DNA from: Roseivirga spongicola
GTDB taxonomy: Bacteria > Bacteroidota > Bacteroidia > Cytophagales > Cyclobacteriaceae
Length of the DNA stretch: 64,000 nt
NCBI RefSeq assembly: GCF_001592965.1
Contig: NZ_LRPC01000001.1
Coordinates: forward strand, 682,001 to 746,000
Reading direction: 5' to 3'
Shown in pieces: positions 1 through 64,000 of the stretch. The notes beneath the pieces are model-generated. The model saw nothing but the letters and a program-made list of their open reading frames with translations. It did no database searches and was not told the DNA's origin. Made by a program: the position numbers and the translations under genes. The number at the start of each line of letters is the position of its first letter. The first letter of the stretch is position 1.

Positions 1-327
1 CACCATAATTACGGAGTCAACTGCAGTAAGCGTACGGTAAGTATCTTCGGCAAAGTCTTGGTGACCAGGAGTATCGAGTAAGTTGATTTTTGAGCCCTCG
101 TATTCAAAAGCCATCACGGAGGTGGCCACAGAGATACCTCTCTGCTTTTCTATCTCCATCCAGTCGGAACGGGCATGCATATCGATTTTATTCGACTTCA
201 CCGCTCCCGCTTTTTGAATAGCACCTCCAAAAAGCAAAAGCTTTTCAGTGAGCGTGGTTTTACCCGCATCTGGGTGACTTATAATTCCGAAGGTTCTACG
301 TTTCTCTATCTCCTGCGCTATGCTCAT
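1..327 (-). CDS. prfC: Peptide chain release factor 3, N-terminal part (runs off window)
   Basis: This is the first 109 codons of a translational GTPase; the rest lies beyond base 1. The P-loop HPDAGKTT is at residues 18-25 region (SHPDAGKT) and the G3 motif DTPGH at 85-89. The stretch [15 protein letters not shown] between them is typical of RF3 and separates it from EF-G, LepA and TypA. RF3 is a cytoplasmic GTPase that recycles RF1/RF2 from ribosomes after termination. The ATG at 327 is the first in frame and follows a TAnnTTTG promoter element. It is transcribed away from everything else in the window except the acyltransferase gene upstream, which is on the same strand. Confidence 0.93.
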
Positions 328-345
328 CTCGTTGAAATTGAGCTG

Positions 346-353
346 CAAAAGTA
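346..353 (-). promoter_or_regulatory. Candidate -7 element of the prfC promoter
   Basis: On the minus strand this reads TACTTTTG, matching the Bacteroidota -7 consensus TAnnTTTG, 18 bases before the prfC start codon. No clear TTG is seen at the expected -33 distance, so only the -7 half is supported. Confidence 0.45.
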
Positions 354-391
354 CTTAAAATCTCCGTCTAGACATAACCTCGCCTAAAATG

Positions 392-1258
392 TCATTCCCC
401 TGCCTTTCTCTTTCTTTTCCAGCGTTTATGAGACCACAGCCAATACTCTGGCCGTTCTTGAATTACTTTTTCTAAGGTCTTATGATGCAGTTCGGTGATT
501 TCTCCATGTGCCGTATTCAGCGGATCTTCAGTAAGAATTTCTAAAGTCATGCAGTAATGTCCTCTTTTGACTTTCTCATTCTTTGCAAATACCACTGCGT
601 AGTTTCTTTCTTTAGCATACTTTTCGGCTCCAAAGGCTACTGGGGTTTCCTGATTTAAAAACTCCATCCAGTATACCTTTTTGGCAATGGTTGGAGATTG
701 ATCTACGCCAAAGAAAATAGCATACGGATCTTTGTGTTCTTTAAAGAACCCTTCTCGAATAGCCTTTCTAGAGACAAGTAGCATTCCGGTTTTTGACCGA
801 GCCTCTAACATTTTGCGCTCAAAGAATTCAGACTTGAATTGATGGTAAATGCCTAGTGTCTGGTGTTTAAACCAGGGGTTAATACCTGTGGCTACATACT
901 CCCAGTTATTATAATGCCCTGTACAGATGATTAGTCCTTTGCCTTGTTCGAACAGGTGATCGACAATTTCGGGGTTTGAAACGGTCTGCTTGATCGCTAA
1001 TTCTTCAGCTGTCATGGTTTGCATCTTGATACCTTCCAGCATGACATCACAAAAGTGTCGGTAGAACTTCCTTCTAATATCCTTTATTTCTGCTGCCGAT
1101 TTCTCGGGGAAGGACTTCTTCAAATTGGTGTTGACTACTCTCGTTCGATAACGAAATATCTTATAGCCTGTCCAATACAAGAAGTCAGAAAATCCATAGA
1201 CCATCCACCAAGGCATGCGAGAGATAGGAAATACAACGAGGTAGTAAAAAAGAATCAT
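392..1258 (-). CDS. Lipid A biosynthesis acyltransferase (LpxL/HtrB family)
   Basis: A 288-residue membrane-associated acyltransferase expected to transfer a secondary fatty acyl chain to lipid A precursors at the inner membrane. It has an N-terminal hydrophobic segment (residues 1-20), the HX4E catalytic motif HYNNWE at 115-120 inside the typical GKGLIICTGHYNNWE context, and a basic C-terminus (RWKRKRK). The length is normal for the family. The ATG at 1258 gives a standard N-terminus. The gene stands alone on the minus strand, divergent from dnaK and followed by prfC. Family assignment is firm; which acyl position it serves cannot be told from sequence. Confidence 0.9.
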   Translation of the reverse strand: MILFYYLVVFPISRMPWWMVYGFSDFLYWTGYKIFRYRTRVVNTNLKKSFPEKSAAEIKDIRRKFYRHFCDVMLEGIKMQTMTAEELAIKQTVSNPEIVDHLFEQGKGLIICTGHYNNWEYVATGINPWFKHQTLGIYHQFKSEFFERKMLEARSKTGMLLVSRKAIREGFFKEHKDPYAIFFGVDQSPTIAKKVYWMEFLNQETPVAFGAEKYAKERNYAVVFAKNEKVKRGHYCMTLEILTEDPLNTAHGEITELHHKTLEKVIQERPEYWLWSHKRWKRKRKAGE

Positions 1259-1387
1259 AACTAGAATTGACTTAGTAAAATCAATAGACTGTGCAGTTTA
1301 CTCATTTTTAGTCTGACAACCTGCATTGAAGGGCAAGTGACTTTTCGTCCATTACACGGTAAAGTCATCAGTTCTGAAATCTACTTT

Positions 1388-1412
1388 CTGTCAATGTGTC
1401 ACCATCTGTCAG
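1388..1412 (+). promoter_or_regulatory. Cluster of TGTCA motifs upstream of the dnaK promoter
   Basis: Three TGTCA pentamers occur at 1389-1393, 1397-1401 and 1407-1411; the outer ones are part of TTTCTG...CAGAAA inverted arms. A further CTGACA (the reverse complement) is at 1313-1318. The cluster lies just upstream of a -24/-12 type promoter, where an activator site is expected. CTGACA and TGACAC also occur upstream of grpE. Confidence 0.4.
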
Positions 1413-1423
1413 AAAAATTCGAT

Positions 1424-1438
1424 TGGCATAACCATTGT
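1424..1438 (+). promoter_or_regulatory. Sigma-54-like -24/-12 promoter of dnaK
   Basis: The sequence TGGCATAACCATTGT matches the sigma-54 layout TGGCAC-N5-TTGC with the exact spacing between the GG and the TTG; the only -12 deviation is T for C after TTG. The expected transcript start is about 1449, leaving a leader of about 34 bases to the ATG at 1483. The same element with the same spacing precedes grpE. Neither rpoN nor an activator gene is in the window. Confidence 0.55.
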
Positions 1439-1482
1439 GTAATGGGAGTCGGATTTGAATTAGAAAATATTACAGATAGATC

Positions 1483-3402
1483 ATGGGAAAAATTATTGGA
1501 ATAGACTTAGGTACTACCAATTCATGTGTTGCGGTGATGGAAGGTAATGAGCCTGTTGTGATCCCTAACAGTGAAGGCCGAAGAACCACACCATCCATTG
1601 TGGCATTTTTGGATAATGGTAATGGAGAAAGAAAAGTAGGTGATCCTGCCAAGCGTCAGGCCATCACAAACCCTTTGAACACCATTAGCTCTGTGAAGAG
1701 ATTTATGGGTAAGAAATACTCAAATGTTTCAAATGAACTAAGAGGCATTTCTTACAAAGTAGAAAAAGGAAACAATGACACCGTAAGAGTTAAAATCGGT
1801 GACAGAAATTATACTCCTCAGGAGCTTTCAGCAATGATCCTTCAGAAAATGAAGTCTACTGCTGAGGATTACCTTGGAACAGAAGTGACCGAAGCGGTAA
1901 TTACCGTTCCTGCTTACTTCAATGATGCTGAACGTCAAGCGACTAAAGAGGCTGGCCAGATTGCAGGTCTCGAAGTAAAAAGAATTATCAACGAGCCGAC
2001 TGCTGCATCATTAGCATATGGTCTCGATAAAAAAGATAAAGATCAGAAAATTGCTGTATACGACTTAGGTGGAGGTACTTTCGATATCTCTATCCTTGAG
2101 TTGGGAGATGGTGTATTCGAAGTAAAATCTACCAATGGTGATGTTCACCTGGGTGGTGATGACTTCGACCAGGTGATCATTGACTGGTTGGCTGACGAGT
2201 TCAAGAATGATGAGGGTCTTGACCTAACTAAAGATCCAATGGCACTTCAGCGTTTGAAAGAAGCCGCAGAGAAAGCGAAAATTGAATTGTCTTCTTCAAA
2301 CTCAACTGAGATCAACTTGCCATATATTATGCCTGTTGATGGTGTGCCAAAACACTTGGTAAGAACTCTTTCAAGAGCGAAGTTTGAATCACTAGCCGAT
2401 AACCTGGTGAAGAGATCAATGGCTCCTGTGAAGAAGGCGTTGGAAGATGCTGGTTACAGCACTTCAGATATTGATGAAGTAATCTTGGTAGGAGGTTCAA
2501 CCCGTATTCCTAAGATTCAGGAAGAAGTTGAGAAGTTCTTCGGTAAGAAGCCTTCTAAAGGTGTGAACCCAGATGAGGTTGTGGCTATCGGTGCTGCTAT
2601 CCAGGGTGGTGTGTTAACAGGTGAAGTGAAAGATGTATTGCTTCTGGATGTTACTCCGCTTTCATTGGGTATCGAAACCATGGGTGGTGTATTCACCAAA
2701 CTGATTGAGTCTAACACTACTATTCCGGCTAAGAAGTCTGAGGTGTTCTCAACAGCGGCTGACAACCAGCCTTCAGTAGAAATTCACGTATTACAAGGTG
2801 AGCGTCCAATGGCGAAGGATAACAGAACCATCGGTAGATTCCACCTGAGTGATATTCCACCAGCACCAAGAGGAGTTCCTCAAATTGAGGTAACCTTCGA
2901 TATTGATGCTAACGGTATCATGAACGTGTCTGCTAAAGACAAAGGAACTGGAAAAGAGCAGAAGATTAAGATTGAAGCTTCTTCAGGCTTGACAGATGAG
3001 GAAATCCAAAAGATGAAGCAAGAAGCTGAAGCTAATGCTGATGCGGATAAAAAGGAGAAGGAAAGAGTTGAGAAACTCAATACTGCTGACTCCTTGATCT
3101 TCCAAACCGAAAAGCAACTGAAAGAATATGGCGACAAACTTTCAGAAGGTAACAAGAAGCCAATCGAAGAAGCACTTGCTCACTTAAAAGAAGTACACCA
3201 GAAACAAGATTTAGATGCTATTGACCCAGCGGTTGAGGCATTGAATAAAGCTTGGGAAGGTGCTGCTCAAGAGATGTACGCTGCCTCTCAAGGCGATGCT
3301 GCAGGTGCACAGCCAGGTGCTGATGCTAACGCAGGTGATACTTCTGGTTCGGACAACGGATCTGGTGATGTATCAGACGTAGAGTACGAAGAGGTTAAAT
3401 AA
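1483..3402 (+). CDS. dnaK: Chaperone protein DnaK (Hsp70)
   Basis: Full-length 639-residue Hsp70, the cytoplasmic ATP-dependent chaperone that works with DnaJ and GrpE (both at 23.1-24.8 kb). The N-terminal ATPase domain begins [13 protein letters not shown] and carries the second phosphate-binding motif in [10 protein letters not shown] near residue 190. The hydrophobic linker [15 protein letters not shown] lies near 385-400, followed by the substrate domain and helical lid. The C-terminus is Gly/Ala/Asp-rich and ends DVEYEEVK, close to the canonical EEVKD-type tail. It is monocistronic, with its own -24/-12 type promoter upstream and a strong hairpin terminator downstream. Confidence 0.99.
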
Positions 3403-3428
3403 ACCTAGTACTCGATAAATTATAAATG

Positions 3429-3462
3429 AACCCTGATCTCAGAAGAGGTCAGGGTTTTATTT
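3429..3462 (+). terminator. Rho-independent terminator of dnaK
   Basis: Stem AACCCTGA (3429-3436) pairs with TCAGGGTT (3449-3456), followed by a T-rich run. It lies 26 bases after the dnaK stop codon. The atpC terminator has nearly the same stem. Confidence 0.85.
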
Positions 3463-3649
3463 TGATGCCCTAATCTTTCTCTGACCCGTCATTGCTAGGA
3501 GAAAGTTTGACCCACGTCACAATCTTCTGCTCCTGATATCTAGGGACGCGAAGTTTATTCCTCGCAAAGTCGGAGACGAGACAAATTACTGATACACTGA
3601 TTTCTGATTAACCATTACCCTCACAACTGGTTAAGACAATGATTTTCAT

Positions 3650-3657
3650 TAAATTTG
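3650..3657 (+). promoter_or_regulatory. -7 element of the clpS-recR promoter
   Basis: TAAATTTG matches TAnnTTTG. It lies 17 bases before the ATG at 3675 and inside the longer reading frame that opens at 3639, so it argues for the downstream start. The -33 region 19 bases upstream is only TGG. Confidence 0.5.
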
Positions 3658-3674
3658 AGGCAAAATTCAGAGAT

Positions 3675-3956
3675 ATGCGATTAAGCTACAAAGAGCAAGA
3701 AAGCGTTGATGTGTTAGAAGAAGTAGTTGAAGAAGACCTGTGCGATCTGGTAGTCTTTAATGACGATGTGAATACTTTTGAGCATGTGATCAATATCTTA
3801 ATGAAGGTGTGTAAACACTCTGCAGAACAAGCGGAACAATGTACGCTCCTCATTCACTACAAGGGAAAATGTACGGTTAAGCACGGCTCATTTACCGAGT
3901 TGAGACCTATGTGTGAAAGTATTTTGGATGCGGGAATTACCGCAACAGTAATGTAA
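3675..3956 (+). CDS. clpS: ATP-dependent Clp protease adaptor ClpS
   Basis: A 93-residue ClpS-family adaptor that delivers N-degron substrates to ClpAP-type proteases in the cytoplasm. The core motifs are VVFNDDVNTFEHV (binding-pocket NDD) and the Cys/His segment CTLLIHYKGKC, followed by an L-x-P/M-C-E-I helix. The ATG at 3675 is chosen over one at 3639 because a TAnnTTTG promoter element lies between them and because the extra 12 residues match nothing typical. An acidic N-terminal arm (VDVLEEVVEEDL) precedes the domain. recR follows 18 bases downstream on the same strand, so the two are probably co-transcribed. Confidence 0.9.
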   Translation: MRLSYKEQESVDVLEEVVEEDLCDLVVFNDDVNTFEHVINILMKVCKHSAEQAEQCTLLIHYKGKCTVKHGSFTELRPMCESILDAGITATVM

Positions 3957-3974
3957 ATTTTCTCCTTCTAGACA

Positions 3975-4580
3975 TTGAACTTCCCACCAAAAATTGTTGA
4001 AGATGCAATAGAAGAAATCTCAAAGCTGCCCGGTATCGGTAAAAAAACAGCTTTAAGATTAGTCTTGCATTTGCTCAAACAAGACAAAGATGCCACCTCT
4101 AACCTTACTGCGGCACTTTCTCACTTACGAGAAGATGTGCAGTATTGCGGCACCTGTCATATGATTTCAGATACTACAGATTGTACTTGTAGAACCATCA
4201 CAAGAGATTTAGCCACCATTTGTGTAGTGCAGGACACTCCAGATGTTATGGCTATTGAAAATACGCATCAATACAAAGGCCTATATCATGTACTGGGAGG
4301 CGTTATATCTCCAATAGAAGGCATTGGACCAGAAGATTTACATATTGAATCTTTGTTTAAGCGAATAGATACAAGTGAGCCTAAAATTGAAGAGGTAATT
4401 TTAGCGTTGAACCCAACAATGGAAGGTGATACTACAGCCTTTTATATCACTAAAAAATTGAAGGCTTTAGGCATAAAAGTCACTACTATTGCAAGAGGAA
4501 TACCTATTGGAGGAGAACTAGAGTATGCCGATGAAGTTACTCTGGGTAGAAGTATTTTGACAAGAACGATATACGATTAG
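3975..4580 (+). CDS. recR: Recombination protein RecR
   Basis: A 201-residue RecR, acting with RecO/RecF to load RecA at gaps. It has a helix-hairpin-helix motif (SKLPGIGKKTALRL, about residues 16-29), a four-cysteine zinc site (C58, C61, C70, C72), a TOPRIM domain beginning ATICVVQDTPDVMAIE and the C-terminal LGRSILTRTIYD. The start is TTG: translation from it gives MNFPPKIVEDAIEEISKLPGIG, exactly the family N-terminus, and no ATG fits. The last cysteine pair is C-x-C rather than the usual C-x-x-C. The aminotransferase gene begins 5 bases after the stop. Confidence 0.95.
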   Translation: MNFPPKIVEDAIEEISKLPGIGKKTALRLVLHLLKQDKDATSNLTAALSHLREDVQYCGTCHMISDTTDCTCRTITRDLATICVVQDTPDVMAIENTHQYKGLYHVLGGVISPIEGIGPEDLHIESLFKRIDTSEPKIEEVILALNPTMEGDTTAFYITKKLKALGIKVTTIARGIPIGGELEYADEVTLGRSILTRTIYD

Positions 4581-4585
4581 AAAAC

Positions 4586-5782
4586 ATGAACATTGTTTCA
4601 GACCGCATCAAGAATATGGCCGAGTCGGCCACCTTGGCCATGGCAGCAAAAGCCAGAGAGTATAAAGCTAAAGGTATTAATGTAATTAGCTTGAGTTTGG
4701 GTGAGCCAGATTTTAAGACTCCTCAGCATATTCAAGACGGTGCTAAAAAAGCGATTGATGAAGGCAAGTATTTCGCTTACCCTCCAGTAAATGGTTACCA
4801 AGATTTAAGAGAGGCTATTTCTGCCAAGTTCAAAAATGAAAATGGTTTAGATTACTCAGCCGATCAGATTGTGGTTTCTAATGGCGCGAAGCAATCTATT
4901 GCCAACATTTTTCAAGCTATCATCAATGAAGGCGATGAGGTAGTGGTGTTTTCTCCATTCTGGGTGAGCTACTCTGCTCTAATCGAATTGGCTGGCGGTG
5001 TTCCTGTTTTTGTGAATGGTGGAATCGAAAACGACTTCAAAGTAACTGCCGAGCAATTTGAGGCAGCTATAACGCCAAAAACCAAGGCCATGATTTTCTC
5101 TTCGCCTTGCAACCCTACTGGTTCTGTTTTCACCAAAGAAGAACTAGAACCAATCGCAGAAGTGGTGTTGAAACATGAAAATATGATTGTGGTTTCTGAC
5201 GAAATCTATGAGCATATAAACTATACGGGTGCTCACATGAGCATTGGTGCACTCCCTGGCATGTTAGAAAGAACAGCAACTGTAAACGGAATGGCCAAAG
5301 GCTTTGCCATGACAGGTTGGAGAGTGGGTTATATTGGCGCACCTCTTTGGCTAGCCAAAGCTTGCAATAAGGTGCAAGGACAATTTACCTCTGCCAACTG
5401 TTCTATTGCTCAGCGTGCAGCATATACTGCCCTAACAACAGACTTAGAGCCAACCAGAGAAATGGCCAAAGAATACTTGCGAAGAAGAGACTTGGTAAAA
5501 GGCCTACTCGATGAAATTCCGGGTTTTAAAACCAATGTCCCTCAAGGCGCATTCTACTTCTTTCCAGACGTGAGCGCCTACTTTGGTAAATCTGATGGAA
5601 CAACTACTGTAAATGATGCCGATGAGCTTGCTATGTATATTTTAGAGAATGCTCAAGTATCGGTAGTTACTGGTGGTGCTTTTGGTGCGCCTAACTGCAT
5701 CAGGCTATCTTATGCCGCTTCAGAAGAAGACTTAAGAAATGCCATCAGCCAAATGAAAGAAGCTCTAGCAAAACTTAAATAA
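4586..5782 (+). CDS. Aspartate aminotransferase (class I/II, PLP-dependent)
   Basis: A 398-residue fold-type I aminotransferase of the aspartate aminotransferase 1b kind. The PLP lysine is K238 in NGMAKGFAMTGWRVGY, preceded by the NPTGS and SDEIYEHI cofactor motifs; the substrate-carboxylate arginine is in the C-terminal NCIRLSYA. It interconverts aspartate and oxaloacetate with glutamate/2-oxoglutarate, though the exact amino-acid range cannot be read from sequence. It follows recR by 5 bases and its stop abuts the next ATG (TAAATG), so recR to the cupin gene is probably one transcript. Confidence 0.92.
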   Translation: MNIVSDRIKNMAESATLAMAAKAREYKAKGINVISLSLGEPDFKTPQHIQDGAKKAIDEGKYFAYPPVNGYQDLREAISAKFKNENGLDYSADQIVVSNGAKQSIANIFQAIINEGDEVVVFSPFWVSYSALIELAGGVPVFVNGGIENDFKVTAEQFEAAITPKTKAMIFSSPCNPTGSVFTKEELEPIAEVVLKHENMIVVSDEIYEHINYTGAHMSIGALPGMLERTATVNGMAKGFAMTGWRVGYIGAPLWLAKACNKVQGQFTSANCSIAQRAAYTALTTDLEPTREMAKEYLRRRDLVKGLLDEIPGFKTNVPQGAFYFFPDVSAYFGKSDGTTTVNDADELAMYILENAQVSVVTGGAFGAPNCIRLSYAASEEDLRNAISQMKEALAKLK

Positions 5783-6778
5783 ATGACTTTTAACAACGCG
5801 GAATCACTTTTTGAGGCATTCAGCAAACTGAAGGTTTTGGTTATTGGCGATGTAATGGTAGACTCCTACATCTGGGGTTCTGTAAGCCGAATTTCTCCAG
5901 AAGCGCCTGTACCCGTTGTCTTAGCCAAAAGCAAAGAAAAAAGACTTGGAGGTGCTGCTAACGTAGCGCTCAATGTACAGTCTTTAGGGGCTACTCCCAT
6001 TCCCTGTGCCATTGTTGGAGATGATGCAGATGGTGATTTTTTTATTGAAAGACTCAACGAAAGAGGTATTCCGAGCAAAGGGGTCATTACAAGTTCAGAA
6101 CGTGTTACCACAGTAAAAGAGAGAATTTTGGCAGGCTCTCATCAAATGCTTAGAGTCGACTCTGAGTCTGACAAAGACATGAGTGAAATTGAGCAGAAAA
6201 GCCTACTTGCTCACATCAGAAACTTACTTCCAGAATGCGATGTGGTCATTTTCGAAGACTACGATAAGGGAGTAATCAATAAAGCTATCATTTCAGAAAC
6301 CATAGAAGAAGCCAATAAGCTGGGTATTCCTACCGTGGTGGACCCGAAAAAGCGCAACTTCTTAGATTACAAAGGAGCCACGCTCTTTAAGCCGAACTTG
6401 AAGGAGCTAAGAGAAGGCATGAAGATCGATGTAGATCCGAAAGACATGGATTCTGTTAAATCAGGAGCCAAAGCACTACAAGAGGCGCTTGGTGCTAAAA
6501 TGGTTATGGTAACCCTTTCTGAGCATGGAGTCTTCATCAAAGACAATGGAGAAACGCATCACATTCCTGCGCACATTAGACAGATCTCGGATGTTTCTGG
6601 TGCTGGTGACACAGTAATTAGTATTGTGGCTTGCGCCTTAGCTGCAGGCTTAGATGCTAAAAGAACTGCGGCTTTAGCCAACCTTGGTGGCGGCTTGGTT
6701 TGTGAGTATGTTGGTGTGGTACCAATTAACAAGCAAGACCTATTGGAAGAAGCTGTAGAGCAAAAAATATTCAGTTAA
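5783..6778 (+). CDS. PfkB-family D-glycero-beta-D-manno-heptose-7-phosphate kinase-like
   Basis: A 331-residue carbohydrate kinase of the RfaE1/HldA type, equal to the kinase half of HldE without the nucleotidyltransferase half. The opening KVLVIGDVMVDSYIWG and RISPEAPVPVV are characteristic; RLGGAANVALN is the first PfkB signature, and DVSGAGDTV with the catalytic base D276 is the second. The expected role is phosphorylation of heptose-7-phosphate for cell-surface glycans. It starts directly after the aminotransferase stop and overlaps the cupin gene as TAATG. Whether the natural substrate is heptose is inferred from family resemblance only. Confidence 0.8.
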   Translation: MTFNNAESLFEAFSKLKVLVIGDVMVDSYIWGSVSRISPEAPVPVVLAKSKEKRLGGAANVALNVQSLGATPIPCAIVGDDADGDFFIERLNERGIPSKGVITSSERVTTVKERILAGSHQMLRVDSESDKDMSEIEQKSLLAHIRNLLPECDVVIFEDYDKGVINKAIISETIEEANKLGIPTVVDPKKRNFLDYKGATLFKPNLKELREGMKIDVDPKDMDSVKSGAKALQEALGAKMVMVTLSEHGVFIKDNGETHHIPAHIRQISDVSGAGDTVISIVACALAAGLDAKRTAALANLGGGLVCEYVGVVPINKQDLLEEAVEQKIFS

Positions 6779-7101
6779 TGCCATTTGTCAACCTCAAAGA
6801 CGTTCCATCTAAAGAGCTACTACCAGGCTTCTCTGGTAAAATGATTCATACTGAAAATATGACTTTGGCGTATTGGGACATCAAAGCTGGAAGTGTTTTG
6901 CCCGAGCACTCTCACGTTCATGAGCAAGTAGCTGCCCAAGTAATTTCTGGTGAATTTGAAATGACCCTACAAGGCGAAACAAAAGTCTTAAAAGCCGGAG
7001 ACGTAGCCATTATTCCTTCCAATGAAATTCATTCTGGAAAAGCCATTACAGACTGTCAGTTATTAGATGTATTCAGTCCCGCTAGGGAAGACTACATGTA
7101 A
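6778..7101 (+). CDS. Small cupin-domain protein
   Basis: A 107-residue single-domain cupin. The first metal motif is PEHSHVHEQ (H44, H46, H48/E49) and the second is GDVAIIPSNEIHS with H85, so the metal-binding set is complete. The function is not known; similar proteins often bind sugars or serve as small isomerases or sensors. Its ATG overlaps the kinase stop (TAATG), and the tight coupling suggests a role in the same sugar pathway, which is inference. It is the last gene of the run that begins at clpS. Confidence 0.85.
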   Translation: MPFVNLKDVPSKELLPGFSGKMIHTENMTLAYWDIKAGSVLPEHSHVHEQVAAQVISGEFEMTLQGETKVLKAGDVAIIPSNEIHSGKAITDCQLLDVFSPAREDYM

Positions 7102-7169
7102 ATCACCTTTTAAGGGTAGAAAATTAGTCGCATAAAATTTATAACTTTTGGTCTCCAAACACACACCAC

Positions 7170-8426
7170 ATGGAGGCCATAATCTATATGCCAGGATTGG
7201 GCTCAGGTTTGTCAGACCAAAGCCTCAACACATTTGCCTACCGATATGTAAAGGCGGTAGACATCAATGAGCCTAACGAGAAGAAAAAGTATTCCATAAA
7301 AATTAGAGAGGAAAACTTTGGGATAGATGGCTCCCTCAAAACTCAGGTTGCTGGCCTATTCGAAGAACTCAATCAGGAAACCAAGCACATCATTGATATC
7401 TATGAGTATAGCTATATAGAAGAGCTAACCACTGAGTTTCGAAAGACCAGTATTATCTATAAAACCTTTCTGCTGAGCGTTATTCTTTCCCTTAACGGAC
7501 CGAAAGTAATGTGGCACACCATACGCAAGCTCTTTAAACAGCGTGGTGGTATTTCAGAAGGACATTCAGGGCAGTTTTTATATGCAGCCTTTATTTTGGG
7601 AATTCTTACACTGTTCGGAGTACTATTGGTGGCGTCATTTCCTGTAGCAATTGGCGATCTTGTTGATGTAAAAAACCTTCCTCAGTTCAAGCATTTTTTA
7701 GAAAACTATAAGCTAGGCCAAGCAATAGAATCATTCTATTCCCTCTTAAGAGGAAAAGCAGAGTACCTGATTGGCTTCTTTGCTCTTTTCTATTTGGTTA
7801 TGCCAGACATCAAGTTCTTTATCACCGAAATGGCTACCCAATTTATTTGCATGATCAGGTATTTCAGTGCTGGTAAAAATAGGCTGAACCTTACAGGCAA
7901 GTTTGAAGAGCTACTTGAAAAGGTGTGTGAAGATGAAAATGATTACGATCAGGTTACAATCATTGCCTACAGTTTCGGAACCATGGTGGCTCTTGATACA
8001 ATGTTTCCAATGGTTGGAGCAACAAGCCATAGAGTTGCAGCCAAAATTACTCACTTAGTCACTATCGGGTGTCCTTACGACTTTGTAAGACTGTATTGGA
8101 AAAGTTATTATGAAGAAAGAGAGTTTAAGGCTATTAACCTCAGAAAGTGGTATAATATATATTCTGCTGCAGACATTCTCTCTTCCAACTTTAGGAAAGA
8201 TCATCAGGTTGGCCCTGCCAATTTATCAGTTACAGCTAACGGAGTCACTCCAGAGAACTTACCTTTTAATGTGCTCCCAAAGAAAAGATTCAACCTTATA
8301 GGGTTTATAATGCTTTCTGGTATTCGTGCACATGGAATGTACTGGGAAGATCAACTCAACAGCTCCAGCTGTCTCACTACGCTGGTGGCCAAAAGGCATG
8401 AGACAGAAGAGAAACAGGCCACTTAA
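7170..8426 (+). CDS. Membrane-anchored alpha/beta-hydrolase-like protein, function unknown
   Basis: A 418-residue protein I cannot assign to a named family. A catalytic triad can be proposed: nucleophile S268 in the elbow IIAYSFGTM, D335 in YSAADILSS and H388 in IRAHGMYW, with MPGLGSG near the N-terminus as a possible oxyanion loop. Two hydrophobic spans (about 136-161 and 199-219) interrupt the fold between the N-terminal strand and the nucleophile, so it is probably an inner-membrane enzyme with the active site in the cytoplasm. The ORF begins at ATG 7170 and is followed 44 bases downstream by a small unknown gene. Lipase or esterase activity is plausible but unproved. Confidence 0.6.
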   Translation: MEAIIYMPGLGSGLSDQSLNTFAYRYVKAVDINEPNEKKKYSIKIREENFGIDGSLKTQVAGLFEELNQETKHIIDIYEYSYIEELTTEFRKTSIIYKTFLLSVILSLNGPKVMWHTIRKLFKQRGGISEGHSGQFLYAAFILGILTLFGVLLVASFPVAIGDLVDVKNLPQFKHFLENYKLGQAIESFYSLLRGKAEYLIGFFALFYLVMPDIKFFITEMATQFICMIRYFSAGKNRLNLTGKFEELLEKVCEDENDYDQVTIIAYSFGTMVALDTMFPMVGATSHRVAAKITHLVTIGCPYDFVRLYWKSYYEEREFKAINLRKWYNIYSAADILSSNFRKDHQVGPANLSVTANGVTPENLPFNVLPKKRFNLIGFIMLSGIRAHGMYWEDQLNSSSCLTTLVAKRHETEEKQAT

Positions 8427-8470
8427 AATTTCAATTCATTCAACTATTCTAACAATTAAACCACAAACCA

Positions 8471-8770
8471 ATGTCATTAACACGCGATGTTATTAAAATT
8501 CAGGTAGTTAAGCCTGCCTTAGAATCGGTAGGCGATTTTGATGGTGATTTTGAAGAGTTCAGCTTCAATAACTTCCAGCCTACATACCAAAGTGTCTTTC
8601 TAGAGAAGATAAAAACGAATATTCAGTCCATTCCTGTGACTGATGGAGATACTACTTATAACCAGTATATGTATGATGTTATCCTCAACCCAACCATTTT
8701 TTCTGGATGGACCATTGTAAAAGATTGCATCGATTATGTTTCTACTAATTATAGTACAGGACCCCGATAA
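8471..8770 (+). CDS. Small hypothetical protein (99 residues)
   Basis: Not recognised. The protein has no signal peptide or membrane segment, is acidic in the first third (DFDGDFEEF) and aromatic-rich (several Tyr, Phe, Trp). It sits between the hydrolase and the exported beta-rich protein with a 44-base and a 3-base gap, so co-expression with both is likely. Clean spacing and codon use like the flanking genes support it as real. Confidence 0.6.
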   Translation: MSLTRDVIKIQVVKPALESVGDFDGDFEEFSFNNFQPTYQSVFLEKIKTNIQSIPVTDGDTTYNQYMYDVILNPTIFSGWTIVKDCIDYVSTNYSTGPR

Positions 8771-8773
8771 GTC

Positions 8774-10009
8774 ATGAAGAAGCTAATAGTAATTTTACTG
8801 TTGGTTTGTGCTCAAGCACAGGCTCAGTATACCTTTAAAACAGTGGTAGACACCCCAAATCCTCCAAAAATCAACGTCTTAATAGGTGATCTGGGAATCA
8901 ATTCTAATATTAATCAGCTTGCAACTCTTTTGGCGTTTGACAAAAGTGAAAACAGTTTTGCCTTCTATGCCAATGGTAAAGAGTTATTTCAAAACCCTGA
9001 TATTTCTGTAAAGACGAGGTTTCAGAACCAGAATATTCAGGTGGAAATTAGTGGACTCTCTAAGTATGAACTAGTCCTTCTGCAGAACACAAAGTCTAAT
9101 GTTTATCTAAGTCCTAAAAGTGACATAATCCTTACATTAAATGGCGGAACAACAGCAACCATTGAAAAAGCGGATTTAGAAACGCAGTCTTTAGGAAAGA
9201 TTAGTATTGACAAAAGCATCATGGATATGTATTTCTCTGCCTTTGGAGGAGATTATGCCTATGCTAACAACTCCTTCAATTGGAGCTTTACTCCAAAAAG
9301 TGAAAGCGATATAGACAATATGGAGTTGAATGCCGACTTCAGCTTTCACCAGAGTTATTCATTAGGTAGTGGTAAGGCTAAAAAATCTGATGCAAAACCC
9401 ATTGTGTTTTACGCAAAGGGAAGAGTTAGCACAAATGCTAAAGATTCGCTCAACTACCTTTATGTGTACCCTGTCAACTTCAATATTTCTGGAGAAAGTG
9501 ACGCTCAAATAATGGCTAGGTTAGGGGTGGAAGGAAATCAAACATTCACCAGTGGCAGAGTTGCCTTCAATTTTTCTTATGAGAAGCTGATCAGCAACTT
9601 GGTAAACTTAACCTACGGAAGCAATAGATTGCGCTTAAAGCCAGTGCTTAATGTTGGAGGAAAGATTTATAATGAGTTCGAAAATATGCGGATGGGAGCT
9701 GAGTCTGAAAATGAGTTCTCTGGCCAAGTATATGCCAACTTGTACTACAACATTCCCGTGTTCGATAATTACTCTTTAATTCTAGAGTCAAATGCATATT
9801 ACGATTTCAGTGAATCGATAAACCCTGACCAGAAAATAAAGCTGAATTATAGCATTGCACTTGGAGTAGAGTTACCTAAAACTCCATTTAAAACGCTCTT
9901 CAAGTATAAGGATGGTCAAGTCGATGTTAATAACTTAGATGACAGTAATCTGACTATTGGTTTACTAACAGACTTTGAGTCATTAATTGGCGCAACAAAA
10001 AAGAAGTAG
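8774..10009 (+). CDS. Exported beta-rich protein, possibly outer-membrane barrel
   Basis: A 411-residue protein with a clear signal peptide (MKKLIVILLLVCAQAQAQ, cleavage after AQAQ about residue 18). The rest alternates polar and hydrophobic residues in long strands with many Asn, Ser, Tyr and Phe, as in outer-membrane or periplasmic beta proteins; the C-terminal half (about 250-400) looks most barrel-like. It does not end in a classic aromatic residue but in KKK after a final strand. The gene starts 3 bases after the small gene before it. No family is recognised. The genes at 7170, 8471 and 8774 form a same-strand cluster ending at a large inverted repeat. Confidence 0.6.
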   Translation: MKKLIVILLLVCAQAQAQYTFKTVVDTPNPPKINVLIGDLGINSNINQLATLLAFDKSENSFAFYANGKELFQNPDISVKTRFQNQNIQVEISGLSKYELVLLQNTKSNVYLSPKSDIILTLNGGTTATIEKADLETQSLGKISIDKSIMDMYFSAFGGDYAYANNSFNWSFTPKSESDIDNMELNADFSFHQSYSLGSGKAKKSDAKPIVFYAKGRVSTNAKDSLNYLYVYPVNFNISGESDAQIMARLGVEGNQTFTSGRVAFNFSYEKLISNLVNLTYGSNRLRLKPVLNVGGKIYNEFENMRMGAESENEFSGQVYANLYYNIPVFDNYSLILESNAYYDFSESINPDQKIKLNYSIALGVELPKTPFKTLFKYKDGQVDVNNLDDSNLTIGLLTDFESLIGATKKK

Positions 10010-10023
10010 CACCAAAAGAAAAG

Positions 10024-10162
10024 AGGTGTCTCAAAAGTTACGATTATCGTCATTCCCAGCTTGACTGAGAATCTCTATTGGCCTTTGGAGCCACTTTTGG
10101 GAGATTCCCTCCCGATATGTCGGTACGGGGTCGGGAATGAGAGTTAGCTTTTGAGACCGCCT
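10024..10162. repeat. 139-bp palindromic intergenic element
   Basis: The outer arms are AGGTGTCTCAAAAG (10024-10037) and CTTTTGAGACCGCCT (10148-10162), which pair over 14 positions with one bulge. Inside are a second inverted pair, GTCATTCCC and GGGAATGA, and a short CCGATATGTCGG-type hairpin. It lies between convergent genes and could act as a bidirectional terminator. The GTCATTCCC...GGGAATGA core resembles repeats scattered through many bacterial intergenic regions. Confidence 0.7.
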
Positions 10163-10175
10163 TTTACATTACCTC

Positions 10176-11492
10176 TTAATTCACCTTCTCAGCATAGTCT
10201 ACCACTAATCTGCTCATGAGTTTGATACCGTCTAGCATTCCGGCATCATCTACATAAAAGTCTGGCGTATGATGTGGAGCAGCTTTTGCAGGGTCTTGGC
10301 CTTTTGGCATTCCACCTAAAAAGAAGAACAGCCCCGGTATTTCTTGCTGAAAGAATGAGAAGTCTTCTGCCCCAGTAATGGCGTTCATATTTGAGTTGAC
10401 GTTTTCGGCACCAATAACTTCAACAAATGTACTGCCCATCATTGCCGTAAGCTGAGGGTCATTGTAAGTTACAGGATAACCCTGATCGATAGAAAGCGTA
10501 GCTTCCGCACCATTGCTTTCGGCTGTATTTTGCACTATGGTTCTGAATCGCTCGAAAAGTGTTTCCCTCATATCTGCATCTAAAGTTCTGATGGTGCCCA
10601 CCATATTTACCTCTTCAGGTATAATGTTACTTCTTACACCTCCTTCAATTTTACCGAAGGTGAGAACGGCAGCAGCGGTGGTGAGCGGTAAACTTCTACT
10701 AACAATAGTCTGAGCATTATTGATGATCTGTGCCGCGGTTACTACAGGGTCTATACCTGTCCAGGGCGTTGAACCATGCGTTTGTTTCCCTTTAATTTTG
10801 ATTTCGAAGCTATTAACGGCAGCCATAATGCCATTGGGTCTGTACATAACTTTACCAACTTCAGTTTGTGAGTTGATGTGCAGACCGAAAATCACATCCA
10901 TTCCTTTGGTTACTCCTTCCTTCACCATAAGTGCTGCCCCACCTTCTTCACCAGCAGGAGCACCTTCTTCCGCAGGTTGAAATACGAACTTTACAGTGCC
11001 TTGAATATCCTTTTTTACCCGACTTAACACTTCGGCAACACCCATTAGAATGGCCACATGCGTATCGTGACCACAAGCATGCATTACAGGAACGGGTTCG
11101 CCATTATATTCTCCCATTTGTTTAGAAGCCCATGGCAGATCTACCCTTTCCTTTACAGGAAGCCCATCCATATCGGCACGTAAGCCAATAGTAGGCCCTG
11201 GCTTCCCTCCTTTCAGAATTCCTACTACTCCTGTTTTGGCAACTCCTTCTTGAACCTCAATACCTAAGCTTTTAAGGTGTGCGGCTATATAAGCTGCGGT
11301 TTTGAATTCGCGATTAGAGAGTTCAGCGTTTTCGTGAATCCAATGTCTCCATTCGATTACTTTAGGCTCAACTTCTTTGGCAAGCTCTAGCACTTCGTCT
11401 GAAAGTTTGGGTTTAGAATCGTTGCTAGGCGAGATGGAGGTTAGTCCGAAAAAAAGGAAAGAAAGGCAAAACAGGGATAAGGTCTTCTTCAT
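10176..11492 (-). CDS. Exported M20-family amidohydrolase
   Basis: A 438-residue zinc amidohydrolase of the M20D/hippurate hydrolase group that cleaves N-acyl or aminoacyl amides. An N-terminal signal peptide (MKKTLSLFCLSFLFFGLTS) puts it in the periplasm or outside. Metal and catalytic motifs are RADMDGLPV, MHACGHDTHVAI, PAEEGAPAGEEGG, and the C-terminal ITGAEDFSFF with a late HHTPDF histidine. The start at 11492 (MKKTL) is preferred to the upstream in-frame ATG at 11540, which would add 16 residues before the signal peptide. It converges on the palindromic element after 10009. Confidence 0.9.
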   Translation of the reverse strand: MKKTLSLFCLSFLFFGLTSISPSNDSKPKLSDEVLELAKEVEPKVIEWRHWIHENAELSNREFKTAAYIAAHLKSLGIEVQEGVAKTGVVGILKGGKPGPTIGLRADMDGLPVKERVDLPWASKQMGEYNGEPVPVMHACGHDTHVAILMGVAEVLSRVKKDIQGTVKFVFQPAEEGAPAGEEGGAALMVKEGVTKGMDVIFGLHINSQTEVGKVMYRPNGIMAAVNSFEIKIKGKQTHGSTPWTGIDPVVTAAQIINNAQTIVSRSLPLTTAAAVLTFGKIEGGVRSNIIPEEVNMVGTIRTLDADMRETLFERFRTIVQNTAESNGAEATLSIDQGYPVTYNDPQLTAMMGSTFVEVIGAENVNSNMNAITGAEDFSFFQQEIPGLFFFLGGMPKGQDPAKAAPHHTPDFYVDDAGMLDGIKLMSRLVVDYAEKVN

Positions 11493-11791
11493 AATACTAA
11501 GGTTGAATATGGAATATACTTCAATCGAAGAGAAGAACAAAGAATATGCAGCGGGTTAAATAACCTGAAACGACAGCTTTTGAGGAGTCTTAATACACCT
11601 GCCATAAGCTGTGCCTCCATAGGGTCTCCAGAAATTAATTGTGAAGACACAATCAATGGCGGTTTTCCGTATCTAAAAGTTACATTTTCCCGTTCAGAGT
11701 CTATCGCTGAGCAGACTGGGTTAAGACCGATCATTAGGAGACTCTCATGGAGATAATGAGGAAGAGACTCCTTAAATCTCGTTGATGAAAA
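11493..11791. other. 299-bp gap without a convincing gene
   Basis: This stretch separates two minus-strand genes. A minus-strand frame of 81 codons (11734 to 11489) crosses it and runs into the M20 signal-peptide region, but it has an odd composition, no RBS, no promoter element and no family resemblance, so it is not called. No hairpin with a T-run or TAnnTTTG element was found in it. Confidence 0.4.
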
Positions 11792-12202
11792 CTATGGATT
11801 CAGGACTGAAACTTTGTTTAGTGTAACCTTATAGGTTTTTGACTTTCGATCATTAAAAACACCATACTTAACGTTTAAAGCCAAATACTTTTCGTTTGTT
11901 TCCACTGTATATTGAGGATTAATAAAACCACCTATAAGGAATAAACTCTGAGCTGGATATTCATCATATTCAGAAACAGCTAGGTAAAAGGAGTAACTTA
12001 TTTCGTGTCCTCCTGAAATACCAGCTGAACCCGGAGGATTCGATTTTTTAAATATGCTCAATGAGATATCTTCATTGGTATATCGGTTTTCCGTTTTCAG
12101 AGAGTTGAAAAGTGAAATCAGTTCAGAGTCTTCTATCTTCTCAACTGTAGGTTCAGAAGAGATTAGTTGAGTTGTAATTAAAAGAAGACTCAGGAAACTC
12201 AT
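11792..12202 (-). CDS. Small secreted hypothetical protein
   Basis: A 136-residue protein with a short hydrophobic N-terminus ([16 protein letters not shown]) that looks like a signal peptide, followed by a soluble, strand-rich domain. No family recognised. Its start overlaps the hemE stop as ATGA, so it is translated from the hemE transcript. There is no visible functional link to heme synthesis. Confidence 0.65.
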
Positions 12203-13248
12203 ATTTCGGTAGACCTCAACTTAGCGCTATACTCCTTCACCGTATTAATAAAGACTTTAACCTTATTTGGGTCGATATCTGGGTAAACACCATGGCCAAG
12301 GTTGGCAATGTGTCTGCTGGTACCGAACTCATCGAGCATCTTCTTCGTGGCTTTTTCAATTTCCACATCTGGAGCATAAAGCGCACAAGGGTCTAAATTA
12401 CCTTGGAGGGTTTTGTTCTCACCAATCAGTCTGCGAGAGTTTTGAATGTCCATACTCCAGTCTAAACCGATGGTTTCACAATTCAAGTGTCTCATTTCGG
12501 AACGGGCAAAGAAAGCGCCTTTACTAAACACGGTTACAGGAACTTCGGTAATCGCATCACAGATTTCAGCAATGTACTTCATTGAGAATCTCTGGTATTG
12601 CTCTGGCCCAAGAATTCCGGCCCAAGAATCGAAAACCTGCACAATGTCTGCTCCGGCCTTTATCTGTGCTTTCAGATATTCGATGGTTGAATCTGTTATC
12701 AGCTTCAAAAGCTGATCGGCCATCATCGGGTCGTTGTACAACATTCTCCTGGCTTTGGAGAAAGTTTTACTGCCATGTCCTTCTACCATATAGCAGAAGA
12801 TAGTCCAAGGAGCACCAGCAAAACCAATTAAAGGCACTCTGCCATTAAGCTCTTTTTTGGTGATCTTGATAGCCTCAAGTACATAACCCAAGTCGCTTTT
12901 AGCATCAGCTTTTTTAAGTGCCTTTAAATCTTCATCGGTAGAAATGGTTTTAGGGAATCTTGGCCCTTTTTTCTCAACCATTTCATATGGAAGACCCATG
13001 GCTTCCGGAATTACAAGGATATCTGAGAAGATAATGGCTGCATCAACACCCAGAATGTCTACAGGCTGAATAGTAACTTCTGCCGCTAGTTCAGGCGTTT
13101 GAGCCAATTCAATAAAACCGCTAAGTCTATTTCTTACTGCTCTATATTCAGGAAGAATTCTACCGGCCTGGCGCATAAGCCAAACCGGGGTTCTTTCCAC
13201 TTTTTCACCCTTTGCCGCTCTGATCAGTAGATCGTTCTGTAATTCCAT
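12199..13248 (-). CDS. hemE: Uroporphyrinogen decarboxylase
   Basis: A 349-residue cytoplasmic enzyme of heme synthesis that converts uroporphyrinogen III to coproporphyrinogen III. Signature motifs are [17 protein letters not shown] near residues 21-37 and [17 protein letters not shown] near 140-156, with FDSWAG and the C-terminal [12 protein letters not shown]. The start [15 protein letters not shown] matches the family N-terminus. A -7 promoter element sits only 4 bases before the ATG, suggesting a leaderless or nearly leaderless message. The 3' end overlaps the small secreted gene. Confidence 0.97.
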
Positions 13249-13252
13249 GCCG

Positions 13253-13260
13253 CAAAGATA
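13253..13260 (-). promoter_or_regulatory. -7 promoter element abutting hemE
   Basis: The minus strand reads TATCTTTG, a perfect TAnnTTTG, ending 4 bases before the hemE ATG. Transcription would begin at or next to the start codon. Confidence 0.55.
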
Positions 13261-13273
13261 AAAATTGTTTCCG

Positions 13274-14008
13274 CTAGTAAAGCCGCGTTTTGTAAATCTT
13301 GACCTGATTATACTGACCTTCCATTTTCACAAAGTTTTGACCCTTCTTTGTGTACCAGAATCGAGTAGGTTGGGTGCCACCATAATCTGTGAAAATCACC
13401 CAGCAATCGAGCGTTTCACCATTAGCGAGCGTGAGTTTGTCGCTACCTTCAACCTTTAGGTTGTAAAATGCAGGAGGTGTTGGGCTTCCAGGATGATAAA
13501 AATTCATCACAAAGGTTTTTCCTTCACTCATTGGGAGTAGCGAGTAGGTTTCCAAATCGACTTCCCAATTGTAAGTGGGTTCTGCCATTTCAAGTCGAAA
13601 GTCTTTCTGCTTGTTGTTTTGAGCACTGTCCAGACCTGAAATAGAATTGTTAGAGAAACTAAAAGCTTCCAGTCCCTGCATCTTCGTTTCACGAATATGC
13701 TGAACCGGCTTCATGGTGAATGGCTCGCAGAGGTATTCAAACTTACCAGACCATTGCTCATTGGGCGAATTCCATTCGTGAGTGATTTTCACAAACTCAC
13801 TACCATTGATCTTGACAATTTCCGTTGTTCGCTTTTTGATTGAAGCGTTGAGTTTTCCACCCATCTCGTTGTAAACGGCATCGGTTACGGTACCTAATTC
13901 TAAGTTCTTGAACTGTTTGAACCGATGCCCCATTCGTATGGTATCGACCTTTTGGGCTTGTGCTAGACTCGCTAGCATCATCATAATTAGTATTGCTAAC
14001 CTTTTCAT
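13274..14008 (-). CDS. Exported protein, DUF3108-like
   Basis: A 244-residue periplasmic or surface protein with a signal peptide ([19 protein letters not shown]). The body is beta-rich and ends in strands such as [10 protein letters not shown] and [17 protein letters not shown], with the style of the DUF3108 group (periplasmic beta-sandwich proteins of unknown role); the assignment is tentative. The start at 14008 (MKRLAIL) is chosen because the longer frame from 14077 puts 23 unrelated residues before the signal peptide. It lies upstream of hemE, which has its own promoter element between the two. Confidence 0.7.
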
Positions 14009-14148
14009 GGCGCCAATTAGCACCCTCCAATTTTCCAATGTCCAGCTAATAGATGTTCTCCAAGTTAAAATCGGCAATCAGACTGGTTCAGTAGATTGAT
14101 GTCAGATGTCGATCAAATTGCAGGAAGTGTCGAGTAACGTGACTCATA

Positions 14149-15201
14149 ATGCTGAGAATGCGTTATTTGCAATTAATGAAATGGGTCGACAGGCGCAATA
14201 TTGTTCTTCTACATGTCTCCTTTTGGGTGGTTTTCGCCCTTTTCAAGGTATTCGATTATGCGAATGACATTCCAACCAATCTGGCAGTTAGGCTGGTAGT
14301 ATGTCAGAATATTTTTAGTCTTATTGGAGCTTATGCCCATTATTTCTTACTGCTACCATTACTTTTTCAGAAGAGGAAAGGGGTAATCTATGCTCTAGGT
14401 CTTATTCTTCTATTGGCACTTTGCATCATAGGCAGAGGCTGGTTGGAGAGTCAGCTAATTAGCGGAATCTTTCAAACAACATACTACGATGAGTGGACTT
14501 TGGCCAGGGTGCTCAGCATGCTTTGGACTTTGATTTCCTTCATTGTGTTTATCTCCCTGATCAAGTTTACCATAGATCGCTTTGTTCTGGAAAGTCAGAA
14601 GAAGGAATTGGAGAATGAAAAACTGAATGCAGAGCTCAATTACCTAAAGGCTCAGATTAACCCGCACTTTCTCTTCAATACACTGCACAACCTGAACTAT
14701 CTCAGTCAGATTAAGAGCGATCAGGCTACAGAAGTGATTATGAAGCTTTCCAATATTATGCGCTACATGATCTACGAGTCGAATAAGCCGAGCGTGACAC
14801 TGGCCAAGGAGGTTGACTATATTCAGGATTATTTAGACCTGGAAGCCATCAGACTGAATAAGGCTTTCGATTTGAAGTTCGATATTTCAACGATAGACAA
14901 GCAGATGGAAATAGCTCCACTCATCTTTATTCCCTTAGTAGAAAATGCCTTTAAGCATGGAATCAGTGATCAACAAGATGAAAACTGGATAAATATCTCG
15001 CTTCATTCTGAAAAAGGAAGATTGGAATTTAAGGTTGAAAATAGCTTGAAAGAAAAGTCAGCTGGAAATGATGAAGCTTCGGGTTTTGGGTTGAAGAATC
15101 TTAAAAAGAGGTTGGAGCTGAGCTACCCCAAAAGACATGAACTCAGTATTCAAGAAGCTTCTCATAAGTTTTCTGTTCAACTAACTTTGAAGGACTCATG
15201 A
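14149..15201 (+). CDS. LytS-type sensor histidine kinase
   Basis: A 350-residue integral-membrane kinase with four hydrophobic spans in residues 18-140, a short coiled coil (ESQKKELENEKLNAELNYL) and a His_kinase domain. The phospho-acceptor is H173 in INPHFLFNTLHNL; the N-box LVENAFKHG and the G-box GFGLKNLKKRL are intact, so it should be active. It has no extracytoplasmic sensor domain, so it probably senses through its membrane part. It overlaps the LytTR regulator gene as ATGA, forming a two-component pair. Several ATG codons lie in the first 11 residues, so the exact start is uncertain. Confidence 0.88.
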   Translation: MLRMRYLQLMKWVDRRNIVLLHVSFWVVFALFKVFDYANDIPTNLAVRLVVCQNIFSLIGAYAHYFLLLPLLFQKRKGVIYALGLILLLALCIIGRGWLESQLISGIFQTTYYDEWTLARVLSMLWTLISFIVFISLIKFTIDRFVLESQKKELENEKLNAELNYLKAQINPHFLFNTLHNLNYLSQIKSDQATEVIMKLSNIMRYMIYESNKPSVTLAKEVDYIQDYLDLEAIRLNKAFDLKFDISTIDKQMEIAPLIFIPLVENAFKHGISDQQDENWINISLHSEKGRLEFKVENSLKEKSAGNDEASGFGLKNLKKRLELSYPKRHELSIQEASHKFSVQLTLKDS

Positions 15202-15902
15202 GTTTGACTTGTCTGATTATTGATGACGAACCCTTCGCTAGAAAGCTCCTTTTAGACTTTTGCAGCCGAGTGCCGAACCTTGAGGTGAAGGGAGATTTTT
15301 CAAACGGTGTAGAGGCTCTCCAGTATCTAAATACTCAAGCTGTTGATTTCATTTTTCTAGATATTAAGATGCCGGGCATTACTGGCATTGAAATGCTAAA
15401 TAGTCTGAGAAATGCACCTAAGGTGGTTTTTACAACCGCTTTTTCTGAATATGCCATAGATGGATTCGAGCTAGACGCTGTGGATTATCTACTGAAGCCA
15501 TTCGACTTTCCTAGATTTCTTAAGTCGGTGAATAAAGTCCAGACTGCACTTCAGCCAAAGCCTATTGATTTACCTCAAGCAACTGAATCAGACTTTCTTT
15601 TTGTTAAGGATGGAAGAGAATTGGTTAAGCTCAAATTGAACCAGATTCTCTATGTAAAAGGGCAGAAGGATTATGTGATGTTCATGCTTAGCGATAAAAA
15701 GGTAATGAGCCTTATGAATATGAAGAATCTGGAGGAAGAATTAAAGGGAAAACAATTTGTAAGAATCCACCAATCTTTCATCATAAACGCTCAGCACATA
15801 GAGTCCATTTCCAACGATAGGGTAAAAATTGGAGAAGAGTTCCTACCCATTAGCCAGAGCTATAAACTTAGATTTCGAAGTTTTATTGAGCAGCTTCAAT
15901 AG
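15198..15902 (+). CDS. LytTR-family response regulator
   Basis: A 234-residue regulator: a receiver domain with acidic pocket DDE (9-11), phospho-acceptor D55 in FIFLDIKMPG, T/K signatures in VVFTTAFSEYA and DYLLKPF, then a LytTR DNA-binding domain (about 135-230) with FVRIHQSFIINAQHIESI. It is coupled to the upstream kinase by a 4-base overlap. Its targets are not visible; no direct-repeat site of LytTR type was found in the 140 bases upstream of the pair. Confidence 0.9.
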   Translation: MSLTCLIIDDEPFARKLLLDFCSRVPNLEVKGDFSNGVEALQYLNTQAVDFIFLDIKMPGITGIEMLNSLRNAPKVVFTTAFSEYAIDGFELDAVDYLLKPFDFPRFLKSVNKVQTALQPKPIDLPQATESDFLFVKDGRELVKLKLNQILYVKGQKDYVMFMLSDKKVMSLMNMKNLEEELKGKQFVRIHQSFIINAQHIESISNDRVKIGEEFLPISQSYKLRFRSFIEQLQ

Positions 15903-16067
15903 GTTGTCTGTGACTATTATCCTTTTCAATCCGAGACCGTAGCGGAGGGATCGGCCAAGTGGGTAGTTTTCTCCATAAATCTAGAATGAAAAAACGGCAG
16001 CGCTAGCTCAATCCCTATCTAAATCAGGACTCCTCCATCATTATTCAATCGTTTCCCATCTATTCAT

Positions 16068-16075
16068 TAGCTTTG
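16068..16075 (+). promoter_or_regulatory. -7 element of the serine dehydratase promoter
   Basis: TAGCTTTG matches TAnnTTTG. It covers the GTG at 16075 that opens the longer frame, which argues that translation begins downstream at 16093. Confidence 0.5.
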
Positions 16076-16079
16076 TGCC

Positions 16080-16087
16080 AAAGGAGG
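16080..16087 (+). promoter_or_regulatory. Strong Shine-Dalgarno site deciding the sdaAA start
   Basis: AAAGGAGG lies 5 bases before the ATG at 16093. Such a full anti-Shine-Dalgarno match is rare in this window, where most genes have none. Confidence 0.7.
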
Positions 16088-16092
16088 AAATT

Positions 16093-16998
16093 ATGTGTTT
16101 TTTGTTCGAAAACTTTCAAGGCTGGAAAGACTATTGTGCCAAGCATGAAATGGAGCTTTACGAAGCCGTAATTGAATATGAAGTTTCTGAAAAGGAGGCA
16201 TCTGAAGAGATGATTTGGGCAGGTTTAGACAATGCCTATAAGGTGATGAAAGATGCTGTTCAAACTGGCCTAAGTCAAGATATGACTTCACGCTCTGGAA
16301 TGATTAATAATGGAGCAAAAAAGGTTTTCAACTATCCGACACCGATTCTCTCCAAAGAATTTCAAGTGCTTATTTCTAGGGCACTCGCGGCCAAGGAAGT
16401 CAACTCCTGTATGGGAAGAGTGGTTGCAGCTCCAACAGCTGGCGCTTCAGGCATTATTCCTGGGGTAATGGTAACTTTCCAGGAGTTACACAAGGTAGAA
16501 GACCGTAAGATTCATGAAGGCCTTTTGGTGAGTGCAGGTATTGCCTTGATTATGGAAAAAAGAGCATCAATTGCAGGGGCTGTTGGTGGTTGCCAGGCAG
16601 AAACAGGAAGTGCTGCTGCTATGGCTTCTGGTGCCATGGTGTATTGCATGGGAGGCTCTGTCGATCAGGTTTTCAATGCGGTGGCAATCACCATTCAGTG
16701 CATGCTCGGGCTTATTTGCGACCCGGTGGCAGGTTTGGTAGAAGTACCATGCGTAGTGAGAAATGCTAGCGCAGCAGCTATTGCAAATAGTTCGGCACAA
16801 ATAGCTCTGGCCGATGTAAGCGGAGTTATTCCAGTAGATGAGTGTGTTGAAGCCATGGGCGAGGTAGGCCAAAGTATGGAAACGCGCTACAAAGAAACTG
16901 CCATGGGCGGACTTGCCGCAACAATGACAGGTCAGGCCATTTCCAAAAGGGTGCTAATTCAAGATATTGAGATGTTACCTGACGAAGATCAGGAGTAA
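16093..16998 (+). CDS. sdaAA: L-serine ammonia-lyase, iron-sulfur-dependent, alpha subunit
   Basis: A 301-residue protein corresponding to the catalytic alpha chain of the two-subunit [4Fe-4S] L-serine dehydratase, which turns serine into pyruvate and ammonia. It contains TSRSGMINNGAKK, VVAAPTAGASGIIPG, the Ala/Gly-rich GGCQAETGSAAAMASG and the cluster-binding cysteine region MLGLICDPVAGLVEVPCV. The start at 16093 is fixed by the adjacent AAAGGAGG. No beta-chain gene is next to it, although the enzyme normally needs one, so the partner must lie elsewhere or be dispensable. It is flanked by unrelated genes. Confidence 0.88.
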   Translation: MCFLFENFQGWKDYCAKHEMELYEAVIEYEVSEKEASEEMIWAGLDNAYKVMKDAVQTGLSQDMTSRSGMINNGAKKVFNYPTPILSKEFQVLISRALAAKEVNSCMGRVVAAPTAGASGIIPGVMVTFQELHKVEDRKIHEGLLVSAGIALIMEKRASIAGAVGGCQAETGSAAAMASGAMVYCMGGSVDQVFNAVAITIQCMLGLICDPVAGLVEVPCVVRNASAAAIANSSAQIALADVSGVIPVDECVEAMGEVGQSMETRYKETAMGGLAATMTGQAISKRVLIQDIEMLPDEDQE

Positions 16999-17095
16999 TG
17001 TTACGATGTTTGTATGTGTTGATGTTTTGATGTTAGAGAAGTCGACTTCAAAACTTCGTAACCTAGAAACTTCTAAACACAGTAACCTCCAAACT

Positions 17096-17542
17096 TTAAC
17101 CAACCAAGCCAATCTGGATCAGCCAATCAACGGAGAAAGTCCAGATTACGGACCAGAAGATGCCAAAAAGAAACATATAGAGGAATACTTGTTTGCGTGG
17201 TGCTCCAACTGAAGCCACAAGCAATGCTCCACCTGGAGGAGATAGAATAAGTGGTGTTAAAAAGCACACGCCAATCACACCGTATTTTTTCCAGATCCTC
17301 ACCATTCTTCGGCTTTTGGGTGAAAATTTCTTCGGGTTCTTCACGAAAATAGGAATGACTTGCTTCTTTATTCTTTCACCCAGAAAGTTAAAAACCAGAA
17401 CGCTTGTCATAAGCCCTGCCAGCGTTATCAGAATAATTTCTAGAGGACTTAAACCTGCCGCTGGCCCAAGCAGCGGTGGAAAAATCGACTTAAGGCAGGC
17501 CAGTAAGTATAAGCCAAGGTATTTTAATAATTCGGCAGCCAT
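17096..17542 (-). CDS. Small multi-span membrane protein (COG2426/small multidrug export-like)
   Basis: A 148-residue protein with about four hydrophobic segments (near 5-25, 33-55, 85-108 and 118-145) and a basic middle loop (KNPKKFSPKSRRMVRIWKKYG). The proline/glycine-rich TPLILSPPGGALL resembles proteins of the COG2426 small multidrug export family. Its start lies 1 base after the antiporter stop, so it is co-transcribed with upp and the antiporter. The export function is by name only. Confidence 0.6.
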   Translation of the reverse strand: MAAELLKYLGLYLLACLKSIFPPLLGPAAGLSPLEIILITLAGLMTSVLVFNFLGERIKKQVIPIFVKNPKKFSPKSRRMVRIWKKYGVIGVCFLTPLILSPPGGALLVASVGAPRKQVFLYMFLFGIFWSVIWTFSVDWLIQIGLVG

Positions 17543-17543
17543 T

Positions 17544-18482
17544 CTAAAGAATCACAACAATGTAGGTAACGTAAATTGCCAACAAGATAATACCCGATGG
17601 CGTGCCTAGTCTCTTACGTAGAAGCATTAACGGAAGAATGCACAGGGTTATACCGAGCATCCAAATCATATCGCTAGAAATAATCATTTCATTCACCTCT
17701 AATGGGTGAATAATACTGGTAATTCCTAGAATGGAAAGAACGTTGAAAATGTTAGAGCCCAAGAGGTTGCCTAAAGCTAAGTCGGTTTCTCCTTTTCTTG
17801 CGGCAATAATTGAGGTGAAAAGTTCGGGTAAGCTGGTACCAATAGCTAAAATAGTAAGTCCTATAATTCTTTGAGAAACGCCAAAATCAGTAGCTATATC
17901 TGCCGCACCATCTATAAACCAGTTCGATCCGAAATAAAGAAAAACACCGCCTAGAGCTAAAAGGAAGACATCTTTCATTCTTTCGAACTTGGAGTCCTTA
18001 TCTGGCTCAATAGTGTAATCTAGTTTTACTTTATCTTTTCTGGTTTTTATAAATAGAACGATCAGGTAAATAATTAGGCATATGAACAAGATGAGTCCCT
18101 CCCAGAATTCTAGCGCCTGATCTTGCACAAAAATGAAGAGTAGAATACTGCTAACCATGGCCACCAGCCAATCGCGAGCGGCAGTTCCTTTATGAATGGG
18201 TATATAACCCAACAGGCAGGTCACTCCTAAAACCAAACCTAAATTGGAAATATTAGAGCCAACCACATTACCCATTGCAAAGTCTGGCACTTCTTTAAAA
18301 GCAGCATTAAGCGATACAAGCAACTCTGGGGCAGATGTTCCAAAGGCTACTATGGTGAGACCTATTACCATAGGGCTTACGTTAAAACGCAAGGCAATTC
18401 TAGAAGCGCCTTTCACAAGAAAGTCACCTCCAAAAATCAATAGTACGAGTCCAATAATCAGTAAAAAAACTTCTAGCAGCAT
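17544..18482 (-). CDS. Calcium/sodium antiporter (CaCA family)
   Basis: A 312-residue inner-membrane cation exchanger with ten or so spans. The two inverted alpha repeats are plain: GTSAPELLVSL with GNVVGSNISNLGLVLG in the first half and GTSLPELFTSI with GNLLGSNIFNVLSILG in the second, with an acidic linker (DYTIEPDKDSKFE) between. It is YrbG-like and should exchange Ca2+ for Na+ or H+. The ATG at 18482 (MLLEVFLL) is preferred to the in-frame start at 18521, which would overlap upp and add 13 non-hydrophobic residues. Confidence 0.9.
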   Translation of the reverse strand: MLLEVFLLIIGLVLLIFGGDFLVKGASRIALRFNVSPMVIGLTIVAFGTSAPELLVSLNAAFKEVPDFAMGNVVGSNISNLGLVLGVTCLLGYIPIHKGTAARDWLVAMVSSILLFIFVQDQALEFWEGLILFICLIIYLIVLFIKTRKDKVKLDYTIEPDKDSKFERMKDVFLLALGGVFLYFGSNWFIDGAADIATDFGVSQRIIGLTILAIGTSLPELFTSIIAARKGETDLALGNLLGSNIFNVLSILGITSIIHPLEVNEMIISSDMIWMLGITLCILPLMLLRKRLGTPSGIILLAIYVTYIVVIL

Positions 18483-18486
18483 TAAC

Positions 18487-19134
18487 TCACAGTTTCTGAC
18501 CGAAGGCAAGATCTCCGGCATCCCCTAATCCCGGCACGATATAATACTTTTCATTGAGTTTTTCATCAAGGGCACATGACCACAGGTTGTATGCCGTGTT
18601 GAGATTGTCCTTCACATAACTAACTCCTTCTGGGGCAGCAATTGTTGTGGCAATATGAAGAGACTTTGGTTTGCCATTCTCAAAAAGGCTTTCAATACTC
18701 TTTACTATAGATTTTCCTGTTGCCAACATCGGGTCTACCACTATTACGGTTTTCTCGTTAAGGTTTGGTGTGGCCAAATAGTTCAACCCTATTTCTACAG
18801 GTTCATTGGCGGCATGGGGTAGCCTAGCAGCACCAATAAAGCCAAACTCTGCCCTGTCGAACAAATCTTGAAAACCTTGACTAAAAGGTAATGCGGCTCT
18901 AAGAATACTTATCACCACAACATCATCTTTCAAAAACTTTGCACTGCTTTTAGTAAGAGGAGTTTCAATTTCTCGAGATTCAAAATGAAGTGTTTTTGAA
19001 ATCTCGTAAGCCAGTAACTGTCCCAGCCTTCTCAAGTTCTGTCTAAATCTCAACGGATCTTTCTGGGTTTCAACATCCCTTATTTCGGCCAAATATTGAC
19101 AGGCAATGGAACTGTGCTGGTCTAGTATGAACAT
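18487..19134 (-). CDS. upp: Uracil phosphoribosyltransferase
   Basis: A 215-residue pyrimidine-salvage enzyme making UMP from uracil and PRPP. The PRPP-binding motif is VIVVDPMLATGKSIV, and the C-terminal uracil-binding YYIVPGLGDAGDLAFG is conserved. Translation most likely begins at ATG 19134 (MFILDQHSS), 7 codons inside the longest frame. It is the first gene of a minus-strand run with the antiporter (4-base gap). It is divergent from the M42 peptidase-hpt pair, the second of which is also a salvage enzyme. Confidence 0.93.
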   Translation of the reverse strand: MFILDQHSSIACQYLAEIRDVETQKDPLRFRQNLRRLGQLLAYEISKTLHFESREIETPLTKSSAKFLKDDVVVISILRAALPFSQGFQDLFDRAEFGFIGAARLPHAANEPVEIGLNYLATPNLNEKTVIVVDPMLATGKSIVKSIESLFENGKPKSLHIATTIAAPEGVSYVKDNLNTAYNLWSCALDEKLNEKYYIVPGLGDAGDLAFGQKL

Positions 19135-19201
19135 GCTCTTCAAAATCGACCGCAAGTTATACTTTTATTAAGGTAGCTGCCAATATTCTAGGCATGAACC
19201 C

Positions 19202-19209
19202 TATTTTTG
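19202..19209 (+). promoter_or_regulatory. -7 promoter element abutting the M42 peptidase gene
   Basis: TATTTTTG matches TAnnTTTG and ends 4 bases before the ATG at 19214, the same geometry as at hemE. A leaderless transcript is likely. Confidence 0.5.
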
Positions 19210-19213
19210 CAGC

Positions 19214-20137
19214 ATGCAAAAGCTCGACTTTTCTTTGCTGAAAGAACTCTGCAAGGTTCATGCACCTTCTGGTAATGAGGTGGCCATGAAAGATTTCCTA
19301 CTGAACTATGTTAAAGAGAATCAGTCTGGTTGGAAAGTTCAACCTGAAGTAATACACGGTCCGGAGTTTCAAGACTGCCTTATGCTGAAGTTTGGCGAAC
19401 CAAAAACCGCCATTTTCGCTCATGTTGATAGTATTGGCTTCACGGTTAGGTACCACGATCAATTGGTTCCTATTGGAGGACCCAAAGCTGAAACTGGTTA
19501 TAAACTTGTTGGTGAAGATAAATTGGGCCCAATAGAGTGTGAGCTAGTTGAAAACGATGGTGACTTACATTACAAATTTGGTAGGGCTATCGAGAGAGGC
19601 ACTGAGCTTGTATTCAAGTCAGACTTTAGAGAAACTGAAGACTTTGTGCAGTCTTGTTATTTAGATAACAGATTGGGAGTTTTCAATGCGCTAAAGGTAG
19701 CCGAAACCTTAGAAAATGGACTCATTGTATTTTCTTGCTGGGAAGAGCATGGCGGAGGCTCAGTGGCCTATTTAGCCAAATATATGGCAGAAAAGTGGGG
19801 TGTAATGCAATCGCTGATTTCTGACATTACTTGGATAACCGAAGGAGTGGTTCATGGTGAAGGCGTTGCTATTTCTATGCGCGATAGAAGCATTCCAAGA
19901 AGATCTTTCGTCAATAAAATCATCAACATTGCTGAAGAATCAGGTATCCCTTTTCAATTAGAGGTTGAAGGTGCCGGAGGAAGCGATGGTAAGGAATTAC
20001 AGTCTGCTCCCTATCCATTCGACTGGTGTTTTGTGGGTGCTCCAGAAGATAATGTGCACAGCCCAGACGAAATTGTTCATAAAGCTGATATTGCTAGTAT
20101 GATTCAGTTATATTCAACTTTGATGCAGAAATTATAA
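19214..20137 (+). CDS. M42-family aminopeptidase
   Basis: A 307-residue metallo-aminopeptidase related to glutamyl aminopeptidase/cellulase-M proteins. Metal ligands are H70 (with D72) in IFAHVDSIGF, the bridging Asp in CYLDNRLGVFNAL, the catalytic Glu pair in FSCWEEHGGGS and a late His in DNVHSPDEIVHKAD. It lacks a signal peptide, so it is cytoplasmic and probably trims peptides. Its stop overlaps the hpt start (TAATG). Confidence 0.85.
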   Translation: MQKLDFSLLKELCKVHAPSGNEVAMKDFLLNYVKENQSGWKVQPEVIHGPEFQDCLMLKFGEPKTAIFAHVDSIGFTVRYHDQLVPIGGPKAETGYKLVGEDKLGPIECELVENDGDLHYKFGRAIERGTELVFKSDFRETEDFVQSCYLDNRLGVFNALKVAETLENGLIVFSCWEEHGGGSVAYLAKYMAEKWGVMQSLISDITWITEGVVHGEGVAISMRDRSIPRRSFVNKIINIAEESGIPFQLEVEGAGGSDGKELQSAPYPFDWCFVGAPEDNVHSPDEIVHKADIASMIQLYSTLMQKL

Positions 20138-20682
20138 TGCCTTTACCCTCAGTTACTGTTCACGATAAAACCTTTGAACTCTTCATCTCAGATGAGCAAA
20201 TTCAGTCTAAAATTGCCGAGTTAGGCCAAAGGCTATCTGCAGACTTTGCCAGCAAAAAGCCTCTGCTAATAGGTGTGCTCAATGGTTCCTTTATGTTCGC
20301 TAGCGATTTAATGAAGAGCATCAACATAGATGCAGAAATTACTTTCATTAAGGTTTCTTCTTACAGCGGCATGCAAAGCCAAGGAAAAACCAAAGAGCTG
20401 ATTGGTTTAAATGAAGCTATTGAAGGCCGTGAGGTCGTTGTGGTAGAAGACATTGTAGATACAGGAATTACGATGGAAGGCATAGTAAATGAGTTAAACA
20501 AAATGGGGGCTGCTAGTGTTGAAGTTGCTTCTCTTTTGGTTAAGCCAGACTGTCTCCAGAGAGATGTTACGGTGAAATACACTGGTTTCGAAATCCCCGA
20601 AAAATTCGTGGTAGGTTATGGCTTAGACTATGATGGTTTAGGCAGAAACCTGAAAGATATTTATCAATTAAAGCAGGAGTAG
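20137..20682 (+). CDS. hpt: Hypoxanthine phosphoribosyltransferase
   Basis: A 181-residue purine-salvage enzyme that makes IMP (and GMP) from the free base and PRPP. The PRPP loop is VVVVEDIVDTGITM; the early GVLNGSFMFASDL loop and the C-terminal VVGYGLDYDGLGRNLKDIY are diagnostic. It is translationally coupled to the M42 peptidase. adk follows 42 bases later with its own promoter element. Confidence 0.95.
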   Translation: MPLPSVTVHDKTFELFISDEQIQSKIAELGQRLSADFASKKPLLIGVLNGSFMFASDLMKSINIDAEITFIKVSSYSGMQSQGKTKELIGLNEAIEGREVVVVEDIVDTGITMEGIVNELNKMGAASVEVASLLVKPDCLQRDVTVKYTGFEIPEKFVVGYGLDYDGLGRNLKDIYQLKQE

Positions 20683-20692
20683 CGATTATCCT

Positions 20693-20700
20693 TATATTTG
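20693..20700 (+). promoter_or_regulatory. -7 element of the adk promoter
   Basis: TATATTTG matches TAnnTTTG, 24 bases before the chosen adk ATG at 20725. The longest frame begins at 20698, inside this element, so the downstream start is favoured. Confidence 0.5.
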
Positions 20701-20724
20701 TGCCCTTGTTATAAAATCAATTAC

Positions 20725-21300
20725 ATGATTAATCTAGTATTGTTTGGCCCTCCAGGTGCGGGAAAAGGAACTCAAAGCGAGAAAATTATAAGCACGTTTG
20801 GGCTAAAGCATATCTCTACAGGCGATTTATTCAGAAAGCATTTAGGTGAAGGAACAGAGCTAGGAAAAGAAGCTCGTTCTTACATGGATAATGGAAAGTT
20901 AGTTCCAGACGAGGTAGTAATCGGAATGGTTGATGACTTCCTGAACGAAAATACAGACGCCAAAGGCTTTATTTTCGATGGTTTCCCAAGAACTGTAGCT
21001 CAGGCCGAAGCCTTAGACGAACTGCTTTCTAAAAGAGATACAAAAATTGATTGCATGATTATGTTAGATGTGCCTCAAGATGAGCTTAAAAGAAGGCTTT
21101 TGGAAAGAGGAAAAACTTCTGGCAGAGCAGACGATCAGAACGAAGAAAAAATAAACGTTAGAATTCAGGAATACCTGAATAAAACTTTGCCAGTTGCTGC
21201 CTTTTATGAAGAGCAAGGCAAGGCATGCAAAGTAAATGGTGTAGGAACTATAGATGGAATTTTCGAGGAAATAGAGAGTGCCATCAAGTCACACGTTTAA
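20725..21300 (+). CDS. adk: Adenylate kinase
   Basis: A 191-residue nucleotide kinase (ATP + AMP to 2 ADP). It has P-loop GPPGAGKGTQ at residues 8-17, the AMP-binding FDGFPRTVAQAE and the ERGKTSGRADDQ LID region. It is the short-LID form without the zinc-binding insertion, as is common in Bacteroidota. The start MINLVLFGPPG is the family N-terminus; the extra nine residues from 20698 are rejected. A strong terminator follows. Confidence 0.96.
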   Translation: MINLVLFGPPGAGKGTQSEKIISTFGLKHISTGDLFRKHLGEGTELGKEARSYMDNGKLVPDEVVIGMVDDFLNENTDAKGFIFDGFPRTVAQAEALDELLSKRDTKIDCMIMLDVPQDELKRRLLERGKTSGRADDQNEEKINVRIQEYLNKTLPVAAFYEEQGKACKVNGVGTIDGIFEEIESAIKSHV

Positions 21301-21325
21301 CCGTTTTTCAAAATATAAATCTTTG

Positions 21326-21352
21326 AAGATGACCGTTTTGGTCATCTTTTTT
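21326..21352 (+). terminator. Terminator of adk
   Basis: Stem AAGATGACC (21326-21334) pairs with GGTCATCTT (21340-21348) over a 5-base loop, then a T-run. Confidence 0.85.
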
Positions 21353-21369
21353 GTTTTATTGACAATCTC

Positions 21370-21843
21370 ATGATTAAGTGCTTAAGGTTCGGTTTTTTGC
21401 TTATCGTTATAAGTAACCTGGCTCAGGCGCAGGTCGATTCTACTTTTGTCAAAGGAGAACTTAAGTTGGAAGATGGGTTTTACATTCTGACAAAAGACAA
21501 ATTCAGAAATCCACTCCTTAATAATCCTTTTCTTGAAAATGACTTTTTCTTCATCGACCCAGAACCTGTCTTAGCAACAGACGCTATAGACCGATTAGAG
21601 ATAGTTGAAAGTAATTTTGATGGTGATCAAATATTGGTAGTCTATTTTAGAGAGCAGCATTGGGATGACTGGAGAATGGCTACTCAGAATAATATATCAA
21701 AGTCTATTGTCTTAATTTTACAGAATGAGATAATCGACATATCTCAAATAATGTCAAAAATTGAGAATGGAACTTCAGCTATTTTTGCAAAAGATAGGGG
21801 AGTCTCTTTTTTGAAAGAAATTAAAGAAAAACTAGAAAAATAA
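21370..21843 (+). CDS. Small secreted protein with weak SecD P1-head resemblance
   Basis: A 157-residue protein with a signal peptide ([21 protein letters not shown]). The part [35 protein letters not shown] (about residues 105-140, written here as a region) recalls the periplasmic P1-head of SecD, where an N-x-G/S-K...L-L-G-x-V-I-S pattern precedes an isoleucine-rich strand. There are no membrane spans beyond the signal, so it would be a stand-alone periplasmic copy of that fold. Its stop overlaps the obg start as TAATG, so the two are co-translated. The resemblance is by eye and should be treated as a hint. Confidence 0.6.
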
Positions 21844-22838
21844 TGGCTGGTTCCAACTTTATAGATCACGTAAGACTGTATTGTCGTTCTGGAAACGGAG
21901 GCGCAGGTGCTGTGCACTTCCGAAGAGAAAAGCACGTACCTAAAGGCGGGCCTGACGGTGGCGATGGCGGCAGAGGAGGCCATATTATTTTGCGAGGCAA
22001 CAAGCAAATGTGGACCCTGCTTCACTTACGATACCAAAAGCACGTTTATGCAGAAAATGGTGAAGGTGGAAGTGGTCATGGTAGTACTGGTGCCGATGGT
22101 AAGGATATAATTCTAGATGTTCCGTTAGGCACTGTGGCCAAGTTTACCGAGCCTGAAGAAAAGGTAATTTGTGAGATCACAGAAGATGGGCAAGAAGTAG
22201 TGTTACTTCCTGGTGGCCGTGGTGGTCTTGGAAACACCCATTTCAAAACAGCTACCAATCAAGCCCCAAGGCATGCTCAGCCTGGTGAAGCTGGCCAAGA
22301 AGAACTTTGTGTGCTCGAGCTTAAGCTTTTAGCCGATGTAGGTTTAGTAGGCTTTCCAAATGCTGGCAAGTCAACTTTGCTTTCGGTAGTATCTGCTGCC
22401 AAGCCAGAAATTGCAGATTATCCGTTTACTACACTTGTTCCTAATCTTGGCGTGGTTTCTTATCGTGACCATAGGTCGTTTGTAATGGCCGATATACCAG
22501 GAATTATTGAGGGGGCTGCTGAAGGCAAAGGTTTAGGTATTCGTTTCCTTCGGCACATAGAGCGAAATTCTATCCTCCTATTCCTTGTTCCAGCCGATGC
22601 CACTGACATTCAAAAAGAGTATGACATTCTGCTAGGCGAACTGAAAAAGTACAACCCCGAACTGCTCGATAAAGAAAGAATACTGGCAATTTCTAAATGC
22701 GATATGCTCGATGAAGAGATGATCGCAGAAATGAAAGAACTTCTTCCTACAGATATCGAAACGGTTTTCATTTCATCAGTCGCTCAAATGGGCTTACAAG
22801 AACTGAAAGACCTGATTTGGAAAAGAATTAATCAATAG
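21843..22838 (+). CDS. obg: GTPase Obg/CgtA
   Basis: A 331-residue ribosome-associated GTPase. The glycine-rich Obg fold occupies residues 1-158 ([21 protein letters not shown] and GGDGGRGG-type runs); the G domain follows with GFPNAGKST, the switch [17 protein letters not shown] and the SKCDML specificity loop. It lacks the C-terminal OCT extension, as do many members. It acts in large-subunit assembly and stress growth control. Translation is coupled to the small secreted protein gene upstream. Confidence 0.96.
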
Positions 22839-22902
22839 AATAAAGTCTAAAAGTTGGTCTTGGTGAAGGAAGCTGAAAAGTTAAGCCAGCTACCCTTTGA
22901 TT

Positions 22903-22950
22903 CCCTAAAGGGGTCTGTTATTCAGCTTATGCCACCCTTTAGGGGCGGGG
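22903..22950. repeat. Intergenic inverted repeat between obg and grpE
   Basis: CCCTAAAGGGG (about 22903-22913) and CCCTTTAGGGG (about 22934-22944) are related, partly self-complementary blocks that can pair with each other. They fall in the obg-grpE gap and may terminate obg transcription; there is no clear T-run. Confidence 0.5.
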
Positions 22951-23082
22951 TAAAAACAGAGAGGCCATCTTAGTCAACTTTTCAGCTATTTGGAGTATTT
23001 GAATACATATATCAATCAATAAACTGACATCTATTTTCGCCTCCCAAAGCGCTTTATGCCATAATGACACCATAGTATGGCT

Positions 23083-23097
23083 TGGCAAAAAAATTGT
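23083..23097 (+). promoter_or_regulatory. Sigma-54-like -24/-12 promoter of grpE-dnaJ
   Basis: TGGCAAAAAAATTGT has the TGGCA-N6-TTG layout and the same spacing as the dnaK element. CTGACA (about 23026) and TGACAC (about 23065) lie upstream, echoing the TGTCA motifs at dnaK. A TTG inside this element opens the longest frame of grpE at 23082; the promoter overlap shows that the start must be later. Confidence 0.55.
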
Positions 23098-23126
23098 GCA
23101 TGGGCTGGCGGTTTATAAGTGAAACA

Positions 23127-23714
23127 ATGGCAAAGGATAAGAAAGCAAGCAAAAATCAAGAAGAGAACGAAGTATTGGAAGCTGAGAACCAAACTGCTAC
23201 CGAAGATCAAGTAGAAGATAATTCTGCAAAAGAGGAGCAGGTTGAAGAGCAAGAAGAACTTTCTGCCGAAGAAAAGCTCGAAATTGAGTTGGCAGAAGCC
23301 AAAGATAAATACCTAAGACTTTACTCTGAGTTCGAAAACTTTAGAAGAAGAAATGCTAAAGAGCGCATTGACCTGATTAAAACAGCTTCTTCTGATCTTA
23401 TGGTGGAGCTGCTTCCAACTATAGATGATTTCGAGAGAGCCAAAAAGGCAAACGAAAATCAGGAAGATATTGAATCAGTGAAAGAAGGTTTCGGCCTTAT
23501 TTCGACTAAGTTATTCAAGACACTCGAGTCTAAAGGGCTAAAAGTGATGGAAACAGAAAAGGGCACTCCTTTCGATGCAGACCTTCACGAAGCTGTTACT
23601 CAATTCCCAGTAGAGGATGAGGAACTAAAAGGAAAAATTATTGATACCGTAGAAAAGGGTTACTACTTAGGAGAAAGAGTAATTCGTTTCGCTAAAGTGG
23701 TGATAGGAGCTTAA
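23127..23714 (+). CDS. grpE: Nucleotide exchange factor GrpE
   Basis: A 195-residue co-chaperone that releases ADP from DnaK. A long acidic and low-complexity N-terminus (to about residue 60) leads into the paired helix [21 protein letters not shown] and the C-terminal beta domain with [11 protein letters not shown] and [12 protein letters not shown]. The ATG at 23127 (MAKDKKAS) is chosen because the alternative TTG at 23082 lies inside the -24/-12 promoter. dnaJ begins 1 base after the stop. Confidence 0.95.
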
Positions 23715-23715
23715 T

Positions 23716-24831
23716 ATGGCAAAAAGAGACTACTACGAAATTTTAGGGGTAAGCAAAGGAGCTACTGAAGATGAGTTGAAAAAAGCTTATCGTAAGTTGG
23801 CTATTAAATATCACCCTGATAAAAATCCAGACGACCCAACCGCTGAAGACAAGTTTAAAGAAGCTGCAGAAGCTTATGATGTACTAAGCAACAAAGAAAA
23901 GCGAGCTCAGTACGATCGCTTTGGCCATGATGGCATGCGTGGTGGTTTCGGTGGCCAAGGTGGCGGCATGAACATGGACGATATCTTCTCTCAATTTGGA
24001 GATATCTTCGGTGGAGGCGGCAGCCCATTTGAAAGCTTCTTTGGTGGAGGCGGTGGTGGCAGACGCCAGCGCAAAGGCTCCAACCTGCGCATCAAGCTGA
24101 AGCTTAACCTAGAAGAAATTGCCAACGGTGTTGAAAAGAAAATAAAAGTGAACCGTCTGATCAACGCAGACGGAGTAACTTTTAAAACTTGTAATACTTG
24201 TGGCGGAACCGGCCAAATGAAGAAAGTGGTGAATACCATGCTCGGCCAAATGGTTTCTGCCAGCACCTGTACAACCTGTAGTGGTTCAGGTAAAATCATA
24301 GATAAGCGACCTCCTGGTGTAGATAGCACTGGCTTGGAAATGAAGGAAGAAGTTATTCCAATCAAAATTCCTGCGGGTGTTGGTGACGGAATGCAGCTTT
24401 CTATGTCGGGCAAAGGAAACATGGCTCCGGGTGGAGGTGTTCCGGGTGACTTACTCATTGTAATCGAAGAGATTGAAGATGAGCAACTCAAGCGTGATGG
24501 CAACAATGTGGTATACGATCTTTACGTAAGCTTCATTGACGCTGCTTTAGGTGGAAGCATGGAAGTGCCAACTATTGACGGAAAGGTTCGGATTAAGATT
24601 GATCCAGGAACTCAAAGCGGAAAAATTCTTCGCCTTAGAGGGAAAGGTATCAAAGACATCAACGGCTACGGCAAAGGAGATCAGCTGATTCACGTAAACG
24701 TTTGGACGCCTAAGAAGCTTAATAAAGAAGAGACAGAAATGCTCGAGAAGCTAAGAGCCTCCGAGAATTTTGCTCCTGCTCCGGGTAAAGGAGAAAAAGG
24801 CTTCTTTGAAAAGATTAAGGAATTCTTTTAA
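23716..24831 (+). CDS. dnaJ: Chaperone protein DnaJ with a reduced zinc finger
   Basis: A 371-residue Hsp40: J domain with HPD at 33-35, a Gly/Phe-rich region to about 115, the cysteine region and two C-terminal beta domains ([17 protein letters not shown]). Canonical DnaJ has four CxxCxGxG repeats; here only two remain, at 159-166 (CNTCGGTG) and 185-192 (CTTCSGSG). These correspond to the middle repeats, which form one zinc centre; the outer pair is absent without a frameshift. The length stays near normal because of the long G/F region. It is co-transcribed with grpE. Confidence 0.95.
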
Positions 24832-24844
24832 ATACTATAAGTGT

Positions 24845-24874
24845 AATCCCCGACCAAGTCGGGGATTTCTTTTT
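24845..24874 (+). terminator. Terminator of grpE-dnaJ
   Basis: Stem AATCCCCGA (24845-24853) pairs with TCGGGGATT (24859-24867), then a T-rich run, 13 bases after the dnaJ stop. Confidence 0.88.
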
Positions 24875-25389
24875 AAAGCCGTTGTCCTCTTAAATGCCGC
24901 CCCTACGCGGGAATGACAGGCTGCATTTACTACCCCCCTAAGGATAGTGATTTCCTAGAAAAAGGCATTGGACTAAACAACAATAGAGATACCTTAAATG
25001 TACTGCCCTTCACTCTAGCAGTGCCATTCCCCCTTTTTTTGAAAAGGGGGCTAGGGGGATTAGAACAAACATATTCATCTCTTCAAAAGCCAACCCTCCC
25101 AACCTCTTCCGATGCCCCGAGACTTCGGGGCGGAACGCCAAGGGGGAGTGCTCGTGCAAACATCGTTGGGTAGTATTTCATAGATATGCCACTTGCTAGG
25201 AAATTACTATAAGGATGGGGGAAGACTTGCAGGCTGCAAGTTTTGAATGCATTCTATTGAATTTAGAACAGAAAAAGGATGAGGCCACTACCCAGCACAA
25301 AAAACTCCTAACTATTTTCAGTTAATTCCCGTATTATTCGGTTTATAACAGATTGCAACCCAATCTTTAAACAAACCGTAAGCTAGAGC
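24875..25389. other. Gene-free stretch with several intergenic hairpin repeats
   Basis: About 515 bases without a credible gene; a frame of 86 codons (24913-25173) lies across the repeats and is not convincing. It holds a GCGGGAATGACAGG fragment of the common GTCATTCCC repeat (about 24907), the hairpin CCCCCTTTT/AAAAGGGGG (25029-25050) and GCCCCGA/TTCGGGGC (25114-25131). The last 130 bases before the next ATG show no TAnnTTTG element. Confidence 0.6.
25029..25050. repeat. C5T/A-G5 intergenic hairpin
   Basis: CCCCCTTTT pairs perfectly with AAAAGGGGG over a short T/G loop; it is followed by CTAGGGGGAT. This hairpin type is frequent in intergenic DNA of the phylum. Confidence 0.6.
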
Positions 25390-26277
25390 ATGCAAAAATT
25401 ACTTTTTCTGTTAGCCATCGTAGGAGCAGTTGGTATAGAAGGGCTGGCACAGACAAAGAAACACTTCACTGTAGAAGGTGATGAATCTTGTGAAAAGGTT
25501 TATTTCAAACTGAAAGCCTCTTCTGGCACCTGTGAAATTCGTACTCGTATGGGAGAGTTACCTATTAATATTATGGGTAACCATAATGAGGAATACATTA
25601 CCTCAGACTTTGGCAAGCAAATGAGTGGAGAAACGCTTCATGCTTGGCTTAATCTGAAAGATAATGGTAAAGAGGGGCTCGGTTCAAAGCTTTCAAAAAT
25701 CTTTGGGAAGAAAACTACAGATACCGAAAATTACTGGAATATCTATTTCACTGACTACAAGCCTTACCGATTAGACTTGAATTACGGTGTAGGAAAAGCC
25801 TATATAGACCTTTCAGATATAGCAGTAGAAAACTGCAAAATCACCTCGGGTAATGCGCACGTGAAGGTTGGTTATTTATCTAAAATGCAGAATAGAATGG
25901 AAATGGATACCATGACTGTTTCTGTAGATATGGGAGATGTAGAAATTGAAAGACTAGACCTAGCTAGGGCCAAGAACATTTTGGCAGAGGTAGGCTTTGG
26001 AAGTCTTACATTAGATTTTGATGAACAACCTTTAATGCCTAGTGATATTTGGGCAAGAGTTGGTGCTGGTAGCCTTACCATTAATCTTCCTTTAGAAGAT
26101 ATACCTGTAATAGTTAGAATGAAAGACACCTCTTACCGAAAGTTCAAAGTACCTGAAGGCTTTGAAAAAGTTAAAGAGAATGTATTTGTGAGCTCTAGCT
26201 ACTCTCCTAATGCACCTAATGTGCTTACGTTCAATATAGACCTTTCTATGGGTAGCGTAGTTTTCACCAACAAGTAA
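25390..26277 (+). CDS. Exported protein with LiaF/toastrack-like C-terminal domain
   Basis: A 295-residue protein with a signal peptide ending LAQ (about residue 21). From about residue 130 it shows repeated strand-turn units with G-[DS]-[VL]-x-[IL] steps (LNYGVGKAYIDLS, VDMGDVEIERLDL, VGFGSLTLDFDE, VGAGSLTINLP), the pattern of the toastrack beta-helix seen in LiaF-like and DUF2154/DUF4097 proteins. It would reside in the periplasm. The ABC exporter genes follow about 160 bases later; a functional link is possible but not shown. Confidence 0.7.
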   Translation: MQKLLFLLAIVGAVGIEGLAQTKKHFTVEGDESCEKVYFKLKASSGTCEIRTRMGELPINIMGNHNEEYITSDFGKQMSGETLHAWLNLKDNGKEGLGSKLSKIFGKKTTDTENYWNIYFTDYKPYRLDLNYGVGKAYIDLSDIAVENCKITSGNAHVKVGYLSKMQNRMEMDTMTVSVDMGDVEIERLDLARAKNILAEVGFGSLTLDFDEQPLMPSDIWARVGAGSLTINLPLEDIPVIVRMKDTSYRKFKVPEGFEKVKENVFVSSSYSPNAPNVLTFNIDLSMGSVVFTNK

Positions 26278-26436
26278 TTTAATCTCAGGCCTTTCATATT
26301 CCATAGGGCGGTCAATTGTTCCGCTTAATAGATATGTACTCAGTCATTTATTGATTTTGTTCAAATTAGTTTGGGCTTTTTAGAGTTGTGTCTCCAAAAG
26401 CCTTTAACTTCAAAGACAACTTAAACTCAAACTGTT

Positions 26437-27342
26437 TTGAACATTCTAGAGGCGAATAATGTCACCAAGCGGTATGCTGAACATACTGCATTGAATGACG
26501 TAAGCATCAGCATCCCAAAGCAGTCCATCTTTGGGCTCTTAGGACCTAACGGGGCAGGGAAAACCACTCTAATCCGTATTGTTAACCAGATTATTATGGC
26601 CGATGAGGGCGAAGTACTCATCAATGGCGAAAAGCTAGACCCAAAGCACATTGGTGTAATTGGATACCTTCCGGAAGAGCGAGGTCTTTACAAAAAAATG
26701 AAAGTGGGCGAACAGCTCATGTACCTAGCTCAACTCAAAGGCCTTTCTAATTCCGAAGCCAGAAAACGCATTAAGTTCTGGTTAGAAAAACTAGGATTAA
26801 GCGATTGGGCCGGAAAAAAGGTGGAAGACCTTTCTAAAGGTATGGCCCAAAAAATTCAGTTCATTGCCACCGTGCTTCATGAGCCAGAGTTGCTTATTCT
26901 AGATGAGCCATTTTCAGGATTCGACCCAGTGAATGCCAATCTGATAAAAGATGAAATATTCGAGCTGCGCGAAAAAGGTGCAACCGTTATTTTCTCTACG
27001 CATAGAATGGAATCTGTAGAGCAGTTGTGCGATCATATAGCACTCATTAACAAGTCGCAGAAAATTCTTGATGGCAAAAAGAATGACATCCGTAATTCTT
27101 ACAAGCTTAATCAGTATGAAGTAATCTTCAAAGGATCTTTAGCAGAGAGCCCAAGCATCAAAATTCTGAATAACTCTATCTCTGAGTTAGGTCTAAACAA
27201 GGCCACCATTGAGGCCAAAAACGGAGAGTCTCCAAATATTCTGCTTCAAGAGCTTATCGGTAAAATCGAGGTGCACTCGTTTATCGAAATCATTCCATCA
27301 ATCAACGATATTTTCATCAGCTTAGTGAAAGGAGGCCAATAA
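26437..27342 (+). CDS. ABC transporter ATP-binding protein (NatA-like)
   Basis: A 301-residue ATPase with Walker A GPNGAGKTT (36-44), signature LSKGMAQKIQ, Walker B LLILDEPFSGFDP and a C-terminal DUF4162-like domain. It opens with TTG; translation from it gives MNILEANNVTKRY, the usual beginning for this family, and no nearby ATG does. It overlaps the permease gene as TAATG, so the two form one exporter. NatA/NatB-type pairs export Na+ or lipophilic compounds; the substrate here is not known. Confidence 0.92.
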   Translation: MNILEANNVTKRYAEHTALNDVSISIPKQSIFGLLGPNGAGKTTLIRIVNQIIMADEGEVLINGEKLDPKHIGVIGYLPEERGLYKKMKVGEQLMYLAQLKGLSNSEARKRIKFWLEKLGLSDWAGKKVEDLSKGMAQKIQFIATVLHEPELLILDEPFSGFDPVNANLIKDEIFELREKGATVIFSTHRMESVEQLCDHIALINKSQKILDGKKNDIRNSYKLNQYEVIFKGSLAESPSIKILNNSISELGLNKATIEAKNGESPNILLQELIGKIEVHSFIEIIPSINDIFISLVKGGQ

Positions 27343-28664
27343 TGAATAAAATATTTTTAGTCCTAAAGCGAGAGTACTTAACCAGGGTAAAAAAGAAGTC
27401 ATTCTTATTGGCTACACTCTTAACTCCACTAGTAATTCCAACCATAATTTTCGCTATAGCCTATTTTGCTACTAGAGATAAAGACTCTGGTCACGATGAA
27501 ATAAGAGTATTAGATCAGAGTGGTTATTTCGAGAATGTATTTGATGTAAGTGGGTACGACTTTACTTTCGTTACAGGTTCATTAGATGACCAGAAAGCTA
27601 AGTTTGACGATGAAGGCGCCTTCGGTTTATTATACATTCCCGAGCTAGATTTGTCAGATATTTCTGTATCTCGCTTCGAAGGGTTTGAGTTCTATTCTAC
27701 CACCAACCCAAGTTTTAGAACCCTTGAATCTATAGAGAGGGCTATGGAAAGACGCATTGAAGATCTCAAGCTTCAGCGCTCTGGTTTAGATGCCGATGTA
27801 GTAGCCAACCTTCAAGCTAGAGTAGGCTTAGATACTTTTAATATCACCGAAACAGGAGAAGCAAAAGAAAGTAATAGTGGACTAAGCTATGCTATTGGCT
27901 ACGGAATGGGCTTCCTGATATACATGTTCATTTTTGTGTATGGTGGCCAAATTATGCAGTCTGTACTCGATGAAAAAACCAGCCGAATTGTAGAGGTAAT
28001 TGTCTCTTCGGTTCGTCCTTTCCAACTAATGATGGGTAAGGTGCTGGGTGTTGGTGCAGTAGGCTTCACACAACTATTGATATGGATTGTGCTAATTGGA
28101 GGCCTTTCTACACTTGGATTGGGGATCCTATCTGGTGGAAATGATGTAATGATGGAAGCTGCATCTCAACAAATGCCTCAGGAGGCTATGAGTCAGCAAC
28201 AGGAAATGGCAGCCAATATTCAGGGTATGATTGCTTCAGTTCCGGTGGTGAAAATTCTTCTTTGCTTCCTATTCTTCTTCTTAGGTGCGTACTTCCTCTA
28301 CGGAGCATTGTATGCAGCAGTAGGTTCTGCGGTAGATAGTTTGCAAGATGCTCAGCAGTTTATGTTCCCTATCATCATTCCCATCATTGTGTCAATTATG
28401 GCCATGTTCTTTGTGTTGGAAGACCCAAATGGAGGTTTGGCAGTAACGCTATCAATGATTCCGCTTACTTCGCCAATTATTATGATGGCTAGAATTCCAT
28501 TTGGAGTACCAGATTGGCAATTAGCACTTTCAATGGTGTTATTGATTGCAGGTTTTGTGGGTACCATCTATATAGCTGGTAGAATTTACAGAATCGGAAT
28601 CTTGATGTACGGAGTTAAAGTGAACTGGAAAGTGATGAAAAAGTGGTTCACCATGAAGGTGTAA
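27342..28664 (+). CDS. ABC transporter permease (NatB-like)
   Basis: A 440-residue membrane protein of the ABC-2 type. One N-terminal span (about 22-42) is followed by a large extracytoplasmic loop to about 180 and then five or six spans. The sequence VLDEKTSRIVEVIVSSVRPFQLMMGKVLG is the ABC-2 permease signature, given here as the region 205-235. A Met/Gln-rich insert (MEAASQQMPQEAMSQQQEM) lies between spans. It is translationally coupled to the ATPase and ends before a strong terminator. Confidence 0.9.
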   Translation: MNKIFLVLKREYLTRVKKKSFLLATLLTPLVIPTIIFAIAYFATRDKDSGHDEIRVLDQSGYFENVFDVSGYDFTFVTGSLDDQKAKFDDEGAFGLLYIPELDLSDISVSRFEGFEFYSTTNPSFRTLESIERAMERRIEDLKLQRSGLDADVVANLQARVGLDTFNITETGEAKESNSGLSYAIGYGMGFLIYMFIFVYGGQIMQSVLDEKTSRIVEVIVSSVRPFQLMMGKVLGVGAVGFTQLLIWIVLIGGLSTLGLGILSGGNDVMMEAASQQMPQEAMSQQQEMAANIQGMIASVPVVKILLCFLFFFLGAYFLYGALYAAVGSAVDSLQDAQQFMFPIIIPIIVSIMAMFFVLEDPNGGLAVTLSMIPLTSPIIMMARIPFGVPDWQLALSMVLLIAGFVGTIYIAGRIYRIGILMYGVKVNWKVMKKWFTMKV

Positions 28665-28685
28665 CCTCAAGCTATAAAAATTATT

Positions 28686-28724
28686 AAAAGGCCGAAGTTC
28701 TAGAATGGAGCTTCGGCCTTTTCT
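28686..28724 (+). terminator. Terminator of the ABC exporter genes
   Basis: A 12-base stem AAAAGGCCGAAG (28686-28697) pairs perfectly with CTTCGGCCTTTT (28711-28722), followed by further Ts. Confidence 0.9.
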
Positions 28725-28776
28725 TTTCACGACATGTTCATAACTGAAGCGAGGGCTAAATCTAAACTCAGCCTTA

Positions 28777-28784
28777 TATATTTG
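28777..28784 (+). promoter_or_regulatory. -7 element of the PLP decarboxylase promoter
   Basis: TATATTTG matches TAnnTTTG and lies 23 bases before the ATG at 28808. The TTG at 28793 would leave almost no leader, so the ATG is preferred. Confidence 0.5.
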
Positions 28785-28807
28785 CATTTTAATTGAATAT
28801 AGAAAAT

Positions 28808-30049
28808 ATGCACTGGGAGAGTTATTCGCACCAAAAGATTAAAGAGGTTGTCAGTAATGCGCTGAAGCAGAATTTAGATTATAGGGAAAAACCTGTTCTG
28901 GGACTGCCTGCATCTTATCTAGATCCTGAAGTTTTTTATGACGATGCTCCTTTCTTAAAAGATGCTCCCTTTCTTTCTACACTCATTGCCAATCCTAACC
29001 ACATTGGCTGCCATACGCTGAATGAGTCGGAAGCAGCTTTTACCGGTACTCACCAAATTGAAAGAGAACTAATTGACCTTTGCGCGAAAGAAATCTTTGA
29101 AGGTGGAGAAGAAGATTTTGATGGTTATGTGGCTTCTGGAGGCACTGAAGCTAATATTCAAGCCATTTGGATTCTTAAGCGCTATTATGAAATAGAGTTC
29201 GAGGCTAATGCAAATGAGGTAGCTGTACTTTATTCTGAAGATGCTCATTATTCTATGCCCAAAGCTTGCAGACTGCTAGGCCTCAAAAGTTACGTAACCA
29301 AAGTAGATGAGGAAACCAGAAGAGTAACTCAAGAGAGTTTGATAGAGTGTATCAAAACGACCAAAGAAAGTGGGGTAAAGCATTTCATCGTTATCATGAG
29401 CATGTCTACTACCATGTTTGGCTCGGTAGATGATATTGACGAAATCACGGGTTGGTTAGATGATCTGGCCGTTGACTACAAGGTTCATATAGATGGTGCT
29501 TATGGTGGTTTCATCTATCCTTTTTTAACTGAAAGTAAATCTTACACTTTCGAAAACCCAAAGATTAACTCTTTCACCCTAGATGGACATAAAATGCTAC
29601 AATCTCCTTATGGAACTGGCATTTACCTTACCCGCAAAGGGTTTATGGAATACGCCCTAACAGAAGAAGCCAATTACGTTAAAGGGAAGGATTACACTTT
29701 AGTCGGAAGTAGATCGGGAGCGAATGCTGTTGCCGTTTGGATGATTATGAGAACTTATGGTTCTGCCGGCTGGAAGGCCAAGATTGAGAAGCTTCAAAAG
29801 AAAACCGATAGACTGTGCAGCAATTTGGACGAACGAGGGGTTGAATATTTCCGAAACCCAGATGTGAATATCGTTACTATAAAATCTAAATACATCACTC
29901 CTAAATTGGCCGAAAAGTACCTTCTGGTTCCAGATGCTCATGGCGATAATGCCAAGTGGTTCAAGATTGTAGTAATGGATCATGTTCAGCAAGGATTGCT
30001 AGATAGGTTTTTGCTCGATTTAGACGCTGAGTTGCAGACCCGTAAGTGA
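28808..30049 (+). CDS. Group II PLP-dependent amino acid decarboxylase
   Basis: A 413-residue fold-type I decarboxylase. The PLP lysine is K262 in FTLDGHKMLQSPYGTG; the ring-stacking His is in SEDAHYSMPKA, and the Asp that holds the pyridine nitrogen is in VHIDGAYGGFIYP. It belongs to the broad glutamate/aspartate/tyrosine decarboxylase group (PF00282-like); the amino acid used cannot be inferred. The start at ATG 28808 is preferred to TTG 28793 because of the promoter position. It is monocistronic between a terminator and a kinase gene. Confidence 0.88.
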   Translation: MHWESYSHQKIKEVVSNALKQNLDYREKPVLGLPASYLDPEVFYDDAPFLKDAPFLSTLIANPNHIGCHTLNESEAAFTGTHQIERELIDLCAKEIFEGGEEDFDGYVASGGTEANIQAIWILKRYYEIEFEANANEVAVLYSEDAHYSMPKACRLLGLKSYVTKVDEETRRVTQESLIECIKTTKESGVKHFIVIMSMSTTMFGSVDDIDEITGWLDDLAVDYKVHIDGAYGGFIYPFLTESKSYTFENPKINSFTLDGHKMLQSPYGTGIYLTRKGFMEYALTEEANYVKGKDYTLVGSRSGANAVAVWMIMRTYGSAGWKAKIEKLQKKTDRLCSNLDERGVEYFRNPDVNIVTIKSKYITPKLAEKYLLVPDAHGDNAKWFKIVVMDHVQQGLLDRFLLDLDAELQTRK

Positions 30050-30165
30050 AAAGCCTCAAGACTCACTATTCGACCAAATATGGTTGCCACTAGTGAAGTG
30101 ATGAATTATCATTAAATTTCATTTTTACCAAACAGCAAAAGTGAGGTATTGAGCGTTAACACCAT

Positions 30166-31398
30166 ATGCAAAACCCTTTCAAAGGCGGCTTTAAGATAGA
30201 CTTCTATACCAATCAATCTAAGATTAAATGGTTCATCTTAGTGGTTGCCTTGATCATTGGTTCTGGCTCAATTATTTATACCGATCAGTTAGTAGACAGA
30301 CTCAAGGAAGGAGAGGAAGAGAAAATTGAGCTTTGGGCAAAGGCTATTGAGTTTTCGGGCTCAGTCTTAGCAGACGAATCTTCACTTACTTTTATTACCA
30401 ACAATATTATTACTCCCTCCAATACCTTACCAGTCATTTTGGTAGACTCTGCATCGCAAGAGATACTATTGTCTAGGAATGTGGTAGACTCTTTATCAAG
30501 TACCTCTCAAAGAGAAATTCAGTTAGAAACAACGTTGGAGAAGATGAAAAGGGAGAATAAGCCATTCACCATAATGGTACGCAATGCCAACGATGGTTCT
30601 ATTAGTGACATTCAGTATGTTTACTATCGCAATTCATACATACTTAGGCAGCTAAGGGCCTATCCATTTATTCAACTTTCGGTAATTGCCATATTCGCAT
30701 TTATTGCCTATTTGGCCTTCTCTTATTCACGTACAGCGGAGCAAAACCGTGTTTGGGTTGGTATGGCCAAAGAAACTGCACATCAGCTAGGCACTCCCCT
30801 ATCATCACTCATGGCTTGGATGGAATACATTCGGGCCATGCCAGAAATGAAGGAAAAGGAGGAGGTTATTATTGAGCTCGATAAAGATATAGAGCGTTTA
30901 GAGCGAATCACCTCTAGATTTTCCAATATAGGTTCTGTTCCAGTACTAAAAAATGAACCTGTTTATGAGGTGGTAAACAACTGCCTCAACTATTTAAGAC
31001 CAAGGCTATCATCAAAGGTAATCATGAACGTGGAGACCGATATGCACGACCTAAAAGCCAAAATTAATAAGCCTCTTTTCGAATGGGTAATAGAGAATAT
31101 TGTTAAAAATGGAGTGGATGCTATGAGTGGCATTGGCAACATTAATGTTACAATTGGTTTAGAATCGTCTAACGAAGTATTTGTAGATATATCTGATGAC
31201 GGTAAAGGAATTCCGAAAGGAAAAGTGAAGAACGTATTTAAACCAGGTTTTACCACTAAGAAACGCGGCTGGGGTCTAGGTTTAGCACTTGCCAAACGAA
31301 TTATTGAAAACTATCATCAAGGTAAAATATTTGTAAAGTCCTCACACGCAGACGTTGGCACAACATTCCGAATTGTTTTGATATATAAAGATATTTGA
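30166..31398 (+). CDS. Orphan sensor histidine kinase
   Basis: A 410-residue kinase with two membrane spans (about 21-38 and 168-187) enclosing a 130-residue periplasmic sensor region. The phospho-acceptor is H206 in KETAHQLGTPLSSL; the ATPase has N-box IVKNGVDAM, DDGKGIPKG and GWGLGLALAKRI. There is no HAMP domain and no response regulator nearby, so the partner is elsewhere. Its neighbours are a decarboxylase and a small secreted protein. Confidence 0.88.
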   Translation: MQNPFKGGFKIDFYTNQSKIKWFILVVALIIGSGSIIYTDQLVDRLKEGEEEKIELWAKAIEFSGSVLADESSLTFITNNIITPSNTLPVILVDSASQEILLSRNVVDSLSSTSQREIQLETTLEKMKRENKPFTIMVRNANDGSISDIQYVYYRNSYILRQLRAYPFIQLSVIAIFAFIAYLAFSYSRTAEQNRVWVGMAKETAHQLGTPLSSLMAWMEYIRAMPEMKEKEEVIIELDKDIERLERITSRFSNIGSVPVLKNEPVYEVVNNCLNYLRPRLSSKVIMNVETDMHDLKAKINKPLFEWVIENIVKNGVDAMSGIGNINVTIGLESSNEVFVDISDDGKGIPKGKVKNVFKPGFTTKKRGWGLGLALAKRIIENYHQGKIFVKSSHADVGTTFRIVLIYKDI

Positions 31399-31411
31399 CT
31401 TATTTTTAGAA

Positions 31412-31726
31412 ATGAAACACATACGTATAACTATTCTAGTTGTCCTCTTTTCTATCACTCCATTTTATAATTCTCAAACTGATTCATTTGAATTAGGTCA
31501 AGAATTAAAAGCTCAATCACATGAATGGGGATGGTATGAGCTTTGGGCAGTAACAACAACCGAATTTGTTGATTATTCTGGCCCCGGAAATTCTGCGTGT
31601 TTTGCTGAGTATGAAATAACTTACACTGCTTACAGATGTGAGTACGCAATGAATAAGTGTACCCCTACTCAACTATCCGTTGCAGATAGAGAACTTATAG
31701 AGACCGTTTGTATAGAAGACCTATAG
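31412..31726 (+). CDS. Small secreted cysteine-containing protein
   Basis: A 104-residue protein with a signal peptide (MKHIRITILVVLFSITPFYNSQ). The mature part is about 80 residues and has four cysteines (SACFAEYE, YRCEYAMNKC and the final TVCIEDL), enough for two disulfides. No family is recognised. It is immediately upstream of, and nearly touching, the gene for a 6-bladed propeller lipoprotein. In Bacteroidota such propeller genes often accompany small secreted Cys-containing proteins such as the NVEALA family; this one lacks the NVEALA motif itself. Confidence 0.65.
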   Translation: MKHIRITILVVLFSITPFYNSQTDSFELGQELKAQSHEWGWYELWAVTTTEFVDYSGPGNSACFAEYEITYTAYRCEYAMNKCTPTQLSVADRELIETVCIEDL

Positions 31727-31743
31727 TTAGCTTAAGCTTAAAG

Positions 31744-32985
31744 ATGACAAACACTCTTAAGCTGCGAGGGCTTATTATTTTTTGCTTTATCTTTTGCTCC
31801 ATTTATTCTTGTAGAAAAGGGGATAAGAAAGGATATAGTGTTGTTGAAGGGTTTAAAATAGACACTATAAAAATTAATTTCGATCTGGAGACAGCTCTAG
31901 AATCAGAAGTAATTGACAGTTCTGTTAAAATTGTTTATTTAAAATCGGACTCAATTCCTGTATTCTCTGTCGATAAACTAGTCTTCTCTAATCAATCATT
32001 TTTTATATCGGACAATTTTGGTGATCGTATATTCTGCTTTGACTTGGATGGCCAAATGAAATTCTTTATCGAAAAGCCTGGATATGGGCCAGAAGAGTAT
32101 ATTGAAATCGATGACATAGGGGTAAACTTTATCAATAAAACACTTGAGGTCTTAGATACTAGAAGACAAAGAATTGTACAGTATGATTTAAGCACAGGAG
32201 CCTTCGTGTCAGCGAAGAGCTATGATTTTTTTACAAAATCATTTTCTCCAATAGGTAATGGTGGTAGACTCTTCCATAATAGCACTATACCTAACGGGCA
32301 ATTTAATGGAGATAACTACAACAATAGTGTTGTATACATCACAGATTCATTAAACAATCTATTGAAAACCCATTTCCCACAATCGGAAAAATCGCTGGAC
32401 AAAATTCGGCTAGTAACAAAGAACAATATATTTCGAAGCTATGAGAATCTCAATTTGAATTATGTGCCACTTTATTCGAGTACAATATATAACCTGCACA
32501 CGGAAAATTTCAATCTAAAACCACATTACTATTTAGATTTTGGACCTAGAAATTTAAATGATAATATTTTAAAATCTTTTAACGGCCCAATGATAAAATT
32601 TCATCAATACATAATTGAATCAGGACTTGTCTATTCAGTATCCGATTTCTACGAAACAAGAACAACTGTGTACTTTACCTTCTATATGTCAGGGGAATTT
32701 TATCAAACTGTATATGATAAAGACAGTAAGAAAAGCTTGACTTATCGACATTTGATTCGTGACAAAGGAAGCTTTCGAATGAGACCATCAGGTGTGTTTA
32801 AGGACAACTTTGTGACGATTCTTTCAGAAGAGCGAATTCTAAATCTCGTTAATTTTTTTGAGAGTAAGTTTTCTGAAAAAGAATTAGAGGAGCTAGCAGA
32901 TTACCAGCTATTTAAAGAAACTAAGGATAAAAATATTAGCGAAAATCCTGTTCTCATTTTCACCAGGTATAAATCTATCGATTAG
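31744..32985 (+). CDS. 6-bladed beta-propeller lipoprotein
   Basis: A 413-residue lipoprotein: lipobox IYSC gives C23 as the acylated residue. The body matches the Bacteroidota 6-bladed propeller family (PF17170-type), with blades such as NFGDRIFCFDLDGQMKFFI, KPGYGPEEYIEIDDIGV and ILDTRRQRIVQYDL-like repeats. The family is exported; its function is unknown. The start at 31744 is chosen because 31708 would overlap the previous gene and precede the lipoprotein signal by 12 residues. The region is visibly A/T-richer than the neighbouring atpD. Confidence 0.82.
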   Translation: MTNTLKLRGLIIFCFIFCSIYSCRKGDKKGYSVVEGFKIDTIKINFDLETALESEVIDSSVKIVYLKSDSIPVFSVDKLVFSNQSFFISDNFGDRIFCFDLDGQMKFFIEKPGYGPEEYIEIDDIGVNFINKTLEVLDTRRQRIVQYDLSTGAFVSAKSYDFFTKSFSPIGNGGRLFHNSTIPNGQFNGDNYNNSVVYITDSLNNLLKTHFPQSEKSLDKIRLVTKNNIFRSYENLNLNYVPLYSSTIYNLHTENFNLKPHYYLDFGPRNLNDNILKSFNGPMIKFHQYIIESGLVYSVSDFYETRTTVYFTFYMSGEFYQTVYDKDSKKSLTYRHLIRDKGSFRMRPSGVFKDNFVTILSEERILNLVNFFESKFSEKELEELADYQLFKETKDKNISENPVLIFTRYKSID

Positions 32986-33007
32986 ACAATTATTGTTCAC
33001 AATATCC

Positions 33008-33039
33008 TTTTGGTTTAACACATTATCCGCTTACCTTTG
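33008..33039 (+). promoter_or_regulatory. Complete Bacteroidota promoter of atpDC
   Basis: TTTTG (33008-33012), 19 bases, then TACCTTTG (33032-33039), an exact match to TTG-N19-TAnnTTTG. The leader to the ATG is about 40 bases. Confidence 0.85.
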
Positions 33040-33083
33040 CACGCAGAAAAAATAACCCCGTTTTTCCTTTCTATAAAGAATAA

Positions 33084-34595
<1,512 letters not shown>

Positions 34596-34601
34596 TTGAG
34601 T

Positions 34602-34850
34602 ATGCTATTAGAAGTTGTAACACCTGACAAAAAGGTTTTTGAAGGAGAAGCTTCTGCAGTAACCTTCCCTGGTAGTGATGGCGAGTTTCAAGTGCTCAGC
34701 AATCACGCCCCTATGATCTCTTCCCTTGGAAAGGGTAAGATGACTATCAAAGCTTCTGGAAAAGAAGAAGTGGTAGTAATAGATGGAGGAGTTATGGAGG
34801 TACTGAACAACAAAGTAGTAGTACTTGCTGAGTCTGTTATAGAAGACTAA
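34602..34850 (+). CDS. atpC: ATP synthase F1 subunit epsilon
   Basis: An 82-residue epsilon subunit consisting of the N-terminal beta-sandwich only (LEVVTPDKKVFEGEA, FPGSDGEFQVLSNHAPMISSL). The C-terminal helical hairpin is missing, so it cannot show the usual epsilon inhibition; such short forms are common in this phylum. The ATG at 34602 is preferred to the TTG immediately after the atpD stop. A strong terminator ends the operon. Confidence 0.93.
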   Translation: MLLEVVTPDKKVFEGEASAVTFPGSDGEFQVLSNHAPMISSLGKGKMTIKASGKEEVVVIDGGVMEVLNNKVVVLAESVIED

Positions 34851-34873
34851 GACTTCAAACAAAACATAAATAG

Positions 34874-34904
34874 AAACCCTGATCAGTAATGGTCAGGGTT
34901 TTTT
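34874..34904 (+). terminator. Terminator of atpDC
   Basis: AAACCCTGA (34874-34882) pairs with TCAGGGTTT (34893-34901) and is followed by a T-run. Confidence 0.88.
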
Positions 34905-34951
34905 GTTGGCTAAAAATTTCTGACTTTCTTTATTGAATTGATAAACGCCAG

Positions 34952-35545
34952 ATGAATCCAATCGTATTCCCATTCCAACAAGCCACCAGACCTCATTTTG
35001 CCGAATTTGTATTCTATGAAGGGTTCTTTAATCCTCAGGAAGTTGATAAAATTAGGAACCTCTGGAGTTCTGAGAATGAAGTAGATGCTACCCTAAGCGG
35101 AGGAGGAAAGACAACGGATGAGACATTGCGTAAAACGAAACTCACTTTTATCAAAGATTCAGAAGAGAATATCTGGCTCTATCAAAAAATTGGGCAATTA
35201 GGTATTCAGTGTAACCATGAAAGATATGGGTACGACCTCTTAGGCTTTCATCATGAACTACAATTGGCCAGATATGGTGAGGGTGATTTCTTCGATTGGC
35301 ATCTGGATTTTGGTGCCGGTGAAATTTCACACCGAAAGCTCAGTATCTCCGTCCAACTTTCTGACCCAGAAGAATATGAAGGTGGAGATCTTCAATTCAT
35401 GATCAACAAAAACTATCATAATGCTCCAAGAACTAAGGGCACTGTGGTTGTCTTCCCTTCATTTATTATGCACCGGGTAACTCCCATTACCAAGGGAGTC
35501 CGGCAGTCCATTGTAGCATGGCTGGCCGGACCTCCTTATAGATAA
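34952..35545 (+). CDS. 2-oxoglutarate/Fe(II)-dependent oxygenase (PKHD/PiuC-like)
   Basis: A 197-residue double-stranded beta-helix oxygenase. The iron triad is H117/D119 in FFDWHLDFG and H174 in FIMHRVTPI; the 2-oxoglutarate arginine is R184 in GVRQSIVAW. It is related to prolyl-4-hydroxylase-type proteins; substrates could be proteins or small molecules. It lies between the atpDC terminator and the zinc-type lipoprotein gene, with no operon partner. Confidence 0.85.
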   Translation: MNPIVFPFQQATRPHFAEFVFYEGFFNPQEVDKIRNLWSSENEVDATLSGGGKTTDETLRKTKLTFIKDSEENIWLYQKIGQLGIQCNHERYGYDLLGFHHELQLARYGEGDFFDWHLDFGAGEISHRKLSISVQLSDPEEYEGGDLQFMINKNYHNAPRTKGTVVVFPSFIMHRVTPITKGVRQSIVAWLAGPPYR

Positions 35546-35690
35546 TTGCTACTCAATCGGAAGACGCCCCAGCTTTGATTTTGCACCTAATAGGATGCTA
35601 AAAGCTGAACTTCGTTTTTAGCGCATAATGATGTCCCTTCCATAATCCCTGTAAATCACATCAGGCCAGATTACCACTAAAATAATTTAC

Positions 35691-35707
35691 TTGCAACGTT
35701 GTTGCGA
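35691..35707 (+). promoter_or_regulatory. Operator-like dyad 1, over the -33 element
   Basis: TTGCAACGTTGTTGCGA, with GCAAC-GTT-GTTGC as its core inverted repeat. It overlaps the promoter TTG at 35702-35704 and agrees with dyad 2 at 14 of 17 positions. Confidence 0.6.
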
Positions 35708-35731
35708 TTAAAAGTCTATACTTTATGTTTG
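35702..35731 (+). promoter_or_regulatory. Complete Bacteroidota promoter of the zinc-type lipoprotein gene
   Basis: TTG at 35702-35704, exactly 19 bases, then TATGTTTG at 35724-35731. Both halves are covered by the operator-like dyads. Confidence 0.8.
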
Positions 35732-35745
35732 CATCATTGTTGCAA
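35729..35745 (+). promoter_or_regulatory. Operator-like dyad 2, over -7 and the transcript start
   Basis: TTGCATCATTGTTGCAA, an inverted repeat TTGCA-N7-TGCAA. It starts inside the -7 element and runs past the expected transcript start. It lies 38 bases downstream of dyad 1. The form is like a Fur/Zur-family repressor site. Confidence 0.6.
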
Positions 35746-35760
35746 ATGTAAATTTTAGAA

Positions 35761-36963
35761 ATGATTAAAAAGGGATTTTTTTTAGTGGCTCTGGCTGCTG
35801 TAATGTTGGTATCATGCGATGATGATAATGGAAATGAACCAATTGAGATTGATACTGAAGGACAATTTGTCCGAATTCTTGCTTCGGATGTAGAGGCTAG
35901 CAATTACTACGTAATTAATCCTAGTGAGGGAACTTTGGAGACCGTTGCTGGGCAATATGCTGCAGGAAGATTATATACCAGCCCCAGCGGCAGATATGTT
36001 TCAGTAATCAATACTTCTGAAAATTCAGCTGCCTTCTTCGACAGTGGCATTGAAGGGCATGAAGACCATGCTCATATTAAAGGTACTCCCAAATGGGCCT
36101 TGACTAAATCTACTGGAAACAGACCTGTTCACTTCTATGGAAGAGGTGACAACATGCTTGTTTTCAACGATGGTGATGGTACTATTTCCCATTTTAAAGA
36201 AAGTACACTTCATTCTGAAGCATCGGCCAGAACCTTTAGCATTGGTACGGCCCATCATGGTGCACCTGCATTGTTCAAGAACGGTACTATTGCCGTTACC
36301 CAAAAAGACGGTAGTACTGCCTGGACTTTACCTGAAAGGGTTAGAGTCATTGATATGGACGGCAACGAACTTCACGCTTCCACAATACAAACTGGAGGTA
36401 TTCATGGAGAAGCGGGTAATGGTGAAACTGTGCTATTCGGTTGTGTTGAGGGCATTCTTAGAGTAAATCAAGATGGAACTCAATCTTTAATTGCTAATCC
36501 TGCTTCGTTTGGCGATGAGTGGATCGGTTCAATTCTTTATGGTGCCGAAAGTGAAGTGTTTATCGGTTTCGATTCTGGTAGAGGTGTTTATGAGATAGAC
36601 CTAGCTACTGAAACCATAGAAGTGATTGAAGAAAACGACAAATTGGTTGCCGCTACTTTCGACTGGGAAGGTCATAACCTCATCTTGGTTTACTCAGATG
36701 GTCTAGTTAAAGTATTAGATGGACACGGTTTTACAACTATCGCTTCTAAAAACTTAGAAATCAACTTCCCTGAGTCAGGTTCAACTGGCGCTCCTACATA
36801 CGTTGCGAGTGAAGAGTTTCTATATATCTCAGATGGTATAAATGGCTCTATTAGCATGTACAAAAAGGAAAACCTTGAGTTTGTTTCAAGAATAGACCTA
36901 CCTGGTAAACCAGCTAGGATGGCGCTAATGGGAAACTTGGCTCATGACGATCACGAACATTAA
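35761..36963 (+). CDS. Histidine-rich propeller lipoprotein, AztD-like (probable zinc binding)
   Basis: A 400-residue lipoprotein (lipobox LVSC, C19). Repeated propeller blades run through the body, and His clusters occur at GHEDHAHIKG, GTAHHGAPA, GGIHGEAGNG and the C-terminal AHDDHEH. The set resembles AztD-type periplasmic zinc metallochaperones (propeller with His sites and HGEA...FGC). This is a by-eye match and remains tentative. The twin dyads over its promoter fit repression by a zinc-sensing Fur-family protein, which would agree with a zinc role. No transporter or regulator gene is adjacent. Confidence 0.6.
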   Translation: MIKKGFFLVALAAVMLVSCDDDNGNEPIEIDTEGQFVRILASDVEASNYYVINPSEGTLETVAGQYAAGRLYTSPSGRYVSVINTSENSAAFFDSGIEGHEDHAHIKGTPKWALTKSTGNRPVHFYGRGDNMLVFNDGDGTISHFKESTLHSEASARTFSIGTAHHGAPALFKNGTIAVTQKDGSTAWTLPERVRVIDMDGNELHASTIQTGGIHGEAGNGETVLFGCVEGILRVNQDGTQSLIANPASFGDEWIGSILYGAESEVFIGFDSGRGVYEIDLATETIEVIEENDKLVAATFDWEGHNLILVYSDGLVKVLDGHGFTTIASKNLEINFPESGSTGAPTYVASEEFLYISDGINGSISMYKKENLEFVSRIDLPGKPARMALMGNLAHDDHEH

Positions 36964-36990
36964 TTAGTTTAGAGTAAGTAAAAGTGAAAG

Positions 36991-37014
36991 GAGGGAGCAA
37001 GTGCTCCCTCTTTT
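36991..37014. terminator. Bidirectional terminator between convergent genes
   Basis: GAGGGAGC and GCTCCCTC pair over AAGT, with T-runs (AAAG on the other strand) on both sides. It serves the genes ending at 36963 (+) and 37013 (-). Confidence 0.8.
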
Positions 37015-37708
37015 AGTTTAATATGAATTTTACCTGAACGCTAGCGTCAACTCTTATCTTCTCAAAACCAACTTCCGGTAGAGATTGATCATTCATTGAA
37101 CCAGCTCCTCTTACCTTCATTTCCATATTATTGCTCCTGAACATTCTCGGGCTATCATACTCCTGAATATGTATAGCTCTACCAATGGTTTGATCTAAGG
37201 CTCCGGCCAACGAAGCAGCTTTCATTTTGGCATTTTTAATAGCCAATGCTTTTACCTCTAGCTTTAGCCCCTCCTCATCTGAATAAGCAACTCTATCTAA
37301 AGTCACATTCGAAATACCCATATCAGAAAGCTCTGTTATTACTTCACCAGCTTTAGCACCAGTACTTACCTGTATGGTATATTCTTTACTTTCGAACACA
37401 TCAGTGCGCTTTAAAAAATAGAATTGAAAATTGCTCGAGAAATCGTTGAGTTTTACCTGCTTGTCTATGTCGATGCCGATTGACTCTAGTCTTCTGAGCA
37501 TCTTTCTCTCTAAGCTTTGGATAGATTCGCGACCTTTATTGTCTTTTTCGTCAATTCGAATTTTCAGATAGATTTCATCAGGAACTACTTCTTTATAAGC
37601 AATCCCTGTTACCTCAATGTAATTCTGATCGATAAAATTTTTAGAATCCTGCCCTTTTACCAGAGCTACCACAAAAAATAGTGCGAGTATTAATATCTGC
37701 TTTTTCAT
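37013..37708 (-). CDS. SIMPL (DUF541) domain exported protein
   Basis: A 231-residue protein with a signal peptide (MKKQILILALFFVVALVKGQ) and the SIMPL/DUF541 architecture: an N-terminal IEVTGIAYKEVVPDEIYLKIRI strand pair, a central helix (SIQSLERKMLRRLES) and AIKNAKMKAASLAGALDQTIG in the second half. Periplasmic SIMPL proteins are implicated in stress tolerance, but the molecular role is open. The start at 37708 is preferred; the frame from 37738 adds ten residues before the signal. Confidence 0.85.
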   Translation of the reverse strand: MKKQILILALFFVVALVKGQDSKNFIDQNYIEVTGIAYKEVVPDEIYLKIRIDEKDNKGRESIQSLERKMLRRLESIGIDIDKQVKLNDFSSNFQFYFLKRTDVFESKEYTIQVSTGAKAGEVITELSDMGISNVTLDRVAYSDEEGLKLEVKALAIKNAKMKAASLAGALDQTIGRAIHIQEYDSPRMFRSNNMEMKVRGAGSMNDQSLPEVGFEKIRVDASVQVKFILN

Positions 37709-37756
37709 AAGTGTCAATGTTTCCAATGGCACTTGCAATTACTTTGCCATGATCTA

Positions 37757-38134
37757 CTATTTGGAGTTGACCAGGACAGTATCTGACATCACTATGAGAG
37801 TAAAACTCCTATCTAGAGAGGCTCCTAAAGTAAAATAACCAAAGTTTACCTTCTCTAAATCAGTGTTATTCCCTCTTCGAAAGCTAACTAGGTAACTTCC
37901 GTCAGTTTCAACTTCCTCAAGGTTAAATTTATCCTGAATCTTATTACCAGATTCAATAGAAATTTGAGCACTGATTGTATCTAGCCGACTAGGCCAATAG
38001 TAGACATCTCGAATAATATCATCTGAATTATTTATGATAGTAATGGATGGTTCATCTTTAGGAAAACATGACTGCAATATCATAATCAGAGACATCATCA
38101 TTATCAAAGACTTGTGTGTTATATGCAACTTCAT
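37757..38134 (-). CDS. Small lipoprotein of unknown function
   Basis: A 125-residue protein with lipobox ILQSC (C23) and a short beta-rich domain (ITIINNSDDIIRDVYYWPSR onward) reminiscent of small surface lipoproteins. No family recognised. It lies between two other minus-strand exported proteins with gaps of about 48 bases, so the three may be co-transcribed. Confidence 0.65.
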   Translation of the reverse strand: MKLHITHKSLIMMMSLIMILQSCFPKDEPSITIINNSDDIIRDVYYWPSRLDTISAQISIESGNKIQDKFNLEEVETDGSYLVSFRRGNNTDLEKVNFGYFTLGASLDRSFTLIVMSDTVLVNSK

Positions 38135-38181
38135 AATAACCTTTCTAATTTAAAATCAGCACGAATGATATTGATATACTG

Positions 38182-39291
38182 TCAGAACTCCAAAACACTC
38201 TCAGAATGCAAGGTTTTCCAGCTACCATTCTCTTTCCTAACTACTATATAGCCAATACTTCCTATTCTTCTCTTTTCATTTCCAAATTGAAAATCGATGG
38301 ACGTCATGAACATTCCATTTCCTATAGACATTGGAGAGGAATACATAATCGAAACAGTTTTTCTTGAGGAATTATCATGGTTTTCGATCAACTCAAAGTT
38401 CCAAGTAATAGTATCAAGAACATGTTGCTGAGTACTATCTAAAGAGAATTGCTTTTGAAAGGTATTGCTGATTGAGCTAGCAAACATATTTAAATCTCTT
38501 TGGTCAAATGTATAACTTTCAAAAAGCAGGCTATATTCCTTCCCTAATCCCTCAATGATATCGCTAAATGCTACTTCATAAAAACCTTCATAGAAATTCA
38601 TATCTGAGTCAAGGTCGCTAATATCAATATTCACACTACCATAAAGCCAATGATCTTGAGCAATCATCGCCCCAGATTCCAAAGTCTTATAATTCTCCCA
38701 TGTGAATTCCATTCCTCCTAATGGTAAAATGGAAACCCACATTTTGACTGATGTTGGCCGATGATTTTCATCCAATATCCATACATAGGAATCTCCAGGA
38801 GTGGAGCCACCTGAGGTGTAGGTGACTTTCAGCCCTTGACGCCCGTCTTTAAGCTGCACAATGCTCCTTTCTGTTCCCGGGTCGAAGGCCTTAAATGGTG
38901 CATAAAGCCAAAAACTGTCATTATTAAAATAGTCCCAAGAGGTATTGATAAGCTCTTCAATTTCTTGAGAAGAATAGTTTTCTCCGTTCTGAACAATCCC
39001 CGATTTGTCTTCTGGCTTTAGAATTACTTCATGATTGTCCCATTTTACATTCACAACGTTTTCCATCTTATCCCACCTATATGAATGGATTCCTTTGAAT
39101 GTCCAGCTAACTTCTGGTGTAACTTGCCAAGCTTCATAATTCAAAGACTCCATCATTTTCTCCGCCATTGCATCAGCTTCTGGCCCTGAAGTGCCTTCTG
39201 GGAGTTGTTCATTTTGGGTGATAAAGAAAATAAAGAGGAAGAAGATGAGCCCGAGAAAGACTATGCTTACAATGCGAAGTGTTCTTTTCAT
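38182..39291 (-). CDS. Membrane-anchored hypothetical protein
   Basis: A 369-residue protein with one N-terminal transmembrane or signal-anchor segment (MKRTLRIVSIVFLGLIFFLFIFFI) and a soluble domain rich in Trp, Tyr and acidic residues (SWTFKGIHSYRWD, LPLGGMEFTWENYK). The body resembles periplasmic proteins with lipocalin-like strands, but no family is claimed. It is the first gene of the minus-strand run reaching to 37013. Confidence 0.65.
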   Translation of the reverse strand: MKRTLRIVSIVFLGLIFFLFIFFITQNEQLPEGTSGPEADAMAEKMMESLNYEAWQVTPEVSWTFKGIHSYRWDKMENVVNVKWDNHEVILKPEDKSGIVQNGENYSSQEIEELINTSWDYFNNDSFWLYAPFKAFDPGTERSIVQLKDGRQGLKVTYTSGGSTPGDSYVWILDENHRPTSVKMWVSILPLGGMEFTWENYKTLESGAMIAQDHWLYGSVNIDISDLDSDMNFYEGFYEVAFSDIIEGLGKEYSLLFESYTFDQRDLNMFASSISNTFQKQFSLDSTQQHVLDTITWNFELIENHDNSSRKTVSIMYSSPMSIGNGMFMTSIDFQFGNEKRRIGSIGYIVVRKENGSWKTLHSESVLEF

Positions 39292-39702
39292 AACTAACTA
39301 AGTTAACGAGAGAAAAATAAAAGAAAGCCAATACTCTTTCATTTCCATGCTGAATTAAGTACACATGAGTAAACTAGAAAGATGTATAGTGCCACTAACT
39401 CTGTCTATTTCTCAGTAATAGAATTTCATATCATATTGTTCACAAAGGCAATACAGTGTATATGTTACGATTAATTATATAAGTCTTTACCACCATTCAA
39501 CGGTTCACTCCAGAAACCTTACGGTTCATGTCGATCAGGTTTTTTGTTGTATTCAATCTTATCATCATTGTAATGTCAATACCGCTGAAGCAACGTGGTA
39601 TTTGCCAAAGGTCAAAAACTATTAAGTTCTATCTGAGCCTAGGTTCAAGAAATAGTGGGATTGGTCTCCCACTTAAAGGAGCTTAAACAAAATGTTATTA
39701 AG
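39292..39702. other. 411-bp regulatory gap before the DSDHY-repeat gene
   Basis: It separates divergent genes and holds a LytTR-type direct repeat (39500-39529) and a TTTTTTG (about 39540) that could be a -33 element. No perfect TAnnTTTG was seen. The final 50 bases contain GGAG (39676-39679), too far from the ATG at 39703 for a ribosome site. No gene is evident. Confidence 0.6.
39500..39529 (+). promoter_or_regulatory. LytTR-type direct repeat operator
   Basis: ACGGTTCAC (39500-39508) and ACGGTTCAT (39521-39529) are direct repeats with 21-base spacing, two helical turns, as bound by LytTR/AgrA-type regulators whose half-site is W-M-M-GTT-N-R-K. They lie just upstream of a TTTTTTG that could be a -33 element and 174 bases before the ATG of the repeat-protein gene. 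Confidence 0.55.
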
Positions 39703-41268
39703 ATGAAAACTCAAAGAATGAAGAACAGAAGCCTGGTAATGGGAGTGGCAATAGCAATACTTGCCCTACTTTCATTTTCACACGATGTACAATCGCAAGT
39801 ATCAAAAACATCAACCTCAATTTCCGTAAACCGTGGAGTTCACACGGTTTCTCATAAGAGCGGAAATCAACGCCTTAACCTTGAGTATGAAGGAGAAATA
39901 GTATTCACCGATGACGACAAAGCCATCAAATCTATTTCAAGAGGCGGTTACCTGCTCATTAGAAAAACCACTTTTGGCGATAGAAGAGAGGTACTGGCTG
40001 AGCCCAATTCTGATGGAACAATCAATTATGAATACCGAGTAGGTAGAAGCCGCCAAGATTGGGGCAAAGAGGGTCAAGAATTCCTAGCCAATGTGCTCAT
40101 TGAAGTGATTCGCACCACAGGAATGGGTGCAGAAAGCCGAGTGGAAAGGTTCTATAAAAAAGGAGGTGTCAGTGCCGTAATGGAGGAGGTCAACCTCATC
40201 AGAAACGACCATGTTTCTAAAATTTACCTCGATGCCTTAATGGAAAACCATGACCTTAAAAGCAAGGAATTGGTAAATGTAGCCGCCTACATTACAAAGG
40301 AGATCGATTCTGACTATTACATTTCAGAGCTATTTAAAGATCATGGAGATAAGTTTTTAAAGAACGCTGAGTCTACCTCTGCTTTTTTAGATGCAGTAGC
40401 CAGAATGGATTCAGATCATTACGTTTCTATCATCCTAAAAAGAATGCTTAGAGAAGATTTAGACTCAGATGCCATGGCTAAAGTGCTTAAAGCTGCTTCT
40501 GGTATGGACTCAGACCATTATAAAACGGAAGTACTCAAGCAACTTCTCGATAGAAGAGATTTAGACGACAAAACAGTAGATCTAATTGTTAAATCTGCTT
40601 CAGATATAGACTCAGATCATTATGCTACTATCATTTTGAAGGATGCTTTAGATAGGCCAAACCTTTCTGATGAAGCCTTCAACAACCTAATGAATGCTAT
40701 TTCTAGAATAGATTCTGACCATTATGTTACGGAGACTTTCCGTTCAATGCTCAGACAAAGGGAAGTGTCTGATAAGGTAGTTGCTGCTGTAATGGACAGA
40801 ATAGAATATATGGACTCTGACCATTACAGACGAGTTATTTTGAACGACCTTTTTCAAAACAAGCAGGTTTCGGAAAAGCACTTTGAATCGCTGTTAAGAA
40901 CTGTGGCCGACATGGATTCAGATCATTATGCCAGTGAAATTCTATCGTCTTTACTGAAAGACCAGCAACTGTCTCAAGAGTTATACACTAAAGTGCTAGA
41001 TAGAGTGGCAAACATCGATTCTGACCACTACAAGGTGAAGATTTTAAAAGATGTGATTAAAGGTGACTTAACCAAGAATCATATGATGAGCCTACTAAAA
41101 GCTGCTGATAATATTGACTCTGACTACTACAAGTCTGAGGTGCTAAGAGGCGCTTGCGACTCAGTAAGAAAATTGAACGATGATCAGGTGAAAGACGAGT
41201 TTCGTTCGGTAGCGAGATCTATCCGCTCAGATACATACTATGGTCGTGTAGCACGTTGCATCGACTAG
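39703..41268 (+). CDS. Exported DSDHY-repeat protein (novel repeat)
   Basis: A 521-residue protein. Residues 1-32 look like a signal peptide (cleavage near VQSQ). Residues about 33-145 form a beta-rich region, and from about 165 to the end the protein is a tandem of ten or eleven 33-36-residue units, each starting [IM]DSDHY or DSDYY and continuing with helix pairs like x-ILK-x-x-L-x5-LS-x5-V-x-x-A. The helix-pair layout is like HEAT repeats, with the invariant Asp-Ser-Asp-His-Tyr turn. I recognise no family. The start at 39703 (MKTQRMKNRS) replaces a GTG at 39655. LytS/LytTR genes follow downstream. Confidence 0.75.
   Translation: MKTQRMKNRSLVMGVAIAILALLSFSHDVQSQVSKTSTSISVNRGVHTVSHKSGNQRLNLEYEGEIVFTDDDKAIKSISRGGYLLIRKTTFGDRREVLAEPNSDGTINYEYRVGRSRQDWGKEGQEFLANVLIEVIRTTGMGAESRVERFYKKGGVSAVMEEVNLIRNDHVSKIYLDALMENHDLKSKELVNVAAYITKEIDSDYYISELFKDHGDKFLKNAESTSAFLDAVARMDSDHYVSIILKRMLREDLDSDAMAKVLKAASGMDSDHYKTEVLKQLLDRRDLDDKTVDLIVKSASDIDSDHYATIILKDALDRPNLSDEAFNNLMNAISRIDSDHYVTETFRSMLRQREVSDKVVAAVMDRIEYMDSDHYRRVILNDLFQNKQVSEKHFESLLRTVADMDSDHYASEILSSLLKDQQLSQELYTKVLDRVANIDSDHYKVKILKDVIKGDLTKNHMMSLLKAADNIDSDYYKSEVLRGACDSVRKLNDDQVKDEFRSVARSIRSDTYYGRVARCID
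40195..41256 (+). repeat. Tandem 99-108-bp coding repeats (DSDHY units)
   Basis: Seven units begin exactly DSDHY and three begin DSDYY or close variants (first unit IRNDHV, last IRSDTY). The DNA copies have diverged, so this is a protein repeat under selection and not a recent duplication. Confidence 0.8.
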
Positions 41269-41308
41269 TGTTTTCTATCCTTGGGTGAGCCTCTAAAGAG
41301 CTTTAACT

Positions 41309-41372
41309 CGTCATACTGAACCTGATTCAGCATCTAATTCAGAATAGACTCTGAAATAAATTCAGGGTGACG
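41309..41372. repeat. REP-like imperfect palindrome
   Basis: CGTCATACTGAA at 41309-41320 and TTCAGGGTGACG at 41361-41372 are inverted with an internal AACCTGATTCAG/CTGAAATAAATTC pair. It sits between the DSDHY gene and the kinase gene and may be the terminator or an attenuator. Confidence 0.55.
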
Positions 41373-41429
41373 ATGGCAAGACTTGAAGCTCACCCTCATT
41401 TTTTCCTATCTTCAGTCAAATACATTTTA

Positions 41430-42458
41430 ATGCCCAAACTGTTTCGTCTGCTTTTCTTTGTAGTGATAGGAGTGTTGTTTCTGTTCTATCTTTTCTACGC
41501 AGATAATAACGCGCTCCCGCATTTGGTGGAAGATGCGAATTTGTATGGTTTTACAGTTTTGGCTGCTTCAGGAATTGGCTTCGGCATAATAACTATTAAT
41601 AGCTGGCTCAATGAGCAAATACCTTGGAGAAGTAATGTATTGGGCCGTTTCGTAGCTGGACTTTCACTAGACTTTGTTTTCTTAGGAGCCACTTTGTTGC
41701 TCTTTGGCTGGTTGGCCAATGTCTTAGGCCTAATCGATTACGACATGTTTCCAGAAGATATGTTCATTCGCCAAATTGAGCTTAAGCTCATAGTACTTTC
41801 GCTCATCACAATGTTCATTGTTACTTTAGTAGAATTCAACAGGTTCAGTTACAATGAATTTACAGTTGGGCAAATCAGAAAACTAAAGTCTCAAAGAAAG
41901 CAACTAGAGCTACAATTTGAAGCACTAAAAAGCCAGCTGAGCCCACACTATTTGTTCAACTCAATGAACACCATTTCATCTCTTGTGTATCGCGACCCGA
42001 ACATTGCTGAAAACTTCATTCGAAACTTGGCCGAAACATTCAATTATGTTTTAAACACCAGAGAGGTGCAATTGGTAAAACTAGAAGAGGAAATTGAAGC
42101 ACTAAAAGATTACGGATACTTGCTCACCATTAGATATGCAGATGCTATATCGCTCAATATTGAGGTAGATTCAGCATATAATAAGAAACCTGTTCCTCCA
42201 TTAACGCTTCAACTGTTGGTTGAAAATGCTGTAAAGCACAATGTGATCAGTTCTGATGAACCATTGAAGATTCATATTCGAGCTACTGAGGAAGAAGTGA
42301 TTGTACTGAACAATAAAACAGGTACGCCAAGCCAAACCGCTAGCCATAAAGTAGGGCTCGATAATATTAAAAATCGATATGCCTTTTTTACTCCAAAGGA
42401 GATTTCGATAGAGAATAACGACTATTTCGAGGTACGTTTACCCATGTTGTCTGCATGA
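41430..42458 (+). CDS. LytS-type sensor histidine kinase
   Basis: A 342-residue kinase with four membrane spans (about 5-24, 40-58, 72-99, 116-135) and a cytosolic His_kinase domain. The phospho-acceptor is H173 in QLSPHYLFNSMNTISSL; the N-box LLVENAVKHN and a short GLDNIKNRY element are intact. The start at 41430 (MPKLFRLL) is preferred to 41367, whose extra 21 residues lie over the palindrome region. It overlaps the next, degenerate kinase gene as ATGA. Confidence 0.88.
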   Translation: MPKLFRLLFFVVIGVLFLFYLFYADNNALPHLVEDANLYGFTVLAASGIGFGIITINSWLNEQIPWRSNVLGRFVAGLSLDFVFLGATLLLFGWLANVLGLIDYDMFPEDMFIRQIELKLIVLSLITMFIVTLVEFNRFSYNEFTVGQIRKLKSQRKQLELQFEALKSQLSPHYLFNSMNTISSLVYRDPNIAENFIRNLAETFNYVLNTREVQLVKLEEEIEALKDYGYLLTIRYADAISLNIEVDSAYNKKPVPPLTLQLLVENAVKHNVISSDEPLKIHIRATEEEVIVLNNKTGTPSQTASHKVGLDNIKNRYAFFTPKEISIENNDYFEVRLPMLSA

Positions 42459-43501
42459 AAAAGAACCTGATACATCAGCCCATATTCCGATTGGTGGTAC
42501 CACCAATCTACGGCATAATGATGTACATGCTCATCTTGTTGCTCAACAATAGTTTGGCCCAATTAGACGATACCGTTTTCACCACAGAATTACTCGTTTG
42601 TGTTATTCTGGCTTATCTAATTTCGGAACCTCTTAGGTTGATCATTCGGGGTTTTGAACGAAAATCTGATGATGGACTACGAAGCTCCAGCACTATCGCA
42701 GCTCTACTGGTGACCAATTTGCTGGTTGGTTCACTCATTATATTGCTAGCCGCATACAGTTACTTCACGTACTATGAGGGATACATATACGAGGCCATTC
42801 TCACCAAAATGGTCATAGTGTATGGAATTAGCGGACTGCTATTTACTATGTTCTTTCTCAGCACTCACTTTCTGTCTGTAAAGAATGAATCTGAACTGAA
42901 GAAAGAAGACCTCAAGCGTCAAAACCTAGAGCATCAGCTGGAGATATTTAACAATGAAATCAACCCAGATTTGCTCTTTCAAAGCCTTGAGACATTAATC
43001 ACCTTAGTGCATTATAATCAAGATAAGGCGGAAGACTTTGTGGATAGGCTTGCTGTGGTTTACCGATATATTCTGGAAAACCGCAAACGTGAGCTGGTTA
43101 CTGTTAAGGACGAAATAAAAGCAGCAAAAAACCTGATGTATCTTTTTCAAGAAAGGTATCCAGACCAGTTGTACTTTAATGTAAAGAACGAATCGAAAAA
43201 CTCAGAAAAGCTATTAGTGCCGAATGCGTTGCCCACCATGCTAGACTGCGTAATTAACAATAGTATAATTAGCGTGCATCAACCCTTAACAATTACTTTA
43301 GACGAGGATGGAGATGAAGGCTATTTGGTGATTCAATATTCGGATAATCAGAGGCTAAGCCAGAATAAATACATAAAGAATCGATGTAAAAACGTGCACA
43401 ATGCCTTTGCATTTTTCTCCGACCGACCGGTGATAGAAATAAAGGCGTACGGCAGTGGCTTTGTGAAGCTTCCTTTGCTCGATATAAACGACAGAATATG
43501 A
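42455..43501 (+). CDS. Degenerate LytS-type kinase homologue lacking the phospho-acceptor His
   Basis: A 348-residue homologue of the preceding kinase with the same four-span layout and helical core. At the position of the H-box the sequence is EINPDLLFQSLETL, with D172 in place of His and Q in place of the conserved Asn; the N-box has become MLDCVINNSIIS, lacking the usual E-N-A-x-K-H. The protein is intact in frame, so it is a pseudokinase rather than a pseudogene. It overlaps both neighbours by 4 bases (ATGA). It may heterodimerise with the active kinase. Confidence 0.8.
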   Translation: MKKNLIHQPIFRLVVPPIYGIMMYMLILLLNNSLAQLDDTVFTTELLVCVILAYLISEPLRLIIRGFERKSDDGLRSSSTIAALLVTNLLVGSLIILLAAYSYFTYYEGYIYEAILTKMVIVYGISGLLFTMFFLSTHFLSVKNESELKKEDLKRQNLEHQLEIFNNEINPDLLFQSLETLITLVHYNQDKAEDFVDRLAVVYRYILENRKRELVTVKDEIKAAKNLMYLFQERYPDQLYFNVKNESKNSEKLLVPNALPTMLDCVINNSIISVHQPLTITLDEDGDEGYLVIQYSDNQRLSQNKYIKNRCKNVHNAFAFFSDRPVIEIKAYGSGFVKLPLLDINDRI

Positions 43502-44280
43502 AGGTCTACATAATAGAAGATGAAATTCCAGCAGCGGAAAAAGTAGAAAGACTTCTCAAGCGCTATGATGAAAACATAGAAGTAATTGGCCGTGCTATGA
43601 GCGTAAAGCAAGCGGTTGACTGGGTGAAGAATGACGGTGAAGCAGACCTACTCTTCATGGACATTCAGCTTACTGATGGTTTAAGTTTCGACATCTTCAA
43701 AGAAGTGAACCTGGAAATTCCTGTGGTTTTCACTACTGCCTATAATGAATACGCTATTGAGGCTTTTAAGGCCAATGGTATTGACTATCTGCTGAAACCC
43801 ATTTCTTTTGAAGCCATTTCTGAAAGTATTGAGAAGTTCAAGTCGCTTAAAAATAGATTACAAGATCAAGGTCAGGCCGAAGTAAACTCTATTATAGACC
43901 TGCAAAGTGCCTTGCAGATGCTTAGCAAGCGAGACTATAAAACTCGCTTTATGGTGAAGATTGGGGAGCACATTAAGTCGGTGACTACCGATACCATAGA
44001 CCTGTTTTATGCTGAAGGCAGAAACGCCTACATAGTTACCAATGAGGGCCGGAGACTGATCATAGACTACAAACTGGAGACTTTGGAAGAGATGCTCGAC
44101 CCGAAGAAGTTCTTCCGCGTTAACCGAACTTTTATTGTAGAAATAGACTCCATTAAAGATGTTCTTGTCTACTCCAATAGCCGTCTAAAAATTATCCTTA
44201 AACAGAGTTTCGACAGAGAAATCATTGTAAGCCGGGAAAAGGTAAATGCCTTTAAGGTTTGGTTTGATGGTGAGGCATGA
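43498..44280 (+). CDS. LytTR-family response regulator
   Basis: A 260-residue regulator with receiver phospho-acceptor D55 in LLFMDIQLTDG, acidic pocket EDE and VVFTTAYNEYA/DYLLKPI signatures, a 30-residue linker and a C-terminal LytTR domain (KTRFMVKIGEHIKSV ... FFRVNRTFIVEIDSI). It is the third of three overlapping genes. The likely target is the direct repeat at 39500, upstream of the DSDHY gene; this is inferred from site type and proximity. Confidence 0.9.
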   Translation: MKVYIIEDEIPAAEKVERLLKRYDENIEVIGRAMSVKQAVDWVKNDGEADLLFMDIQLTDGLSFDIFKEVNLEIPVVFTTAYNEYAIEAFKANGIDYLLKPISFEAISESIEKFKSLKNRLQDQGQAEVNSIIDLQSALQMLSKRDYKTRFMVKIGEHIKSVTTDTIDLFYAEGRNAYIVTNEGRRLIIDYKLETLEEMLDPKKFFRVNRTFIVEIDSIKDVLVYSNSRLKIILKQSFDREIIVSREKVNAFKVWFDGEA

Positions 44281-44311
44281 TTTAGAAGCCTAACTGTCAT
44301 TTTTTAAAAAT

Positions 44312-44338
44312 AAAGACCACCCGTGTGATGGTCTTTTT
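44312..44338 (+). terminator. Terminator of the kinase-regulator operon
   Basis: AAAGACCA (44312-44319) pairs with TGGTCTTT (44329-44336), followed by Ts. It precedes a convergent gene. Confidence 0.82.
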
Positions 44339-44371
44339 GCCAAACTCTATCTCAGTTTGAGAATGAGCTTA

Positions 44372-44869
44372 TTATACTTTTTGAACTTGCCTTACCTCTT
44401 CTACCAACTTTTTGGCTCTAAGTTCTAAAGTTTGCTCCTCAATAGGCACATGTACTTTCTCTAACAACTCGCTTAAATCAGCAGAGTGTGCTGTACTTTT
44501 CAAAGCCTTTAAGTCGTAATGCACAAACTTAGACCAAAGCACTGCCTTAATATGCTCTTCATTTGAGTCTAGCATTACAATCTCGGCTTTTACTGATCTA
44601 TCAGAAAAGTCAATCAACCTACTTTGCACTTTAACCTTTTCCATTACCACAGCTGGTTTCAGATAAACTATTTCACTGTGACCGACAACCCAAGACTTAC
44701 CATGCTGTTTTGCCATGTTGAAGATATTCAAACCATACTCTTCTATAAGATGATCTTCCCTAGCGTTGATCATATAGTCCAAGTATTTAGAGTTATTCAA
44801 ATGACCAAATGGATCACAATCTTGAAAGCGAATTATCTTCTCAGTAATGGGTTGCTTGTTATATGTCAT
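44372..44869 (-). CDS. Acyl-CoA thioesterase, 4HBT/hotdog type
   Basis: A 165-residue hotdog-fold thioesterase-like protein. The N-terminal RFQDCDPFGHLNNSKYLDYM carries the YbgC/4HBT D-x-F/M-x-H-x-N-N motif (Asp at about residue 18). It should hydrolyse acyl-CoAs in the cytoplasm; chain specificity is unknown. It lies 46 bases downstream of tetR on the same strand. A TetR-type palindrome is in that gap, so it is probably under that regulator. Confidence 0.85.
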   Translation of the reverse strand: MTYNKQPITEKIIRFQDCDPFGHLNNSKYLDYMINAREDHLIEEYGLNIFNMAKQHGKSWVVGHSEIVYLKPAVVMEKVKVQSRLIDFSDRSVKAEIVMLDSNEEHIKAVLWSKFVHYDLKALKSTAHSADLSELLEKVHVPIEEQTLELRAKKLVEEVRQVQKV

Positions 44870-44882
44870 TAGATTAAATTTT

Positions 44883-44899
44883 ACCGACCAGTCGGTCTA
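44883..44899. promoter_or_regulatory. TetR-type operator before the thioesterase gene
   Basis: Read on the minus strand, TAGACCGACTGGTCGGT contains TAGACC-N4-GGTCGG, nearly identical in half-sites to the palindrome upstream of tetR. Confidence 0.6.
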
Positions 44900-44915
44900 T
44901 TATAAGTCAAATTTT

Positions 44916-45464
44916 TTATGAATTCAGAATGGTTTCTATAAAGCGCTTTTGTAACGACAGATATTTAACATCCTTATGAGCCTTACTTAAAACATAGGCT
45001 CCTTCAAACATAGAATAAAGTTCTTCCGCCTTAATCTGTGCATTCTTTACCCCCCTTCTTTCCAGATACCCTTCCAAGTTATTTTGCCAGCCAATAAACA
45101 CCTTTGCACAGGCCTCTCGAATCTCTTCATCTATAGTACCTGCCGCCATAGCCACCGCAGCAATAGGGCACCCATCTTCGAAATTAGACTTTAGCAGCTC
45201 GTCCACCATTACATCTATCATATCAGATAAACCTTGTTCGGCTGTCTTTCCTCTTAAGGCTTCTCCGTATTTTTGCATCTGATTTTCTCCTCCATAATAA
45301 ACGGCCTCACGGATGAGCTCATCCTTGCCCTTAGGAAAATGATGATACAAGCTACCTTTAGGAACGCCTACTTGTTTGAGTACCTCATTAATCCCCGTGC
45401 CGAAGTAACCTTTCTTTCGGATTAAGTCAGAAGTGACATTAATTAAGCGCTCACGGGTATTCAT
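44916..45464 (-). CDS. TetR/AcrR-family transcriptional regulator
   Basis: A 182-residue repressor with a typical N-terminal helix-turn-helix (RLINVTSDLIRKKGYFGTGINEVLKQVGVPKGSLYHHF) and a C-terminal ligand domain. The YHHFPKGKDELI recognition and tail region resembles the NemR/YxaF-type subgroup. The start at 45464 (MNTRERL) is preferred to 45512, whose extra residues include the operator region. Its own operator lies immediately upstream and a second operator lies before the thioesterase gene, so it represses both. Confidence 0.88.
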   Translation of the reverse strand: MNTRERLINVTSDLIRKKGYFGTGINEVLKQVGVPKGSLYHHFPKGKDELIREAVYYGGENQMQKYGEALRGKTAEQGLSDMIDVMVDELLKSNFEDGCPIAAVAMAAGTIDEEIREACAKVFIGWQNNLEGYLERRGVKNAQIKAEELYSMFEGAYVLSKAHKDVKYLSLQKRFIETILNS

Positions 45465-45482
45465 GATGTAAACATACACAAT

Positions 45483-45498
45483 TAGACCAAAAGGTCTA
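45483..45498. promoter_or_regulatory. Perfect 16-bp palindromic operator upstream of tetR
   Basis: TAGACCAAAAGGTCTA has perfect 6-base arms around AAAA. It matches the site at 44883 in both half-sites and supports autoregulation. Confidence 0.65.
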
Positions 45499-45683
45499 GA
45501 CATTCGTGTCATTCCTTTAATAAATTAGTAGGCAATCCTTCTTTGACACACTACAAACTAGTTTTAATTCTAGTGGTACAAAACCCTTTCGCCCTAATGT
45601 GCTAAGCAATCAAGCGATCAGCAGCCTACCTGGAATTCTTACCTACTATTTTCAGATCCCTTATATACTGATATATTTACCCC

Positions 45684-47108
45684 ATGAGTCCAACGCTTGT
45701 CATTGCCTTAATTGGCGGATACTTTCTGATGCTGATCATTATTGCACGATTGACTTCTAGAGGTGCCAACACACAGACTTTCTTTACTGCTAACCGACAA
45801 AGCCCTTGGTATTTAGTGGCTTTCGGAATGATTGGCGCTTCACTCTCAGGGGTCACATTCATCTCTGTTCCTGGCGAAGTGGGTAATAGCTTCTTTTCAT
45901 ACTTTCAGGTAGTGATTGGTTACCTGCTGGGTTATTTAGTGATTGCCACCGTCCTAATGCCACTTTATTACCGACTCAATCTAGTTTCTATTTATGGCTA
46001 TCTGGAACAGCGTTTCGGCTTTTGGTCTTACAAGACAGGTTCTGGGTTCTTCTTACTGTCAAGAGTAGTTGGAGCAAGTTTCAGGCTCTTCTTAGTAGCA
46101 ATAGTACTTCAAACGGCTTTGTTCGATGCCTTTGGCATACCGTTTTGGGTAAGTGTAATGGTCACTATTCTGCTCATTTGGGTTTACACCTTTAAGGGTG
46201 GCATCAAAACCATAGTTTGGACGGATACTTTACAAACACTCTTTATGCTGACTGCAGTGACAGTGACCATATTCATCATTATACGCGAAATGGATTGGTC
46301 ACTTGGAGAAGCTATCAGCAATATTCAAGAGAGTGAAATGTCGAAGATTTTCTATTGGGACTGGGGTAGTGCGAGGTTTTTTCCAAAGCAGTTTATCTCT
46401 GGTGCTTTAATTGCCATTGTAATGACTGGGTTGGACCAAGATATGATGCAGAAAAACCTGACCTGCAGAAACCTGAAAGAGGCTCAGAAAAACATTTTCG
46501 GATTCAGTGTTGTGCTCATTTTTGCTAATCTACTATTCCTTGGGATGGGTGCCCTCTTGTTTATTTACGCTGAGAGTAAGGGAATTGAAATCCCTGCCAG
46601 AACGGATACCCTTTACCCACTATTGGCTCTAAACCATCTCGGTACTTTTGCGGGAGTGGTATTTTTATTGGGAATTATTGCCGCAGCTTATTCTAGCGCA
46701 GACTCAGCACTGACAGCCTTAACCACCGCATTCTGTGTAGACTTTTTGAACTTCGAAAAGAAGGAAGAAGCCGAAAAGAAAAAGACTCGACTCAAAGTTC
46801 ATATTGGCTTTTCTGTACTGTTGTTTCTAGTCATTCTAGTCTTCAATGCTATTAATGATGATAGCGTGATCAACTCTATCTTTAAAGCTGCTGGCTATAC
46901 TTACGGACCACTCTTGGGCCTTTTCAGCTTTGGCTTGTTAACGAAAAGATCGGTAATGGATAAGTATGTGCTTCCTGTTTGCTTGGCCGCACCTATACTT
47001 TCTTATTTCATAGATTTAGCTAGTGGAAGCTGGTTTGGGTTCTTTATTCTGGCACTGAACGGAGCACTGACTTTTATAGGGTTGTTCTTGATTTCAAAAA
47101 AGGGGTAA
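45684..47108 (+). CDS. Sodium:solute symporter (SSS family)
   Basis: A 474-residue LeuT-fold symporter with about 13 spans. The sequence FGMIGASLSGVTFISVPG, GYLLGYLVIATVLMPLYYRLN, WTDTLQTLFML and AAAYSSADSALTALTTAF are SSS-family signatures, the last containing sodium-binding serines. The substrate is unknown; sugars, amino acids and urea-like compounds are all carried by relatives. It stands alone, with a weak TATATTTA element 7 bases before its ATG. Confidence 0.9.
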   Translation: MSPTLVIALIGGYFLMLIIIARLTSRGANTQTFFTANRQSPWYLVAFGMIGASLSGVTFISVPGEVGNSFFSYFQVVIGYLLGYLVIATVLMPLYYRLNLVSIYGYLEQRFGFWSYKTGSGFFLLSRVVGASFRLFLVAIVLQTALFDAFGIPFWVSVMVTILLIWVYTFKGGIKTIVWTDTLQTLFMLTAVTVTIFIIIREMDWSLGEAISNIQESEMSKIFYWDWGSARFFPKQFISGALIAIVMTGLDQDMMQKNLTCRNLKEAQKNIFGFSVVLIFANLLFLGMGALLFIYAESKGIEIPARTDTLYPLLALNHLGTFAGVVFLLGIIAAAYSSADSALTALTTAFCVDFLNFEKKEEAEKKKTRLKVHIGFSVLLFLVILVFNAINDDSVINSIFKAAGYTYGPLLGLFSFGLLTKRSVMDKYVLPVCLAAPILSYFIDLASGSWFGFFILALNGALTFIGLFLISKKG

Positions 47109-47220
47109 ACACTTTGAATAGCATGGGCATAAGTGGTTAGAAAACCACTGAACCAGAGGATCTTCCACTTACTCACTGGCCAACAAAGGCAAAACGGAAA
47201 TGCTCTAAATTGACAGCTGT

Positions 47221-48222
47221 ATGAAAACTGCAGCAATTCGCATACCCAGCTTTATTCTGATAGCTTCAGGGATAATTTTCCTAAGCATATGGCTAATGAA
47301 CTCTCCTCAGTTCGTTAGCAATCGCTCATTAATTGCCTTTGGTAGTTCAGTAGATCTAGTTCTGATTATTCCACTGGTCTACTTTCTATTCATCAGAAAG
47401 ACTTCTATTCCGAAAATCACTGTGGTGCCTGTCTTTATTCTCAGCCTAACTTTGGCATTCCAAATAATTCCGTCCAATTACCATAATACCTTAAGCATTA
47501 TTGAGATGACGGTTGCACCATTAGAGCTGGCAATCATAGGATTTCTGATCTACAAGGTGAGTCAGATCAACAGACAGTTGGAAAGGTCAAAAGCAACACT
47601 TAGAGATTTTCCAGAGCGAATTAAAGAGGTGCTAATAGATCTAAAAACAAAACCATTATTAGCCAATGTAGCTGCCTCAGAATCATCTCTCTTTTACTAC
47701 ACCATCATGGGATGGAAGCAGCCGACAGCTCTAGATGAGCTTCAGTTTAGCTATTATCAAAAGTCTGGTTACAAATCTGTGTTTGTTCTGGTGCTATTTC
47801 TCCTTCCTGTGGAGACCTTCGTATTGCACTATTGGCTGATGACCATTAGCCCCGTGCTAGCCTGGGTTCTTACAGGGCTCAGCCTTTATAGTTTATTCTT
47901 CGTTTTTGGTGACAGAAACGCAATGCGACACCGACCAATAGAGTTAGAAGCAGACCACATAAAAATGAACATAGGCATTAGATGGGCGTTTGAGCTTCCT
48001 TATGAATCCATCAAGAGAATTGAATTAAGAGAAGGAGATGAGCATAGCGAGAAATTTGTTAACCTGAGTTCTTTTGGGGCTGGCAATGTTGTCATCAGTC
48101 TTAAGGAAAAAACAAAGGTTCAGGGAATTTATGGCATTAAAAAAAGCACCGATAAATTGGTGCTTTCTATAGATAATAGTGATAAATTCTTTGAGTTAGT
48201 TTCTGAACGAATTACTCCGTAA
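47221..48222 (+). CDS. Multi-span membrane protein of unknown function
   Basis: A 333-residue protein with about six hydrophobic spans (roughly residues 7-27, 38-58, 66-83, 95-112, 190-210, 215-230) and a soluble C-terminal domain of about 100 residues (LEADHIKMNIGIRWAFELPYESIKRIELRE...) resembling a PH-like sheet. No family is recognised. Its last 11 bases overlap the convergent TerC gene, which is unusual in the window. Confidence 0.65.
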   Translation: MKTAAIRIPSFILIASGIIFLSIWLMNSPQFVSNRSLIAFGSSVDLVLIIPLVYFLFIRKTSIPKITVVPVFILSLTLAFQIIPSNYHNTLSIIEMTVAPLELAIIGFLIYKVSQINRQLERSKATLRDFPERIKEVLIDLKTKPLLANVAASESSLFYYTIMGWKQPTALDELQFSYYQKSGYKSVFVLVLFLLPVETFVLHYWLMTISPVLAWVLTGLSLYSLFFVFGDRNAMRHRPIELEADHIKMNIGIRWAFELPYESIKRIELREGDEHSEKFVNLSSFGAGNVVISLKEKTKVQGIYGIKKSTDKLVLSIDNSDKFFELVSERITP

Positions 48223-48949
48223 TCTTCTTCCTAAGCTTAATTTTAGAGGCGTTCTTTCTTCTCCTCATATTCAGGATTTCAACCGTTAGGGAGAAAAATA
48301 CTGCAAAGTAGATGTAGCCTTTTTCAATGTGCTTGCCTAGACCTTCGAGTACAAGCATAAAACCAATCAAGATTAGGAAAGACATTGCCAACATCTGAAG
48401 TGTAGGGTGCTTATTGATGAACGCACTGATTTTTCCGGCAAAAGTCATCATCACAATCATGGCAATGGTTACCGCCACAATCATAATCAAAATGTGCTCA
48501 GTAAGACCAACTGCTGTCAAAATAGAGTCGAAAGAGAAGACAACATCGAGTGCTACAATTTGAAGAATAACCTTGCCCATGGTAGCCACCACTTTTGTTT
48601 TAGACTCATGCTCTTGCACCTCTAGCGACTCGTGGATTTCGGTGGTGCTCTTTCCAATAAGAAATAGCCCACCTATCATAAGAATTAAATCTTTGATGCT
48701 CACATCATGATCGAACATTGTAAACAATGGTTCTGTGAATCCGATAATCCAGCTGATTCCTAAAAGCAGCCCCACACGCATAATAAGCGCCAAAGCCAAA
48801 CCTAAATTTCTAGCTTTTGATTGCTGCTTTTCTGGTAGCCTATTAGAAATTATGGAGATAAAAATGATGTTATCTACCCCCAAAACAATTTCTAAAAATG
48901 TAAGGGTTAAGAGGGCAATAATGCCTTCTGATGACAATAAAACTTCCAT
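48212..48949 (-). CDS. TerC-family integral membrane protein
   Basis: A 245-residue protein of the TerC/Alx/YgdQ group with about seven spans. The motif LEIVLGVDNIIFISI near residue 20 and ALDVVFSFDSILTAVGLT near 128-145 are the paired acidic signatures. Members transport metal ions such as Mn2+ and act in metalation of exported proteins. It is 2 bases downstream of the MscS gene on the same strand, suggesting one transcript. Confidence 0.9.
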   Translation of the reverse strand: MEVLLSSEGIIALLTLTFLEIVLGVDNIIFISIISNRLPEKQQSKARNLGLALALIMRVGLLLGISWIIGFTEPLFTMFDHDVSIKDLILMIGGLFLIGKSTTEIHESLEVQEHESKTKVVATMGKVILQIVALDVVFSFDSILTAVGLTEHILIMIVAVTIAMIVMMTFAGKISAFINKHPTLQMLAMSFLILIGFMLVLEGLGKHIEKGYIYFAVFFSLTVEILNMRRRKNASKIKLRKKITE

Positions 48950-48951
48950 AT

Positions 48952-49866
48952 TTAGTTAGTCTTCTTTTCTACTTTAAATTCATTGGAGTAACCCAATATC
49001 GATTTATTTATAAACCTTCTAACAGGCCTTTCAAGGTTCTTTTGTTTGCGGTCTACTGTAATTCTTAACTTCAATGCCACAGCATCTTTCTTAATCATAT
49101 CAACCTTCAGGCTGAAATTTTCGAGGTTAATATCTTTGAATTCGCTTTTTAAAGAATCGATCAAGTAATCTTCAAAATGATCTATATCCCCGAGCGTTTC
49201 GGGTAGCATTTCAAAATCGAAGCTAAGCTTTTTAAAGTCCTTTTTAGAACTATTCACTACAGAAGAAGCAGCCATTAAAGAGTTCGGCACATACACTATC
49301 TCGTCTTCATCGTTCAGCAGAACTACGTTCATCAGGTTTATGTCCATAATTCTACCTTCGAACTCATCTACCTTAATATAGTCTTTGAGCGAAAACTGAT
49401 TAGAGAACATCCAGATTATACCATTAATACTGTTAACGATATACTCTCTGAAGGTAATGGCAATGGCCGCAGCTACAATACTTATAGAGGTTAGAAAATC
49501 TGTTGGGTCTACATCGAAGTAATAGAGTATGGCCAAAAAAGTAACAAAAACTGAAAGAATAGAGGCAATTCTATTTATACCCAAAATGTAGTTATCCTTA
49601 AAGTCAGACTCGAGCTGCCTTCTTTTCAGGTATAAATACACCAAAGAAATACGAACAGAAGAAACTATAAGTACCCCAATGAGATAGTAGAGAATGGTAG
49701 GCACAATATTACCTTCTTCCCTCAGGTTCTTGAAGGCATCAGGATACTTGTAGCGTAAAAATAGGCCAGCAATCAACAGTATTAGCTTGATAAAAAAGTA
49801 GACAACTCTCCTTTTCTCACGCTTAGTTTGATCTAACGGCCGATTGACTTTTGGTTTGTTCACCAT
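48952..49866 (-). CDS. Mechanosensitive ion channel, MscS family
   Basis: A 304-residue small-conductance channel. Several spans precede the pore helix (AAAIAITFREYIVNSINGIIW), followed by the beta-domain (DYIKVDEFEGRIMDINLMNVVLLNDEDEIVYVPNS) typical of MscS. The family opens on hypo-osmotic shock to release solutes. The N-terminus is short and basic before the first span. It is operonic with the TerC gene. Confidence 0.92.
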   Translation of the reverse strand: MVNKPKVNRPLDQTKREKRRVVYFFIKLILLIAGLFLRYKYPDAFKNLREEGNIVPTILYYLIGVLIVSSVRISLVYLYLKRRQLESDFKDNYILGINRIASILSVFVTFLAILYYFDVDPTDFLTSISIVAAAIAITFREYIVNSINGIIWMFSNQFSLKDYIKVDEFEGRIMDINLMNVVLLNDEDEIVYVPNSLMAASSVVNSSKKDFKKLSFDFEMLPETLGDIDHFEDYLIDSLKSEFKDINLENFSLKVDMIKKDAVALKLRITVDRKQKNLERPVRRFINKSILGYSNEFKVEKKTN

Positions 49867-49906
49867 AATGAAATTACAGAAACGAAATTAGTTGAAAAAG
49901 AACAAA

Positions 49907-50245
49907 TCAAAGGGCAAGTTCATTGCTTGGATCCCAAAAAATTTTGCTGAAATCTTTAATCTTATCACCCTCAACTTCTACGCCTTCCGCCTCCAATTGT
50001 TCTTGCATGAGGCTGGGCGTTTCAAAATGATGTTTTCCGGTTAAAACACCTGCTCGATTAACCACTCTGTGTGCTGGCACATCTGGTATAGTATGAGCGG
50101 CATTCATAGCCCAACCAACCATTCGGGCACTTCCTTTTACTCCTAAATAGTTGGCAATGGCTCCATAGCTAGTGGCCCTGCCTACCGGAATTAGCCTGAC
50201 AACTTCATAAACGTCATTAAAAAAATTGGTGTGATCTTTCGCCAT
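49907..50245 (-). CDS. Alkyltransferase-like protein (MGMT fold, no acceptor Cys)
   Basis: A 112-residue protein of the O6-alkylguanine-DNA alkyltransferase fold with the DNA-binding RATSYGAIANYLGV and MNA helices. The acceptor motif PCHR is replaced by PAHR (A58), so it cannot remove alkyl groups. This makes it an ATL, which binds O6-alkylguanine lesions and hands them to nucleotide excision repair. The ATG at 50245 is 7 bases from a TAnnTTTG element. Confidence 0.9.
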   Translation of the reverse strand: MAKDHTNFFNDVYEVVRLIPVGRATSYGAIANYLGVKGSARMVGWAMNAAHTIPDVPAHRVVNRAGVLTGKHHFETPSLMQEQLEAEGVEVEGDKIKDFSKIFWDPSNELAL

Positions 50246-50252
50246 ACACAGG

Positions 50253-50260
50253 CAAACATA
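50253..50260 (-). promoter_or_regulatory. -7 promoter element of the ATL gene
   Basis: The minus strand reads TATGTTTG, perfect TAnnTTTG, 7 bases before the ATG. Confidence 0.5.
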
Positions 50261-50379
50261 AAAGATATTTACTTAACACATAACTCTTTAGCAGCTTAGT
50301 AAAAGACAACTTGGCTTTCTGCTATAATAGGTTAGTTTCCCACGCTTATCGTAAATTGAGACAAACTAGTAACATCTGT

Positions 50380-51888
50380 ATGGCAGAGAAAAAGGAAGAA
50401 TTTAGTAATCGGTGGGGAATTATTCTTGCCGCATTAGGAATGGCGATTGGTGCTGGAAACCTCTGGAGATTCCCTAGAATTGCTGGAGAACACGGAGGAA
50501 CATTCATTATTCTATGGATGTTTTTTCTGGTTATTTGGTCCATTCCATTACTTATGGCAGAACTGGCCATTGGTAAGTATTATAGAAAAGGCACAATAGG
50601 CTCTTTAGGTAGCCTTTCTGGTAAAAAATTTAACTGGATGGGTACTTTCGTTACCCTAGTAACGGTGGGTATTGCCTTTTACTATTCGGTAGTAACGGGC
50701 TGGTCTTTGAGGTACTTTCTATTGAACACTCAAAACCTTGTTGACTATATTTTTGGCTCTGGTGCCATGAACGACAAGTTTGCCGACCCTTCAGTAAACT
50801 TTATGGATAACTTCTGGGCAAACCTATCCAATTCTAGTTGGGAAGCCGTGGTTTGTTACATGATCACCATTACCGTAGCCATTTGGGTATTGGGTAAAGG
50901 AATCAAAAAAGGACTGGAAAAAACCAATAGAATTTTAATACCTACACTTTTTACTCTTTTACTTGTTGTGGCCGCTTTTGCCATTCAAATGCCAGGTGGG
51001 GTTGAAGGGCTAGAATATCTATTCACTATAGACGTTGAGAAGTTCAAAGATCCAATTATTTGGATTGAAGCCATTACGGACTCTGCATGGAGTACTGGTG
51101 CAGGTTGGGGTTTGATGATTACCATCGGTTCTTTCTCTAGACAGAAGGAAGATGTGACATTAAATACTTTCCTAGGTGCATTTGGTAACAACACTGCTGC
51201 ACTTTTGGCTGCAATGGCCATATTACCAGCTGTTTTTGCCATGGCTGCGACACCTACTGAAGCCATAGACTTCTTGCATGGAGGTAATACAGCACTAGTA
51301 TTCACTATTCTGCCGCAGCTTTTTGCGCAAATGCCAGGGGGGCCTTTCCTTTCTTGGATATTCTTTGGCGCCTTTGCCATGGCAGCATTCAGCTCCATTT
51401 TACCAATGATGCAGCTGATTATAAAGAACCTTACTGACTACGAAATACCGAAAAAGAAAGCAGCCATTATTGCTGGAGCAGCCTGTTTTATCGTTGGCTT
51501 TCCTTCAGCTTGGTGGTTAGATTTCTTCGAGAATCAGGATTGGGTTTGGGGTGTAGGACTCTTGGTGAGTGGAATTTTCATCTCCTTCCTCATTATCCGT
51601 TATGGCCCAATGAAATTCAAAAAGGACTTTATCGACCAGAACTCTGACTTTAAAGTATCTAAGCTATACTTCGCAGGAATGATCTACTTCAACTTTGTGG
51701 CAGGTCTATTCTTAGTGTATTGGTGGATGAACCAAGGTTATAGTGAATACCCGTGGTTCGATGCTGAGGGTAATTGGAACCTCTTCGATAGGTTCAGTAA
51801 CGCTACAATAGTTACACAGTGGGCAATCGCACTAGTTATTGCCGTATTATTTAATGGATGGTTCTACCGAAAATTCGTGAAGAAATGA
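50380..51888 (+). CDS. Sodium-dependent transporter (NSS/SNF family)
   Basis: A 502-residue LeuT-family amino acid/neurotransmitter symporter with 11-12 spans. The hallmark RWGIILAALGMAIGAGNLWRFPRIAGEHGG opens the protein (split here as a region at residues 10-40), with sodium- and substrate-site residues in the unwound helices. The start at 50380 (MAEKKEEFSNRWG) is preferred to 50311. The stop overlaps the start of a 36-residue small subunit gene. Confidence 0.93.
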   Translation: MAEKKEEFSNRWGIILAALGMAIGAGNLWRFPRIAGEHGGTFIILWMFFLVIWSIPLLMAELAIGKYYRKGTIGSLGSLSGKKFNWMGTFVTLVTVGIAFYYSVVTGWSLRYFLLNTQNLVDYIFGSGAMNDKFADPSVNFMDNFWANLSNSSWEAVVCYMITITVAIWVLGKGIKKGLEKTNRILIPTLFTLLLVVAAFAIQMPGGVEGLEYLFTIDVEKFKDPIIWIEAITDSAWSTGAGWGLMITIGSFSRQKEDVTLNTFLGAFGNNTAALLAAMAILPAVFAMAATPTEAIDFLHGGNTALVFTILPQLFAQMPGGPFLSWIFFGAFAMAAFSSILPMMQLIIKNLTDYEIPKKKAAIIAGAACFIVGFPSAWWLDFFENQDWVWGVGLLVSGIFISFLIIRYGPMKFKKDFIDQNSDFKVSKLYFAGMIYFNFVAGLFLVYWWMNQGYSEYPWFDAEGNWNLFDRFSNATIVTQWAIALVIAVLFNGWFYRKFVKK

Positions 51889-51995
51889 GCAGTGAAGCAA
51901 TAATAGGAATGATAATATGCCTTTCAATTACTTTGGGGGGCTTCTTAACCTTTCTTTGGATAGCATTAAATGCTGATAAGAAGAGTAAAAAATAG
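51885..51995 (+). CDS. Small membrane subunit of the NSS transporter (MetS-like)
   Basis: A 36-residue one-span peptide (MSSEAIIGMIICLSITLGG then FLTFLWIALNADKKSKK). Its ATG overlaps the transporter stop as ATGA, the span is near residues 7-28 and the tail is basic. This size and position match the MetS-type small subunits that accompany bacterial NSS transporters and can be needed for their activity. It is too short for routine ORF calling. Confidence 0.8.
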   Translation: MSSEAIIGMIICLSITLGGFLTFLWIALNADKKSKK

Positions 51996-52103
51996 AATTG
52001 GTTATTCCTTCTTAATCAGAAGGCACAAAACAATAGTCGGTACTTTCAAATATATCTGAGGGTACTGACTACCCTGCCAAAAATTATAGCTTGGGCTGAA
52101 TCG

Positions 52104-52892
52104 TTACTTCTTCTTCCAATGCTTTTGGATGGTCTTTAGCATTTTAGGTTGAGTAGCGTTGCCTGCTACAATTTCTCTACCGAACAGGAAGTCATTCCCT
52201 CCATTAAAGTCGGTCACTTTTCCTCCGGCTTCTTGCACAATCAGTGCTCCAGCTGCCACATCCCAAGCATTAAGGTTATACTCGAAAAAGCCTTCAAAAC
52301 GACCACAGGCAGTATAGGCTAAGTCTACCGCAGCACTTCCCATTCTCCTCAGCCCGTGAGTATTTTGCATAAAATCATTGAGAATGGCCAAGTAATTATT
52401 CATCTGCTCAAAATCATAATAAGGAAAGCCAGTGGCTAAAAGGGCTTTATCTAATTCCCTGCTAGGAGAAACCTTAATTGGCATATGGTTAAGAAAAGCA
52501 CCTTCACCTTTAGAAGCATGGAAGCACTCATCTCTATTCAACTCATACACCACGCCAAGAGCCAATTCATTCCTCTTCATTAAGGCTACGGAAATAGCAT
52601 AAATCGGTAAGCCATGTGTGAAGTTTGTGGTGCCATCTAACGGATCTATAATCCAGTTATAGCTGTCAGATTTTTTGGTAGAAGTTCCTTCTTCAGCAAT
52701 AAAACCGCTACCAGGAAGCATTTCAGAAAGCCCTTTAACTAGACGTTTTTCAGCTTCCTTATCAACATAAGAAACAAGATCATTCTTGCCCTTGTACTCA
52801 ATTTTGGAGTGGTCGAATTTCAGAGACTCTTCACGAATGAAGTCGCCAGTTTCTTTTACTAGAACAATAAGGTCTTGAAGTAGTCTTTGCAT
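52104..52892 (-). CDS. Inositol monophosphatase family protein (SuhB-like)
   Basis: A 262-residue lithium-sensitive-type phosphatase with WIIDPLDGTTNFTHGLP and NLNAWDVAAGALIVQEAGGKV signatures and the IAEEGTS glutamate. It may hydrolyse inositol-1-phosphate or act as a SuhB-like rRNA factor; the substrate cannot be told. It is preceded by a TATATTTG element (minus strand, 52910-52917). Confidence 0.93.
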   Translation of the reverse strand: MQRLLQDLIVLVKETGDFIREESLKFDHSKIEYKGKNDLVSYVDKEAEKRLVKGLSEMLPGSGFIAEEGTSTKKSDSYNWIIDPLDGTTNFTHGLPIYAISVALMKRNELALGVVYELNRDECFHASKGEGAFLNHMPIKVSPSRELDKALLATGFPYYDFEQMNNYLAILNDFMQNTHGLRRMGSAAVDLAYTACGRFEGFFEYNLNAWDVAAGALIVQEAGGKVTDFNGGNDFLFGREIVAGNATQPKMLKTIQKHWKKK

Positions 52893-52909
52893 GGGTAGGT
52901 GATTTGTTG

Positions 52910-52917
52910 CAAATATA
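52910..52917 (-). promoter_or_regulatory. -7 promoter element of the inositol phosphatase-type gene
   Basis: The minus strand reads TATATTTG, perfect TAnnTTTG, 17 bases before the ATG at 52892. Confidence 0.5.
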
Positions 52918-52975
52918 CGGTTTGCTATTTGGGGAAGTAGAAGACTTTGGATAATATCATTTTTCGATAAACGCT

Positions 52976-53917
52976 ATGTTCGATAAATTAAAAAGACCCT
53001 TTAAAGACTTTCTTGAACTTATTGAATCCTTAAAAACAGAAACAAAGTTTTCTCCATCAGATCCATTACGATTCACATCTATTCGCTATCTCAATGGCCA
53101 CGAAGTTCTCGACAGAGACCCTGAGCGATTCAGAAGAGCTCTGATGATTCAAGGTATTTCTGAAGATCAAATAAAATTTGGCCAGCACCTACAATTTACC
53201 AATGAGCTAAGAATTATTGATAATAAAGTGGTAGAGGTCATTGAACACTGCGCGGATCAGGCTGAGAGTGTTGGACAGAATGTAGAATATGATCTACCTA
53301 TTGAGGACTGGCCTGACCATAAGTATTTTTTTCTTATTCCAGATAAGGGAGGTCCACATCAGATTGGAGGTGAATGCCCGAAACCAATTGTATTTGACAG
53401 TAAATATGGCTTTAGTTTCATAGCATCTATAGACGGTACCGATCCATTTTTTAGTTGGGTTGAAACGGACGAATTGAACATCTTTTATCCTCTCAATACC
53501 TGCTGCCTTAGCGGGCTATTTATCGATTGGAAAAATGAAAAAGAACCAATTGTGCTCAACCCAGAAGTAATGACCGATGCTTGGAGGACTAATTATGTTG
53601 ATGGTTCAGAGGTTGGAGTATTTAAAGGAATCAACTATAAAAGCACCGATGACGTTGATGTTAACCTATTAAAGGATGAATTTGGAGATACTCACATTTG
53701 CGGAGTTCCTATGTGGTATCAGGCACCTGATATTCCTGTTTGCCCTAAAACAGGAAATGTGATGAGATATGTTACCACCATTAAGTCAAACGTTAAAAAC
53801 GAACTTATTGAAGGCACGTCCGTCTTCGGAGATTATTTAACCTTTATGGACGTGGGCTTCCTTTATGTTTTCTGGGAGCCCACGTCCAATATAATGTATC
53901 TAACGGCTCAATGTTAG
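52976..53917 (+). CDS. Cytoplasmic protein, DUF1963/YwqG-like
   Basis: A 313-residue protein with no signal or membrane span. The combination HQIGGECPKP, CGVPMWYQAPDIPVCPKTGNVMRY and FMDVGFLYVFWEPT resembles the DUF1963 (YwqG) family, where a zinc-ribbon-like CP-x2-G-x2-M segment precedes the final strands. Function unknown. It is convergent with the amidohydrolase gene, 3 bases away. Confidence 0.6.
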   Translation: MFDKLKRPFKDFLELIESLKTETKFSPSDPLRFTSIRYLNGHEVLDRDPERFRRALMIQGISEDQIKFGQHLQFTNELRIIDNKVVEVIEHCADQAESVGQNVEYDLPIEDWPDHKYFFLIPDKGGPHQIGGECPKPIVFDSKYGFSFIASIDGTDPFFSWVETDELNIFYPLNTCCLSGLFIDWKNEKEPIVLNPEVMTDAWRTNYVDGSEVGVFKGINYKSTDDVDVNLLKDEFGDTHICGVPMWYQAPDIPVCPKTGNVMRYVTTIKSNVKNELIEGTSVFGDYLTFMDVGFLYVFWEPTSNIMYLTAQC

Positions 53918-53920
53918 GGC

Positions 53921-54634
53921 TTAGCACAAAGCTGCTTCTTCGCTCATTACCGATCTCACAGCGCTTTGCAAAGCCTTTTTAATTTCTTCCATTTGCGGCT
54001 TACTATGGTGCTTGTTGTTCACCTCTATTTCGATGCCTGAGTAATTTTGTGGCCTGAACTCCTTTCTTAAGTAAGTGGTAAAGCCATCGGCAGTGCCCAA
54101 GTATGGGTAGTTGTGTTTGGTAACAAACTGAGGGGCAAAAATACCCAACTCATTTACCAACTGCTTCGATATTTTAGCCTCAGGCTCTCTCTTTTCATCG
54201 TAAAGAATACCAATGTCTGCCGAACGTACTTCGCCTTTCAAAACAGGGGTAAAAGTATGAATGGAAAGGTGAACCACCGAGTCCGTTTTTCGGGCTCTTT
54301 CTTTAATCCATTCATACACTTGCTGCCTGTAAGCGGTGTAGTATTTCTTCATCAGAAACTTCTTTACCACTGGGTCCAGCGTTTTGCTGAACTCAGAGTA
54401 AAGTTCTGGGTTGAATTTTGACCTGTTCGAATCGATCAATAGCCTCGAAACCACGTTTACGTAAAGAGGAAGCTTTAGCGAGTCGGCCAGGTTTTCGGCC
54501 AAAGCGCCTGCTCCAATATCAATACCTCTGTGCGTATCCAATACGGCTTCATTACCCAAAAATAAGTAGCGATAGTTTGCAGGCACAAAGTTGCCTGCAT
54601 GCTCGCATGTGATTAAAAAGCTTCTTCTAGACAT
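53921..54634 (-). CDS. N-formylglutamate amidohydrolase-like protein
   Basis: A 237-residue zinc hydrolase-like protein. The CEHAGNFVPANYR, DTHRGIDIGA and LSIHTFTPVL motifs are those of the N-formylglutamate amidohydrolase family (PF05013), with His/Glu metal ligands. It is the fourth gene of a tight operon; its start lies within the last 22 bases of the GCS2-type gene. It may release a formyl or acyl group, or cleave an amide made by the upstream ligases. Confidence 0.85.
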   Translation of the reverse strand: MSRRSFLITCEHAGNFVPANYRYLFLGNEAVLDTHRGIDIGAGALAENLADSLKLPLYVNVVSRLLIDSNRSKFNPELYSEFSKTLDPVVKKFLMKKYYTAYRQQVYEWIKERARKTDSVVHLSIHTFTPVLKGEVRSADIGILYDEKREPEAKISKQLVNELGIFAPQFVTKHNYPYLGTADGFTTYLRKEFRPQNYSGIEIEVNNKHHSKPQMEEIKKALQSAVRSVMSEEAALC

Positions 54635-55881
54635 TCCCTAAGCATTTGATTGTTCTCTAAGCAATCGCACAATTCAGAATAGACCATTTTAAGGTTCTCA
54701 AATTCTAGGTTAGTTTCTAAGGCATTTAGAATTCGGGTAGAGAGCGTTCCTTCATCAAAAAGAAGAGTCAGCTCATCTCTCCAATGGTCTAAGGCCTGAG
54801 GATACTTCCTATCTATTTTTCTGGAAATAAAATGCCAGATTTCTACGGCTGTCATTTCATCTACTGCATTTAAGCCAAAGGCCTTTAAGTAATCGGTATT
54901 ATCTATAACCGTGTGTTCTCCACTTTTTATTACCTGCTTGAAAATGGCTGCTAGGCTTTCGGTTTTGAACTTTTTCTGCTCTTCTAGTGGAACAAAGTAT
55001 TCTTCTACCAAAAGTTTCAGTGCATTGATGATGAGTGATGCAATAGCCAAATCTGACTCTGGACACTCTTGAACGTCTAGCACTCTAATTTCAATAGCCC
55101 CACGATCGAAGCGCGCAATGGCACCTCTAGAGTTCAACCAAATAGGCTCTAAAATCCCTTCTGGATCATGAGGTTTGATGTCATTGGCTATCTGATCGAA
55201 AATTTGGCTATAATAATCTTCTTTACTGAACACAGCTTCAGGAATTACCTGTCCGGTAAGAATTGGTACTGCCTTTTGATTCTTTCTGTAGTAATCCAAT
55301 CGCTTGTCCCAGTAGCCAGTGTCTTTACCATCCAAAATGGCTGAGCTGGCCGAAAGAGCCGGCATAATTGGAAGCAACAAACGAATGGCAGCGTGCAGCT
55401 TAGAAAACTCATCATCGCCATGGAATGGTAAGTTGATGTGCATACTTTGCAGGTTGCTCCAACCGTGACCTTTGCAATCGAAGATGCGGTCGTAGGTAGC
55501 GTATATCTCGGCATTGTCGTGCGGCCAACGTACCGTTTCTGTCTCTGGGTTCATCCATGGATGAGCTGCAGAAGGCATAAGTTGAGCCTTGAACTCAGCC
55601 AGCACTCTGTTCATTTGCTGAATGGCTTCCTCAAAATCGGCAGCTAATTGAACTAAATCGTCTGTTGGAGCAGAGCACTTAAGCTCAATTACGTGCAAGG
55701 CCAATTCATTAGACCAAGTGATATTGCCGAAAGTAACTTCATTGGTGATTTCACCAGCTAATGATTTCAAAACCTCATCGGCAATAGGTTTCACGTTGAG
55801 TGTTTCTGTATCAACAATCATGTATTCCAGCTCAATTCCATAGGCCTGGAATAGGTGCAAGTGGTTATCTTCTACCTTCAT
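54613..55881 (-). CDS. GCS2-family carboxylate-amine ligase
   Basis: A 422-residue member of the glutamate-cysteine ligase 2 family (PF04107): YGIELEYMIVD at the N-terminus is the Mg-binding Glu signature, followed by AHPWMNPE, SMHINLPF and the ARFDRGAIEIRVLDVQ strand. These enzymes form gamma-glutamyl or other peptide-like amide bonds with ATP. It overlaps the ATP-grasp gene by 4 bases and the hydrolase gene by 22 bases. Confidence 0.85.
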   Translation of the reverse strand: MKVEDNHLHLFQAYGIELEYMIVDTETLNVKPIADEVLKSLAGEITNEVTFGNITWSNELALHVIELKCSAPTDDLVQLAADFEEAIQQMNRVLAEFKAQLMPSAAHPWMNPETETVRWPHDNAEIYATYDRIFDCKGHGWSNLQSMHINLPFHGDDEFSKLHAAIRLLLPIMPALSASSAILDGKDTGYWDKRLDYYRKNQKAVPILTGQVIPEAVFSKEDYYSQIFDQIANDIKPHDPEGILEPIWLNSRGAIARFDRGAIEIRVLDVQECPESDLAIASLIINALKLLVEEYFVPLEEQKKFKTESLAAIFKQVIKSGEHTVIDNTDYLKAFGLNAVDEMTAVEIWHFISRKIDRKYPQALDHWRDELTLLFDEGTLSTRILNALETNLEFENLKMVYSELCDCLENNQMLRECLEEAF

Positions 55882-57329
55882 TGCTTTATTTTTACTCGCT
55901 CCATCAGGGTTTCCATTATGGTTTCGTAGAGCGTGTTTTTTAAAACTTTATCTTCAATTCCTGCATCGAGGTTTGGGTTATCGTTTACCTCAATTACATA
56001 GAATTTCTTATTTACTTCTTTAATGTCTACTCCGTAAAGGCCATTACCAATTAGCTTGGTGGCTTTGGTGGCAGTAGCAATAAGTGCCTTTGGCACTTCT
56101 TCTACCGGGTAGGTTTCGGCTTTACCCTCCTGAGCCTTCCCGCTCTTTTTCCATTCAATAATTTGCCAATGATTTCTGGCCATAAAGTACTTGCATACGT
56201 ACAAGGGCTCTCCATTGAAAATTCCCACACGCCAATCGAAGTCGGTCGGCATAAATTCCTGCGCAATCAATAACTCAGAGCCTTTAAAAAAGCCTTTGAG
56301 TAACTCATTAAACTCTTCTTCATTTTGAACCTTCTTGACTCCTTTAGAAAAGGCACCATCGGGTTCTTTTAAGATGAATGGGAAGCCAATTTTCTCAATA
56401 GCAGCCATTGGATTCTCTTTAGAAATGATGGCTGCCTTGGGCGTATTTATACCATGGTTTCTCATCAGTTCATTCAAGTACACCTTGTTGGTGCAGCGCA
56501 TTATGGAAACCGGATCGTCAATTACCACCAAGCCCTCTGACTGCGCTTTTTTAGCAATGCGGAAGGTGTGGTTGTTCACGTTTGTGGTTTCTCTTATGAA
56601 GAGTGCATCGAACTGGTTGATCTTACCATAGTCGTTTTTGGTAATAATCTCCGTGTTGAAGCCCACTTCTTCAGCAGCTTTTACAAACTTCTGAAGCGCC
56701 TTTGCATTACTAGGAGGGTTCGGGTCGTCTGGGTTCACCAATATGGCAAGGTCGAACCTTCTTCTCTGGTGATTCTTTCTCACCACCTTTTTGTTGCTCA
56801 AAAACAACCCAAGGAACGATTGAAGCTTTTGCCTTTCTTCTCCTGTAAGGTCATAAATGTTCATTGGCCTTAGGTTTTCAAGCACCCATTTTTCGCGTTT
56901 TACAAAAACGGCTTTAAGTATTGGCGATTGAAATAGGTTGAACAGCAGCATACCCAAACTAGACAGCGCTAATTCATCTGTGTATCCAAAATATATCTTG
57001 AATTCTAGTTTAGCTTCTGAACTGCTGCCCAAACATTTCTGTATGATGGCATCGAAGTCTTGAGCATCATCTTTAATCATTGAAGGAAACCTGAAGTCTT
57101 GAATTGTGGCGACTTCTGGTAAAACCTTATGCCCTCTTGCTTCTGCCAAAAGCGACACATAATAGCCAACACTTTGGTATTGATAGGATTTACATAGGTT
57201 GATCACTTTTGTATTCTTCCCGAATTGACCAGCTGACTCAGATAGGTAATCTTGTGCAGCTATGACATCTACATTGGGAATATCCAACTGCCACTTATGT
57301 GGCTTCTCAATAACAATTAGTTTGTTCAT
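55878..57329 (-). CDS. RimK-like ATP-grasp ligase with RLAN domain
   Basis: A 483-residue ATP-grasp amide ligase. About 160 N-terminal residues form an RLAN-type domain (INLCKSYQYQSVGYYVSLLAEARGHKVLPEV), then a pre-ATP-grasp domain and the ATP-grasp fold with PFILKEPDGAFSKGVKKV and metal-binding ELNDNPN-type motif EVNDNPNLDAG near residue 450. It should form an amide bond between a carboxylate and an amino group, perhaps extending a peptide. It overlaps the C39-like gene upstream by 4 bases. Confidence 0.85.
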   Translation of the reverse strand: MNKLIVIEKPHKWQLDIPNVDVIAAQDYLSESAGQFGKNTKVINLCKSYQYQSVGYYVSLLAEARGHKVLPEVATIQDFRFPSMIKDDAQDFDAIIQKCLGSSSEAKLEFKIYFGYTDELALSSLGMLLFNLFQSPILKAVFVKREKWVLENLRPMNIYDLTGEERQKLQSFLGLFLSNKKVVRKNHQRRRFDLAILVNPDDPNPPSNAKALQKFVKAAEEVGFNTEIITKNDYGKINQFDALFIRETTNVNNHTFRIAKKAQSEGLVVIDDPVSIMRCTNKVYLNELMRNHGINTPKAAIISKENPMAAIEKIGFPFILKEPDGAFSKGVKKVQNEEEFNELLKGFFKGSELLIAQEFMPTDFDWRVGIFNGEPLYVCKYFMARNHWQIIEWKKSGKAQEGKAETYPVEEVPKALIATATKATKLIGNGLYGVDIKEVNKKFYVIEVNDNPNLDAGIEDKVLKNTLYETIMETLMERVKIKQ

Positions 57330-58054
57330 TTTTTTGGTCTAATAATGAGCAGGTTGGCATCGTATGTTACCATACCCAGCATGATTGAGTTGATTAATCG
57401 GTGAATATCTACTTCGTAATATTGGCTTGATGCCATTGGGTTATTCTTCAATGGATCTGCAATTGAGACAGTGTTCTCATCTGCAGAAATACCTTGTACC
57501 ACCACAAAGTGACCTGTCGGCAAGCCCTTTAGGTCATCATACTCAACTTTCAAATCTCCGATTTCTCTTGGGCTCTGGTACAAGTAGGTTGCACTTAAGC
57601 CAGTAAGAATCGGTTGATCTTGAAATAAGATAGACTTAATTAAGTCTGGTGTGAGGTCTTTAAACTTTATCTTTCCACCAAGGCTTAAGAACTTCTGATA
57701 AGCAGTAGAAGCAAACCTAATTTTCCTTTGTGGCTTGTAATGACATTGCATTGCTAGCTTGTTCACTAAATCGGTTTCTTCATCGGCAAACCATGAAGGG
57801 TCAAAAATCTGTAGGTTATAGGTGTATATGGTGGCCTCATAACCTCTTTTGAGGGCATGGTTGCCAAGGTTTACAGCCAAGGTTCCACCAGATTTGAGTT
57901 GTTTTACCTGCTTAATTACCTCGCCTAATTGAATGTTATCTCCATAATACTGATATACGGCATGCAAGCTGGTAGGCCCGCAGGTAACATCGTTTGGCTG
58001 AGGGAGAATATTAATATCTAGTAGTGCTTTTTCTGAAAGAAGCATCTTATTCAT
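57326..58054 (-). CDS. C39-like cysteine peptidase domain protein
   Basis: A 242-residue papain-like protein without a signal peptide. The triad can be read as C25 in DVTCGPTSLHAVYQYYG, H182 in LPTGHFVVVQG and D200 in SIADPLKN, as in the C39 peptidase family. It may trim or cleave a peptide made by the downstream ligases or act as a transpeptidase. It is the first gene of the operon, divergent from the ECF sigma gene only 40 bases away. Confidence 0.8.
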   Translation of the reverse strand: MNKMLLSEKALLDINILPQPNDVTCGPTSLHAVYQYYGDNIQLGEVIKQVKQLKSGGTLAVNLGNHALKRGYEATIYTYNLQIFDPSWFADEETDLVNKLAMQCHYKPQRKIRFASTAYQKFLSLGGKIKFKDLTPDLIKSILFQDQPILTGLSATYLYQSPREIGDLKVEYDDLKGLPTGHFVVVQGISADENTVSIADPLKNNPMASSQYYEVDIHRLINSIMLGMVTYDANLLIIRPKK

Positions 58055-58094
58055 ACTTTAGTGAAGATTAGACGCGTCCAAAACGCAAAGTCAC
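58055..58094. promoter_or_regulatory. Divergent control region with GACGCGTC palindrome
   Basis: A 40-bp gap between the amidoligase operon and the ECF sigma gene. It contains the perfect 8-bp palindrome GACGCGTC (58071-58078), conspicuous in A/T-rich DNA. No TAnnTTTG element faces either gene. Confidence 0.4.
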
Positions 58095-58685
58095 ATGTCT
58101 TCAGAGAAAATATTCAAGGATAATATTAAGCCCCAATTGACTGACGAAGAGTTAGTTCACTTTCTTCAGAATGGAGGTCCGGAGCGGTATTTCTCTATCC
58201 TAGCGGATAGGTACCAAGACTATGTAAAGAAGAAATGTAAGGGTTATGTAAAGAGCGATGATGAAGCAGAAGACCTAAGCCAAGAGGTATTCATTAAGGT
58301 ATTTATGCAGTTGAGTAACTTTAGGTCTGAAGCAAAATTTAAAACTTGGCTTTACACCATAGTTTATCATACCTGCATAGACTATTTAAGAAAGAAGAAG
58401 AAAAGTACCCATCAGGTAATATCAGATAAGCTCTCGTCTGAATTAGAAGATGTAATAGATGCCGATGAAGTAGATAAGGAGTCACTGATGAATGCCTTAG
58501 AGCTGCTGCTTGAGCAAATTACTCCAGAGGAGAAACTTTTACTACTTCTGAAATACAAAGAAAAGCAAAGTCTTCAGGCCATAACGGCTTCCATGAATAT
58601 CTCGGAAAGTGCGGCAAAGATGAGGTTACTAAGAGCTAAGGAGAAAATCAACAAACTCTATGAAAAGCAACTGAAGGATAACTAA
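58095..58685 (+). CDS. ECF-type RNA polymerase sigma factor
   Basis: A 196-residue sigma-70-family ECF factor: region 2 with DDEAEDLSQEVFIKVF and FKTWLYTIVYHTCIDYLRK, region 4 with LLLKYKEKQSLQAITASMNISESAAKMRLLRAKEKI. No anti-sigma gene follows; its end overlaps the convergent rsmI by 4 bases. Because it diverges from the amidoligase operon within 40 bases, it may control that operon. Confidence 0.92.
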   Translation: MSSEKIFKDNIKPQLTDEELVHFLQNGGPERYFSILADRYQDYVKKKCKGYVKSDDEAEDLSQEVFIKVFMQLSNFRSEAKFKTWLYTIVYHTCIDYLRKKKKSTHQVISDKLSSELEDVIDADEVDKESLMNALELLLEQITPEEKLLLLLKYKEKQSLQAITASMNISESAAKMRLLRAKEKINKLYEKQLKDN

Positions 58686-59359
58686 CTCTTCCCTTCTATT
58701 ACCATTACGAACTCACCTTTCACTCCGTTTTTTGTGAAGTGCTCAACAAGCTCAGTAAATGTACCCCTTACGGTTTCTTCAAACATTTTGGAGATTTCAC
58801 GAGAGACGGAAGCCTGACGATCTCCTAAGAATTCTTTGAGCTGCTCAAGCGATTTAATCAGTCTATGAGGAGACTCGTAGAGAATGATAGTTCTTTCTTC
58901 TTCAGCCAGCTTCTTCAGCCGGGTTTGGCGGCCTTTTTTGTGTGGAAGAAAGCCTTCGAACACGAACTTATCGGAAGGTAGGCCTGAGTTTACTAAGGCA
59001 GGGACAAAAGCTGTGGCTCCTGGAAGGCAATTCACTTCTAAACCTGCTGCAATGGTTTCTCTTACCAAAAGAAAACCAGGGTCTGAGATAGATGGGGTTC
59101 CTGCATCAGAGATCAAGGCAAAGGTTTCTCCAGCATTCATTCGGTCTACCAGCTTGGTAGCAGCCTGGTGTTCATTAAAAATATGATAGCTCTGAAGCGG
59201 TTTGCTAATGTTATGGTGCTTTAACAGTTTACCAGAAGTTCTGGTGTCTTCAGCTAAAATAACATCAACCTCGTTTAACACCTTGATGGCTCTTAACGTA
59301 ATGTCATCTAAATTACCAATAGGGGTAGGTACTAAGTAGAGGTTGATTTTATCGGGCAT
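58682..59359 (-). CDS. rsmI: 16S rRNA (cytidine(1402)-2'-O)-methyltransferase
   Basis: A 225-residue tetrapyrrole-methylase-fold rRNA methyltransferase. It starts LYLVPTPIGNLDDITLRAIKVLNEVDVILAEDTRTS, the RsmI signature, with ALISDAGTPSISDPGFLLV. It methylates C1402 of 16S rRNA with RsmH. It overlaps the pterin dehydratase gene by 1 base and is the last of a four-gene minus-strand run. Confidence 0.95.
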   Translation of the reverse strand: MPDKINLYLVPTPIGNLDDITLRAIKVLNEVDVILAEDTRTSGKLLKHHNISKPLQSYHIFNEHQAATKLVDRMNAGETFALISDAGTPSISDPGFLLVRETIAAGLEVNCLPGATAFVPALVNSGLPSDKFVFEGFLPHKKGRQTRLKKLAEEERTIILYESPHRLIKSLEQLKEFLGDRQASVSREISKMFEETVRGTFTELVEHFTKNGVKGEFVMVIEGKS

Positions 59360-59589
59360 TAGGCCAGTTTGTCTATGATTTCGGCCAATTTACGATCTTT
59401 TTCAGTTACCGTATTGCCTTCATCGTGCGTTGTTAACTCAAAGCTTACCTTATTATATACGTTCGACCAATTGGGGTGGTGATTCATTTTTTCAGCCTCT
59501 ATGGCAACTTTGCTCATAAACCCGAAGGCTTCGGTAAAATCTTTAAATTCGAATGTTCTAGTAAGTTTATTATCCTTTTCTGTCCACAT
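59359..59589 (-). CDS. Pterin-4a-carbinolamine dehydratase
   Basis: A 76-residue DCoH-like protein with the motif [16 protein letters not shown] and [14 protein letters not shown]; the active-site His pair and the T-H-x-x-x-x-T-x-x-D signature are intact. It normally recycles tetrahydrobiopterin after aromatic hydroxylases. No hydroxylase is in the window. It overlaps rsmI and follows the methyltransferase gene by 5 bases. Confidence 0.92.
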
Positions 59590-59594
59590 AGGTT

Positions 59595-60275
59595 CTAGTT
59601 TATCGCTTTAATAATATACTGATACTCTAGGCTCTTCTGGTCTATTGAAATTCTTCGGAAGCCAGCTCTTCTAAGAATACTCCTTATTTCTGAAGCTTCC
59701 ATTTTCCTATCATCTGAAGGCCCAACGGGAATTTTTCCCTTCTTAAAGTCTACAACTAGTAGCTCTCCATTTGGTTTCATGCCTTCTCGTAACCTATTGA
59801 AGTAATTTTCAGGCTGAGGAATAAAGCTGAAAGTATTAACCACTAAAACAGCGTCTGCCTCATTTAAAAGCAAGTTGGGGACATCGGGCGGAGTAAGTCT
59901 GGTTTCTATGTTTTCGGCCCAGTTACCAACTATTTCCTTTTGCTCATTGATGTATTCTAGGGCATTCGGGTCAATGTCTAGGGCAATAACCTTACCCGCT
60001 TGCCTAGCAAGCTTAAAGCTGAAATAACCAGCGCCTGCACCTATATCTGCTATGGTTTTATTGCTTAGGTCGCCAAACGCCTTTAAGACAATCTCGGGAT
60101 TCTGCCAATCGGTTCTATCTTCCTCTATCTCCATATCGAAGATAGGCTGAACAGTTTCTGGTCTAGTAGGCTTGCTAATCGCAGGGTTTTCTACGGTATC
60201 AGATGCCTTTCGGTCACCTTTATTGTTACAAGCCACAGAAATCAGTAAGCAAGCAAAGAGTAAAAGCCGTTTCAT
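59595..60275 (-). CDS. Lipoprotein with a class I methyltransferase domain
   Basis: A 226-residue protein. Residues 1-16 form a lipoprotein signal ([16 protein letters not shown]; acylated C16), followed by a polar linker and a full SAM-methyltransferase fold: motif [15 protein letters not shown] (77-90), [12 protein letters not shown], a motif IV-like [12 protein letters not shown] and [14 protein letters not shown]-dependent domain behind a lipid anchor is odd, since SAM is cytoplasmic. The gene overlaps the DUF493 gene as TAATG. Confidence 0.85.
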
Positions 60276-60544
60276 TAAAGTGCTATAATACCTTCTATTT
60301 GTTTGGCTCTTTTGTAGATATCTATGACGTAATCGCTCGAAGAAGCCATTACCTTGGCTGTAACACTAATATATTTCCCCTTACTTGAGGGCTTGAAACT
60401 CACTTCATTCATAGGGAATAAATTTTCTACCTCTTGTTTTTTGTCATCGGTTACAATGAACTTAAACATGTACAGAGTAGGGAAGTCATGAGTTGCCTCT
60501 AATTTGTTTCTGAATTCTTCAGTATCGTATTTCTGACCTGCCAT
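60275..60544 (-). CDS. DUF493 family protein (YbeD-like)
   Basis: An 89-residue protein with an N-terminal FRNKLEATHDFPTLYMFKFIV, the DUF493 beginning, and the SSKGKYISVTAKVMASSSDYVIDIYKRAKQIEGI ferredoxin-like second half. Function unknown; YbeD is thought to be an allosteric regulator. It is the first of the four-gene run down to rsmI. Confidence 0.85.
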   Translation of the reverse strand: MAGQKYDTEEFRNKLEATHDFPTLYMFKFIVTDDKKQEVENLFPMNEVSFKPSSKGKYISVTAKVMASSSDYVIDIYKRAKQIEGIIAL

Positions 60545-60571
60545 AGTTCGGGCTTTGATTAAAAGTTAAAC

Positions 60572-60601
60572 AAAAAAAGAGGCTCTATCAAAAGCCTCTT
60601 T
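60572..60601 (-). terminator. Terminator of the PpiD/SurA-type gene
   Basis: Read on the minus strand: AAAGAGGC and GCCTCTTT arms (60576-60583 and 60594-60601) close a hairpin and are followed by a T-run, 24 bases after the stop at 60625. Confidence 0.82.
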
Positions 60602-60624
60602 GTTCCTTAAGGTTTATTAAGCTC

Positions 60625-62730
60625 TTAGAAGTACTTGTAACGCTGGTCGGTTACCTCAATCTTATCAGAAATTGAAAGCAACAAGCTTTGAGCAATTCTA
60701 TTGGCGGCCTCTTGTAATAGCTCATTCTCATAGAGCGTGTAGTCGCCAAGTTCAGAAGCTTCAGATCTAGCATTAAGTTGAATAACAACAACACCAGAAC
60801 CTTCAATTACCTTTGGAGATGTTTTGTCACCAGGGTTTTGAAGACCAGAAGCAGCACCGATTGCCTCTGGTGCAACTCCAAGATTCCCCAGTGAGGTATC
60901 TTCCATTTTAACACTTTGTTTAGCGAAGTATTGAGCTTCAGGACCGTAAGCAGTAGCCATTTCATTTACGCTACCAGAAAGGCTGCTAAGCTTAGACTTT
61001 ATAAAATCAGCCTTCTTTTGGTTCTTAAGAATCTGAGTGATTTCAGCTCTTACTTCTTCTATAGACTGAACACCTTCTTCAGTTTCATTGGTGTAAACAG
61101 CTACAACATATTCGTTATCTAAGTCGAACTCATTAACATCATCAATAGACGCTTCACCATACAACCAAGTTACAACCTGACGCGCGTTGGTTAGCTGACC
61201 GATTGAGTTAGCGTTCTTGTCGATTTTTGTTCCTTGGAAAACCGAGTAGCCATTGTTAGCAGCGTACTCTCTGAACTCCTCTGCATCGCTAACGCTAGCG
61301 GCAAACTCAGCAGCTTGTAGGTAAACCTCATTACTAGTTTCATATGATGGAACCATTTCAACGATAACCTGAGCAACCTTATATCTTTGCTTAATTGCAG
61401 TTTGACTTACGTTGATAATGTAGATTTTGTCATTCTTTTCAATCAACCTATTGATAAGACCAGTTCTTCTTGCTCCAAAAACTTCATCTTTTACGTCTGC
61501 AACTTTAGAGTCGGTTTCTCTTATCCATCCAAGATCTCCACCACTTGTACTGAACTGCCCGTCACTATATTCTCTTGCTAAGGCTTCAAAAGCCTCACCG
61601 TTATTGATTCTTCTAAGTACCTCTCTAGCAGTTTGTCTAACATTAGACTTTTCTGAAGGAGTCTTTCCTTGAAGGTAGAATACGATTTGGCTTGCTCTAG
61701 CAAAGGCTGTTTCAGTAGGTAAGATGTCACTGATTTTATGAATGGTATATATTCCATTCTGCAATTCTGGGCCAACTATATCTCCCTTACTTAAAGTAGT
61801 AAGGTTATTAGCCAGTGAGTTTGGCAATGCGCTTGGGTCATAAGTGGTGAACCCTATGCCTTGCTCAGTCATGCTTAGGGCATAAGTTGAATCATTAGTA
61901 GTTTCGTCCTCAAAGGCAGCTCTAATTTCACTCATCTGCTCTCTGTACATGGCAGAATCCGCAGCAGACGGAACTACAGGAAAAGAAACATACTCTAAAT
62001 CTTTCGACTCATCTACAGTATATCTTTCCTTGTTTTCATTCAAGTAGTTTTGAATCTCACTATCCGTTACCTGTCCAACCTGATCATCACTAACGCTACT
62101 GAAAGGAACGTGTAGATAGTCTACATCAGAAATGGTAAACTGAGATCTATACTCTCTCTGTGCTTCAGCAAGAGTTACATATTGTGTCTTAGTCAATAAG
62201 CTTTCGAACTTTTGGCTTTGTCTGCTACTCATGGCTTGAGACTCTGCATTGGCAAAGTAGAACTGTGCCTCAGGTCCATACATATTAATATTGGCCAAGA
62301 AGTTCTTGATGTCTGCCTGGTTAGTGCTACCAAGATATTGGTTGAAGAAGTTTTGCATTACAGGAGAGAGGTTCTTACCCTGAACCATATCAACTCTCTC
62401 ATTTTTGCTTATTTCTAACCCAAGCTGTTCTAACTTGTTAGAGAAAGCAACCTGATTGATAAGTTGTTGCCACACTTGGTCTCTCATGTATTGAGTAAGC
62501 TGAGGGTTGCCTGTAGGGTAACCGTAACTTCTCATGGCATTATCTACCATGACAGAGAAATCTTCTTGAGAAATTTCTTCTCCATCAATTTCCCCTACGT
62601 TTCTAGCGCCTCCACCAAAAAGATTTTGGTTGGTTGCTAGGTCGGTTAATACAAAAGCTAAAATCGAAAATCCCACTACGACCACTAACAGTCGTCCCAT
62701 CTTCTCACGAAGCGTATTGATTATAGACAT
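60625..62730 (-). CDS. Periplasmic peptidyl-prolyl isomerase, PpiD/SurA type
   Basis: A 701-residue foldase anchored by an N-terminal membrane span (LLVVVVGFSILAFVLTD, residues 14-30). A SurA_N-like helical region follows; a parvulin (PpiC) domain is seen around residues 340-450 (ARASQIVFYLQGKTPSEKSN to SGGDLGWIRETDSKVADVKD). It belongs with PpiD and should assist outer-membrane protein folding. Preceded by a TATGTTTG -7 element and TTG 20 bases upstream; terminator follows. Confidence 0.92.
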   Translation of the reverse strand: MSIINTLREKMGRLLVVVVGFSILAFVLTDLATNQNLFGGGARNVGEIDGEEISQEDFSVMVDNAMRSYGYPTGNPQLTQYMRDQVWQQLINQVAFSNKLEQLGLEISKNERVDMVQGKNLSPVMQNFFNQYLGSTNQADIKNFLANINMYGPEAQFYFANAESQAMSSRQSQKFESLLTKTQYVTLAEAQREYRSQFTISDVDYLHVPFSSVSDDQVGQVTDSEIQNYLNENKERYTVDESKDLEYVSFPVVPSAADSAMYREQMSEIRAAFEDETTNDSTYALSMTEQGIGFTTYDPSALPNSLANNLTTLSKGDIVGPELQNGIYTIHKISDILPTETAFARASQIVFYLQGKTPSEKSNVRQTAREVLRRINNGEAFEALAREYSDGQFSTSGGDLGWIRETDSKVADVKDEVFGARRTGLINRLIEKNDKIYIINVSQTAIKQRYKVAQVIVEMVPSYETSNEVYLQAAEFAASVSDAEEFREYAANNGYSVFQGTKIDKNANSIGQLTNARQVVTWLYGEASIDDVNEFDLDNEYVVAVYTNETEEGVQSIEEVRAEITQILKNQKKADFIKSKLSSLSGSVNEMATAYGPEAQYFAKQSVKMEDTSLGNLGVAPEAIGAASGLQNPGDKTSPKVIEGSGVVVIQLNARSEASELGDYTLYENELLQEAANRIAQSLLLSISDKIEVTDQRYKYF

Positions 62731-62751
62731 TGGTTAATTTTTAAATAGGCG

Positions 62752-62759
62752 CAAACATA
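62752..62759 (-). promoter_or_regulatory. -7 promoter element of the PpiD-type gene
   Basis: The minus strand reads TATGTTTG, with TTTG 20 bases upstream (62780-62783), a near-perfect promoter. Confidence 0.65.
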
Positions 62760-62811
62760 ATTCAATTATGCCCGAAAGTCAAAGGAAAAATGGCGTAAAA
62801 CTACCTAAGAA

Positions 62812-64000
62812 TCAGTCCTCTTGGTCGGGGTTATAGATAAATAAAACATTGTCTATTCGAGCATCTTCCATTGAGACAACCTTTATTTCAAACAACCCGT
62901 GCTTTATAATGTCGTGAACCTCAGGTATACTCTCGGTTATTGATAAAATGAAACCTCCTAAGGTATCGTAATCTCCTTCAGGAATGTCCCACTTATACTT
63001 TTCATTCAAGTAGTCAATTTCGTGTCTGGCGCTAAGTATGTATTTGTCTTCATCAATTCTCTGCTCTACCCAGTCTTCATCTTCATCATGCTCGTCCTGA
63101 ATTTCACCGAAAATTTCTTCAATAACATCTTCTAGGCTAACTATGCCAGAAGTACCACCAAACTCATCTACTACCAGTGCAAGACTTTTCCTTTCTTGTA
63201 TGAATTGAATCATCAGTTCATTGGCAAGCATAGTTTCAGGAACAATGATAATTGGTGTGAGCATACTACCAATGTCTTGAGGTTTCTTGAATAAATCTAG
63301 AACATGACAGTAGCCTATTACATCGTCTATGCTTTCTCTGTACACTAGAATTTTAGTGTGGCCACTTTCAATAAATTCAGTTTTAAGATCTTCTACACTG
63401 TCTTCTATATCTATGGCAGAAATTTCTGTGCGTGGTATCATACACTCCCGAACTCTTACTGTTTTGAATTCAAGTGCATTGTTAAAAATCTTAGTGTCTA
63501 GCTCTACTTTTGTTTTCTTAATATCGTCACGCGTATTCTGCTTAATGTAATTGCTAAGGTCTGTCAGTCCGAAAACTTGTCTATCTTCAGAATATGGCTG
63601 TCTCAACACAAAGAGAATAATGAACTTAGACATTTGTTCTATTAACCACACCACCGGAAACATGATGAAGAAGATGATAATCATTGGAATGGCCAATAAG
63701 CTCAGGAGGTTATTGGGGTTGAGCAGAAAGATGCTTTTTGGGGTAAACTCGGCTGTAAATAGTACAATGATAGTAGACAGAAGAGTCTGTAAGATAACCA
63801 CCGTACTCTGAGAATTAAGGTTTTCAGGAAGCTTGTTGGCAATCCACGGCTCGAGCACACTTGCCATAAAAATACCATATATGACCAGCGCTATGGTATT
63901 GCCTACCAGTGCAGTGTTAATAAGCCTAGAAGGTTTTTGGGTAAAAAAGGCCAATATTCGCCCCGCTAGTTTGCCTTGCTGGCTCTGAAGCTCAATTTGT
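62812..64000 (-). CDS. CNNM/CorC-type transporter-domain protein, 5' end missing
   Basis: The frame runs open to base 64000, so the start lies outside the window; a TTG at 63954 is not the true start. About 396 codons are visible. The DUF21/CNNM membrane domain comes first (QSQQGKLAGRILAFFTQKPSRL, several spans), then two CBS domains (EFVESGHTKILVYRESIDDVIG and SLALVVDEFGGTSGIVSLEDVIEEIFG) and a CorC/HlyC C-terminal domain (DYDTLGGFILSI). Members move or sense Mg2+/Co2+. Family is firm; function is by family. Confidence 0.9.
   Translation of the reverse strand, partial: QIELQSQQGKLAGRILAFFTQKPSRLINTALVGNTIALVIYGIFMASVLEPWIANKLPENLNSQSTVVILQTLLSTIIVLFTAEFTPKSIFLLNPNNLLSLLAIPMIIIFFIMFPVVWLIEQMSKFIILFVLRQPYSEDRQVFGLTDLSNYIKQNTRDDIKKTKVELDTKIFNNALEFKTVRVRECMIPRTEISAIDIEDSVEDLKTEFIESGHTKILVYRESIDDVIGYCHVLDLFKKPQDIGSMLTPIIIVPETMLANELMIQFIQERKSLALVVDEFGGTSGIVSLEDVIEEIFGEIQDEHDEDEDWVEQRIDEDKYILSARHEIDYLNEKYKWDIPEGDYDTLGGFILSITESIPEVHDIIKHGLFEIKVVSMEDARIDNVLFIYNPDQED

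Follow-up and report, generated by a model that had tools for sequence, protein, structure and literature searches.

The window, i.e., the whole stretch of 64,000 nucleotides of Roseivirga spongicola DNA that was analysed, contains a compact operon of four genes on the minus strand. The first gene (57326-58054) encodes a C39/papain-like cysteine enzyme of 242 amino acids (Pfam Peptidase_C39_2, 9e-10), the second (55878-57329) a 483-amino acid ligase comprising an RLAN domain (residues 25-170, at 56820-57257; Pfam RLAN, 1.1e-43) and a RimK/LysX-like ATP-grasp region (Pfam RimK, 1.4e-11), the third (54613-55881) a carboxylate-amine ligase of the GCS2 family with 422 amino acids (Pfam GCS2, 3.5e-26), and the fourth (53921-54634) a zinc amidohydrolase-like protein of the FGase family with 237 amino acids (Pfam FGase, 1.3e-18). 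The four overlapping genes described in the original prediction were recovered exactly, with overlaps of 4, 4, and 22 bases, as was the divergent gene for an ECF sigma factor of 196 amino acids (58095-58685, plus strand; Pfam Sigma70_r2, 1.2e-18, and region 4), which is separated by 40 bases from the start of the C39-like gene. The lack of an anti-sigma gene was likewise borne out: none was found next to the ECF gene among the open reading frames of the window and their Pfam matches, and the ECF gene is instead adjoined by a convergent TP_methylase gene (58682-59359). All five Pfam families of the operon and the ECF gene exceed their gathering cut-offs. The nearest related loci are found in a Cytophagia genome bin (92% identity) and subsequently in Roseivirga species (89% and lower).

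Two ligases occupy the center of the operon. In the RLAN ligase, the RLAN domain (149 bits against a cut-off of 25) is followed by the RimK-like ATP-grasp domain (44.8 against 21), the arrangement expected for this family. K321, D435, E447, and N449 are invariant in an alignment of 41 sequences and presumably represent the ATP-grasp lysine and the metal ligands. The structure predicted from 41 sequences (mean pLDDT 85.8) has ArgX/LysX (Z about 28) and RimK (Z about 27) as its best matches over residues 190-483, whereas the N-terminal RLAN part is uncovered by PDB structures among the matches listed. The C-terminal half thus shares the fold of LysX/ArgX and RimK, although the window ligase differs from them in its N-terminal RLAN domain and a VIEVNDNP motif, and neither a LysW nor an S6 gene is seen in the cassette. 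The GCS2 protein (92.7 bits against a cut-off of 21) retains the conserved acidic and His/Arg residues of its family, E17, E19, H148, N150, E264, R266, and D269 being invariant in 19 aligned sequences. It lies outside the named NCBIfam glutamate-cysteine ligase and YbdK families (best match, 63.3 bits against a cut-off of 176.4) and is considered a separate subfamily because it falls far under the cut-offs of these models. A search with the single sequence reached YbdK (1r8g) at E 0.007; glutamate is assigned as the putative donor from family membership, since the GCS2 profile matched no solved structure at E 0.01.

The remaining two proteins belong to the C39 and FGase families. The C39-like protein combines a papain-like fold with a Q-C-H-D active site, as judged from Pfam, the alignment, and the predicted fold, and Q19, C25, H182, and D200 are invariant in 18 aligned sequences. 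Its structure was predicted from 9 sequences (mean pLDDT 76), and the model is matched best by C39 peptidase domains (Z up to 13.5, PCAT1), followed by the pseudomurein endoisopeptidase PeiR (Z 12.9), phytochelatin synthase (Z 11.9, rmsd 3.4 over 149 residues), CtaG (Z 9.5), and CcbD (Z 9.0); Foldseek gave no match to the model at E 0.001. The protein is not the peptidase domain of an exporter, being a stand-alone chain of 242 amino acids with no ABC domain among its Pfam matches. These fold matches allow both a protease and a transferase, and the protein may therefore act as a transferase as well as a protease; CtaG is termed a peptidyl transferase in PMC6772006. The FGase (N-formylglutamate amidohydrolase) domain of the fourth protein scores 68.4 bits against a cut-off of 28.9, and the profile has a solved relative, 2odf (E 1.8e-34). 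We take this protein to be zinc-dependent, like its family. The expected catalytic positions are invariant in the enzyme alignments.

Distribution of the cassette was surveyed by searching genome samples from four phyla with a GCS2-subfamily profile at E <=1e-60. The profile matched 30 of 395 genomes in the phylum of the window, 16 of 369 in the class of a Thiocystis, 5 of 50 in the phylum of a Denitrovibrio bin, and 15 of 188 (at 16 places) in the phylum of a Myxococcales bin. The original prediction proposed that the co-occurrence of the four families be sought in other genomes, and this co-occurrence is indeed found: RLAN lies within 5 kb on the same strand at 64 of the 67 sampled GCS2 loci, C39 at 55/67, and FGase at 51/67, and all four genes are present at 43/67, with the order C39-RLAN-GCS2-FGase kept in 42 of these 43. 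Chance clustering was rejected, as the set recurs with conserved order in the samples from the four phyla. C39 is absent at 12/67 loci and FGase at 16/67, of which some are contig ends and others look truly absent; only the two ligases are therefore regarded as the core, and the steps of the C39-like and FGase-like enzymes are not obligatory. The making, trimming, and removal of a product suggested in the original prediction is accordingly regarded as a possibility. A 9-kb record of Legionella adelaidensis contains RLAN-GCS2-FGase, and an RLAN gene occurs in 24 of the 99 genomes of a further set, own genome included. In phages, only partial ATP-grasp matches covering at most 45% of the query were found. 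The surroundings of the cassette are common within the genus and variable outside it. In a tree of the four joined proteins the phyla are intermingled. The four genes therefore seem to be passed on together, as one transferable cassette. Recurrence in four phyla together with this apparent block transfer suggests that the cassette probably confers a portable benefit. Furthermore, the pairwise distances of the four proteins correlate with r 0.58-0.81 over 57 loci, without species-tree correction and with the four genome-repeating loci (L113 and L115-L117) excluded.

Four genomes (L243-L246), all from the Myxococcales-bin phylum, encode RLAN and GCS2 in a single open frame of 943-1027 amino acids. 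This frame comprises both domains and little more, with a readable linker, in L245 and L246; in L243 it extends past the RLAN start up to the contig end, and in L244 the initial RLAN part sits in a different frame. The fused GCS2 domains are more divergent, scoring 282-309 bits compared with at least 380 for the other matches in this phylum. A two-domain chain of the GshF kind is not present in the window, where the ligases are encoded by separate genes, and was found only in these four loci. The fusion favours two ligations in succession and is the best single clue to the chemistry; moreover, it offers one natural protein for finding the product in vitro. The joint pathway put forward in the original prediction is supported by this fusion in four genomes, by the conserved order, and by the correlated divergence, and the same three lines of evidence speak against four separate housekeeping activities that merely share an operon. 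Although all four enzymes come from broad families that include routine members, and although some loci lack C39 or FGase, this explanation is considered very improbable.

The reading preferred here, with a probability of roughly one half, is that two ligases produce a small glutamyl peptide in a manner similar to GshF and that the C39-like and FGase-like enzymes finish it, under stress control by the ECF sigma factor. The two ATP-dependent ligases would act in turn on one substrate, similar to bifunctional glutathione synthetase. The GCS2 enzyme would link an amine with a glutamate-like carboxylate. A further residue would be added by the RLAN/RimK-LysX-like ATP-grasp enzyme to yield a short glutamyl peptide, the two steps being conceivable in either order. 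The C39-like enzyme would then cut the peptide or transfer its acyl part, comparable to phytochelatin synthase with glutathione, and the FGase-like enzyme would take off an N-acyl or terminal group or recycle the product.

Two known systems are close to this scheme. GshF also unites a glutamate-amine ligase and an ATP-grasp ligase, acting in turn, in one protein or operon. GshF uses a different glutamate-cysteine ligase family and has the reverse domain order; in the set studied here, RLAN/ATP-grasp comes first and GCS2 second, and cysteine as a substrate finds no support. Glutathione synthesis together with phytochelatin synthase presents the second parallel, in which a papain-like cysteine enzyme acts after two ligases and forms an acyl-enzyme with their tripeptide product; the fold of the C39-like protein matches that of phytochelatin synthase in this acyl-enzyme with glutathione (Alr0975, 2bu3). 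This parallel is limited in that C39 peptidase domains match the C39-like protein better than phytochelatin synthase does, the window cassette has an extra FGase-like enzyme, and a thiol finds no support here.

A ribosomally encoded substrate was also considered. No precursor gene for a RiPP or graspetide is found in the cluster of the window, where there is no space for one because the genes overlap, the promoter fills the 40 upstream bases, and 3 bases lie downstream; a precursor peptide may be encoded away from the cluster. The cassette contains no exporter gene.

Modification of a protein is a possible but rather unlikely alternative, in which the RLAN ligase would add glutamate-type residues and the GCS2 enzyme a gamma-linked residue. 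The resulting tag would be removed by the C39-like and FGase-like enzymes. RimK, LysX, and ArgX act on proteins at their termini, RimK on ribosomal protein S6 and LysX/ArgX on LysW, and their being the closest fold matches of the ATP-grasp half therefore speaks as much for a tag as for a metabolite. Paired hydrolases would suit reversible tagging, and the additional RLAN domain could dock a protein. Against these points, the cassette itself encodes no acceptor protein, lacks a conserved gene for an acceptor or tag, and has variable surroundings outside the genus; furthermore, the apparent transfer of the block across phyla would be harder if one particular host protein were needed. The Pup_ligase domain of pupylation (PafA/Dop) gave no Pfam match at E <=1.

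For the glutamyl-peptide route, the ECF sigma factor would provide the physiological context. The protein carries sigma region 2 (67.1 bits against a cut-off of 24) and region 4 (PF04545; 25.1 against 24.1), and a -35/-10 promoter lies at its predicted target genes. Comparison of the divergent spacers of eight ECF-bearing loci revealed a shared element, GTGACTTT-N12-CGTC, reading into the C39 gene (N13 in L112); in the window it occupies 58071-58094 on the minus strand, with the -35 element at 58087-58094 and the -10 element at 58071-58074. In the 99-genome set, to which the search for ECF orthologues was confined, an ECF match of at least 50% identity was found in 12 genomes, own genome included, and any match at 1e-30 in 18. 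The exact motif precedes the operon in 10 of the 10 genomes searched and also in G006, and in the incomplete genome G026 the C39 gene, the ECF gene, and the motif lie on one small contig; the motif is hence present at the operon in all 12 genomes with an ECF match of at least 50% identity. Four of these 12 (G004, G006, G014, and G026) lie outside the set used for motif discovery, and in G004, G006, and G014 the motif is still present with the ECF gene 173, 80, and 111 kb from the operon, respectively. Among the 85 scannable of 92 cassette loci, the motif occurs with no mismatch in 15 loci from 11 genomes, with one mismatch in none, and with two to five in 70. Three to five mismatches are seen at the 12 loci fetched from those genomes of the 99-genome set that have no ECF orthologue of at least 50% identity (L114 with a short upstream stretch only). 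In one of these genomes, G043, which has a weaker ECF match (42%), the operon is present and the motif absent. A congener with an RLAN gene (G015) has no ECF match at 1e-30, and its RLAN match locus comprises 2411 bases and is not part of the motif scan.

Sites of the exact pattern number 15 in 10 genomes, compared with 17 for a reversed-pattern control, and the case for the promoter is accordingly built on positions because site counts alone are not above the control. A one-mismatch site at 4460-4483 of the window was discarded, as it lies inside a gene, and a site at 5632353 in G054 was also discarded. Strong comparative evidence indicates that the ECF sigma factor would transcribe the operon in the ECF-bearing group of Cytophagales. 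A role of the sigma factor as a universal partner of the cassette was rejected: the gene is found in 12/99 genomes, and the question raised in the original prediction, whether it is always adjacent, is answered in the negative, since it lies divergently beside C39 at 2/67 sampled loci.

The predicted regulon was surveyed with a relaxed pattern, GTGACYTT-N12-CGTC, which yielded 25 sites in 11 genomes compared with 17 for the reversed control; with N13 spacing, three sites were found in the 11 genomes. Within the window's genus (seven genomes), 18 relaxed sites contrast with 3 in the control, and all 18 are correctly oriented, with the start codon 17-80 bases after the site. Outside the genus, only recurring targets are counted because 7 sites stand against 14 in the control. 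Ten relaxed sites lie at the operon and eight at one family of coiled-coil lipoproteins of about 250 residues, the label "lipoprotein" being judged by eye from the N-terminus; a ninth homologue (L273) has no site, and 4 of 12 genomes have no homologue. Three further sites precede a lipoprotein-YkuD L,D-transpeptidase operon, in which the lipoproteins are 58-76% identical and YkuD is present in 3/3. Single sites lie at a Scaffold/YkuD L,D-transpeptidase gene (G016), at an MscS-family channel gene followed by ion-channel and HlyIII genes (the window's genome), at a DUF155 gene (G069), and at a Usp gene (G054). The theme of this predicted regulon is envelope or osmotic stress, and since the relaxed motif lies at lipoproteins and L,D-transpeptidases, the operon is probably part of a regulon for envelope stress.

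This shared promoter also bears on a further alternative, in which the set edits or re-ligates gamma-D-Glu muropeptides in the cytoplasm during envelope stress. The same promoter type precedes L,D-transpeptidases and lipoproteins, and the C39-like fold resembles PeiR. Co-regulation is no proof of a common substrate, however; 65 of the 67 sampled loci have no divergent ECF gene, and no Mur-ligase domain is among the Pfam matches, so that wall-peptide processing is regarded as unlikely.

In the preferred reading with two successive ligations, the sigma factor would transcribe the operon from GTGACTTT-N12-CGTC alongside the genes for coiled-coil lipoproteins and L,D-transpeptidases, to which a mechanosensitive channel gene is added in the window's genome. 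As the promoter is shared with envelope genes, stress on the envelope or osmotic stress would be the most likely condition for synthesis of the peptide, which would act as a protectant or be related to the cell wall, and the promoter gives a physiological setting in which the product can be sought. More tentatively, and with some doubt, the cassette could produce a further widespread kind of small glutamyl peptide, in addition to glutathione and related compounds, made by the pair of GCS2 and RLAN ligases, matured by a cysteine transpeptidase, and used by these Bacteroidota in a defence against envelope or osmotic stress with its own sigma factor.

Operons of peptide-making amidoligases with RLAN/ATP-grasp, GCS2, and peptidase neighborhoods were reportedly predicted by Iyer et al. 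in 2009; the fusion, the census, and the sigma factor with its promoter and regulon are contributed by the present analysis. At title and abstract level, a literature search returned nothing on the four-gene set, and the set is not described in the consulted passages of PMC4431377, PMC2922099, PMC6772006, and PMC7367687.

RLAN loci of the GNAT type, mostly from Proteobacteria, resemble the window's type in that the RLAN ligase adjoins a C39-like domain, there in fused GNAT-DUF3335 forms; 67 of 68 such loci match one GNAT-DUF3335 query, by which bare GNAT is also counted. They differ in having GNAT, whereas GCS2 and FGase are found in the window's type. DUF155 is an occasional fifth partner: with one DUF155 protein as the query, it was found near 15 of 90 loci of this GCS2 type in three phyla (1185 kb searched), including close relatives (L156/L157, L216/L217, and L228-L230), and near 0 of 68 GNAT-type loci (1070 kb); three of the 90 (L113, L115, and L117) come from genomes already represented among them, and DUF155 was matched at none of the three.

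A gene encoding a 313-aa protein (window 52976-53917) is located 3 bases past the FGase-like gene, on the opposite strand to it; the protein has no matches in Pfam or NCBIfam, and a homologue is present in L002, one of the loci (L-numbers) taken from other genomes or from elsewhere in the genome of the window. Furthermore, a gene of the DUF155 (RMND1/Sif2) family is found close to the cassette in three phyla (L105, L109-L112, L120, L156, L157, L214-L217 and L228-L230). Downstream of the cassette in four loci (L110, L120, L156 and L157), the opposite strand carries a more distant ECF gene together with a small possible membrane protein that has no family match above the cut-off. The cassette at L122 is directly followed by another amide system (L122:9381-12398), in which an FGase-MATCAP gene, broken over two frames, accompanies a GshB-like ATP-grasp gene.

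The RLAN ligase gene adjoins an AstE_AspA (aspartoacylase-type) gene at L107:6036-8608, where GCS2 is absent, and the same arrangement is observed in L118, L119 and L237; an AstE_AspA gene is also close to three GCS2-bearing loci. In a Denitrovibrio genome bin, GCS2 (L019:9455-10700) contains two in-frame TAG codons, which may reflect decay, assembly error or stop read-through.

Elsewhere in the genome of the window, the MscS gene bearing the ECF-type promoter motif adjoins a CRISPR-like array of 19 repeat copies spaced at 66 bases (L264:4960-6252).
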